64,000 bases of DNA from Siniperca chuatsi (Eukaryota > Chordata > Actinopteri > Centrarchiformes > Sinipercidae): assembly GCF_020085105.1 (NCBI RefSeq), contig NC_058043.1:6205667-6269666 (forward strand), read 5' to 3'. Below are positions 1 to 64,000 of the stretch, piece after piece (the stretch's first letter is position 1; each line of letters starts with the position of its first letter). Below the pieces are notes generated by a model. The model made no database searches, was not told the DNA's origin, and saw nothing but the letters and a program-made list of their open reading frames with translations. The position numbers and the translations under genes are program-made.

Positions 1-329
1 GTGAAATCTGCTGAGCACAAAAACCACCACAAGTATGAATATGTGCCTAACACATTTTAAAACAGTTTTCATCGACATTTTACCTTGTTCTACTTTTGGT
101 TGCTGCGTGGTATGGTCGATCACAACGCTCATAGTCAGAACAATTCAGGCAAAAGCAACAAACTTGGATCAAACTCTGTTTCAACAGGATATTAGAGCAA
201 AGTGAAACTATTGGCTGGTTTTTGAACAAACTTAAACTGCAGACTCATGTGACAGACCATGTTCTTACTACAAGAGGAACCTACAGTTATGAGGTATTGG
301 TTAGGCAAGCCAGGTCTATGTGCTTAATT

Positions 330-331
<2 letters not shown>

Positions 332-388
<57 letters not shown>
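332..388. repeat. (GT)n microsatellite
   Basis: About 28 uninterrupted GT units in slmap intron 1. Confidence 0.98.
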
Positions 389-391
<3 letters not shown>

Positions 392-1352
392 TGCAAGAAA
401 AAGTGAATACTGAGCCATTGCCGTTTAACAGTCTATCTGCATCTCTAAAAGCATCAAATGTATCAAAAACCTACTATAAACCAAAAAACTCCAAATTCTT
501 GTGACCCATTTAAAGTTTGACTGACATTTCTGGCCTAATGTATAATGAAGCAATACATTACCATAAAAAAAGAGAAAAAAGAAATGTAATGTTTCTTTTC
601 CCCATTGACATTCATTACTAAAAAGAAAGCCACAAAAACTTACATTTATATTAGTATGTTGTATTTAACTGGAGTACAGTTCAAATGTGAGCAACCAAGC
701 ATCTATCCAAAAAAATAAAAAATAAACCTTGTAAAGTGTTTCACATCTTAAAAAAAGTCTTTATCCAAAAACAGGTGTTGCAAAAGGCAGTTCTCTTATA
801 TTTGGGTCAAGAGAACACCTTTTGAATATTCATTCAATATCGGTGAAGCCTTTCTTGTACGATCGGGCTACTTCAGCACTACTTCAGAGCCCGTCAGTGA
901 CCAGGTTCATCATACTGAGAAACAATTGAACGGGTTTATCAGCTCAACAAAGTACCAGTACAGCTCTTATCCAAGCCATAAAAAACCTCAGGAGGTCCAA
1001 ATGTTTTTGTGATTATCATCAGTTTCATCCATTTCAATACAGATATATTGGTGAATCGTTAGTGAATGTAGGTGTCTGCATGTTGGTCAATCCATGTGTG
1101 TGTGCATTTATTCCTGAACAGAGGAAAGGATGACGCTACTGGTGTCATTATAAATAGCTTACGGTGTGTGCGCCAACACACACAGGGTATTTCAAAGTCC
1201 CTGCAAGCCACATAGTTGGGTAATCCCATGGCTGTCTGAGCCTGTTCAACCTGTTCTACATAGAAACTACAGACACACAACGACAGATGCTACGACACGC
1301 AGATTTGATCCATTTGCTGCAGATCTCAGACCTGTGGATTGTAAAGAAATTA

Positions 1353-1500
1353 CAGGTTGGTTTCCCAGATAAGATTAAGTCTAGTCCTAGACTGGACTAG
1401 GGACATTCCTCGACTGGACTAAGGACATTCCTCAATTGATATCTGCTCTGAATTTTGTTTAGTACAGGACTAAGTTTAAGTCCTGACTGGAAAATAAGCC
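1353..1500. mobile_element. MITE-like element with inverted ends
   Basis: The left part (GGTTTCCCAGATAAG followed by AGTCTAGTCC) is roughly mirrored at the right by CAGGACTAAG and CCTGACTGGAAAA. Inside, a 22-bp unit (GACTGGACTA-rGGACATTCCTC) occurs twice in tandem near 1390-1435. The ends resemble a very common fish element that begins GGTTTCCC. The family assignment is from memory. Confidence 0.5.
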
Positions 1501-2729
1501 CTGCAGCTGTTTTTTACTCTGTTCTATTCATTCATAAAGTAAAAGGAATTAACAATAACAGTTTTGACCTTCAACACTGACACTTTTCCTAATGATAGTT
1601 ACTTTATACAGAGACAAACTGTATAAAAAGAAGACAGTAGTGCCTATAGGATTAGTGGATTTACAGAAAAATTATGATGCCAACATTAAGTGGTTCCAGC
1701 TTCTAAAATGTGATTTGCTGCTTTTTTCCCCTGTTTTTCCTCATGTTTTGATTTTGTAGCTTCTTGATTTATCACACAACAGTGAGGATAAGCAGGGTGA
1801 GTTTAAGATTTTGCCTTTAGTGTACCCAAAAATGACAACTTTGTTTTCAAGTTATTTGTGACATTAAAATGGTGCAGATGAAGAAGACAGGTCTTATGAA
1901 TCAGGGCACATAACAAAATAGGACCCTGTATTTGAAACAAATCTGAGCCAAATGTCCAATAACAAAATAGATGTTCCCACAAAATAAAATGTACAATTTT
2001 TTTTACTGGATCTTTGTGTTTAAAATCTGAGAAAATATCCCTAACAGACAACACATATTGGTTTTAGAATAACACATTTATTATGACATACATCCTAACC
2101 TTCACGGTTGCAGAGTGGAAACAGAAAACAACAGCCGGGGTCATGACCTGAAAGGCTCCAGGTATGGAAAGTTCCTTGACATGGTAAAGAAGGACCAAGT
2201 ATTTGTTGGATTTTGTTCATTCAGGTTCACACTGCACAATTACAGGCAGAGTTTGCACACAGAAGTCTCACAGGTAGCTTGTCAACTGGACAGGGTTTCG
2301 GTAAGCTGTCTTCAAGCAGGATAGATATTTTTGCAGAGGGCGGAACATAAATCCAGAATCCATCCAGACTTTATTTTGTTCTGCTTTTTTCCCCAACTTT
2401 CCTAGCATGAGGAACAGCATCTGTGCCTTTCTACCCATAATCCCTTGAGTTTTGGGAACATTTCCTGTGCTCAACTGGGATTATGTATTACAGTGTTGGA
2501 TATGTCCACAGGAGGCAACACTCCAGAGTTTGATGTTTCCCTCCAAACATGCTTGATGTGCTTGCCTGCTGGAGAATTTTGGACAAGGTGTCTCAACTAT
2601 TCAATTATGACTTTTCAACAAAAAGTGTGCGAAGAATTGCACCAAATTCATCTTAAATCCTGGAGGAAAGTCGATCCTGAAGGGAAAATACAGTAATAAA
2701 ATAAGCCTGTCATTATCATCTTCTCTTAC

Positions 2730-2927
2730 CTTGCCGGTCTTGTGGTCAAACCAGACCAGGGCATGATTCCTGGACAGCACCTTGCAGTCGAAGGTGGCAT
2801 TGTTTTGTGCCGGGCGACACCGAGCCACAGACCTGCCGATCTTGACTGGCTCATCCAGGTATACATGCCGCTCCTGGAATGGGTGCGAGTTGGGTCGGCA
2901 GGCGAACACGGCCAGCGCTGAAGGCAT
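2730..2927 (-). CDS. slmap: SLMAP first coding exon (FHA domain start), partial gene
   Basis: Encodes residues 1-66 of sarcolemmal membrane-associated protein, a tail-anchored coiled-coil protein that docks the STRIPAK phosphatase complex through its N-terminal FHA domain. The peptide starts [20 protein letters not shown] and contains the FHA signature GRS...[10 protein letters not shown], where Arg and the S-R-N-H loop bind phosphothreonine. It ends ...HKTGK at a strong donor (AAG|GTAAGAG, intron from 2729). As I recall, the human first coding exon also has 66 codons and ends at the same residue. I chose the ATG at 2927-2925 because the family's conserved N-terminus begins exactly there; the open frame continues upstream without an ATG. 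The rest of the gene lies off the left edge. Its promoter faces dennd6a about 6 kb away. Confidence 0.95.
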
Positions 2928-4101
2928 TGATTTTGGCTTGAGAGTACTACTCCAACCAGAGACGAGGGACAGGTTTTCTTGATCCAGAGTGGCGGGCTTC
3001 TGTTGCAACTCCCCAATGAATAATCTACAATATCTGTGGCCTATATGTAGGCAGAACTGTTAGTCCTCTAAGCTTCTAGGCACTAACTAATAAACATTGT
3101 CCACTGTACACAGCCCGGGCTGCACCGCTTTCCCACTTCGATTCAACAAGACTCTCCTGTGTTTGAAAAAAATAAAAAACAAACCAACAGGTATAAAAAA
3201 GACAACACATTCCCTTCACTGACTGTCCACCAAAGCTACATAACGACACTTACATCTGACAGCAGGCACTATGTACAGACCAGGGTGCCATGTGTCAAGA
3301 CATACATGACTGAGTATAGCTCTGACAGTCTGGCAAACAGCCTCCCACGTCCATCAAACTATTCCAGCACTGAAGCAGGTGAGGGAAGCCAGTCAGCCAC
3401 CACAGACTTGATCTTTAATCTCCCAAGATAGCAACAGCTCACGCCAATAATTGTGACTACTGATCGAATGAGCTACCAATCCAGGAAACTATCTAATGTG
3501 TATGGGGAGCAGTTAATAAAAATATTGCGCGCTTTCTAGTTGTGTCAAGTCTTGTCTTGCGGTAAGATATCAAGGGGCACACACCCCAATGTGCAACACG
3601 CCAGTCGGTTTACACACGTTTGGCGTTTAGTAATGTGTCATCTGTAATTTATTAATTTACAGCCTGTCATAATCTGAGTGACATTTTTACACTGATACAG
3701 GGAACCTTAGCTAGCTACCTAACGTCACCACTCCCTCCAGAGAACACCTATAAGACCGCTAACGATACCTAGCAAGACTTAACGCCAAAAACAACCCTGA
3801 GTTGTAAAACATTCACGGTCCAATTATGGTTCGCCAACTAAAGCAGTCGCCACTCTTCGTCTGAATTAGTTAGTACAGAGGCTTCAAAACACTCAGCCGG
3901 GATGAACGGGGGATTAGCAGGTCTTCTTGTGCAACTAAAATGCTAATTGGCTAGCTCGCTAGAGGACAGGCAAAGCGCTAACTCTCGGCCAACGTTTTCT
4001 GGCGTTGTACCAGCAAGCTAGGCTAGGCTAATGAGTGCTGACAAACTTATCACCCAGGTCCTCAAATGTTTTCTCCCCACCCCTCTCAACCAGTTCGCTT
4101 A
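2928..4101 (-). other. slmap: slmap 5' UTR / probable 5' UTR intron
   Basis: There is no other coding frame here. On the minus strand a good donor (ATTCG|GTAAGC, intron from 4102) and a weak acceptor (CAACAG|AAG, exon from 2999) would define an intron in the 5' UTR, so that the start codon sits in the second exon. This is inference from motifs only. Confidence 0.45.
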
Positions 4102-4560
4102 CCGAATGGAGGCGAAATGCCATCCCTGTCTCCTGGAGCAAATAAAAGCATCAAGCTAGCCCGTCTTTTGGCTACTACGGAGCCCTGCAAGCGAACGTTA
4201 GCATGAATGTGGTGAGCTACCAAGCAGCTAGCCGGCTAACTGACAGTCAGGGCAGAAACAGACGCGGAAAAATCAGGGGAGTTTCTTGACTGCGGGTCCT
4301 CACGCATCACACCAGCCCGATTATCTTCCAGGAAAGACCTCGGTAAAAGCCACAAGTTGCGCAGTCGTCGTCTGTCTCAGTCCAGGTCGTGTTTGCCGTG
4401 ACGGTTAACAGTTATAGCCGCCGCCTTCCTACAGTTTTTTGGAAGGAATCTAGAAGAAGTTGTCCTCCTCCGCAAGTCCAAGCCGCCATACTGTAACTAA
4501 AGAGCAGACACACAGGGTGCGTTCACTGCCCGATCAACTCCGCTCACCGCCGAGCTCATT
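4102..4560 (-). promoter_or_regulatory. slmap: slmap promoter and non-coding first exon region
   Basis: GC and CpG content rises here relative to the AT-rich surroundings. On the minus strand an ATGGCGGC core (4482-4489), the YY1 motif found just inside the start site of many housekeeping genes, suggests transcription starts near 4490. A donor at 4102 would end the non-coding exon. There is no TATA box. Confidence 0.5.
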
Positions 4561-6419
4561 AAATCACTTGACTCTGGGGGAAAAAACGTAGTCTTCGTTT
4601 TGGATTAAATGATATGCTGTTAATTACGGATACTTTGGAAGCCCAGTGCTGCTGGGTGGAAATGATGAAAAAATAAATAAATAAAAATACTTCGGATTAT
4701 GAGTCATGATTTTGATTTACTAAATCAAGATTTCGAGATATTTAGTCAAAATGACGATTTAGGAAGTCAAAATTATTAAGACTTATTAAAAGGCATGTTT
4801 TTATTTTGGTCGTTCATATCTATTCTGTTAGGACATTAGGTTCCACAGTAGGCCATACACAGAGCCTTAGCTTTATATTTGGAAGTCAACTCAATTAGCC
4901 TAATTTTTTATTGGTTTAATACTATTCTTTTCAGGCTGGTGTAAATGTATCATATCTATCACATTTTGGATAAAATATGGTGTTTGGATTATGAAGGTAA
5001 AAATATAGGCCTGACTGATACGGCAGTCATGTCTTAATGAAAACATAAAATACAATATACCTACTATATTAACTGAAAATATTACTGATTTTGGTCCATG
5101 CCCAATATTTAATCACAGATAGTAGGCCTTTATCATGAACAACAGAACAACTGTAAAGTTTGTATTACAATATCTAAAATATTTAGATGTATTACAAATG
5201 TCAAAGCAATACAGTAATATTACAGAAATATTACTGTGATTTTTCAAAAGGGTGAAGATTTCACTACTAGATGGCAGTAAAACAAGGCTTTATGTCCTGT
5301 TTTTCATCTGTATTATATCATTTCATAATTCCAAACACATTTACAGTAAAAAAACAAACAACAAAAACATATTTTAGAGGTTTTCCCATTGGGATGCCGC
5401 AATTCTGTGATTTGGATTATAGTTTCAAAGGAAAGGGAATTTGGGGAGTTGGGGCTCCATTGGTTGCTTCACGAAACCCAGGGAGTCTACCTTTAAACTG
5501 GTTTTCTGTCTGAAGTTCCTGTTGTTGTGTTATGGTACTTTTCAGTAGACATATTCATAATACCACTACTGTAACTTTCCAGTATCACAAGAACACCATA
5601 TGACAATATTTTACAGTTCCATCTTAAGGTTTTGTCCAGGTGACTTGATTTACGGACTGGGACAGCAGGGCGGGGTGGGGGCGACGTGTGAGGAGATCAA
5701 ATTCTGCTTATGGCTCCAGAAACGTCCCTGCTGTGTTCTGGTGAACCGACAGCTGAGACCAAATCAATGTTGGATGAGACAGTAGAGCAGTTAAGTATGG
5801 GAGGATAAAACACCAGACATCCCTGCTGCTCATTTTGGGTTCAATTCAGTCATCATTTAACAGGAGATATAACAAAAAACATTCATAATTTATTGTTAAT
5901 GTTTCCAGTTTCGTCCATCAAAACCTGTTCTCAGCCTTTTTTTGCCTGTCAGGCTGCATGTAGAGTCATGCAAAGTTTGACCCTTGTCTGATTCACAATT
6001 ATGTGGTGAAATAAGAATACAAATCAACTATTAATATTATAACTATTAACTATTATTATAGCTGTAACCAGCTGAACTGTGGGTCCAGTCTATCAAATTA
6101 TTCAGGAAGGGATAAAAAGATTTTTGCAGTTTTGTTCAGAATTCACTAACTGACTAAATTTTAAACAATTCACCCTCACTTTAAAGGTTTTTCACAAAAT
6201 TGAGTTTTAACATTCAGATGGTTGCTATAGCGCCACCATTTGGGGAAACTGTTCCCTCAGTCTTGGCTTGTTTAGCAAAGTTCAGTGCTTTTCCCATTCT
6301 TGTTAAGGCACACTTGCCTGTAAAATACATTTCACAGAGATTAGATAAATATTGCCTTAAAAATATAGAAAATTGTTTATAGTAGTATTTACATTTGTAC
6401 ATGTTTTTATTTTCTGACC

Positions 6420-6542
6420 TATATTTTAGTGTATTATATTTTTTGCTAGTACTTCTATTCCTGTGTGCACTGACGTGACAGTGAGCTGCTGTAACAAAAG
6501 AGTTTCCCCTCGGGGATCAATAAAGTATTTCTGATTCTGATT
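6420..6542 (+). mobile_element. LINE-like 3' tail, 5'-truncated
   Basis: Ends with GGGGATCAATAAAGTATTTC followed by two TGATTCTGATT-like units. This matches the short-repeat 3' tails of L2/Rex-type fish LINEs as I remember them. No reverse transcriptase frame is present upstream, so it is a dead-on-arrival copy. Confidence 0.5.
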
Positions 6543-7029
6543 AATGGGCCCAAATTGTGATTAATGATCTTCTTTGTAAAATAATATTTTTTATTTGAGT
6601 GTTAACATATAGGACATGTAGTGATAAATTTTCAAGAAGAGCAATCTAAATAGGTCTAAATAAAAAAAAGAAACAGTCAGCTTAAAAACTAAAAGCAGAA
6701 AAATCCCCATTTAAAATGGGTCTAAACATGCATTTAAATATTTAAATGTGCAATTCAATCACATGTGAATTAGGTCTTTTTATTCTTGTGATACAGTCTC
6801 TAGTAGAAATATATTTTTCTATCTACAAGTAATTTCTCAACCTCCCTAAAATAAACCCCAGATTGAGAATCTTTGATATAATTTTAAAGGACAACATATT
6901 TAATTTTCTATTATTATTATTATTATATTTAATAATAATAATAATTATTATATGGTTATGTTAGTTTGTAAATACTAGTAAAAGCATTTTGTATGTATTT
7001 ATTTTACGCTTATATGTTTCATGTTTTGA

Positions 7030-7375
7030 ATTTGTTGTGAGCAGTTTCATGCAGGAACTATCAGTAGAACGAAAATAGTTCCTACATGAAACTGCTCACA
7101 ACAAATCTGTGGATCATCTTGAGTAACCGGATCATGATTTCTGGAAAGAGACGTTGCTGTTGAGTTTTTCAAATGTATTTTTTTGGCGCTATGAGCACCA
7201 CAAGCCAAGTGCCATATAGTCCCAATATATTAAAAAAAGACAGACATCTCTACGGACGATATCTCAAAAACTCAGGTAACTCACACCAAAGCAATCTAGA
7301 TGGATAAAAAGCACTACAGGTAAGAGGGAAAATATGTATTTTTGATTTTGGGGGTGAACTGTCCCTCTCAAACGA
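7030..7375 (-). mobile_element. Dispersed repeat copy A with terminal 31-bp-arm hairpin
   Basis: 7030-7060 and 7076-7106 form inverted arms of 31 bp with one mismatch and a 15-nt loop. The remainder to about 7375 reads, in reverse, as a repeat beginning CAGTTCACCC. It is recognisably related to 18441-18770 and to the hairpin at 46254-46424. Confidence 0.65.
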
Positions 7376-9589
7376 CATGTTGTGGTTTTACAAAGAGTTA
7401 TGTGCCGAACTATTTCTTGTCTGGGAACAGTAACTTGGGAGTCTCTGCTGGTTGCCTGGCAACCTGACAGTGATGACAAGACTTCAGGAAGTTACTGTGT
7501 TAGACGCGCTGGTATAGGCATATTTTATAATATTTGGACTGTTTCCCCCTGTTTTCAGTCTTTCTGGATGCTGCCTGTGGCTTCATATTTATAACCTGCA
7601 CACATGAGAGTCTCAAAAGAAAAACAAATAACCATTTACTGTATTTTATTCACAACCATGTGTTGCTGATGTTTGGTGTAATATAATCACAATTTCTGTG
7701 CCAACAAGTTCTTTTAACACAACATCAAAAGCTGCTTTTCCACCAAAAGTACCAGGAACTTTTATCCCCAGGAACTACTTTTCAAGGAACTAAAAAGTTT
7801 CTTCAACCCATTGTTGTGGGTCATACATATTAGTATGTGGTCCTGCTGGGGGTCTCTGCAGGTCTGAGAGGCCTGAGGATTGATGCAGGGTTCACTTCGG
7901 GATCAGACTGATTATCAGTCTTTGACCAGAGTGAAGGACGAGACAAGGACTGAGCGACTAACACAGACTGTCAAGATCAACCAGAGGTGACAGACCCATC
8001 AGACCTTCACAGCCAAGTCTTGCAGCGTTATTGTAACGTGGTCCTGGTCCAGGTCTTGGTCATGGTATAGATCCTGGTCCTAGACCCAGCAGTCATGCCC
8101 AGCCCTCCAACAGAGCGAGCAGGGGACCAGCTGTCACTGTGCTAACAGTCTGACTATTATTTGAGATTTAACAGCATCTTACTGTGTTTAGCTTCTTAGC
8201 CCAGTTTGACATCACAGCGTCCAGTTACACAGCGTCTGTGTGTTGGTAACAAGCACATCACTAAAATATAAGCTGCGTTAAAAACTTACTTTTATCAAAG
8301 CACATTTTTATAAATGCTATGGTTTGTTTTATGTTGTCCTGTTTGCTAATCACTCTTGTTATTTAATTATCTACTTCAGCTTCATGTGAAGCACTTTGTA
8401 ACATTGCTTTTGAGTTCATTACTATTATTAGTTCAGCAATAAGGATATTTTGCATTTTAAAGTTCTAAGGTTGTGTTATATTGAACGTTGCATTTTATTC
8501 CATATCTATTTAACTATTTGGCATATTTAATTTGATTCCATATTTAAGCTGAAATGCTTGCAAAGTCCTTAAACTGCTTACAAAAAATAGAAATGTGAAC
8601 ATTTACAATTTCATGACAACTGGCAACTGATGAAGATCCTGTGATATGATCTAAATATCCAAAACAGTTGCTATGTGGACCTCAATGTGAGATTTGTTTT
8701 CTCAACAACTGTTGTTGAATTTTCTATTAATTCATTTATTTATCTATTTATATATTAAGCTTATTATTTGTATGTGTACTGTATGTTCAAGTTAATTTGG
8801 TCAGTTCAACATAAATGAAATGTCAATTCTCTAGAGTATAAAAACCAACCAAAAATAAAAACATCAAAACCATACAGAATATACAGATAATGTGCAGAAT
8901 TAGTTTAGTTTTAGTTAGTATTATATTTACTATTGGTTTACTGTAATACAATATTAGTAATTTAGCAAATATTAGTTACATTTCTGGAAATAAATCTGAC
9001 TGATTTGCTTACTCAGACAGTGGAAGCATTGCTTTTTTTGTTGTTCTATCTGCTTACCTATAATAAGGTGGATTTGTGTCACAACTTGGGTCAGCAGGGG
9101 GTGCACCCCTTTCCTTCTGTAAGCACCCCCACTCTGGTTCATCCATCTGCTTGCCCAGTGATGGAGCTATTAAAGGATTTAGATAAAGCTGATTTACTGC
9201 CTTGTTCCTGAATGAGAGTCGGGCTGTAATTGAAGAAGTAATTCATTCAATGATGTGAGTTATCCTCAGTGTGAAGGGGAAGGACACGGATCAGCAGAAT
9301 AGGTGCAAATGGTAAATCTTTTTAAATATGACAATTATTTGGCCCAAAAGGTCAGTGAGGAAACACAGCGTACTTTACAAAAACTGCAGATTTCAAAATG
9401 ACAAAATCACTTAAAAAGTGCAGCACTTTTGTCAGTAAAAGTTTCATAATTTCTTATCAATTCTAGTTTCTAGTTCTAATCTAATGTAGTTGGACAGAGG
9501 TCCACTTATTAGATTTTTCCAGTGCTTTCAACTGCATATCACAGTCTTCCTCAGTGGATGGAGTTTGAGCTGAGCAAAGTCCATCCATA

Positions 9590-10090
9590 TGTGATTCTAG
9601 TAAACTTTTGATTAAAGAAGTCAAAATTATGACATTTACTAAGCAAGTTTAGCTAATTTAAAAAAAATAAGAATTTTGACTTAGTATAAGTAGAAATTTT
9701 GATTTCCTAGCTCAAAATTATTACTATGCATCTCATAATGGTGATTAAAAAATGTGAATTTATTATCTCAAAATTTGACTACATATGTCATTATTTTAAT
9801 TAAAACATCAAAACATTGATTTACAAACTCAAAATGATGACTATGTATCTCATAAATATAAATAAATAAAATCTATTTCATCTCATAATTAATAAACGTC
9901 AGAAATTTGACTTATCTCATAATTGTTTGTCTCGTCTCATTATTATGACATAGAAAGTCAAAAGTTTGACTCAGTATCTCATTTGACTGTAAAAGTTTTG
10001 CATCTCATAATTTTAATTTACCATGAGTACTTTTAGTTTTATCATCTCTAACTTTTCCTTTTTTAATTTCCTGGCGAAAATGGTCTTCAC
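9590..10090. repeat. Degenerate AT-rich array (TCATAATTTTGACTTA-type)
   Basis: Many imperfect units of the type CTCATAATTTTGACTTAGTA. The same motif fills 30770-31225 and 32133-32632, with a fragment near 4680-4790. The right edge (CCTGGCGAAAATGG) resembles the inverted ends of the 32133-32632 copy. Confidence 0.6.
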
Positions 10091-10331
10091 TGTGCGGTTT
10101 ACGGAGCCCTATGGACTTAAATACAACTCAGTGCCAGGGACGGCTTTACGTGATGGCGTCACCACGTCGTGCGTAAGCTTCTGCTCCTATGCTAAGTGCT
10201 AGCTAAGCGGCTACTTTCTGTAGCGCTGCCTGCCTTCTGTTGTTTGAGGGACGCTAACTAGAAATTTTAGTGAACTTATTTAGGAAACCGTTAACAGTCT
10301 CCAGAGCGCGCCTGAGTGTCGGGCCGTCGCC
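10080..10331 (+). promoter_or_regulatory. dennd6a: dennd6a promoter and 5' UTR
   Basis: A local CpG-rich segment ahead of the start codon. It includes TTACGTGATGGCGTCACC near 10146-10163, which combines a TACGTGA half and a GCGTCA half typical of CREB/ATF or bHLH-ZIP sites. The start codon context (GTCGCCATGG) is close to the vertebrate optimum. No TATA box is seen. The exact start site cannot be read from sequence. Confidence 0.5.
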
Positions 10332-13300
10332 ATGGCTCTGCAAGGCCCGGAGGAGTTGGGGGAGCAAGTCGAAGAGCCGGAGGATCTGGACGACCAGGAC
10401 GCTAGTAGCATCTCCCCGGCCGAGGAGATAACTCTGCCCCCCGGGCCCGGAGGCGACGAGGAGCCGGAGGAGGCTCTCCTACTGCCCTGGGACCGCTTCT
10501 CCGCCTGGCTGCACTGCATCTGTGTGGTCGGCTTCGACCTGGAGCTTGGACAGGCGGTGGAGGTGAGTCAGAAGGGGACAGCTGGGCCATGTAAAACTCC
10601 TACACATTGTAGCTAAAAATGCTTAAGTTAGCAGTTATCGAAGGCTCAGACTATTTCCTGGACTGGAGCACACAAACCTCTCCATGAAGCTGTGTGTTTG
10701 GCTCTTTGTTTAGTTATTCTTTAGTCTAACAGTGCTGACATTTTTACACACTAATGCAACTAAAAACAGCAGAGTAGTTTTTACTATAGGATAACAGTTT
10801 CATTAGCTGATATTGTTTATCGTAGCCAAGGTGAATTGTGTGTGTTTTTTCTTCCCAAGAGTTAGTCTGGTCCAGCAGCATCAGCTCAGCTCCTATTTCA
10901 CATGGATGCATCTTTGCTGAAACTCTTCCTCAGACAGAGACACACACATTGAACTTTATCAGCGTTAAACCCGGGGAGTTGAGCAAGGCATCTCTGACAT
11001 GGAGGGTTTGAATCCCACTGTTAGTCCCCAAGGCTAACAGCACAAACACCTGTTGTTCTCACAGGAGTTTGGGATACATAATCAATAAGCTGACAACAAG
11101 TTTTGAATACAATACACTGCATGTGTTAATAAGGTTTTATACAGTGATCTGGGTTCATACTCCTGCAGCTCTTTCTATTTCACTTTCTGTAATGAACTGA
11201 ACAAGACAGACTGCAGAACTTGCTTTTATTTTTTTATTAGAGCAGTTTGTCATTTTGACCTACTGATTGGCTAAAGTATTTTTGGAAATGAATTGGCTGC
11301 AGGCAGATAATTTTATCTTTAGTAAAATACCATCACAATTCCCAGAGGCCAATTACCAGTTTACACAATTATAATCTGATTGAAAGAAAACTGATTAATC
11401 TTATCATTGCACTGCAAATCTAATTCAGATATTAGTATCTAATCAGTACTTCACAGTTTTTGATACTCTGTGCTATGGACATATTTCAGTCAATACCTTG
11501 CCGTAGATATTATATTAGGTCACACTTTATTTGGATAGTTTGCCTACAGATAGTTTATAGAGTATTTGTAACATTTCAACAACTTATTAGTTGAGATTCA
11601 ACAATTCAACTGTTTCACAAATAAAACTGTTTTTCTAGGTTTGGTTTAGGCACAAAAAACATCTGTTATGTACATGAATTGTCACATATACTCTTTTCTC
11701 TTTTGATAATCTGTCAAACATCTACAGACAATGCGAAACAGTTGAAATGTTACAAATACTCTATAATAATAATAATATTATCTGTGGGTGGACTATCCAA
11801 ATGAAGTGTTACTTTATATAATCAAGTTATTTATTTAATGCTAACCCTATTTAATGCTAGGGTAAAGGGTAGGCTGCCCCTGTACAGTACATTAATCACT
11901 TAAAATCACTTTATATCACAAATTTCCTTCCTTTTAAACTTGTTATACTGAAAAATAAATGTAAAATTTGTTTTGGCCAATTCAGGAACCAGTTTTAAAT
12001 AAATACCTTATCACAAAATTAAAAATGGGTGTATTGTAATACAGTGACCACTAACTCGAACAAAATCAAGTGCAGCAAAATGGCAGATAGCATTTACAGA
12101 AAGTAATGGATCCAGTGACATTAGAGACAAATAAATGTTGGTAAAGATGTCCAAGTTTGAAAAATCTGTGATGAAAAAGTGCTGATATTTTGTTTTTAAC
12201 AACCGGTAACCGTGTTCATCTGTCTTCCAGGTTATTTATCCTCATCATTCCAAACTGTCAGAGAAAGAGGTGAGTCAGACTGACGGGGTGGGATTTTGAA
12301 TAAAAGAATTAATTTTTACGTTATGTAACATCCTTTTTGTAAATAAAGTCATCACATGTACATTAAATTCTAGAAGATCCTAGAAGTGGGGTAGGGTTTG
12401 ATAGATTTTGTAATATTTTTGTTCATCATAACGATAATCATTGATCTCTTGCTGTTTGCTGTCTGTTGTGTCATTTGTGTTGGGTGTATGAATCACTGAC
12501 TCAAACTGAGATGACACTTGATGTAGATCCTTTTTCTTTCAGAAAACAAGCATCTGCTACCTTTCCTTTCCTGACTCCAACTCAGGTGAGTTCCTGTTTC
12601 GGCCTTTTAAAGTTTTGTGTGACGTCTCTGAACGCAGCAGAACACCACAGTGGAGACTTTCGCCTTTTTATGGTGATGTGTCAGATTAAGGGCCGGGTTA
12701 TGTTAGAAAAGAACTAGTTCCTACGACGTGTTGTCCGACCACATGGGAAGGCAAAAGTGTTTATAGCTCAGAACAGCCACACTTGAAGGCAGAGTTAAAA
12801 GTTGGCTGTCACAGAGCAGAGGGAGGTGTGATAATCATTTAAATACGAGGATAATGGTGCAAATTATCAAACAGTCTCTCCTGGAAGACATTCATAGTGT
12901 GGGACTTAGTTGTGCACATCGAAAGTGACAGTAGTAGTTGTGTAAGGAATGAAAAAAGAGGGCTTGAAAGGGAAGTTCAAACCCTGCTTACTTTCTCACC
13001 TCCGCTCAGCTGGCCAATTGCTGCATGAGGTGCGTGTGAATGTTGGATTGTTGGTTTTGGAAAGGGAATGTATTAGAAACACCTCACAGTATAACACAAC
13101 ACAGTTAAACACCACCACAAACTACAGCCTCCAAAATTACCATGAAGTTGAATCAACACCTCTCTGAAACAGTTTAATAAAAAACTGATCATTATAACCA
13201 AATATAGGTAGGATTTATTGCAGGTCTGTAGTATTCAAAGCTTCAAATGAACTAGTTTGTATGATGTGTCATCTGAACACATCTGAAAGCAAAAGTGTTT

Positions 13301-15748
13301 CTGCCTGGTCTGAATGGCCACATGTAGGCGAAAAGCTTGCTGTAATAGAGAGAGGGGCGAGATGCAATGAATCATACAAATGGGGATAATGATGAGACTC
13401 TCATGCTGGTGACCTTTAAGCCTTGGCGGTCTTGGGCTTGTGGTAAATAGTGTTCACACACACGTGGACAAACACCTTTTGTGGAATCGTGTGTGTGTTT
13501 GTCTGCAGGTGTGTGTTTTTGTTCACTGTGAGTCAGCAGGCGGTAGAGCTGACGAACCTGCTGTCCTCAGGATGACGACAGGATTAGGACAAAATGCTTA
13601 CAGGGCTACTATATATATACTGTAGGTGTGTGTGTGTGTCAGAGAGACATTACACTGTAGATCTGCAGCTCTCTCTCTCTCTCTCTCTCTCTGTGTCTCC
13701 CATAATTCATTCTCACATCTTGATCACAGCTGGCATCATTTGTCTTTAAGTTACTTTGATTCTTATTAAGGATCAAGAAAATTCAGTAGTAGTGGCACAT
13801 GATTTGTTGTGTTGTCTCTGTACTCCAGCTGCAGTTTAATCTGAGGGTGTTTACATCCACATCAGATGGAGAGTGGAGGAACTTTAGCACCTGTGTTAGA
13901 GATAGGAATAGGACCAAAACAGCAACAGGATTAGAATAAAAAAACTAAATATTCTCACTTTTTTTTTTTTCCTGATCAGGTCCTTAAATTGAGCTCAAAC
14001 CAGCAGACATGAAACATCTTTCATAGAGCCTCAACCATCACAGCATTTAATGAGTCAGATTAAGGTCTGAATTTTAACATGACATATGAATGTCTACAAA
14101 GTACTGCTCTCTATCTTTTTTTAAACATTAGCATGATTATAGCTAAAAAAAAATCCTTATTATTTTGTACAGTATTGATATTACAGTTATTTTTTAGGAT
14201 TATTGGTCCATCTTTTGCAACAAAACACTGCAATTATGCTGCACTTGAACACTGTACATAATACATAAGCCCCCAACATGAAACTGTGATAAACAAGACT
14301 TGCTTCAAATGTACAAATACTTAAAGCTGCATGAATTGTTATTTTGTACGTGAACAATGGATCAAATGACTGTGTAATATGTCAAAGATGTGAATCTTGT
14401 GTAGTGCTGAATCCACAGAGGGTTCTCACCAGCTCTGCAGCTCTACAGAGTTTCAGTCTTTTAGCTCCTAGCAGCAGCAGGCAGCATTTACTGTTTGGTT
14501 CGCTTTAAACCCATTGTACACTACCTGCTCAGCACCAAACAGCAGACAGTTAGAGACTAGCTGGTGAAGAAAGTGGAGCATTTAGCAACTAAAGAGACAA
14601 GATATTTTTCTCAAGAGTTGGTGGAGACCAAACCAGAGGTTTTTAGGATGATAATGTTGCGCAGTGTGAGAGTGAATATTGGACTTTCATTCATCAGGTG
14701 GACACAAACACAGGCTCCAATAGGATGATAATGTTGCTCCGTGTCTGCTGGATGTGGAAGTAGGCCAGGTTAACCACAGCAACTTTGAGGTGATATAATA
14801 TAATATGTCAGATGTTGTATTAACAGCTTGTTCCACAGCTCAAAATTAATGAATGCAGCTTTAAATAAGAGCAGACACTGGTATTTGGTAGGCATTCTGA
14901 AAGTAAAATGTCTTTATTGTATCTAGAGTTGAAACAATTTGTTGATTTAATCAATAGTTGTTGTCAACAGAAAATTAATTGGCGACAATTTTGATAATCG
15001 CTTCACCATTTAATCTTTTTTTCACGCAGAAAAAAGACAGAGAAAGGTAATTCTCTGGTTCCAGCTTCTCAATTGTGAACATTTGCTGCTATTCTTTGTC
15101 TTGTATGATAGTACACTGAATATTTTACTGTTTCTCGAACAAAGTGAGTCATTTGAAGATTTCAGCATGGCCTTTGAGAAATCGTGATTGGCATTTTTAA
15201 CATTCTCAACAATTTATTTTTACTATATTTTTTGTAGGCCAATTGGATTATCCCTTATTTAAGAAAATAATCTGCAGATGATTAAAACAATAGTGTAATC
15301 CAAAAATATGTGTAATCAAGAATATATAATTTGTTATCATTGTAAGATACATTTTCCAGCCCTTCTCAGCCGCTTTTATCAGCAAATCAGACATCTTGTG
15401 ATTTATGAAAATAGGGCCACAGTTCTTCCAAACTTCAGACTTTTCCTCATGTGATGATGTTGTAAGTAAATTCTTCTGGCAGTGATCTCTTCTTCACTCC
15501 ACTGCGTCCATTTTGCTAATGAATTCCTCAGCGTTATAGACAGTGCTGGCAGGGTCACAGGGTCAGACACATACTCCGATTGAGGTCAATAGAAACGCAC
15601 AAATAAAATGAGGAGAATTTGGAGCCTGTTAAGTCCATTGAGACTGAGAGTCAGAGTTGTGTTTCAGCTGCTAAAGGTCTGGCCACACCGGGTGGTCTTG
15701 AACGCAACCCAACTGCATGATGTCATGGAGTCTTGGCTGAGCTCTGGG

Positions 15749-15783
<35 letters not shown>

Positions 15784-16995
15784 CGGAATGTCTTAAACTC
15801 TTCATAATTATCTCATTTTCTCTCTCATACTTCTGGCGTGTCTGATGGAGGATGTGTGGAGGTCACGTTGAGGTTAAAGGCCAGTCGGTGACTCATCGGG
15901 CATTTCCTATTTCCTTTTCTTTTTTTTTTTTTTTTTTTTCCTGCTTCCTGCTTCCTGTTCCTGTCTAAAAATCAGGAGGATACCGGGAAGACACTGAAGA
16001 GCCGACTGGTGCGCATCAAAAATCACAGAAAATGCATCTAAATCAAAGCAAAATATAAACTCTCGCAACAGTTTTATATAACCTTTAACCAGAGTAGCTT
16101 GGATTGAGTGAGAGGCCGAACTTTTGCTTACAGGCATGTGGAGTAGTAGTGATGACGGTTAAATTTATTTTTGTGGTGTTCAGACGGTCACTGATGTAGT
16201 TTTCAGAGATGTAGCTGTTGAATGCTGCAAATAAATAGTAAAATCATAAATATATATGTGTGTGTGTATAAATAGGTTAGCTTATAAAAGTTTATAAAAC
16301 ATTATTAAAGGTTAGATTATTAAAGTCTATAAGAAAATGGGCATAATTTATTACTTAAGAGGCTGCCTGGGTTTGTGTCCATCAGCAGTGAAATGGTGTG
16401 CTTCATATTTAACCCATAGATTTCAGAGTTGAGGTTCAACACGGCAGTTGGCCTTTTTCAGAAAACGGATCTCCTTAATGAGGCTGAGTATTTGACCCAA
16501 ACCCAAGATCCCCTGGCTTGTTGCAAAAATAGCAATTTGGAGATTAATGTAGATAAGAGTAAAGGAATTATTATTTGTGACAAGCAGGATTTTATAACTG
16601 GGCATGTTGTACTTGATGACCAACTTGTTTAAACTTTTGAAAGTTTTACAGATGTTTTGGTACACTGCTGTCTGAGCTCTCAAAATACGAACCATGTTTT
16701 TGGAAAGAAATTTTGGAAAGAGTTTACAGAAGTCTGATTGAGAGTGTTGTAGCATTGCACATCTTGGTTTGGTCTGCAGACTTGGGAGTGACCTGGCTAC
16801 AATAGTTGGCATGGCAGTTTGAGACTCTGAACTCTGGGAGGCAATAGGCTGCCTCTGGCAACCAAAATATTTTAAGGAAGTATTCTATCCCAAGTGCAGT
16901 CAGCATTTTGAATTCAAAAACTGTGCCACCAATCGGTATTTAATTTGATATTTTATTCTTTTAAATAAGTCTCTGAGTCTCTGACTTTGTTTGTT

Positions 16996-17072
<77 letters not shown>

Positions 17073-17418
17073 TTTAATGCTTTTCTGCTCTCAATGCTAA
17101 ATACACAAAGCTAGCTAGCTAGCTAAGTAATTTAACACAAAAAAAGAAAAGGTCTGATAAAACATATGCATTGAATAATAAAATATAATAAAGAAAAGTA
17201 TATAAATTATGTCGTAGACAAAAAGTTCCTAATCCTACCCAATACCATGTATTGTGTTCCCATGGTAACCATACCATCACTCTGCTGTTTTCCCAGGTTG
17301 CCTTGGCGACACCCAGTTCTGCTTCCGCTTTCGTCAGGGTTCCAACAGGAAGTCATCACTCGGCTGCTTCCTGGAAACCACCGACCGGGACGCACCGCCC
17401 TGTCTGAAGGTTCCGACT

Positions 17419-17459
<41 letters not shown>

Positions 17460-20008
17460 CACTACAGACCCACATATATAAACATGCTGCAGTGCATGTG
17501 ACATACATGAATTGTTCGATTCTGATTCTCTGTGTGTGTGTCTGTGTATGTGTGTGCTGCAGAGGGAACAGGGGCATTACTATGGTTACGTGTACTTCCG
17601 TCAGGTGCGAGACAAATCCCTGAAGAGAGGATACTTCCAAAAGGTCAGTGTCAAAGTTCAGCTTCAATGCATCGAAAACTTGCCAACATATGTAGAACCA
17701 TCAATGTAGAGTCAGACAAGACTCATAAATAAATCTGTATTTCCAAAAGACATTAAAAATGATAAAAGAAACGTTCAGAGGACACAGGTTTAACAGGAAA
17801 CACTGATGTCATATAAAATGATGATATTAAAAACATGTGAATATAAATTCTGTGTGTGTGTGTGTGTGTGTGTCTACGGCCCTCTACCAGTCTCTGGTCC
17901 TGATCAGTAAGCTGCCCTATGTGACCTTCTTCCACTCCCTGTTGAAGATCATGGCTCCAGAATACTTCGAGAAACAGGAGCCCTGTCTGGAGGCTGGTCA
18001 GTCTGATTACCTTTCTCTGTCTGTTTGTCTCTACCTGCCTGTCTGTCTGTCAGTATCTGCCAGTCTGTCTCTACCTGCAAACAAACGCTCATAAAGAGAG
18101 ACTGTGAGTGTCGTGTCTCGACTCCTGCTGGTTCAGAGGTCTGCAGAAAAATCCAAACAAGCCTCAGGGCACACTTTACACCCCCATCATGATTTAAAAA
18201 ATGTTTAATTTTGACACACAAGGCATCACATGCTCGGGCCACTTTGTGCTTAAGAAAAAAGCATGCCACTCTGACCACTGGCAGGAGCCTCAGGTCCTCA
18301 GAAGACAGACTTGTGGCTGTTCAAAGGTCCTGGCAGGAACCACAACTGATCATGCTTTTGTTGTTGTTGCCTCTCGAATCTGGAACAGCTTCTCAAAGTG
18401 TCACAGAAGCCAAATCAGTGCACATATTTAAAAGCATCTTAATGGGCCAGTTCACCCAAATTACAAAACATCTCAACCTCTGCTGTTATCTATCCATGCT
18501 GATAGTTTTGCTCTTGTCTGTCCAGGTTTTGAGAAATCTGTCTCTATGATTTCTGCCTCCACCACATTACAATGGAGGTGAAAGCAAGTAATTTTATGGT
18601 GCTCACAGCCATGAAAAATGACTTAAAAAAATAGAGTAACACATCTTTCCAGAAACAGTGTCCCTGTAACTCAGGGACACTGTTTTGTGGTTTGCACAAA
18701 CAAAATTCAATTCACCTCCAGAGACAAATAAAACCAAAACTATTTGTGGAGAGAAACCACAAGAGGAAAGTTGCAAAAAACTTGTTTACTTTGGATTTTT
18801 CTTTCTTATAACTTTATAGTTTGTGGTTTGTAGAGTTTGTGTTAATGTTTTTATACACCATCTTGCCCATCTCTTCTTTTTTTCTCTCCTTGTTAACTAC
18901 TTTGTAACTACAGTTTTGTGAAGTGATATATATACACTTCTCCCTCAAAACCTCTCTAAAACGGTTTCAACAGAAACCTGAATCTGTGTTGTCCCAGTTA
19001 AATAAACATTATTACTTCATGATAGTAGGGTCTATTGCAGGGCGGTTTTATTAGACTGTATTACTTTTAGCTAGGTTTACCTTTAAGAAACTAGCAACTG
19101 AGTGTATATAAACGTTATTTACTTACACTCAGTAAAGCTCTGTGAGAAAAGAGTGAATGCTTTGATCTGTATAAAGATTCTGACTCAGATCGCTGTTGTT
19201 TGTGTATTTGACTGACAGCTTGTAACGACATAGACCGCTGGCCGACGCCCCATCCTGGACGAATCCTCACGCTGCCCATTATGGGCGTGGTCATCAAGGT
19301 ACACACACACACACACACACACACAGTAACTCTATGGGTGGAGACCAGTAGACGTTTCATTTTGACTTGTCACAGCAGGTAAAGCACAGGTGCAACTGAT
19401 TCATTAATGATAGCTCATGCACTACATCAGGGCCCTGCAACTGGAACACTTAAATGGGATGCAGCCAATATTAGTGTAATTAGTTACACCCGTGTTTGAT
19501 AAGTCAAAATGTCCTTCATGAGAAAAGCTTAGTTTCTTTTAAAAATACATTGCAGACTTTCTGAAGCTTTAGTTCTGAATGTGTTAAGTGTGTTGTGAAC
19601 TGTGACTATTGGACTACGGTCTTCTTCCACAACCCCTCCACTCAAGAAAAACATTGCTCAGAACACAACCATGACTAAAGCCACCCACATTTATAGTACA
19701 ATGTACTGTGTCCACTACATTTTTTATCATATTTTGGAGCATAAACAAGTAATGTGATGCCCAAAACACTATGACTGAGTGACTCATGACTCACGTTCTG
19801 TCCATGTGCAATCTACTATGACGCGTACGCTATTATCTGATCTTTGATTAAAGCAAGCCGAAGCAGTGTAGAGTGATAATCTGTGTTAAATGGGTTTCTG
19901 ATGAGTGTTCAAACTGACTGTGTTGAATCTGTGTGCTGCTGCAGGTTCGCATCCCAACCTGTTATGACAAACCAGGAACGTCACAGCTGGTCCAGTCTGC
20001 CCAGGTTA

Positions 20009-20095
<87 letters not shown>

Positions 20096-21762
20096 AATAG
20101 TGCTGTTTTCTAAGTGAAGGAGTTGTTCTTTCAACATTTGGTATTTTGTATTAATTTGTGTGTGAACATGCATTCAATTTGTGATTATTTCAGCTGAAAG
20201 AGATTGTCTGTCTGTTTTTCAGAGTGACAGTCAGGTGTCCATTGTGCTCCCAACCATCCATGAAGTCGACCTTTTCAGGTGAGACCTGCAGGTCACAGTG
20301 TTTTCCTTCTCCACAATACACTTGCTTGTGTCATACTGTCCCCACCTGCTGTTCAGTGGTGGTACTGCAGCAGTAGCTGAATCTCTCACAGTCCTTACTT
20401 TTTCTTCCTCTGGCGGTACCTGCTGACACGTGGTGGACAAAACCTCCTTCTCCCCTAAAGATTACCTGCCAAAAATAGTTTTTATGGGACAAAGTAAAGA
20501 TGGATCTTTCCTAGAAATTCTTCATTGCAATATTCAGATTGTGTTTCTAAAACTTGATTACTCTTGTACAGTTAGTGCCCTTTTTCACAGAACTCACCCA
20601 CAGGGTCAGTGTGACCAGCATGAATAGTCATGGTTATTGTTAAAAGGTCAGCTTGACTGTTTTTGTTGCGGCACTGTCACCCTGTTGTGTTAATTTGCAT
20701 ATTCTGTGTTCAGGTCAAAAAAGAACAATAACCACCTCCTGCTCACATTCATGTTAATTTCTTTATTTTGCCCTTTATCACAGGTAGCTCACAAAGAGAA
20801 GTAACAGAACTGAAAGAAAAGAGTATTTGGAAACCAAAAACACCATTTGCTCTGCTCAAAATGTGTACTCTATTTGTCAAGTAAAGACGAATAAGGAAAC
20901 TCTCCACTGAGACAGCCTCATCAGTCTGTAATGCCTACAGTTGTTCCCCTGTCCAAAACAGATATTCAGCAAAGCACACAAAATGCATTTTAAACAAATA
21001 TGTGTTCTGTCAGTATCATTTTGTGCTGGGAAATCGGCGAGAACACTAACAGAAGAAGAAGAAGACTATAATCCCCCAAAAATCACCTTTGTCTTCATTT
21101 TCTTAAAAGACCATATCAGGGTTTTTCCATGATTTAGTACTACATATGAATTCTTTACATTACAACCAAAGATTTTCCAAAGCATACAACAGTGTTGTGG
21201 ACTGTTGAAGGGGTTTTTCTACCTTCCAGCCAATCATTTGTTTCCGATAATTTCAAAACTTTGTGAAAGTCAACCTGAGAAGACTTGAGTCTTGCTCAAG
21301 TAAATTATATCTATACAAATAACCTTTGCAAACACCCCAGTAATGTCACCATAAAGCTTTTTAGTAGGGAATGAAACTGTCTTATATACACTCCAAACCT
21401 TTACCACACACTCATTCTCTCTGTCTCCAGGTGTTTCTACCCGGTCTTCTTCCACATCCAGATGCTGTGGGAGTTGGTGTTACTGGGGGAGGCACTCGTC
21501 GTTATGGCGCCATCACCAGCGGAGTCGTCGGATACCGTGCTGGCATTGGTCAGGTGAGTTGGAGAGGGTTAGGGGCAGGACATTGTGCGAGAAGGTACCG
21601 AAGTTTGACATTAAATAGAAAATTTGAAGTTAAATTTGATCAAATTTGTATTCTGACGTTAAAAAAGACATAAAATGTGTAGAAATATGTTTTCATGTCT
21701 TTAATCCAGTTAAATGCAGCATTTCACATCTTAGATTCAGTTTAAAGGTCTTGAAATTATTG

Positions 21763-21817
<55 letters not shown>

Positions 21818-23902
21818 TGGTTTCTTGGTGAACTGTTTGGTAGGGGATACCTAGAAACAGACTGGTTACATGTCATTTTTTTTTTTTTCTTTCGATGATG
21901 GCATTAGTTGTATTTAATTCAGCTGCAGCTCTCTGCTCATTGGAAACTCATGAAGCCCCACACGGAAGATTCAGACTTTAAACAGTAAGATGTCTCTGTT
22001 TTCGTCTCTCTCTCTCTCTTTGCAGCTGTATCTCTCCTCTGCGTTACTGCAGTGACTTCCGGCCATACTTCACCATCCACGACAGCGAGTTTAAAGAGTA
22101 CACCACCAGGACGCAGGCTCCGTGAGTAACGATGAACCAGCACAGCAGTCACTGATTTTTCCATCTGCATCTACTGAGTTGTGTTCTGTTGGCTGCTGAG
22201 CTGCCACACGGTGCCTTGCTTAGCAGCACTCCAGTGGTGGTCGGGGGGGAGGAGTGTCTTGGGCACTTTCAAAGCCTGTATGATTCCTGCTGGTCCACGG
22301 ATTTTAACCAGTGACCTTTTGTGAGTCTGATCCTGAGAGGTTCAACGTGGCTGTGTTGTGTAGTGTTGTCATACACAACCCTGGACGCTCCATACAGGCA
22401 GAAGAAGTACTCGGGGTACAGTAGCTGTGATGTTCTGATGTAGGGAGAGTATGTGATAAAAATAGCTGATTTTCTGGAGTGTTGACTTGCATCAGTGCTG
22501 GGAAATAGTATGCCGGAGTATCCTCATGTGTCGACACGCCGCTGATGTGCGGGCTTAACATAGAAAACAATGGGCACAACTGATCTGATGTGTGTCATAA
22601 TCACATGTAACATCCTCTAGGGAACATTTGACACTATTTCACCAAGTTTCAGTTAAGTTTCTCTCTGTCTTACATACTGTACATTTGTGTGACCAAAGCA
22701 TATGAAGGAAAATAGTGTAAAAAAAAAAAAAAGCAATGGTGGTTTTGTACAAAATGGGTATATAAAAGAAGCATCATGAGCAGTGAACGTAATAAACATA
22801 ATTTCTCTTTTTTTCTCTCCTTATGAGAATATTAGTCATGTAGTCAGTTAAATTTAATAAAAAAAAATTTATTTTGGGGGCTTTTAGCTTCATTCGATGC
22901 TGACACAAAGACAGACAGGAAAGATTGGGAGAGAGTGAGGGGATCCCCAACTGGAATTACATGGCATGTGCCTTAGACCACAAGGCTACAGGGACGCTCC
23001 TGTTAAATATAAATAATATTACACAATTACATTTTTCTTAAGAAGTTGATTCTGCTCTGCTGTCAGTTAGGCAGTAGTTTGTGGTGTAACAAGTTCTCTG
23101 TTTAGAAGTTTTTAAAGTAATGCTATCTGGGACTTTTCTCCTGAAGGTCTTCTGAACACAGTCCTGTACCTTTTGATTTATTTTGAAGCAGATTTTCTTT
23201 CAGCTCAGTGTCTCATTGTTCGTACTGATGATTCAGTTGATTCACAGTTTTGTGTTTATCAGTGTTGAAATGTTCCAGCAGTCAGAAATTAGACTTTTAC
23301 TTCCAGAAAGATAAAGATCTTAATAGTGTTTGTTTAAAAGAATTGAGCGTCAAAGAAACTTCAGGAGGTTTGCTGTTTGAATCTGGCTCCTTGTTCTTGT
23401 AATTGTGCAGAGATTTGATATTATTTGAATAAGTTAATAATTGTAGAGTCATCTGTGATCTTTTTGTTCTCTCTTTTTCTACAGGCCGTCAGTCATTCTA
23501 GGAGTGACCAATCCCTTCTTTGCTAAAACCCTGCAGCACTGGCCGCACATCATCCGCATCGGAGACATGAAGCAAGCAGGTAGATGAAACTGCTACTAGT
23601 CAAGAAGTTTTCAAATATTCCACTTCAGTGAAATGTGATGTTTGTCTTTAATTAATAAAATACAACTGTCATAACCTTGCAATGCAATGAAGTCCACTGC
23701 AACAGAAACTTCAGCCTCAGAAATGACCTCAGAGTTGTACAAAAATGGCCAAAAGTATGTAGAAGCCCTTGTCCACATACTTCAGCGTACTTTTGGTCTG
23801 GGTCTGGTTTTCTTGGTTTGGTCTACGACCCTCAGTTCCAGTGAAGGGAAATGTTAATGCTACAGTATACAATGATGTAAAGGGGTTTCTAGTTTTCTGG
23901 TC

Positions 23903-23960
<58 letters not shown>

Positions 23961-25068
23961 CTGTTACCATTCAAAATTAAATACTGTATATATACATTGG
24001 TGGAATGTAACTAAGTACTTCTACTCAAGTACTGTACTTAAGTACAAATTCGAGGTACTTGTACTTTACTTGAGTATTTTAATTGATTGCAACTTTATAA
24101 TTCTACTCCACTACATCTCAGAGGCAAATATTGTACTTTTCACTGCACTACATTTGTCTGACAGCTTTAGTTACTTTGCAGATTACAATTGTTCATAGCC
24201 TTCCTGTCCAGTGAAACCCATGTATCTCCAAATTTGGTGATTTTGAATTTGAATGTTTGTGATAAACTGAAGGGTGAAGCGTTCCTTTATGGGTTGAGAA
24301 ATGTCTCCTACTACTTAAGCTAAATAAACTATTTAAAATCCCTCTTGAACTAGCTGGAAAATGAATAATCTCAAAGCTGAAAACAGGGCTGTTTTTCTGA
24401 GCTCATGAAAATGTGACTTTATAGAGATACATTATCTATAGATGCATTGCTGTATTAAACTACTAGTATATAAATTAGTTCAACCTTAAACGTCTACGGC
24501 AGTAAAATGCAACATACACATTAATGCAGCAGAAATATTAATCCAGAAACATCAGATATAATAGTGAAACACTGACAGGGATCATTTTACTGCACATTTT
24601 ACTTTCAATTTTGCTGATAATACTTACATACTTTTACTTAAGTAAGGTTTTGAATGCAGGACTTTTACTTGTAGTGGAGTATTTTCACAGTGTGTTATTG
24701 CTACTTTTACTCAAGCATAGAGTCTGAATATTTCTTCCAACCACTGTAACACGTAGGAAAAACTCTGCACTGTCTGTCTTTCCTCTCAGGAGAGATGGCC
24801 AAGCAGATGAAAGTCAAGAAACTGAAAAACCTCAAAACACTGGACTCTAAACCTGGTAAAAGCTTCATACTCAGCATTTTTTTGTGTTTGTTATTCAGTA
24901 TGATTTTATTTATTTTATGTGAAGCACCTCACAGAACTGACCTGCAACTCACTCTCAAACTCACATTTACATTTAATTTATGAGGCAGCAGATTCTCCAC
25001 CAGGAGGAACTGTTCAGTCACTGTCAGACCAGCTGCACGCTGTCAGCAGGGTGAGCTTCTGTTTCTTG

Positions 25069-25154
<86 letters not shown>

Positions 25155-27872
25155 AGGTGTTTACACTGCATATAAGCCGTATCTCAACAAAGATGAAGAA
25201 ATCATCAAACAGCTTCAGAAGGTAAGACACGGGTCTCTCATCAGTATCCTGCACATGATTTCACTTGTTTTATTGATTGACTGATTGGAGCCATGCACTT
25301 CAGCCCACATTGCTTTAAATAACACATTATTATTATTTTTGGTAATGTTTTTATTCAACTTCGTTGTGGTAACACCATTTACAGTGGTTTCATTAAATGT
25401 GAGTCGTCCTTTTTCCAGGCTAGATCCCTTTAACTACCTAAGAAGTTACATTAGCATAGCTACTGAACCGCCATAGGCTCCATAGCTGAAGTGCACCGCC
25501 TCAAAAATGTAACTACATGTCAGGGCTACTGCAGCTACAAACATACCATGTGGAGTAGGGCTGTGAGTAACAACTGTAGTATATAAGTAGATATTAGTTA
25601 TCGTCTCCTTTGCAGTAAGACACATTTAGCAAAACCCTCTGCTCACTGCGACCCCACGCTTGCACTGCAGTAGCCTCCGAGTCAGTAATGAGAGGAGGCG
25701 AAATAGAAGTTACCTGGATGTAACTCCTGTTCTATAAGTATGCACATTGCCCACTGTCGCTCTATATTACAAAGTGAAGTGAAACCGTTAATGTGGGGAA
25801 TATAATCAAAACACGATATGGCCTGATCACATACATCCATCTTGTGTTGTGATGGTGATATCAAACGGAAAAATATGTATCAAAACCTACAGTACAGGAC
25901 TCTCTTTAACCCCTTGTGTGAAGTATAAGGCCAGTTTAAGGATCCCACATTTTGTGAAAGTAGAAAGGTTTGTTCTTCAGAGCTCACATTTGGCTGCGCT
26001 ACTTAATATAAAAAAAATTGCCCGCTACTATGAACAATACGTGGTTTTTAGCTATACTACCAAACTACTACTGAGAAATGTACTTAAAGTAGTAGCATCA
26101 CTACTCCCCAACATTGCTGGTTGGCTGCTGCAGTGTGTGGAAATGTTCACCCACAAATGTGAGAGCAGTTTAATGTTTGATAATTCTGTTGAATTATGAT
26201 TTTTGTTTTTCAGGGTGTTCAACAGAAGAGACCCTCAGCGGCCCAAAATGCAATTCTTCGACGCTACTTCTTAGAACTGACGCAAAGCTTCATCATTCCT
26301 CTGGTAACAACCAAAGTTGGTCTCATAGTGACATAGTGCTGTTTAGTTTAGTCTGTTTGTGTGTTTGTGAATCCATGTCAGCTGTACAGGGACGGTAGTG
26401 CTTTTAATACGCCATCTCGTGGACTGATGTACACTAGATAATTCATTATTAGTTAACTTGGGGCCCCTCTGGAGGATCCCCATGCTGAGAAACACGGCTC
26501 TAAATGAACTGTTTCATGTTTTCATTCAGTGCTGCTGCTGGGTTGAACTGAAATAATTGTATAATAACTGTGTGTGTGATTGTGTGTTACAGGAGAGGTA
26601 CGTGGCCAGTCTAATGCCTCTCCAGAAGTCCATCAGTCCATGGAAGAGTCCTCCTCAACTCCGACCGTTCATCCAGCAGGACTTCATGAAGACGCTGGAG
26701 AAAGCTGGACCTCAGCTCACATCCAGACTGAAAGGAGACTGGATAGGACTCTACAGGTACACACACACACACATACAGTTGCAGCTCCCTAGAACTAAAA
26801 AAAAGGTATTTTCTGTGTTGTAACCTTGTGTCTGTGTCTCTGGATGTATTATAACACTATTCTACACAATATATAGATACCGTGACTTTTGAAATGGTTG
26901 TCAGGGCAACTGCAGAGAGAATACGAGCCTGTTTATTTGAAACAGGCTCGTATTAGAGACACACCTTTTATTACAATTTGTGTGACGCAGAACGAAAGAA
27001 CGAGAAAGTAGAGGTATTTGGAGTTAATCATGGAAATGCACATTATCCTGAGCATTATGTGGACTCCTGTGTGACTTTTATCTGCGTCTGAAGGCATTTC
27101 CTCAAGTCTCCAAACTTTGACGGCTGGTTCCGCAACAGGAGGAGAGAGATGACACAGAAACTGGAGGCTCTGCACCTTGAGGCGCTGTGTGAGGAGGTGA
27201 GGAGGGAGGGAGGGAGTGTGAAGATCATGTACAGTCAGAGTGATTGTGTAAACCTGAAATGCCAATTGATATTTCAGGAAAAAAACCTGAGTGGCAATGC
27301 CGAAAATTAAAAAAAAATCTCAAAGTATCGCAAAAATGTTTTTATGCTTGGCTGAGGTGGAGAAGTTGGTTTATTGATAAAAGCAAAATGCTTTACTAAA
27401 CTTAAAGTTTAATCATGACGTACATGAAGCAACTTTAACATTCACTGAAGAGACAAAAACATCAGATCTGTGTGGAGCGGTGAGGAGACTGTAACCTTCC
27501 TCAAATTAACACATGAAACAAACATAAATGCCATATTTCCATCACGTTTTCTACATTCTTTTCACCATTTGAAGTTTGACTGGCGCTCCTCTAATTACGT
27601 CATCTCGATGCGCCCTCTTCTTCTCTACTGTTTTAATGGCACCCGACTGGAGAATTTGTTCCACTAGCTGTTTATCTCGATGAATCTACTCCTAATAATC
27701 GCATAACGGTAGTGGATGGAAACACACATTAATTCGCATTTTCTTTTGCTGATTTTCTCGAAATTCAATGGAAACTTGGCTAATGATAATATATCAGATC
27801 ACCACTTGTAGAGTTTGTGTGGACCAAACAAAAAGTCCATCCAGCATCATTAAACAGGTCCAACTGACCATT

Positions 27873-27925
<53 letters not shown>

Positions 27926-29684
27926 ATGTGTGTGTAGGATCTGCAGCAGAGAGTCGAGAGACATTCAGAGGTGGAGACCGTTGATCTGGTTCTGAAGCTG
28001 AAAGATAAACTGGTCAGTACAGATTCATCAATACAAATATTACTGCTTATACTACTACTGTTCATACTGCTAATACTAGTGCTGCTTCTACTACTACTAC
28101 TACTACTACTACTACCTATACTGCTGCTGCTACTCCTAATGCGACTGCTAATATTACTACTATTGCTCATATTGCCATTACTATTGCTACTACCATAACT
28201 ACTGCTAATACTGCTTCTGTTACTACTACTACCACCACCACTGATATTACCACTGCTAATACTACATTTACTGCTGTTTAATACTGCCCCACTACTGCTA
28301 ACACTTACTGATACCAGTACTATCACTGCCACTGTGATTACAACTGGTACCAGTTACACTACAACTGCTACTAGTAGTGATGCAGCTGATACTATTACTA
28401 CTCCTGCAGTAGTTAAGTGTACTGCTTGTGCTAGTAAAAATAATACATAGCATTTTGTCTAAAAAAGATATCTTATATTTGGGCCAATATAGTTATACAT
28501 AAATATTAAAATATGACCGCCCCAATTCAACATGACAGATACCATGTTTAACATCTTTTACACGTATTGTCACATTTAAATAAACAAATAACCAACAAAT
28601 ATATCAAACTACAGTCAGATAGCCTCTCTCCATTTTATAACTTTGAAGATATTCAGCATGAACCAGTAGATTCAGCTGTTCTGTCGTAAACTTACAGCTT
28701 TGATGTCAGTCCAACCTGTTGGGAAAGTTTCCCAGAGATACATGTCTCCCAAGGAGAAGGTGGTCAGCAAAAATCCCATACAAGTGCTGCTAACAGACAG
28801 TCATTCATTCTGAAACTGTTGTAGGTTGAACTAGGCTAACTAAACACTTTTAGGGCTGACTAACTCTGAAAGACTCACTATAAACAGGCTTAAAGAAAGT
28901 GGCTAGCCAGCCAACATTAAGGCTACAAACAACCCATAATGCAACACTCTCTGTAGAAGCTGTTCTTTAACCAATACTTTCTTCATTCTATCTGATGTTG
29001 TGAATAAAATATGACCCCCACTTTTTCAAATATAATTTCCAGAAAAAAAACGACGTCTTATATTCTGGCCAATACAGTACTACTGCTGCTTCCACTACTA
29101 CTACTACTACTACTACTAATACGTCTACTACTTTTACTGCTAGTATAGCTACTGCTATTGCTAAAACAAGGGCTACTACTGCCATTGCTAGTACTGGTAC
29201 CAGTACTATTACTTCTACTGCTACTAATACGGTTTGGATCACTGCCACTGCTATTACTAATACCACTTTTAAAGGACAATTCTGATTTATCACAATTTAT
29301 ACCATCATTACAGATAGAAATGATCGTCAGAAGTACAAAAATAAGTTGTAATACACCAGAATTGTCCTTTTTTTTAAATATGCTTCTTCTACTAGTTATA
29401 GCATTTTGACATGAAACCCTTCATATGAATGTTTCACTGGGGATTTAAATTAACAACTAATGATTAGCAATGATGATATGTATTAATTTATAAGTCTAAT
29501 AAAATGTGAACATTGTTGAATGCTCTCTGGCTCATGGTGCTCTCTGCTGCAGAGTCAGGCGGAGAGGGAGCAGCTACCGGTGCGTCCAGGGACTGTGGCC
29601 AAACTGAGGGCCCACATTGAGGCTGTCATCCTGGCCTTACCAGAGGACCTGCAGGGCATCCTCCACAAGCCCTCCACACCCTGA
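10332..29684 (+). CDS. dennd6a: DENND6A, DENN-domain Rab14 guanine nucleotide exchange factor, complete
   Basis: Coding exons: 10332-10562, 12231-12269, 12543-12585, 17297-17409, 17563-17643, 17891-17996, 19219-19298, 19945-20004, 20223-20278, 21431-21553, 22026-22121, 23485-23579, 24790-24855, 25157-25221, 26214-26303, 26593-26756, 27094-27196, 27938-28012, 29553-29684. They join in frame to 605 aa (I recall 608 in human), and every phase agrees. The protein has an acidic N-terminus (about 1-55), then the uDENN part ([20 protein letters not shown]), the central DENN part ([38 protein letters not shown]) and a C-terminal part with [17 protein letters not shown] and DWIGLY. The family recruits to recycling endosomes, activates Rab14, and so controls ADAM10/N-cadherin shedding and cell migration. 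The intron 4 donor (AAG|GTTCCG) is weak and sits against a CA tract. An adjacent slmap on the other strand matches human synteny. Confidence 0.96.
11518..11813. mobile_element. MITE with long inverted ends in dennd6a intron 1
   Basis: Left end CACACTTTATTTGGATAGT ... AGAGTATTTGTAACATTTCAAC is mirrored by GTTGAAATGTTACAAATACTCT ... ACTATCCAAATGAAGTGTTA at the right. It is about 296 bp with no coding capacity, and resembles a common teleost MITE. Confidence 0.7.
12703..12860. repeat. Diverged direct repeat, copy 1
   Basis: Starts at AACTAGTT and shares ordered blocks with 13245-13395: GCAAAAGTGTTT, GCCACA-CTTG/TGTAG-GC, AGAGAG/GAGGG and GGATAATG. Confidence 0.5.
13245..13395. repeat. Diverged direct repeat, copy 2
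   Basis: Second copy of the 12703-12860 unit, about 540 bp downstream in the same orientation. Confidence 0.5.
13669..13693. repeat. (CT)n microsatellite
   Basis: About 12 CT units in dennd6a intron 3. Confidence 0.95.
14395..14870 (+). mobile_element. Dispersed teleost repeat, forward copy
   Basis: Shares blocks such as CACCAAACAGCAGACAG, GAAAGTGGAGCATTTAGC-like, TTGGTGGAGACCAAACCAGAG and GTGAATATTGGACTTTCATT with the reverse complement of 36600-36990. No coding frame. Confidence 0.6.
14930..15290 (+). mobile_element. Cryptic-palindrome MITE (AATTAATTGGC / AATCTGCAGATGATTA type)
   Basis: Begins TTGATTTAATCAATAG...AGAAAATTAATTGGC and ends AATAATCTGCAGATGATTA. Related copies lie at 57969-58215 (reverse) and 59353-59655. 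Confidence 0.6.
15751..15782. repeat. (GT)n microsatellite
   Basis: About 16 GT units. Confidence 0.97.
16999..17071. repeat. (GT)n microsatellite
   Basis: About 36 GT units in dennd6a intron 3, about 225 bp before exon 4. Confidence 0.98.
17420..17458. repeat. (CA)n microsatellite at dennd6a exon 4 donor
   Basis: About 19 CA units beginning 11 nt inside intron 4, next to a weak GTTCCG donor. Confidence 0.98.
17851..17873. repeat. (TG)n tract before dennd6a exon 6
   Basis: About 11 TG units ending 17 nt before the acceptor AG at 17889-17890. Confidence 0.98.
18441..18770 (+). mobile_element. Dispersed repeat copy B with internal hairpin
   Basis: Starts AATGGGCCAGTTCACCCAAA. Contains a perfect 14-bp-arm hairpin (18653-18666 with 18672-18685, 5-nt loop) and GACAAATAAAACCAAAACTA, a block also present at 46383-46405. 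Related to copy A in the opposite orientation. Confidence 0.65.
19301..19325. repeat. (AC)n directly after dennd6a exon 7 donor
   Basis: The intron begins GTACACACAC..., so the repeat is continuous with the splice donor at 19299. Confidence 0.97.
20016..20091. repeat. (CA)n microsatellite after dennd6a exon 8
   Basis: About 38 CA units beginning 11 nt inside intron 8. Confidence 0.98.
21764..21815. repeat. (ATT)n microsatellite
   Basis: About 17 ATT units in dennd6a intron 10. Confidence 0.97.
22874..23001. mobile_element. SINE-like fragment
   Basis: Has the order GACAGACAGGAAAG ... GAGAGAGTGAGGGGATC ... TTAGACCACAAGGCTACAGG, which resembles a common fish repeat with a degenerate tRNA-like half. 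Short and diverged. Confidence 0.4.
23907..23953. repeat. (TG)n microsatellite
   Basis: About 23 TG units in dennd6a intron 12. Confidence 0.98.
23990..24750 (+). mobile_element. Teleost GTACTTAAGTAC element, near full length
   Basis: Left end TTGGTGGAATGTAACTAAGT then CAAGTACTGTACTTAAGTAC. The right end ...GAATATTTCTTCCAACCACTG is an imperfect inverted match to the left. It is non-coding and about 750 bp, in dennd6a intron 12. Ends of the CAGTGGTGGAA kind suggest a non-autonomous hAT-like element. A second copy is at 51964-52316, with fragments at 48207-48290 and 51590-51712. Confidence 0.65.
25072..25151. repeat. (TG)n against dennd6a exon 14 acceptor
   Basis: About 39 TG units that replace the polypyrimidine tract; only TTGCAG separates them from the exon at 25157. 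Confidence 0.98.
26920..26954. repeat. Perfect 15-bp-arm hairpin in dennd6a intron 16
   Basis: 26920-26934 is the exact reverse complement of 26940-26954, with a 5-nt loop. It lies about 140 nt before the exon 17 acceptor. Confidence 0.9.
27873..27925. repeat. (TCTG)n tract before dennd6a exon 18
   Basis: About 13 tetranucleotide units followed by TATGTGTGTGTAG, which forms the acceptor at 27937. Confidence 0.97.
28020..28395. repeat. Degenerate triplet (CTA/CTG-type) block, intron 18
   Basis: An imperfect ACT/CTA/CTG-rich triplet array. It creates long Leu- or Ser-rich open frames on both strands (27971-28198, 27850-28332), which are repeat artefacts. Confidence 0.9.
29075..29275. repeat. 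Second degenerate triplet block, intron 18
   Basis: Same kind of triplet array as 28020-28395. Related non-repeat segments (TCTTATATT-TGGGCCAATA types at about 28470 and 29053) accompany both blocks. Confidence 0.85.
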
Positions 29685-30769
29685 CCTTTAACCCCTCGGT
29701 CTGCAACTCTAACCCCAGTTTGAGCTTGTTTTAAAGTTTGGGGGGGTAGTGGGTCTCCTCCCAGTTGGCTCCTAGGTGGAGCTCAGACTGGGTCGCTGTT
29801 TGAGGAACTCTTCTGGTCTAATATGGAAAGCACACAGCACAGTTTATGTTTCCTAAAATGTACATCTTCATTTATATTTACCTTTTTTCCCTCAAAACCA
29901 CTACTCACCACTCAGTGGAATTCAGACTAAACGTGTCCCTCACGCCTCAGTGATCATGTGGTATTCAAACAACCAGCCGGACCAGCTGGACCAGGCCGGA
30001 GCTGCCTGACATAAACTAAAGAAAGGAGTGCTTGATGCATTTCTAATTCATCACAGCTTTGCTCTTTCAGCATGCAGCTCAGTACCAGAAGTTCATCTGA
30101 GCCTTTGGTGGCCTGTGTGCAAAGGGATTTGTCATCACCTTGGAGGTGAGAGCAGGAAGATGAACCCAGCTGACCTTTTAACCCTCAGCATTTTTACCTC
30201 CTGACGTTTTTAATTTTTACTTTTTTAACTTGACGATGGACTGCTGCTGTCCGGCGGAACTAACTTTAAAGTTTTTCATCCATTTTAAAGAAATGTTTTT
30301 AAAACAAGTGCACTTCATTGCTAACTGGACCAGTGTGCCCTTCACACGCACGCACACACGCACACTTTTATGCAAACGGACTAACTCTAGCAGAGCCAAG
30401 CAGTGCTTTATAATTCAATTTTACTAAAATGTTAAAACACACACAGAGCATTAAGCACCAGCGACCCTGTAATAACTGTCAATGCAGTAAACGCTCTTGT
30501 CTCGTGTGCTGTAGAGCAGTGTGCTCAGGAGCCAGTCACATCCTTGTATCCATGTCACATGATCTTTGTGTAGCCTATCATAAAAGTCCGAGGAAATATT
30601 CAAAATTGTCCTGAAATGTTGAGAAATATTGGTGTGGGTTGTCGTTATATTTGGATTCTTCTGAAGACTGAATCCACTTGTGTGTCACTTTTGTTGTGTG
30701 AAAACGTGGTTGTATTTTAGCTGACTGATTCTGAGCTCCTCTGAGGGTTGAGAAAAGTCTTTGGCCCAC

Positions 30770-31225
30770 TGGACTGTGAAACTCTATGGAGAGCCATTTC
30801 CACCAAGAAAGAAAAAAGCAACAGAAATTTTAAAAATACCCATGGTAAATCAAAATTAAGAGATATACGAAGACAAAATTATAAGACATGAATTACATTG
30901 TGACATGACATTGTCTCTTAAATTAAAATTATGAGATCTTAAGTTATAATTTTGAATTAAATCAAACTTATGACATTGTAATCTGTAAGTAAATAACTGT
31001 CATGATATGTCAGAATTTTGACTTGTTCTTAATATTTCATAATTCTGACTTAGTCACAATTATTAGTCATCATTTTAAGACAAGATTTTGAATTACTATC
31101 TTATAACTTTGACTTAGTATTAAATTTTTTGACTTATCTTGAATATTTTATTTTTGTCGTTCCTAATATTTCATCTGTTTGTTTTTCCGGGGATGGTCTT
31201 TTATAGTGAAACCCTTTGAAACTTT
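30770..31225. mobile_element. AT-rich element with degenerate inverted ends
   Basis: The left edge CTCTATGGAGAGCCATTTCC and right edge GGGGATGGTCTTTTATAGTG are imperfect inverses, enclosing many TCATAATTTTGACTTA-type units. Confidence 0.5.
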
Positions 31226-32132
31226 GATAAACTTGAGCTCAGTGCAATACTGCTTTCCTCCCTTTCTGGAAAGTTTTCACAGGGCAGCAGTGACACAAGA
31301 AATGCATTTGGGAAATATCTACTTTTTGTTTCTAGTTCACCATTTAAAATGACTAAATCTGGCGAATCTAATTGAATTAATTGCGGTCTTAAGGCTTTTA
31401 ATATTTTTTAAAAGTTACTTTTGAGGAGTTTATTTTGTGCTGTGCATCAGTTTGTAAGAGCAGGTTTTTGAATGGAGGAAGTTAGATTTTGTGATGAAAA
31501 TCAAACTTCTTTGGTGAATGAACTTGGCTACTAAAACATTTATATACACAGATGAACCTGCTCTCACACTTCCTAAGCTGCTCTTTCAGACTCAGCTGAC
31601 ATGTATATTTGGGACAGTAATGCTAAAGTGACAGTAACGGCAGGTTTATACTTCGTAAATGTTACATAAATTATGCAAAGTCAACAGTGTCAGCGACAGA
31701 TTTTGTAATCTCACAGACGATGTTGTTTGTGTCACACAGCTGTCACTGGGTGTGTGATTACGTTTTGAGAAAACAGACGATGATAAAATGTCTCCCTCAT
31801 GTGCTGGTATTAATTTCTCTGAATGTAAAAAGAAAATATATAAACGTGGGGCGAGGCCTCTGGTTGCAGTAGTAGTAACAGTGTGTACTGTTGCTGACAA
31901 ATTATTATTATTTGAGCTAAATCTTATATAATATGACGCAGTGATCACATTTTAGCGTTGCAGTGTAATCAAAATGAGAAAGTTAAGGTTTAAGATGAAT
32001 TATGTTTCCTTTTTTTTCAGTTGTAATGAGACACTTGTACAGTATGTTCCTGACAGCAGTCAAACACTGACATATTTATAGAAATTCAAAATGTCTTCCA
32101 GAGGCAATACATTTCAAACCCAAATATGGAGT

Positions 32133-32632
32133 TAAGTATGGAAGCCCCTTTCTGCCAGGGGAAAAAGTTAGGAATGATAAAAACAATATCCTAATTCTTA
32201 GATACTATTTTCATAATTCTGATTTTAAGTGCATAATTGTGATTTAGTAAATCAAATTTGGCTTATTATTTTAACATTTTGACTTAGAAAGTCACAATTT
32301 CAAGTTAGTATCTTGTAATTTTGATGTAGTATCACAATTTTGATTTAGTAAGTCAATATTTGGACTTGTGTTAATAATTTTGACTAAAATAACCATAATT
32401 TTGAGTTGGTGTCCTGTAATTTTACTTAATAAATCTTGCTATTTTGACTTGGTACAGTACATTAAAATCTTGATTTAATTTTGTCAAGACCTATAAAGTC
32501 ATGCTTTTGACTTAGTAAATCTCATAATTTTGACTTATGTCATATTGACTAGATCATAATATATTATGATTATAATATATTTATATAATTCTAAACTTTT
32601 TTTTTCCTGGCAGAAATGTGTTTCCGTACTTA
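32133..32632. mobile_element. MITE with ~25-bp TIRs enclosing an AT-rich array
   Basis: Left AAGTATGGAAGCCCCTTTCT then GCCAGG. Right CCTGGCAGAAATGTGTTTCC then GTACTTA. These are inverted with a few mismatches. The interior is an imperfect array of ATAATTTTGACTTAGTA-like units. Confidence 0.75.
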
Positions 32633-34753
32633 GGTGTAATTAGTCCCGCCTCCACACACCTACATTGAGTTACTGTGAATAAATTAAAAGTACAAACTGT
32701 CAGAGCTGAAAACGGATACAGTCAGAAAAAGTCCTGCAACAATGGCTAAACAATCAGACACGTTTTAACCAGTGTGCTTTTAGGAGTGCTTAGTAAACTG
32801 TATGGTGGCTTGTGTGCATCTGAGAAAATGGGGAAAAATCAACACTACAGGTAGCATCGTTTTAACTGATATTCAACAGATGGAGCAGCTTTTTGATTTG
32901 GGTTAAAACGATGCAGGTAAAATGAAAGCAGAACCAAAGATTTGATAAGTTAGTCTCATTCTGAATGAATGAAGACTCGTTCCTGTAAAGATAATAAGAG
33001 CAATGCTTATTTAACTGCAGCTCGAGGCTTTGTTCTTACACTAAACTAAATTTACTCTGCTGAAGAGTAAGACTCTGACAAAAATTGGCCTCTGATCACC
33101 ATCCTGCTCAGGATCAGTGTTGCCTTCAGACAAAAAATATTGCTGATGTCTGTTTCAAGTGTTTTCTGATGAACAAGCAAACTACACAGATGCATTGTAA
33201 AAAATAAAAACCAACACGAAGTCCTGTAAAATACAAGAAACTACCGACAAACTCTCACTTCTAACAAAGGGATAATTAGCACTGGTGGGTCTATCAAAGC
33301 ATCATTTCACTGCATGTTTTGGCCCATTAACTACAAATTGTGTTTAATTTGCATAAATCCACTTCAGACTAAACTAAACATTTCAGTTTCAGTGAACTTT
33401 GAGCTAAGTTGTCAAAATCAAATCCTCAACAAAACAAAATTAAACATGGACATCGAGAAAAGAATAATGTGAAATTTATTGTAATCTGTTCTTGCAGCCG
33501 GCTAAAATTTTGAAGTTAAAGGGCCAAAACATGCGAAATCATCTGTCTTTGAAATTACAATTTTTCAACTCAAAGCTTCTTTAGGTCTGATTTATTTGAA
33601 TTCAGGAACATTTCTGGACACCTAACAACAATGTAAAAATTAACAAAACCATATATAATGACAGCAATAACAGCTTAACAGGTCATTTAATTGGTTATAG
33701 TAATTTGTATTTTCAGAGTGTAAATTACTATTACTGTCACTTATTAGCAGAAGATTTGTATTTTCTGAAAGTGTAGATAGTGTTACACATAATTGCACAT
33801 ACAGTTATTTTATGTTTGCATTTTTCAAAATATCAGTTAAAAATGTTAAATGAACCTGTTGTCAAACTTTTGGATTGTCTTTTTGTTTTTGTTTTTTGTC
33901 ATTTTCCTTTGAGCATCATGTAACACTTTGAAATTTGCCTTTTTTTGTCAAGCAGATAATTGTAAAGAAAAATAACAAATGTATGCTGGTTGGAAAAACC
34001 TGTGACATCTGGTTGTTGGGCAACCATGTAAATTTTATATTTGTAAAAAAAAAAAAAAAACAACAACCACCTTATTTTAACAACTTTGAATTTTTATGGA
34101 GGGCTATTCCACTCTGTAGAGAAAGAAGAGTTTTGTACATAATGCTGTAAAGTGAAATAGTCGCCCAGATATGACGTACAATAATTATTTTGCTATTACA
34201 ACAGATGTCTTACTAAATACAGAGATATAAATAAGAATCGCTCCATAAATGTGTTCATTTACCTTTCTTTGAATAATTACAATGTTGTTGAGACACCTTG
34301 ACGTTTTGAATTTGTAGTTTGTTTGTTAACAGACACTGTGGGAATGGAAAGTTTTAGTATTTCTCTTAGCGAGGTGTTTTCAGGATCAGTTAACATTGTC
34401 ACCATTATGTCACATCACTGGTTAACCACTGAGTAACTATTTTGCTAATGTCCAGCTATTTATTGGTGTCAATGACCATATGTTCTTATAAAAATGTGAT
34501 TTATAATGTAATTAAAAGAACCTAATACCAGAAAACATTGATATGGACAATTAACCAAAACCCTAGATTACATTCAAATAATGTTTTTAAAATATGTTTT
34601 TACAACTTTATCAATCATCTAACTATGGTATGGTTAAGGTTTAAAAAAAAAAAAAAAAAGATATTGTTTATGGCAAATAGCCTACGGTTTAAGGTATAGT
34701 TTAGGTTAACATAACTGTAGGTCTGCAAGAGGACACAAAATATATTTTTGTGA

Positions 34754-35032
34754 TCTGAAGGATGTCTTCTGTCAGCCCAGAAAGATGAAATATTTGCCTG
34801 CGATGAAACCAACAGTGAAATTAAATATTTCCACAGACTGAGCCAGCCACTGCCCAAGCCTGCCATAGCTAATGCAGCGGACTTGATGCTTGATGCAAGA
34901 GCAGCACAATATGTGGAAATGTTGGATTTCAACATTAGTTTTTACCTCAGGAAAACATTTTATCATCAAGAGCAGACAGAAGACATATGTGAGATCACAA
35001 GAAGATTTTTAGTGGGCACTATTCCTATTTAA
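34754..35032 (+). other. Unexplained open stretch (93 codons, no ATG at its start)
   Basis: Open from the codon after a TGA (34751-34753) to TAA (35030-35032). The complement of 34615-34935 is open as well. The conceptual peptide has a non-repetitive, protein-like composition (for example SQPLPKPAIANAADLMLDAR), but I recognise no family. Splice sites and homology would be needed before calling it a gene. Confidence 0.2.
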
Positions 35033-36599
35033 TCACAGAGTAACCTAACATACGGAGCACTGAGGTCACAAATGGGGCTAAAGTAAACCATAGAGGGCTA
35101 AATAAGTCTTATTATTGGTAGAACCCATATTTGAGGTATCAATCTGCTCACATCTGCTGCCTGTTCTATCAAATACAAATTTTTGACGTATAATCCATGA
35201 CATATAAATGAGAGAAAATGGGTAGCAACTATTTTCAAATCAAAGGTTTCCTTTCCTTACAGTTTGTTGGTTCCTTTGAGTAATGACAGCTTTGGCTGCT
35301 ATCCATTGGTGTCGGTGAGTAAAAGTTAAAAGCCAGCTGATGTGGACAGAGGAACAGTCATAGCTGTCTAGCTAAGTTAGCTTGTGGCTATCTTCAACCT
35401 TTTTTCAATGCTAGCAATACTTTCATATTTCTGTGGAAGGGCCAAAATGTTGGACCCATTTTTACAGTGCAGTGGGAGAAAAATAGTACGACACTACAAA
35501 TTCAAAATGTCAGCTTAAGCTAATAACATATAGCTATTATGTTGCATAGCGACACGTTTTTTGCTCCAGAAGCCATATAACCACTACACTAAACCACTCT
35601 GATGGCCTGAAGGACTACAGGTTTCATAAAAGTACTGATGAGAAGTGTTGTCATGAAATTGCTCTTTGACTTGTTTTAAGATGATGGCCTACAGTCGTTT
35701 TTCTTTCAAATGCAAATATGTTAATCAAAGTCTTATGTTAACTTTATTGTAACTTGAACCTTGAGGGAATATACTCACTGAGTATCTTTCATGACGTTTG
35801 TTTGCTTTTGCGTGATACAGTATTATAATAAACAATTCACACAGCGGCCATTTTGAACATTTGGGAACTTTTATCTGGAAGACTAGCTAGCTCTGCGCTA
35901 CGTAACTCCTGCTAACCAAGATGAAACACACATAGCATATTTGTGTCACAGTTTTTTTTAAGTGAAAAACATGTTACAAACAGACTCCAAATATCCAGAG
36001 GGATAAAGGTTCACATTTTATTTTGGCCCGTAGCTAATGTTAGTGTTAACTAACGTTACCTAATGCAAGCTAAGTTCTCGTATTGTAGTAAGCTAGTTAG
36101 CTTCCCAGCTAGCTGTTACAGTGGCTTCTTATGTTTTGAAATAACACCATTGTGTTCTGCTTCGTATATTCATGCTAGTTTCTGACCAAATTTTCAAGAA
36201 AGCTGCTGTGAGAATAAAGTCAGATGGGATTTTCCATGCTACATTTCAGGTTCTGGTGAGGTCACTGTCCTCGATTGTATTTTTAAAAAATTAAAAATTA
36301 TTTTCTGTTTTGCTGAACTGACAGTAACAGCTGACATTACTTCAGCCATGGTGGTTATTTTTGTCATTAAACAGACTGCTTCAATTTTAAAGGATTCTCT
36401 TGCCTGTTTTCTATGGAGAGCACTATGATTGTGTCTAATCTGTGCACATGGATTGCTGTAAAGAACAGATTTTTAAAAACTGCACAAAAATGTATAAAAC
36501 CTGCAATAACTTGATTTGTTTTGGCCACTTGGCGGCAGCGGAAGCAAGTTTGAACACAACATTTGCATATCAGCCATTTAAATCGATATAGCAAACAGT

Positions 36600-36990
36600 T
36601 GCTTATTTAAACATCCAGCAGTTACGGAGCAACATTAGCATTTGTTTAGAGTCTTGTTTCTGTCCACCTGGTTAATGTAAGTCCAATATTCACTCTCTTT
36701 TAGCTCTGATTTGGTCTCTACCAACTCCTGAGGGAAATATCTGGCTCTTTAGCTGTTATATGCTCCACCATGTTTGCTCTTACTGTGTCTGTCTGCTGTT
36801 TGGTGTGGCCAAAAACAAACTGAGAGTGAACCAGAACAGTAAAGTTGTGGGCTGGACAGCAAAACGAGCTGAAACTCACTATAAAGCTCAATAAAGCCGA
36901 GGGAGCTGCAGGTTCAGGTGTTGATTCTCTGTAGGTTCATCACTACGAGCGACCCCCTTTCACATTGTTTCACATTATTTGATACATTAT
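36600..36990 (-). mobile_element. Dispersed teleost repeat, reverse copy
   Basis: Reverse complement relative of 14395-14870. Readable blocks include AATGTAAGTCCAATATTCAC, TGTCTGCTGTTTGGTG and GAGGGAGCTGCAGGTTCAGG. Confidence 0.6.
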
Positions 36991-37695
36991 CATAAAAATA
37001 TTGATTATACCCACTTTAAAATGTGAGGGGAAAATAGTAAGGCTTCCAAATATTCATCAGGAATTCAAGGTAAAATCAGGGAATTACAATAACAAGTTTT
37101 TTAAGGAATGTAACACAGTCATTTAGTGCAATACCAGCTAAATTTAAAAAATAACTAGTTACTGGTTTCAGAAAAATAGTAATAAATACTATTTATATTC
37201 CATATGCTGCCACAGACTCTTATAACTCACAAATGACTGCATGCTGAGCTATTAACCTTATAAACAGTGCTTGTATAAGCTAGTTTGGACCAGTACTACT
37301 TGTAGTGAACAAACCGCAGTCAGTGACTACAAATCTTAAAACTGAGCTAAACAAAATGATTCAAATCAGCTAAGTGATTTGTTATTTGATATCCGTCTTC
37401 TCATCTCACTCTCAATCACAATGGGGTCTGACGTCCGAGCTGCATGTTATATAAAATGTACAATCAATAACAATATTCTGTCAGCAATCTCTTTTTTTAA
37501 TAATATACAAAATGAAGGAAACAAATACTCTTAAAAAGAGAATGATATAAAGTCAAAGATGTTAGTAAAAGTTAATTCTTTTACTGAGACTCGTTTGTCA
37601 TCTTGTCTAGTAAATATAATCACTCATACTTCAATCAAATCAGGAATGTTCTCATTTCATTTATGATGAATTATTGATTGATTAATTGTTAGGAT

Positions 37696-37705
37696 TTTAT
37701 TTATT
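37696..37705 (-). terminator. Polyadenylation signals of the pentraxin gene
   Basis: Two overlapping AATAAA hexamers on the minus strand, about 55 nt past the stop codon. They imply a very short 3' UTR. Confidence 0.7.
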
Positions 37706-37756
37706 GTTAAATTAAGAACAGAGGATACAGCTCTTCGTACACATGCACGTGTTTCA

Positions 37757-38807
37757 TTAAAGCTGTTCTGTCTTTCTCTCGTCCCTTTCCCCCACGTTGA
37801 TAAACTCCCACATCTTCTTCTCTCCCTTTGGTCGATGCCCTCTGCGCTTGCTGCTGATTGGCTGTCTTGCATGCCATTCATAGGCGTCCTCCAATAGTGT
37901 GTTTCCTCTGGGAGAGTAGTTGATGGAGGACCAGGTGAGGACGGAGCCACAGTACGGCCTAAAAGCACAATTATATTTTCAAATAACAAATAATACAAGT
38001 CCATAAGTTTATAAATACTACAATAATAATAATAATAATAATTTATATATGAAAGGACATTTAAAGAAATTTTTAAAATAACATTGTTTTATAGCGTCAT
38101 GGAGAAAGCTCACATATTCCAAAACTGGGTTTTGGGGACTTCAGAATAAAAAACCAAACAAAAACTCTATGACTGTTGTCTGTGTGTGTGTTTTTGTTTA
38201 CAGGCTGATTCCAGCATGTCTAGACTAGACCTGATATAGGTGCCTATTGGATACCTTACTTTGGGGAATTTAAACATATTTTGACCAGACGCATTTTATT
38301 TATAAATTATAGAATCATTTCTGTCTGATATGGCTTTTTCACAAAAATAAGTTAAGTTAAAAATTCTTAAAATTGCATCTACTCTTTTTCCCTCCTTGAC
38401 AAATTCAGAGTCTATGAATGTGCAATTTTTTTTCAGCTATTTCAGCCTCACAATGTCTCCATACTGCTCAAGGCATCAGTTTTAAATAAAAAGCTTTTCC
38501 TCAATGAAATAAAGTCCACAACTGAATAAAATTCAGAAATATCTCCCATTCCCCTGAACTACCCACCAGCAAATGTCAGGCTTAATATTAGCTGCATTAG
38601 CTAGCAAGCTAAAGTTTTGTGACTTTATGCAGGAATGAAACATAGTGTAGATTAAATGCTTTTAAGATTTTACTGTTACTTTACTTTTTGTACTGTTTGT
38701 AGACGTGGATACTTGTTGTCTGTGTACATTTTAGTAATGTTGGGTAGATATACTTTTATTTTTTATTTTTTCAACCCGACTATAGATTACTAAAAAAAAA
38801 ACTGATC

Positions 38808-38838
<31 letters not shown>

Positions 38839-41800
38839 TACAGGTAGAAACCGCTGGTCATGTAGTTGAAGATTTCTTTGTAGCGGAGAGGATAATCCCA
38901 CACCTGGACGTCTGTCACCTGACCATCAAAACCTGAAAAATCAATCACAGGCTCACCTGACCAGACATACTGAACACACATACACACAAACATGGACACA
39001 AACAGCAGATAAATAATATTAGAGACAATGATGAAGATTAAAAATGATTACATACAAAATCCAACAGGTTGTTAAACTGTTTGTAGTCAAATAGTCAAAG
39101 TGTTAAAGTCCTTTTCAGACATGAATAGGAAACACTGCAGGCTTCATCTGTCTGTTAAAGTGATGGCTTTTTGTCATTCAGACATACAGTAGCTGTCTGT
39201 TAATGTTCCTTTGGGCTTTATTCAGACGTGACAGGATAGTTAGGGAAAAAAGCCAAGTGTTTGTGCAATATTATTACTGTAGTTGTTGTTTTTATCTCTT
39301 TTGAGGAGGAAAAAAAAAATCCCAGACTGATCTGATGCGAGCAGAATCTCCTCAGCATCTTCAAATGGGCTCATTCAAAGTGATTTATGGTTTTTTAAAC
39401 TGATTATCTTTTACTGAGACCTTAATAAGACGAGGATACCCGGTTAAATAGAGTGCAGGCTGCATGTGAGGCAGCAGGTGTAATGATGAATCTCTATCAG
39501 CTGATAATCAAACAGCAGCAGGTGGTAGAGATGCTGTGATAAACTTGAATCTTTTTACAGCTTGCGAGTGTTGGCAAAGACACTACAGAACCTTTTCTGT
39601 TTGGATTCAGCCATGACAAGCTGTGTGAAAAATGTTTTCTGGCATTTTGTTTACATGTCACACATTGCCGTCGATTCAGGTCAGCATAAGCAGTATGTCG
39701 TTTTGAGAGTCAAACTCAAATGGAGTGAAAACCATTACCGGTTGTAGCCTACACCTAAGTGGAGCAGACATATACGGTGCCCCAGAAGGATCACACATAG
39801 AAAAAATACGTATATTGAGGCCACGAAATGTATTGCGTGCCCACGAGATACAATTCGGTGGCACGTTTTAATAAACTCGTGGCCACGAGATACGTGTATA
39901 TAGTGAGAACTGCTTAAAGGGCTTAACCAGCCGATGTGCAAAGACAGATCTCTCTCCATAGCCTTCATGACGGGAGGAAAAGGCTGCAGCCAGGGTTTAA
40001 AGTGTAATATTTAATGTTATCTGTGCTGTCATTCTCTTGTTCCCCTTACTTTAAGCCCCACAGCAAAGCAAGTACACATTTTGACTGTAAAAAATCTACT
40101 AACGGGCCGCTTGTGTTAACTTTCCTCCCCGACAGCAGCAGCTGTAGAGATGTCGACTCTCAGCTCAGGTGTCTGCTGTCGGCTGTCTGGAAGTGGAGGA
40201 AAGTTAATATAGAAAAGGGTCCGATGAGGATGTGCTTCCTCTCCACACCCCAGTGCTGAAAAGGGACAGATGACATCATTATGAATAATAATAAGCCACA
40301 TGCTTCTGAGAGCATGGCTTATTATTATTCAGAATGACATCATTAAACCATCATTTTCTGTGTTAACCTCCCTCTATCTGTAAACCATAAACAACTGTTT
40401 ATCTTCTAACACCTTTCCAAGCCTCCCATTCAGGGCTACTTATGTTTTATATCCATAATAATATCATCATAATATCACCTTTGTTCATGTGCAATGATAT
40501 TCTTGGTTTTGTGTGATACAGCAGATGATGACCATGCACCTTGAAACAGAGCACTGTGTCCTAGAGGCTTGCTTGGTGAAGATAAGCCGAAGTTTGGATT
40601 CATCAAGCAAGCCTTGGGGGTGACGTTGCGAAGTCTAGACAAAAAGCCAGTGTTTGTGCTCTTAGTTTCAATGTGACACACAGAACAAGGCCGGCCACTC
40701 CGTGACATCTAAAAAGATAATCAGAAGATCAAGAGGTGTGCGTTCAGGATGTGCTGTAATTGGTGCGTGAGGATACAACCCTCTATGACAAGATATACAA
40801 ATACTGAACTGTATGTGATTTCAGTCGCTTTGCAAATCGATTCAGGCCTTTATGCTTTTCAATGCTTTATGCTTTTCAATAAAGGTCTTGAAATGACTTT
40901 GCCTCCAAACTTTTGATTTCAACCACAAAGCAGTTCTCACTATATACACGTATCTCGTGGCCACAAGTTAATTAAAAAGTGGGAACGAACTGTATCTCGT
41001 GGGCACGCAATAGCATTTCGTGGCCTCAATATACATATTTTTTCTACCTATGATCCTTCTGGGGCTCCGTAGAAATGATAGCCTACGTATGCAAACAGGT
41101 GATTCAGGGCGTGTCTTTCCATTCGTGGCCGACTGTAGGAGTGGAAATCAGGCTCATGCACATGTGCTCGGCTCCACAATTATTGAGATTTATAAAACAG
41201 AAACATACAGATGCACAACTTTATAAATCCGACGAAACAAATGCGTATGTATATTTCTGATATTTTTGTGTTTGTGCCTACACAGAGTTTTAGCAGAAAT
41301 TCAGACCGAAAAGATTCCTGCGTTAAAAAAACGCAGGGGCTGCGCATGTTGTTTGCATGCACCGGTGAGACGTGAAATCTGATCCAGGAAATCCAATTGG
41401 AGCAACAGATTAATGCGTTTAAAGGTTTATCAGACGCCAAAACACTGCACAACGTAAACAGCAAATACAGTGTTTACCTTAAAAAGTAATATACCAGGAA
41501 TGTGCGCTTGCATGTAGGCTATTGGATTGGCCAACGCAGCGCCTTGTTGGATGGCGTTGCGCTGTGTTGCAGTAAAAGTTGACCCTGTTTTGTTGGAGCA
41601 CCAAGCTTGGCGCCCCTGCTGCGCCAACGCACTGCGTTTTTTCACGCAGGGCTACTGCCGCTCTGAACGAGGCCAGACATCTGGTCGAGAGACTGCAAAT
41701 CTACAAAAATGTGTTGCCTGATTCCAGACCTCAGAACTGCTGTCCACATCTCCATTTTTTTCCAGCTATTCAAATGAAATTCAGCCTGATTATCAGGGTA

Positions 41801-44663
41801 CAAAAATGCTAAACAAGTCAAATTTGCTTCAGTATGTGCTACTCTGTCCTCACCTGAACATTGGCAGGCAGCATCTTCCTGATGCTAATGCTCGAGTCGC
41901 GAAACACCTGGGCCACATTCTTCACGGTGTCCACGGTGAGGCAGACTCTGTTCCAGATGTCCGGTCCAATGTTTGACCAGAACCTTATGTCAGGATGCAA
42001 ATCCAGGTTGTAGTAACTGTAGCTCCCAAAGTACAGTGTATACCAACCAACGTTATTGGCTCCCAGCTTCAGAGGGGTGCTGGATGGACTGAGTGTGAAG
42101 ATTGAGTTGCTGCTTGTTTGTTGATCGATCAGGTAACGCAGACACACGGACACACCTGCAGGGGTCAGTGTTCACATGGGGAGTGTTGATTGAAAGTTAA
42201 GTAAAAAACAAACACATGAACAACTGTTTGGTTGTTTTAGTGCATGAATTAAAAAATACTTAACAAACTAAAGTACACAATATATAGTGCAGACAACTGG
42301 CCTGTGCAATGACAATCCACCAAAGACAGTGGTTCACATCTTCTTTCATGCTTCAAGTTAGCATTGACTTGACTTGACATTATTTAACCTTAAACAAGTG
42401 CTTTATTTGTCTTAACATAACCATAAAAGCCTTAATCATGATTTAGTTGCTAGTAGCAGATATTGTAGGGGAAACAAGTAAAAATATTTTGGTAAATATT
42501 TTGCAGATATGTTAAATCTAAACATTTTACAGTGACAGTGAACATTTGCTAACTGTGCACTACCTGCCCAGTGCAGAAGCTAATCCAAGCTAACTGTATG
42601 TTGTCTGCCAAACATGAAACAGCAGAAAGCCAAGGTAAATGAACTGATGAAGTTAACACGTTTCTGGATATGTACTGGGTACAGGCCTAGGGGCCCAAAA
42701 AAGCTACAGTAACTACAAAGAAACACAAAACAACCACAAAAAGATGCATAACCACAAAACAACCACATATACCACTATACTACCACAAAAACATGCAAGT
42801 TAACAATAAAGAGACACAAAATGTCTACAAACGACGTGAGTGAGTGAGCAGACTTTTGAATTTTGTTTTGTTTTTTGGCCATATTTCACAACCCAAGATT
42901 TTACAGGCTTTTTTGCTCTCAAGGACAGAATTAATGGATTTTCTCTGGGAAAAATGCAAAGACCCGCCATAATACTGAACCAGAATAAACTGATAGTATA
43001 ATAAAGTGACGTTACATATAGTTTACTAACACAAAAAAAGTGGATTTTGTGTTAAATTACTCTTTTAGTCTTTCTGCCCCCTGGTGGTCAGAAATCACTT
43101 AATGCAGCTTTAATCTGCAAAACATAATGAAGATCATGATTCCAGCCTTTTGACAGGAGATTTCACAAACAAGCACAAAACCGATTAATGTGGTAACAAT
43201 GTGCTGGATTCTGTTCCTGTTCGGCCTCTTTCCCACTCAAGAATCAAAATTGTATCATCTAACAGCATTACCTCTTAACAGGAAAAAAATACCAGAGAGA
43301 ACACGAGAGCAGATCCGTAGATTAAAATAACATTTTGGATTTCACATCCTGAAACTGTGTTTCTGTTTGGTTATGTAGTTTGTGAATGTACTCACCTCTA
43401 GTAGGATGTGGTGTGGTCGTGTGAGGGGTGGTGGTGGTCCTTTTCGGGGTGGTGGTCCAGGGAGCATAGGTGGTGGTGGTCCTGCGACGGCTGGTGGTGG
43501 TCGTGTGAGGGGTGGTGGTGGTCCTGTGACGTCTGGTGGTGGTGGTCCAGGGAGCGTAGGTGGTGGTGGTCCTGCGACGGCTGGTGGTGGTCGTGTGAGG
43601 GGTGGTGGTGGTCCAGGAAGGGTAGGTGGTGGTGGTCCTGTGACGGCTGGTGGTGGTGGTCCAGGGAGCGTAGGTGGTGGTGTAGGATCGGGAAGTCCAG
43701 GAGGGACTGGAAGGAGAAAAATTGGGGGGAAAGAAGGATATTTCTCCTCTATTAAGAGACAAAGTGAACATCTTCCCGTTTAAATTTAGTCCATAAGGTC
43801 CTGGAGAAAGAAAGAGGAAGAGATATCACAAAAACAAAGTTGTCAGCATAATACAAAATCTTCTGTTTACTCATGCATCCTATGAACGTTTGTTTTCTTA
43901 TGTGCTTATTTTTAAACGTGTGATTCTCACATTTATACTATACAATACTGTATATATACTGTGTTAATTAAAGTTGATTGCCTCGTAACATCATTTAAGG
44001 AGACATTTGGTGATATAGTCTGTCTCTCAATGCTTTCTGACTTCCCTACTGTGTGTCTGTGGCACTCAGCCATAAGTCCATTAGTTCCTACTGAAGATGT
44101 AAATGTTTAAAAACGGCTCACAAATATATAGTTTACTTTTTAAAAAAAGTCTCAGTAATTTCCTAAAACAGATGGTCACTGTGGTTTTTAGCAAGCAGGA
44201 GGAAATAGTGCAATTGTTGGGGACTATTTTCAGCAGCGGATTAATCCACATTTGGTGCTCTAGTGAGTATTTGGGGGCAGCAGGACGGTGTGTGTGGGAT
44301 CGAGTCCAAATAGTGTGTGTGTGTTCATAGTGATGAAGGAACATGTCACCCAGTGCACCACTGTGGCTCGATGTGTTTTTAATAGTTTTTGGACAACAAT
44401 GGAGCTCTGTGGCACAGAGGAATAAGATATATCAGGCTTTGGATACACAGATAATATTTGTAAATAGATCAATTCATGGTTGGTTTTGGTCTTTTAATGA
44501 GATTTGTTAAATACAGAAAACATTAGTCATTAATTATTAGGGTTTGATAATCTATCCTGAAGTGTAACTAAATTACACCAAATCACTGATAAACTAAAGA
44601 TAGACATATTTCATACTTACATCTTAAACAGACATTTATACCATTTTTGTTTACTCATTTCAA

Positions 44664-44699
<36 letters not shown>

Positions 44700-45468
44700 T
44701 GTGTGTGTGTGCCTGTGTGAATTTCAGGAAGTAGGACTTGGAGATTTTTGCTGGCTATGTCCCAATTCCATACCACATACTAAGATTACACAGTTTGCAC
44801 AGTATACTAGTTTTCATACTGTACCTTTTTCTGCAGTTAGTATCTAACTGAAAAACACAACTATCGTCCACACACATTAGTTAAATTGCGACTTTGAAAT
44901 GCAGCCAAACAAACTTCATAAAGTGAAAAAAACATGGTTTTCCAAAGATTTTATTTGTTTTGTTATCCGCTATCCACAAATAGTTATACTTTTTTTTTTG
45001 CATTTGCATTGTGCTTTGCATTGGTCTCCATCAACAGCAGACCACAAAAATCCTTTTTTTAGTGTTTTTCTAATGTGAACACAAGACATAATAAAGTTAT
45101 TTAACTAACATACTCAAAACCTGCTTGGAGTCAGTGTGAACCGGGAGACAGCTTCGGTCTCACCAAGACAAAAAAACTTTGACACCTGACCTGATTATAT
45201 TTTACTCGTGACATGTTGCACAGTGTGAGTTCCTCTGCATAAAAGTGTCTGCTAAATGGATAAAATGTGAATTATGTGTGATTTGGTTTTGTTTTTATAA
45301 CCTGCATTTAATCAGTAAGTCATTTGAAATATTTAAACATCTGTGTGTGTGCGCACCTGTTGTCCTCGTCCATGGTGTGGATTTGGTGGTCTTGAGTCCA
45401 GAATTTGTGACGACCAATGCTGACATCACTGCCATCACCATGGGAACATAAAGCAGCTTCATCTTCAT
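37757..45468 (-). CDS. Secreted pentraxin-domain protein with mucin-like Thr-rich block
   Basis: Minus-strand exons 45357-45468, 43396-43800, 41854-42155, 38842-38969 and 37757-37958 join in frame to 382 aa, with GT/AG at every junction. Residues 1-23 are a signal peptide (MKMKLLYVPMVMAVMSALVV). Residues 43-49 (NLNGKMF) match the first strand of fish C-reactive proteins (family motif LSGKMFTFP). About 66-172 is Thr-rich, O-glycosylation-type sequence. From 175 (SVCLRYL) the pentraxin fold resumes: WYTLYFGSYSYYNLDLH, WNRVCLTVD, FDGQVTDVQVWDYPLRY, GSVLTWSSINYSPRGNTLLE. Cys177 and Cys244 match the conserved disulfide. The calcium loop (QEQD in C-reactive protein) and the HxCxS/T signature are degenerate. 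A basic tail follows (KRRGHRPKGEKK). Expected role: extracellular, innate recognition or mucosal. An unseen extra exon in the 1.5-kb intron 1 cannot be excluded. Confidence 0.82.
38807..38832. repeat. (CA)n just inside the pentraxin exon 4 donor
   Basis: On the gene strand the intron begins GTATGTGTTTGTGTGTGTG, so the donor runs straight into the repeat. Confidence 0.95.
39773..41072. mobile_element. Non-autonomous DNA transposon with ~143-bp TIRs
   Basis: 39773-39915 is the near-perfect inverse of 40929-41072. Readable blocks are TACGGTGCCCCAGAAGGATC, ATTGAGGCCACGAAATG, GTGCCCACGAGATAC and GTGGCCACGAGATACGTGTA. The interior of about 1 kb has no recognisable transposase. It sits in intron 3 of the pentraxin gene. 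Confidence 0.85.
40270..40347. mobile_element. Small palindromic insertion flanked by ~12-bp direct repeats
   Basis: ATGACATCATTA occurs on both sides of a palindrome of about 50 bp (arms AATAATAATAAGCC and GGCTTATTATTATT). It is nested inside the long-TIR transposon. Confidence 0.7.
43400..43684 (-). repeat. Coding minisatellite of the mucin-like block
   Basis: On the gene strand this encodes Thr runs of 3-4 separated by YAPW, SRRR, RRHR or PH. The full unit is about 30 residues (90 bp): S-R-R-R, T4, Y-A-P-W, T4, R-R-H-R, T4, P-H, T4. There is one complete unit, with shorter versions on each side. I count 50 Thr in about 96 residues. Confidence 0.9.
44031..44490 (+). repeat. Dispersed direct repeat, copy 1
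   Basis: About 450 bp highly similar to 49985-50436, from TTCCTACTGAAGA through GGGGACTATTTTCAGC and ATATCAGGCTTTGGATACAC to TTGGTTTTGG. It lies in intron 1 of the pentraxin gene. No coding frame; the family is not recognised. Confidence 0.85.
44666..44711. repeat. (GT)n microsatellite, interrupted
   Basis: About 22 GT units with one CT interruption, in pentraxin intron 1. Confidence 0.95.
45237..45268 (+). mobile_element. SINE 3' tail fragment
   Basis: TAAAAGTGTCTGCTAAATGG followed by ATAAAATG matches the 3' tail of very common fish SINEs. Only the tail is clear. A similar tail is at 56365-56402. Confidence 0.5.
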
Positions 45469-45640
45469 CCTCACCTGGCTGACCAGAGTCTCTACAGTGA
45501 AGCGTCTGCGTGTCCTCGCCGTGTGAAAGTGTTTATGTGTCTGTCGTCCCTCTGAACAGGCTGCACCTCAAGCTCGTATATTTTCATTTCCTGGTTCAGG
45601 CGTCAGCAGCCACTTTAAGTTTCATTTCTGTGCAGTGTGG
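45469..45640 (-). promoter_or_regulatory. Pentraxin gene promoter and 5' UTR
   Basis: On the minus strand an AATATACGAG stretch about 110 nt before the ATG is a weak TATA candidate, preceded by CCAGGAAATGAAA, an ETS/STAT-like motif. Neither is decisive. Confidence 0.3.
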
Positions 45641-46253
45641 GAGTGAAGACAAAACAGTGAAGCTATTATCAGTTAGATACATTTTTAAATTGCATACTGC
45701 ATCAGTTCCTGTAAATTGTTCGCGCTTATGTAGGCAATCTGAGATCAGCCCTTGGTGGCAGACTCCGCCACTACCAATAAAAAATACTATATAGAGAGAT
45801 AAATAGCATAAAAATGGGGTTTGATTTCATGAAAACCTTAAGGATTATAACTTGAACTAGAAATAATGAACAATACCAAAAACTGAACTCACAAGGAGGA
45901 GGTTGGGGTGCAGGTGGAGGTGGAGGAGCTGTGAGAGGAGCAGTGTCAGGTGATAATGGCCATGCCTGACACCTGCATGAATATGCTTGGATGTTACTAG
46001 TCAGCTGGTAGCCAAGCAGCTGATGAATGAGCCACTGAGGGTGAAGCATGAATGAGGCAGCTGATTGTAAGCTCGACTTCAGGGCCTGATCTAATGCTGT
46101 GCTCCAAAAAGGCAAAAATGCCATAAAACAAAAAAAAAATTTGTTTAAAAATGTGAATTAATTGAATTTGTGGAGCTCAAAGCACAAAAATATTCAACAC
46201 GCATTATGCCTTTAAAGAAACAATAACGTCCTTCTCCTGGGTGTTGTTGTGTG

Positions 46254-46424
46254 TTGTGAACAGTTTTCATAGGAACAAGTTTATTCTGAAGAAATAGTCC
46301 CAATGAAAACTGTTCACACTGTGTTGAGTTGACAGGTTGCTTTTGAATTTTAGGCTTGTTTAAATATAGTTTCTCAGTGCTGTGACAAATAAAACCAAAA
46401 CTGTATGGATAGATACCACAAGAT
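46254..46424. mobile_element. Dispersed repeat copy C with terminal hairpin
   Basis: GTTGTGAACAGTTTTCAT is mirrored by AATGAAAACTGTTCACA. It is followed by GACAAATAAAACCAAAACTG and ATACCACAAG, blocks shared with 18441-18770. Confidence 0.6.
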
Positions 46425-47477
46425 TTTTGGTAAATGTTCTTAGAGTTTAATAATCATAATAATAATAATAAACAGCACAATAAATATAATAATAAACTTT
46501 ATGCATAGCACAAGCCTTTCATAAAAGATATGCAGCTCAAAGTGCTTTACAAAAATACAAAAAATAAATAAATAAAAAGAAAACATTTTAAACAACAGTT
46601 AAAATATTAAGTGTTATAAGGTTTGGGGGAGGGGTATCACTTTAGGTTGAACTACATTTACTGTGTTTACTTGGTTTTATTTTTGACATTATTTACGATC
46701 CGTCAACAAACCAGACAAAGTTCTGAAATAGACGAACAGTTTGGATATACAGTATTTCATGGAGTATTGTGCAATCACCACTGAGAGTGTTGTAATAATC
46801 TACATGGAGGAAACCAGCTCAGCCAGAGTGATGTGTGGAGCAAAGAAGACCACGTGATGTCTGACTCTGCTGTGATTTCCCTGAACCACAAACACACCAC
46901 AGTTTCCTCTTTGTGTCATAGGTACCACCGAGGTTGTGTTCTCTTTGGGTATAAATACTGTAATCTCAGTGTATTTAGACTAAAATACAAACATAAAATA
47001 TAAAAGATTCTGTTTTTTTCCTTACAGTGAAAATATAATTGAACAGTTAAAAGAAACAATAAAATAGGAAAAATTTAAATGATGAAAAATGTTGAGACTT
47101 TGTTGTGGGGGTTTGGGATGGTTTTGGTTCATGCTCCTGTTCCCTGCCGTGTTTGTGAACTCCTCTTTTCACGGACATCTACAGAAACTTCACCCAGTAA
47201 CAAACCACTGCAAAGCAGAACTAAAATTAACATTATATTAACGACTTGCTGTGTCAATATGTCTCATCTTTCAGTTCCTATAACCTGCTTTATTTTAAAG
47301 GTGGATTGAGCATTTTCCATTGGCAGGGTCGGATTAACCCACTAAAGATCCTCGGGAAATTATGAGCTGTGGCCCCTTATTGAGCCAAACAGGTCCCCCG
47401 AACAAACCAGTATTTTCAGTATTGTCAGTGCCCTTCAAAACCAACAAAAGAAATAATGTGGCAGAGCTATGGTTTAA

Positions 47478-47826
47478 GTTTCACATTTTGTGAAATACTC
47501 TCATTTGCTTCCTTGCAGAGAGTTAGATGAGAAGATCGATACCACTCTCATGTCTGTACCGGACTATTTCTTGGCCAGGACTGGTTACAGTTTGTTTGTT
47601 GTATGGATTTTGTACGGAAATTAGATTAAATATCTGGCTGCTGAAAAGCAGCAGATTTTGTTACCGTTGGACAGAGCGAGGCTAGCTGTTTCCCCCTTTT
47701 TCAGTCTCGAGTGTTAAACTAACTGGCTGCTTCATATTTACCAGACAGATATGAGAGTGGTATCAATCTTCTCATCTAAATCTCTGCAAGAAAGCGAATA
47801 AGCGTATTTTCCAAAATGTGGAACTT
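47478..47826. mobile_element. MITE with ~75-bp inverted ends
   Basis: Left: ACATTTTGTGAAATACTCTC ... GATGAGAAGATCGATACCAC. Right: the inverse, GAGTGGTATCAATCTTCTCA ... GTATTTTCCAAAATGTG. The central part (GCTAGCTGTTTCCCCCTTTT) is typical of a very abundant fish repeat. Confidence 0.75.
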
Positions 47827-49229
47827 TTCCTTTAAAATTTGGTTATGTTTTCTGCACAAAAATGACTTGGTTAGGGTTTGGGAAAGACCATCATCATGGT
47901 TAAAAGAAACCAACGTTGACTGTCGGTTGGAAACAGGAAACAAAGTCCAACGTTGTATTGATAAATCCATCCAACCCGACCTCCACCCTCTGTGGACTTG
48001 GTGGCTTTCCTGGAAGGACAGTCTCTCAAGATCAGGTAAACATGCCACCTCAGGGCCCTACCATTCAATTTCTATTGTGTTTTAGTGGTTGATGTTACCA
48101 AACAAATTAGCAGTTAATCAAATTACAAGTTAAAGTAGCTGCCACCCAAACAACCTTCAGGGCCCCTGCAGGTCTGGAGCCCCGGGGGAGTTGCCTGTTT
48201 TTCCAGCGGTGGAAGTACATTTACTCAAATTCTGAACTTAAGTACAGATTTGAATCATGTGTGCTTGAGTATTTTCATCACACTGAAAGATTAATTATCT
48301 TGTCAACAAATGATCTTTGGAGAGATCTGTTTGTGTGTCTCAGCCTGATGACATCATCACCAAACAATCCAGACTTCCTTGTTTCTTCTTTTACTGTTTT
48401 ATTTATTAACCCTAGTTTTGCTGTTTTAAGTACTCCATTTTGTTTTTATATTTTTACTTTTATGTCCTGTCTGGTAACACTTTATTGTACCCCTATTTAG
48501 CATGTATAATCAATATATAGTCACTTAATACATCGTTTATAACACAACGATGTAAATGTAAGAATATGAACATTTTTATGTGTTTCCAAATGTATTTGTC
48601 AACAATTTGGTTCTCATCTGCGTATATCTGCATCTGTAAACAGTTAATGAATGATTGATAACAGCATAACAGCTGTAATCATATTAAATGATATATGAAC
48701 AAACACGCAGGAGCAAATACATTGTGTTATAAAACATTTATTATCAGCTTATACAGATGTACAAATCATTCACAGGTGTGTTTGAAATTATGTATAAATG
48801 AGTTAAAATCTCATGAAAGACAAATTGAGACTTGCTAGATTTATTCCGCAGCTCTTGACCTCATCTTGTGGCCTTCATCAGCAGATGGAGTTTGCTTACA
48901 GTTTTCATGAGACTGAAGAGGAAGTTCTTATTAAAAGATAAATTGTTAATGAATAAATATAACGAATAAATTATGACAATATAATTACTAAATATAATAA
49001 ATAAATACTTCATATTTAAACATGAAGACATATTTTGTACATTTTGTGTAATGCACCTTACAAATCAACATATCAGTCAACAATTTAACAATTAACAATT
49101 TAAAAACTTTAATGCTGTTTAGCACTGAACAGGTGATGCAGAGTTGCAGATTATTTGGTCACTGTGAGCAACGGAAACTTAGAAAGACACAAATACAGAC
49201 TGCGTGAAGACGATCCAGGCCTTTGACAC

Positions 49230-49410
49230 AAACCTGGCAACGCAGAGAAAACAGACTGTGTCAGTTCTGCCAACAGCAACAAGAGGAAGAGACAGAGCAA
49301 CGCTTCCTGATACACTGCAGTCTGTAGGAGGACACAGGAACCAACGTTTGTACCAAAATAAAACTCAAACAACAAGAGTTCAACACTTGAATATTTACTG
49401 ACCCTGCCAT
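49230..49410 (+). pseudogene. LINE-type retrotransposon C-terminal remnant
   Basis: One frame reads RENRLCQFCQQQQEEETEQR then FLIHCSL before a stop. The C-x2-C ... H-x3-C spacing resembles the zinc-binding end of some non-LTR retrotransposon ORF2 proteins. It is interrupted by stops and isolated, so it is a decayed fragment. Confidence 0.4.
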
Positions 49411-49984
49411 GGTTGCAACAACTCCTCTTTAGGGTTATTATTCTATTATTCTTACCATTGCTATTACATAACATATTTCACCTATAACTCATCTTATTAC
49501 TATATATAGTCTTTTATTTATTATTCTATATTTAATTAAATTTGTGAATACTATGTTTTCCTTATTTACATATAAGTTACAATAACTTATATAAAAAATA
49601 TTTAGAAAAAAGGGGGGGAAGAAAGTGAGGTCAAATAAATTTTATTTATATAGCTCAATGCAACAAATCAAAAATTTGCCTCAAGGGGCTTTACAACCTG
49701 TACAGCGTACGACACCCTCTGTCCTCGATTCGGAAAAACTCAGAAACTTTTTTAATGATTAAAAAAATAATCTTTTTTTCTTTAATTATAGAATACTATG
49801 TAGTACAGTGATGTACTAGCAGCATGTTGATTGATGGTGTACAAAATGTAGTACTTTGTAAACCATTTGTCCTTTTTCCCTGCATTCTTAATTACTATGC
49901 GTACACTGAAAACACTGTACTTAGTGTTAGTCTATATTTTCTTTATTGTTAACAAATCCCATGAAAAAAACAACAGTGTGTTTC

Positions 49985-50436
49985 TGACGTCCCTACCCTT
50001 TCTGTGGCTTGCAGCTCCAAGCCCATTTGTTCCTACTGAAGACGTGGCTCATCACAGTATAGTTTCTTAAAAAAAAAAAAAAACGTGCTCAGTAATTTCC
50101 TAAAACAGCTGGTCACTGTAGTTTTTTGCAAACGTTACTTAAACAGGAGGAAAAAGAACATTTGTTGGGGACTATTTTCAGCGGCGGATTAATCCACATT
50201 TATTGCTCTAGTGAGTGTTTGGGGCAGCAGGACGGTGTGAGTCAAAATAAACTACAGTGTGTGTGTGTTCATGGTAACATGTCACCCAGTGCAACAGTGT
50301 GGCTCATTGATGTGTTTTTTAATAGTTTTTGGACAACAAAGGAGCTCCATGGCACAGAGGAATAAGATATATCAGGCTTTGGATACACAGATAATGCTTG
50401 TTAGGAGATCAATTCATTGTTGGTTTTGGGATTTGT
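49985..50436 (+). repeat. Dispersed direct repeat, copy 2
   Basis: Same orientation and near-collinear with 44031-44490, with small indels. Confidence 0.85.
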
Positions 50437-50961
50437 TAACAATAAGAGAAATAAAGAAGATTGGCAGCCTTGAGGTCACGGTCACATTAAGTTTCTTTCC
50501 CTGCACTCCGAAAAAGGGCGCGATGTCACGTTTCTAATGCGGGTAATAAATAAGTGTGATAAATCTGAGTGATCACAAACTATAAACGGTGTGTAACAGC
50601 GACCCTACGGTTTGTAGTCTGGTAGTGTGATAATGTACTAAAAACGGTGAAGAAACAAGCTAGAATAATAACTTCTACAAGCTGAGCACATCTAAACTCT
50701 GAATTTATCTCCTTGTTCGGGCTTCAGGAGAAGAGAATGGGAGGCAGAGTGAATATTTTTATACATGTTAACCATATATTTATCCTTTCATTATGTTCAT
50801 GTCGATAAAGTAAATTAGAATTTGAAAAAAAGAACATATCAACATGTGTGCCTTTATTTTGAAGGCTGTGTGAGCGGAAGTATTGTCTTCCGGTTTGCAG
50901 TGTTGCAGGTGCTGCTGCCACCGTGTACCGAGCTGACAGCAGCCGCGATGACATGGAGAGC

Positions 50962-50992
<31 letters not shown>
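50962..50992. repeat. (CA)n in arf4 promoter
   Basis: About 15 CA units ending about 12 bp upstream of the TATA box. Confidence 0.97.
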
Positions 50993-50995
<3 letters not shown>

Positions 50996-51003
50996 CGCTG
51001 CTC

Positions 51004-51010
51004 TATAAAA
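51004..51010 (+). promoter_or_regulatory. TATA box of arf4-like gene
   Basis: A consensus TATAAAA 75 bp before the ATG, consistent with a start near 51035 and a 5' UTR of about 50 nt. Confidence 0.6.
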
Positions 51011-51084
51011 CCACAGACACAAACACAGACGGAGACACACAGCGAGCTGTTTAGTGCTTACTACAGGAGCTTTCTACAGGAACC

Positions 51085-54278
<3,194 letters not shown>

Positions 54279-55185
54279 ACGCTGCCGTGACGCTCTGGTG
54301 TTCTGCTTTATTTTGTTTCCTGCTGATCTTCGAACACGTCTGGCAGTCTGCTATGAACTGAGATGATCCGGTGAATCCAGGAGAAGCGTGAAGGATCCCT
54401 CGTAGCTTCGACTTGTTAAAAACACCTCGATCACAAAGACATTTTACTGCTGCGTTCACAGCACACATAAGATCCTGTGTATCCCAGCTTGCTTCTGGAA
54501 AACACTAAGATCAATTTGAATTTTATCACCTCAAACTGCTGTTACACTGCAGTGAATGCCACGAAAAGTGACAAATATCTGTGCCTATATATTATATATG
54601 CAAGTATTCCTACATGTGTTTTTATTGTTTCTTCATATTTATGGTAAAACCAGTGTGTCTCAGTGTGTATTGAAAAGTCGACGAATGTCAAATCAGACAA
54701 ACATCACGCTAATTCATTGATTATGATTCATAAAATGACACTGCAGCACGTAAGTCAAATGTTTCATTGCTAAAATCAAAGTGGCCAAAAATCAGACGTA
54801 TATATATTATTTTGTGTAACCGGTGGTCCTGCAAATTTTTTTGGGCCCCCATATTGGGAACCACTGTTTCTCACTGATTCTCTTCATCTTTTCATCTGTT
54901 TACAAATTATTGTACCGCAGACGTTAATCATCAGTGATTTTACACTTGAAATAAACTTATATTCGTATGTACTTTTACAAGGCAACTATATGTTTCTAGT
55001 TAATGTCTTGCTGGTTTGTTGCATAAATTTGTACTTTGTTCATTTTTTGTGTTGCTATTTGGATAATCAGTTTAGGTATTTCTGTAACATTATGGCCTAT
55101 TCTTTTTTTCCACATGTATAAGATAAGTCTTAATGAAAATGTATATTTTTATATTTGTAATTAATTTTGTTCATATTTATTTTAT

Positions 55186-55191
55186 AATAAA
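55186..55191 (+). terminator. arf4: arf4 polyadenylation signal
   Basis: AATAAA followed after about 17 nt by a GTGCGTTTGTTTT-type GT-rich element. It gives a 3' UTR of about 0.9 kb. An earlier AATAAA near 54949 is an alternative. Confidence 0.6.
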
Positions 55192-55439
55192 GTTATGGTG
55201 GCCATTTGTGCGTTTGTTTTATTTTAAATACAGACAGACCTGTACCAATTCTTAGTAGCTATAATTCATATTACCAGTGACTCCCAACACCAGGAGGTAC
55301 TTAGCTTAGCTTGGTGATACATGGAGAAAATGTGAAGTAGCTAAACTAATTTGAAAAAATTGAATTTGAACAATTTGAATAACAAGTACATCCTCATATT
55401 GAGTCCACTGGAAGTTCAGAGTTTGCATAAACTAGTTAA

Positions 55440-55880
55440 GCGAGTAGAGAAACAGATGGCTAAAAGTAATGGAATAAACAGTTAGCATTATTTTAGCTAT
55501 TTCAACTGATTATTACTTCAAGCTAACTATTTCAATGGCTTATCCATCACTTTAAGCTTCACTTTTAAACTGTTACTTTTAGCTTTATCACCATTTATCT
55601 ATTATTTTCAGCAATCCATTACTTTTAGCTATCTCTTTTAAATATTTAGCACTTTTAGCTATTTCACCAAAATACTTTTAGCTATCTGAATTATCTGTTA
55701 CTTCAAGCTAACAATGTTTATCTGTTACTTTTAGCAGAATATTTCATCCATTTATCCATTGCTTGGCTTTTTCACAATTTATCCTTTTCAGATATTTCAC
55801 CATTTACTTTAAGCTAACTATTTAAAACTGTTTATCCATTATATTTAGCTATCTATTACTTTAAGCTATGCATAAATTGT
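55440..55880. repeat. Degenerate array between convergent arf4 and appl1 3' ends
   Basis: Repeated imperfect units of TTACTTTTAGCTATTTCA and CCATTTATCCATTACTTTAA character cover about 440 bp of the short convergent intergenic gap. Confidence 0.7.
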
Positions 55881-55956
55881 TAAAATAGATAGTTCAAAGT
55901 GATGGATAAAGTGAAGCTGAAAACAGCAGACTGACTCGGGCGGGTGGAGTTAGTGC

Positions 55957-55962
55957 TTTATT
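55957..55962 (-). terminator. appl1: Candidate appl1 polyadenylation signal
   Basis: AATAAA on the minus strand, about 2.9 kb past the stop. It is the last hexamer before the degenerate array. Closer hexamers could be used instead. Confidence 0.4.
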
Positions 55963-56146
55963 TATCACTGAAAAGCCTTTTTATTATTCATGACACTGAA
56001 ACAATTGAACAACTGAAACATATTTACAGTTCAACATCATTGATCGTGTTGTGTTTTCCTGCGTCAGTAAAGTGCAGCTCCATCAAACACGAGTCCTTCA
56101 CCTGGTTACAGCAAGAAAACATCCTCCCCAAAAAACAGAAAAATAA

Positions 56147-56177
<31 letters not shown>

Positions 56178-56187
56178 GTCATCATCA
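56147..56187. repeat. (ATC)n microsatellite
   Basis: About 13 ATC units with one GTC variant. Confidence 0.97.
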
Positions 56188-57968
56188 GTAACTGTTGATT
56201 TAGGCTTTTAGAAACGTCTTCACCGTGTTAACTTCCCCACAGCAGACTGAAGAGGTTTGTCTGTTGTCAGAAGGCTGTGACCTCTGACCTTTAACATTCC
56301 TACATGTAATGTCTATGATGTTGGAACTGAAGCGTATTCAGTTGTTTTTCTACAGATAATCACTGTGAATCACTCTGGATAAAGGCAGATTAATGAATAA
56401 AACCAGTGAAGAACATAAAAGGCCCCAAACAATGATCCAGATAAACACCTGTGAAAGCACAGATCAATATTGCGATGTCAGGAGAAACACTCAGCTGATT
56501 ATTTGGCAGAGATGTCGGACTGTCCGTTTTTATGAAGCAAGGTCCTTACTAAGGTTTTCGCGATACCAGAATTTAAAATTTCGATACAGTACTAGTATTA
56601 AAAAAAACGATACTCGATACCTCTTTCGATACCACGGCAAAAAGACAACCGTAGTCCTTACATACATCAAGATGTTACATTTCTTCAAAGTTTACTGAAT
56701 GAATAAAATGTACCAAGACAAAAGTTGAGCCCCACATTTTTTCTTTGAGTTTTCAAAATGGAGAACTCAACAAATACTGCAAAAGTGAGAAGATCGTTTG
56801 ATCAGATTTGTGCTCGTGTTGTTTCACAATCCAAATCTGAACCGTTGGTCAGAGGTGAACGGTATATGATTCTCATTAATGAGCACTACTTCCATTCAAA
56901 TATTAATTTTGTATGAGGCAGAAGTTGCAGATTTTGGAATAAAAAAAAAATCTTTAAATGAAAAAGGGTTTAAGATTTTCTTTTCTGTAGTTTCACACCT
57001 TCGGGGGTCTCCTGTGGCAGCCATGTTGGTCCGCTCCTGATAACATGCTAATGCGCATTGCAAGCAAAAGGCATGAAATGCTGGGATGCTGGACAAAGCA
57101 TTGCTAATGATATTTTATGTTGTATTACAATTACCTCGACAAACACAGAAAGTTAATATTGGCATTGGAAGTCGTTGAAGGTTTTTCTTATAGATCAGGA
57201 GGAGGTCGGGGCCAAAATATTTTCACCGTGGATAAAGTAGAATTGACCTTTGACCCCAGAGAAGCAGAATTTGACCCTGGCTGACCTGACGAGTTTCAGA
57301 GTGTTTCATTCATAACTACTATGATTTTAGTAGTCAATATTTTAAAATAGCAGATAGTTTAGTCTTCAATAACGTTTTTACATAAAATACTCAGGGAGCA
57401 CTGACTTAATGATTTACAGTTCAATAAGTCTAACGTGTGGTAAAAACTAAAGTTACGTAACTTTAGTTTCAACAGCATTTTAATGACTATATTTCACTGT
57501 GAAGCAGATCATAACTACATGTTGAAACTACATGTTATTACTCATCTGTCAGGAGCTTGAAGTGGTGAGACGTTGTTATAGCGCAGGAAAAACACGAGGA
57601 TAGGGATGAGGTCGGGGTGGATGGACGGGTCAACAAAGCGAGTGACATGGAGCGTCTTTTCAACCAAATTCAGCCCAATTTTAACTCAAGACGTCTAGAA
57701 TATCGTTTGACCTGCAAATCACCAAATCCAAGTTGACCAGCTGATGTTGTAGACCTCTGAATATGTTTCTCTTCACCTTCCAAGCAGCCGCTGGCTTCAG
57801 TTCATCTTAGTAAACTATGAAAATCAGCTCGCTGGGACTTGGGACTTGCTTGAGTTTGATAATCCACCATAAACAGGGATGTGGCTGTTGTTGTGATGTA
57901 GCAACGCAAGACTTTTCCCATCGGTCTGGACTTACGGCTGCTTTGAAAGTAGTCATAATGACTGTGAT

Positions 57969-58215
57969 GTAGGGCTGCAACTAACAATTATTTTTATTAT
58001 CGATTAATCTGCTGATAATTTTTTTGATTGATCGATCGGTCTATACAACATCCGAAAACAAAAAATACCAACCACAAATTCTCACATTTGAGAAACTGGA
58101 AACATTAAATCTTTGACATTCTTTGCTTGAAAAATGACTTATAATGATTAATCAAGTGTTAATTTTTCTGTTGATCGACTAATCGATTCATGGACTAATC
58201 GCTGAAGCTCTACTG
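57969..58215 (-). mobile_element. AGGGCTGCAACTAAC-type MITE, reverse copy
   Basis: Starts GTAGGGCTGCAACTAACAAT and ends GACTAATCGATTCATGGACT, with ATCGATTAATCTGC inside. Inverse of the 59353-59655 family. Confidence 0.65.
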
Positions 58216-58832
58216 TGATGATGACTCAGCAAGTTTCACGACTTTGCAAGTTGATTTTCATTCTGCTGTAAAATAAATGACATATGAATGAAAAGCAGCG
58301 ACTGCCTGGAAGTAAGGAAAGAATAAAAAAAATATCCTGCAGGACGTTTTAACAGCCGACACTGACACCGTCCAAATCTGACGTCCGTGTTTTCTCCCGC
58401 ATCTCCTTCAGATCCTGGTTTATTATTCCGCACATGTTGTTTTGCTTTAAATCCTCTGTCCTTGCTGTTAGCTCTTTTTCTAATAAAATAAACATAAAAA
58501 AACAGAAACGTACAGGTTAATCTATATTTGTGGAGCCGGTATAAAAAGCAGCGTTTTTACACACAGAATAAAACACAAGTCCGCGACGAGGTGTTTCCAC
58601 GCCACCTTCTCTTATAGCGAGGGTGTGTTTAGTTTATCCTCCGTTTTCAGAGTGACAGGCTCCACCACAAACTTCAAACAGAGTTCAGCAGAGAGGGAGC
58701 ACATGTTTTTCAGTCCCAGGCATCCCAGGCGGGCGGGTGTTGTTCCCCTCCTCTGATTCCTGAGCTGTTGCATTGACAGTACCAGACTGGGACTTGCCTG
58801 GGTGGTAAAACATGCAACCTCCGTCAGCTTTG

Positions 58833-61800
58833 TTAGGCTTCAGACTCGCCCTTCTTCTTCCCCTCCTCCCCGGCATCGCTGTCCTCTGACTGGCTGTTGC
58901 TGAGCACTAAGAATTGTCCGTCAGAGGCAGGCGGGTTAGCGGGGCGACTCGAGGCGGCGATCAAACGGCTCTGCTCCTCCAGATCCTGGAGGCAAAACGA
59001 GGAAAAAGACATCACTCAAGTTAATATCAGTACAGTCGGTTCTAAAAATAAAGGGACACATTACGTTGCTCTGTGTGTGTAGTAGATAACTGTATCTACC
59101 ATCATCCTGCAGCTCCACATTTACCATTATGGTGTTTGGTCTCTGAAAGTCTCTTATTAGCTTCAAACATAGATACTGCACTTGTTTTTCAGAATAAAAC
59201 AGGGCCATTTGAAAATAAAGAAATATTAGATTTTTATTAGAATTTTAAAAGGTTTCAAAGATAGAAACAGTAATCCAAATAATTCAGTGAAATCTGAGAG
59301 GTTTTTGGGTACAGGTGAAACCTGACTCAAGATACATCAACAAATGAGTGATTGATCTAGAGCTGCAACGATTAGTCGATCGACAGAAAATTAATTGGCA
59401 GCTATTTTGATAAACGATCATTAAAGTAATTTTTTTTTTTATGGGGATTTGTTTTTTGTTTTTTGTCCTATGTGATAGTTAATGGAATATCTTTGGGTTT
59501 TGGACAAAACAAGTCATTTGACGACGTCATGTTGGGTTTTCAGGAAATTGTGATTAGCATTTTTTATTTATATTTTATTGACCAAACAATTAATCGAGAA
59601 AGAAATCTGCAGATTAATTGATAATGAAAACAATCGTTAGTTGCAACCCTAGTTTAATACAGTTAAAAATGATGAGGATTCACCTGCTTCTACGACAGAC
59701 CCTATATCTATCACAATATGTTATTTCTGCCACTACGGGTCCCCCATTAAAAACAATAACAAAAGATGGATGACGTCGTGAAGTAGTGTGGGATCATGGG
59801 AGTTGTTGTCTTCATTGTTACACAACCACCATTGCTGGTAAAAATCTATCTGACGTGACTCAGGCAGAAATCATTGTATTAAAGTTTTACGGGGGGCAGC
59901 TTCGGCGACAGAACAGTGGTGAATAATGGCGCACCATCACGAGTGAGCTATACAAACAATAGTAAATAATAGAGTGGCTGGCTAGCTTCGCCGACTTCCT
60001 TCCTCCCTCATCTGGTGTTTCCACAGAAGTTAGAGCAACTAGAGCGGATGACGCCGTTGACAGGCGACCAAATGAAATGCACCGTTACCTTGAATAAAAT
60101 TACAGATTTCTCTGGGTTTGAACATTGTTGGAAACGTTTGAGATATTGTAAGTACAACTCAACAAAATATATAACATACGGTAGGTTTAGTTGTTTTTAG
60201 ACATTTTAATGCGTAAATGTTACATATGAGAGTACAAGTAAACAACTATGTTTTAGTGTCATGGTTAAAGTGTGGGGTTAAAGGTCACCTTCTCTATCTG
60301 TCTCTGTTTGCTGAGTTCTTCCTGCTGTTTCTCTTTGGCCTTGTCCTGCTCCTTCCTCTTCTCCACTGCCTTACGGTCCTACACAACAAAAACAACAACA
60401 AGGCAACAAAAATAATTAACCCCTGACAACAACACCTGAAGGTACCATTACCATCACCAAAATGTGAGTGAGCTAGCGTTAGCTTCAGTTTAATGAAGTT
60501 TTAAATCAGTCTCACCATCTCAGAGTGGAAGGCTATCTGCTTGGCCAGACCGATGCTGTCACAGATCTGAAACACACGAAGAAGACAAACAGGTCAGACA
60601 GACCAAACAGAGCGTTAGACAGCGAGACTAACAGATAAACACACACACGACCTTCTCTCCATCGTTGTTGGACTCGAAGATGTAGCAGACGGCTCGGTTG
60701 TCACCCTGCCCGCCTGCTGTCTGCAGAACGAAACCAAACAGCCTCTTGTTGTCCTGATGGGACAAACACTGAACCACACTGGAGAGAGGGAACTATAGGA
60801 GGAGAGAGGTGGAGAACAGAGGGGAAGAACATAGAAGAGAAGAGAGGAAAGAAGGATGAAAAAGAAGGAGGAAAGAGATGATAAATCATTAGAAACGTGT
60901 CTGAGATTAAAACTATCTAAGCAGGGAGACAGAGATCATCTTACCCTGAGACGAGTGACTTGTGTCTGAGGATCAATGAGCCTGAAAAGAAAAAAACAAA
61001 CATCGATGTAAAAGGCGTTTTCATGCATAGAAAGAAGTGTTTCCAAAATGAAAAACTGAAAATAATTAGTTATTAATATCCTCTCCATATCAGTGTCATG
61101 GTGAATTCTCATTTAGTAGTTTGTGAGTTGTCTGGAAGGTGCAGAACGCCACGATGTGAACACACAGCACTTCAAATGCAGCCAGAGGCAGATGGTGTGT
61201 GTGTGTGTGTGTGTGTGTGTTTTTTTAACAGTTAATTAGTACAATCATGATAGAAATAAATAATAAAGAAAAAAGAAATGTGTGAGTCTGTGACAGGCAG
61301 GATTAATTAGCTCCAGTAATCTGACTTCTCCCACATAAAACAGGCAGAATAATGAGTTATAACCAGGACTGGCACAATTCATTGACGTAACCGATGTCAT
61401 CGATTACGGAAATAAGTCGATTTGCATATCGTGCGTCAGCACATCGCAATGAAGTATGGCTGCACCCACAGTCTCCCCTCGCTCTACCCCTCCCGTGCGG
61501 TCTACTGACTGTCGCACATGCTCTGCAGAGAGAGAGAGTCTCCTGTTTATGTAGGCCTACTTATGTCATTGTTTTGTAAAAGTTGGAAGTGCACCTGTTG
61601 GTGCCGATGTCATTCGGTGCCACGTTGGTTTAAATTGATTCGATAGGCGACGTCATTAACAACAAGCCTCCTCCACATGCGGCTCACCTGCTTCTGTGAA
61701 AACGGCACACATGTTACATTTGTTTGTTTTTAAGAGAAAATGACTGAATAAAATATTGAAATAATAATAATGAGACAAGTTTTTGATATTTATTTTGGGT

Positions 61801-63645
61801 AAATTAATTGTTATATTAATCAAGTAATGAAAAAATAATCTTTAGAACAAGAGATAAATTAGTAATTAGATTAATCGATAAAAAAAAATCGTTAGGTGCA
61901 GCCCTAATTATAACTGATCCGTCTGGTGTGTGTGGCTATTTTGTAGCAGTCTGATGTGATTTAATGAAGGTAAATGCAGTGAAAAGCTGTGCATAACGGC
62001 ACTGCGCTCTAACACATCTCCAATCAGAGGCTGCAGATTTATCAGCATGTCTGTCCTGCTGCCTTCAGACGGCTGCAGGGATTTAATGAACTGATCGAGA
62101 AACTTTTCATACAGTCTAAAGCAGCTGTGGACGACAGATCCTGTAAGAATCACCTGTTTTAATGTATGTATCAATGCAGGCAGACTTACTGACTGCTTTG
62201 ATCACATTGAAAGTAATTTATTTATGTAAATTTAAACGCATCTACTGGTTGGAGTGGTCTTTAACTTAAATTAGTTTATTTACGTTTTAAATCATCGAGT
62301 AATTGCTGCGCCTGTGCTTCCAAGTATTTAGTTTTCTTTTGTTGACAAAATCATCAGACTGGCAGCAGATTGACGATGAGCCAGAAGTATATTCTCAGCA
62401 TAATGTCTAAGACACATTTTCCACAATGACACACACACACACTCTCTCTCTCTCTCTCTCTGTGTGTTTCATACTTGAGGCAGTCACAGGTGACCAGCAG
62501 GTGTGATTCGGTCATCCTGAAGATGTTGTGGATGGCTCTGGCTGCCAGGATCTGCCTCATGGTCTCAGAGATGACCTCTGCTGACTCAGCAGTCCTCACC
62601 TCCATGGAGCCCAGGAAGCGAACGATGAAGAGCTGATGGAGGATGGAGTCTGGACAACAGACACGGGGGAGAAAATTAGAATTAGAAATTAGAAGGAGGC
62701 ACACTTGATAACTTACTTGGACATTTTCATTAAAGTTCCCCTCCAGACGTTTTAAAGTATGTAAAAATACTCTGCTATGATTAATATTTAAGTAAAACAA
62801 AAAAAAAAGACTCTGAAAAAGGGCTGGAAGCACATCTACTCCTTCTCCCTCATTGAGAAAGTCTGGATCTATGAACACCCCGCCCACCACCGCTGCATGT
62901 TAGGTTGACCGGTGAAAGAGCAGTGCGCATCAAGATGAAGATGTAGACTAGAAGATGTATCAGAATGGTAAGTGTAGTTAGCATCTATTATTTGTTTATG
63001 TTGTTTGTTAGCTTGCAACTGGCAGTGGCTGACACAGCGTTAGTGGTTGTGAAACATACAATAATATCTGCTACGATGTGTGTTCACATTGTTATTATGT
63101 AACGTTAGTAGATAGTGGAAGGAAGCTCCAGGGTTCAGTTTACATCCAAAAACTGCACACTCTGTCATGTTTGCTGTCAAAACTTTCACTACGCTAAGTT
63201 AGCTCAAACTCGGCTCTGTACTGACAAGTCCGCTCTGCGCTGGAGGTTTCAGGTTTCTTTGCTGATGGTGTTCTTTGTTGGTGGTCTTTCGAATTTGTGA
63301 CGTCCCAAATCTAGCTTGCTCTGGATTACGTTTGATTCTCAGATTTTAGGGAAGTGTACAGACATCTCCCCCCTTCAGTAGAGGAATGTGAAAACACCTT
63401 TCTAGCGACAAACTTTGCACAAATACAAGTCAGTAAAGACATTTTAGGGGACATAAACATAAGAAAAACACATTTTTGAGTGGAGGGTCCTTTAAACAAA
63501 AGAGTGACTAAATTGGAACCGGATGCATCACTGTAACAGAAACCATGAAAAAATGGTTTCAATAACATGAGGAAGACAAGAGCAGACGGTACCTTCGCTG
63601 TCTTCTGATGTGCTGTCTCCTGACTCTCCAAATGGATTACTTCTT
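58833..63645 (-). CDS. appl1: APPL1 C-terminal part (PTB domain to stop), partial gene
   Basis: Minus-strand exons 63593-63645, 62475-62649, 60945-60981, 60652-60792, 60516-60566, 60289-60378 and 58833-58985 join in frame to 232 aa plus stop. APPL1 is a BAR-PH-PTB adaptor on Rab5-positive early endosomes that binds AKT, adiponectin receptors and other cargo. Visible here are the pre-PTB linker (SNPFGESGDSTSEDSE) and the PTB domain (SILHQLFIVRFLGSMEV, ETMRQILAARAIHNIFRM, ESHLLVTCDCL, LIDPQTQVTRL, NKRLFGFVLQ, VCYIFESNNDGEK, DSIGLAKQIAFHSEM). A charged coiled coil (KEKQQEELSKQRQIEKDLEE) follows, then the acidic tail ending GKKKGESEA. All splice phases agree. The BAR and PH exons lie beyond the right edge. 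It converges on arf4. Confidence 0.95.
59353..59655 (+). mobile_element. AGGGCTGCAACTAAC-type MITE, forward copy in appl1 intron
   Basis: Starts GAGCTGCAACGATTAGTCGA and ends AACAATCGTTAGTTGCAACC; the ends are imperfect inverses. Confidence 0.7.
61195..61221. repeat. (GT)n microsatellite
   Basis: About 13 GT units followed by poly-T, in an appl1 intron. Confidence 0.95.
61361..61908. mobile_element. hAT-like non-autonomous element in appl1 intron
   Basis: The left part ACTGGCACAATTCATTGACG ... ATCGATTACG and right end ATTAATCGAT ... AATCGTTAGGTGCAGCCCTA have degenerate inverted similarity. It is about 550 bp and non-coding. The GTGCAGCCCTAA terminus is typical of fish hAT-derived elements. 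Confidence 0.55.
62430..62466. repeat. (CA)n-(CT)n tract near appl1 PTB exon donor
   Basis: Starts 8 nt inside the intron on the gene strand. Confidence 0.95.
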
Positions 63646-64000
63646 CTGTGGACACACACAGAAAAACACACAGAAACACACACACACACACACACACACG
63701 CACAGAACATTGAACATTAACCATCAGCTGCTGCATTAGACAGGACTCTCACTCACTCACATCACAGGGATACTTTGATCGACCAGGTGCTGTTGAGAAT
63801 CACAAATTACTTGATTAGTCTTCATCAACAGTTTTCATAGAGTCACTTCCTGTGGTAACAGTAGTTAAACTGTGTTCTCTGGATTATACAGAGTAACGGG
63901 GACTCTCCGTCCCACACCCTATATAATAGACATTGAATAGTTTACTCAATAGAAAGCAGTAAATCGAGATTTCGGACACTTACTAATCATTATTTTGGCG
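63646..64000 (-). other. appl1: appl1 intron upstream of the linker exon
   Basis: Includes (CA)n at 63677-63699. No further APPL1 exon could be matched up to the edge. Confidence 0.6.

Follow-up and report, generated by a model that had tools for sequence, protein, structure and literature searches.

Gene Structure and Genomic Surroundings

An apparently intact gene, encoding a diverged pentraxin-like protein, was found on the minus strand of the analysed window, a 64,000-nt stretch of the Siniperca chuatsi genome (contig NC_058043.1, positions 6,205,667 to 6,269,666). Its five exons join in frame into an 1149-nt coding sequence of 382 residues plus a stop codon (Table 1), and all four introns carry GT-AG boundaries, with junction phases of 1, 1, 0 and 2. 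The five exons of the original prediction were therefore right in strand, frame and coordinates, and the phases at their junctions match. We infer that the five-exon gene is transcribed. Residues 1-23 (45468-45400) are hydrophobic and, by eye, resemble a signal peptide; the 382-residue product is probably secreted.

Table 1. Features of the pentraxin-like gene (positions within the window).
Feature	Position	Strand	Basis
Exon 1: start codon, signal-peptide-like segment, start of the Thr-containing mature N-terminus	45357..45468	-	gene model
Exon 2: 405 nt, symmetric phase 1-1, flanks ctccag / gtgagt	43396..43800	-	gene model
Putative A and B strands of the pentraxin-like domain, PYGLNLNGKMFTLSLNRGEISFFPPNFSPSSP	43703..43800	-	modest similarity and spacing
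Thr-rich block, residues 71-172, with a tandem array inside	43397..43702	-	composition, repeat detection, alignment
Exon 3: central part of the pentraxin-like domain, with both conserved cysteines (177 and 244)	41854..42155	-	gene model and alignment
Exon 4: GQVTDVQVWD core; holds the shortened calcium loop region	38842..38969	-	gene model, Pfam, alignment
Exon 5: final strands, additional Cys 319 and the stop codon	37757..37958	-	gene model, Pfam, alignment
Charged C-terminal stretch, 44 residues, most of it beyond the CRP alignment	37760..37891	-	alignment
AATAAA polyadenylation-like hexamer, 3' of the stop codon	37700..37705	-	sequence

The end of exon 2 coincides with the single GT[AG][AG]G donor within 43830-43361, although this pattern misses weaker donors, and two of the four donors of the gene itself do not fit it. 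Immediately 5' of the exon 1 ATG lies a strong donor-like sequence, CAG/GTGAGG (45469-45477), which would in principle allow a leader exon to bypass that ATG. Intron 3 contains an element of ~1.3 kb (39773-41071), probably a non-autonomous DNA transposon, delimited by inverted repeats whose arms measure 58 and 85 nt and are 91-92% complementary.

The window also contains exon pieces that we take to belong to SLMAP-like (2601-3059, motif 2745-2777) and DENND6-like (10284-10616, motif 10488-10517) genes and to an APPL-like PTB domain (62354-62899, motif 62597-62617), together with plus-strand pieces at 52442-53577 that, judged by motifs, presumably encode an ARF-like GTPase. The SLMAP, DENND6 and APPL set resembles what we take to be the human 3p14 neighbourhood. 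Pfam matches for these neighbours, FHA (E = 0.033) and PID (E = 0.058), were both below cut-off. Across the whole window, no Rfam family matched at the gathering threshold and ARAGORN detected no tRNA gene.

Identity of the Pentraxin-like Domain

A Pfam search with the whole product returned Pentaxin (PF00354) as the sole family up to E = 1, with a match to residues 286-337 (E = 3.8e-4, 20.7 bits) that does not reach the curated cut-off of 25 bits and is confined to the last quarter, the C-terminal part, of the profile. Exon 3 alone had no match in Pfam. Against the PDB, the exon 3-5 product matched SAP and zebrafish CRP weakly, at E = 0.07-0.09 (best 0.073); with the block-free product, E-values were 0.02-0.08 for the same two proteins and 0.39 for neuronal pentraxin-2, all likewise weak.

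Global alignment of exon 3, with the reference segments trimmed by hand to the matching part, was equalled by none of 2000 shuffles for human CRP, none of 2000 for SAP and 23 of 2000 for zebrafish CRP. Local alignment was weak (96, 74 and 513 of 2000 shuffles as good, respectively). An AlphaFold prediction of exon 3 alone was uninformative, with a mean pLDDT of 36.

The product shares with CRP, SAP and zebrafish CRP (PDB 4pbo, 4pbp) a cysteine pair, a WD core and a similarly spaced Trp close to the C-terminus. Cys177 and Cys244 align with Cys36 and Cys97 of CRP, the pair conserved in pentraxins, and are 67 residues apart, compared with 61, 59 and 62 in the three references (5-8 more here). The sequence around the second cysteine, RVCLTVDT, does not match what we take to be the pentraxin signature, H-x-C-x-[ST]-W-x-[ST], its His and Trp being replaced. 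Since the protein fails both this signature and the Pfam cut-off, it was not assigned as a classical pentraxin, and the domain is read here as diverged pentraxin-like. The locus had originally been described as encoding a secreted, heavily O-glycosylated pentraxin. The sequence is best fitted by a pentraxin-like protein that is secreted and holds a Thr-rich block within its domain.

Threonine-rich Block

The 102 residues of the block include 51 Thr, 14 Arg, 10 Pro, 7 Ser and 6 His. Asp and Glu are absent, and with 15 Arg or Lys residues the net charge is +15. At the DNA level the block is a coding minisatellite with a period of ~90 bp, 2.9 copies and 87% matches (43409-43662), and the encoded sequence is tandemly repeated and rich in Ser, Thr and Pro, as defines a mucin-like (PTS) region. 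Almost the whole repeat region is open in every minus-strand frame and in two plus-strand frames. An open frame there is consequently weak evidence when taken alone, and the reading frame of the block is fixed by the flanking exons.

When repeat copies were compared with a shift of 30 codons, 37 codons were identical, 5 differed synonymously and 30 non-synonymously, a count made unreliable by gaps that spoil the register; for what such a count is worth, it gave no sign of purifying selection among the copies. The 382-residue product contains no N-glycosylation sequon, and the Thr-rich block is probably O-glycosylated, as judged from its composition. Judged by eye, the C-terminal tail has a basic sequence, KRRGHRPKGEKK, and the block has RRHR, either of which could be a protease site.

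Candidate N-terminal Strands and Probable Position of the Block

Exon 2 opens with the candidate N-terminal segment, which contains NLNGKMF and whose start is like the NLSGK of zebrafish CRP. The original prediction placed about 107 Thr-rich residues directly after NLNGKMF, taken as the first strand, where CRP was said to have about 30 residues. The block does appear to lie inside the domain, but GKMF is followed first by a further 21 residues that are not rich in Thr; in the alignment these fall on the second strand of CRP and SAP (GEISFFPPNFSP here over SYVSLKAPLTKP in CRP), making two N-terminal strands probable. Both lengths also need correction: 125 residues separate GKMF from SVCLR, a distance that exceeds the block itself, and in human CRP and SAP the corresponding distance is 24 residues.

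When the block is left out, the distance from Gly-Lys to the first conserved Cys is 29 residues, compared with 30, 30 and 30 in CRP, SAP and zebrafish CRP, a match that has some freedom because the limits of the block were drawn from its composition. This spacing supports the earlier proposal that the block loops out of the fold.

Similarity of the N-terminal segment to known pentraxins was assessed in a global test that was run after two weaker local tests. Shuffles as good numbered 576 of 3000 for CRP, 44 of 3000 for SAP and 17 of 3000 for zebrafish CRP, so that human CRP on its own is matched no better than by chance. With the three references added together, 11 of the 14209 overlapping pieces of 28 residues into which the window was cut scored as well. 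In the first local test, 2520 of 4740 window pieces and 3727 of 5000 shuffles were as good for CRP, and 159 of 4740 pieces and 270 of 5000 shuffles for SAP. The second yielded 167 of 7537 pieces and 234 of 5000 shuffles for the sum, and 58 of 7537 pieces for zebrafish CRP.

Profile searches gained nothing from the N-terminal segment: Pfam scores were 20.2 bits with the segment vs 20.6 without, and scores against a local three-sequence profile were 19.4 vs 19.8. Exon 2 alone did not match that local profile. A scan of 2861 reading-frame fragments of the window with the same profile, insensitive enough to miss exons 2 and 3 as well, found no conventional N-terminal exon. Exons 4 and 5 ranked at the top with weak E-values (0.28 and 0.66), and a plus-strand fragment at 34185-34298 came third, close behind (E = 1.2). 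A scan for the motif GKMFTFP, allowing up to two changes, identified exon 2 only.

We considered whether exon 2 might be an optional cassette, with exon 1 spliced in frame to exon 3 in the main product and the block confined to one splice form. The length of exon 2, 405 nt with phase 1 on both sides, would keep such a joint in frame, and exon 1 also ends in a Thr-rich sequence (TTKSTPWTRTT). However, the splice sites of exon 2 are good-looking by eye, and the 33 residues at its start are similar to the N-terminal strands required by a pentraxin sandwich. We regard this arrangement as unlikely.

An equally improbable alternative, in our estimate, is that the domain begins only at SVCLRYL and has a laminin-G/pentraxin-like fold that is truncated or remodelled, with the block and the residues before it forming a mucin-like stalk and NLNGKMF being a chance likeness. 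The flat Pfam and local profile scores and the chance-level match to human CRP are in keeping with this, as is a weak Laminin_G_3 match to residues 12-134 of the exon 3-5 product (E = 0.057). The global-test matches to SAP and zebrafish CRP and the near-canonical spacing argue against it.

Under the favoured arrangement, in which the block interrupts a pentraxin-like domain, two N-terminal strands are probably present. The block then most likely occupies the B-C loop, before the third strand, with real room for doubt.

Calcium Site and C-terminus

The calcium ligands of CRP, which we take to be D60, N61, E138, Q139, D140, E147 and Q150, are all missing from the aligned product (0 of 7): six fall in gaps and Q150 is replaced by Ser. 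In the same alignment, zebrafish CRP keeps three of the seven unchanged (D60, D140 and Q150), has Asp for Glu at two positions and Pro for Q139, and has a gap at N61. Its calcium-binding sequences are nevertheless described as highly conserved with human CRP in a published report (PMC6336239), and letter counts alone therefore do not prove loss.

The case here does not rest on letter counts alone, since the loop itself is missing. The second conserved Cys and the Trp-Asp pair are separated by 53 residues, vs 65, 65 and 65 in the references, i.e., 12 fewer. In the alignment this shortening falls within the contiguous exon 4, so a missed exon is not a ready explanation. As the alignment shows, the predicted pentraxin-like domain is without a calcium site. 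Given the loss of all seven ligands and the 12 missing residues, CRP-type phosphocholine binding is not expected. The ligand loss also counts against a CRP-like recognition role.

The third Cys and the C-terminal tail are extra relative to the references; these two features, the Thr-rich block and the ligand loss distinguish the protein from CRP and SAP. It is very unlikely that the locus is a decaying pentraxin paralogue without selected function, filling with repeats and a transposable element: the lost ligands, the minisatellite in exon 2, the inverted-repeat element in intron 3 and the unreliable codon count among repeat copies would suit decay, but all five exons are free of stops, frameshifts and broken splice sites, the cysteines are conserved and a poly(A)-like signal is present.

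Comparison with Known Systems

One of the closest known systems is ADGRG4 (GPR112), in which a pentraxin-like domain stands beside a mucin-like region and has a diverged B-face loop (PMC10687090). The two proteins have in common the combination of a pentraxin-like domain with a mucin-like region, the same conserved disulfide and a diverged B-face loop (PMC10687090). They differ in that the mucin-like region of ADGRG4, described there as a membrane receptor, follows the domain (PMC10687090), whereas here the block lies inside it and the five exons encode no receptor part recognised by Pfam.

Pentraxins occur in fish skin mucus, according to a study of lumpsucker and the common skate study that it cites (PMC5614610). 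By analogy, skin mucus would be a plausible site of action for a mucin-bearing pentraxin. The passages of the lumpsucker study that were considered mention no Thr-rich block in the mucus pentraxins (PMC5614610), which are likened to the present protein by description. Binding of cholesterol without calcium has been reported for zebrafish CRP1-7 (PMC6336239).

Relatives of the 210-residue exon 3-5 product were sought in non-fish collections, where a lack of matches carries no weight. There were no pattern matches in viral contigs, 38 pattern matches with none confirmed in genome contigs, and no match at E 0.1 in the phage collection. No fish pentraxin with an internal mucin-like block was found among the matches listed in the open-licence literature, searched by title and start of abstract. 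Judged from gene structure and this literature, the layout may be new; fish databases could already show it.

Proposed Model and Its Implications

The reading we favour, which we consider about equally liable to hold or to fail, is that of an apparently intact gene for a secreted pentraxin-like protein that carries a minisatellite-coded Thr-rich stretch in the loop between its second and third strands and has lost its calcium site. The minisatellite at the 3' end of exon 2 would then encode a long flexible stretch in that loop, around which, as the spacing suggests, the beta-sandwich would close. With a composition like this, the probably O-glycosylated block would project as a stiff cationic bristle. 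Such a protein would probably bind glycans, lipids or proteins independently of calcium, or serve as a structural component of mucus or matrix, instead of acting as a CRP-type phosphocholine sensor, and the block would provide reach, protection from proteases and retention in mucus.

More tentatively, and with doubt outweighing confidence, we propose a calcium-independent secreted pentraxin in which a minisatellite-coded, O-glycosylated cationic bristle inserted into the B-C loop leaves the fold unbroken and varies in length between individuals, tuning placement in mucus. The tandem array predicts differences in block length between individuals. If the favoured reading is right, it would show that a pentraxin fold can accommodate a mucin-like tandem repeat within an internal loop even as its calcium site is lost, and the protein would have shifted from a soluble sensor to a component of mucus or matrix.
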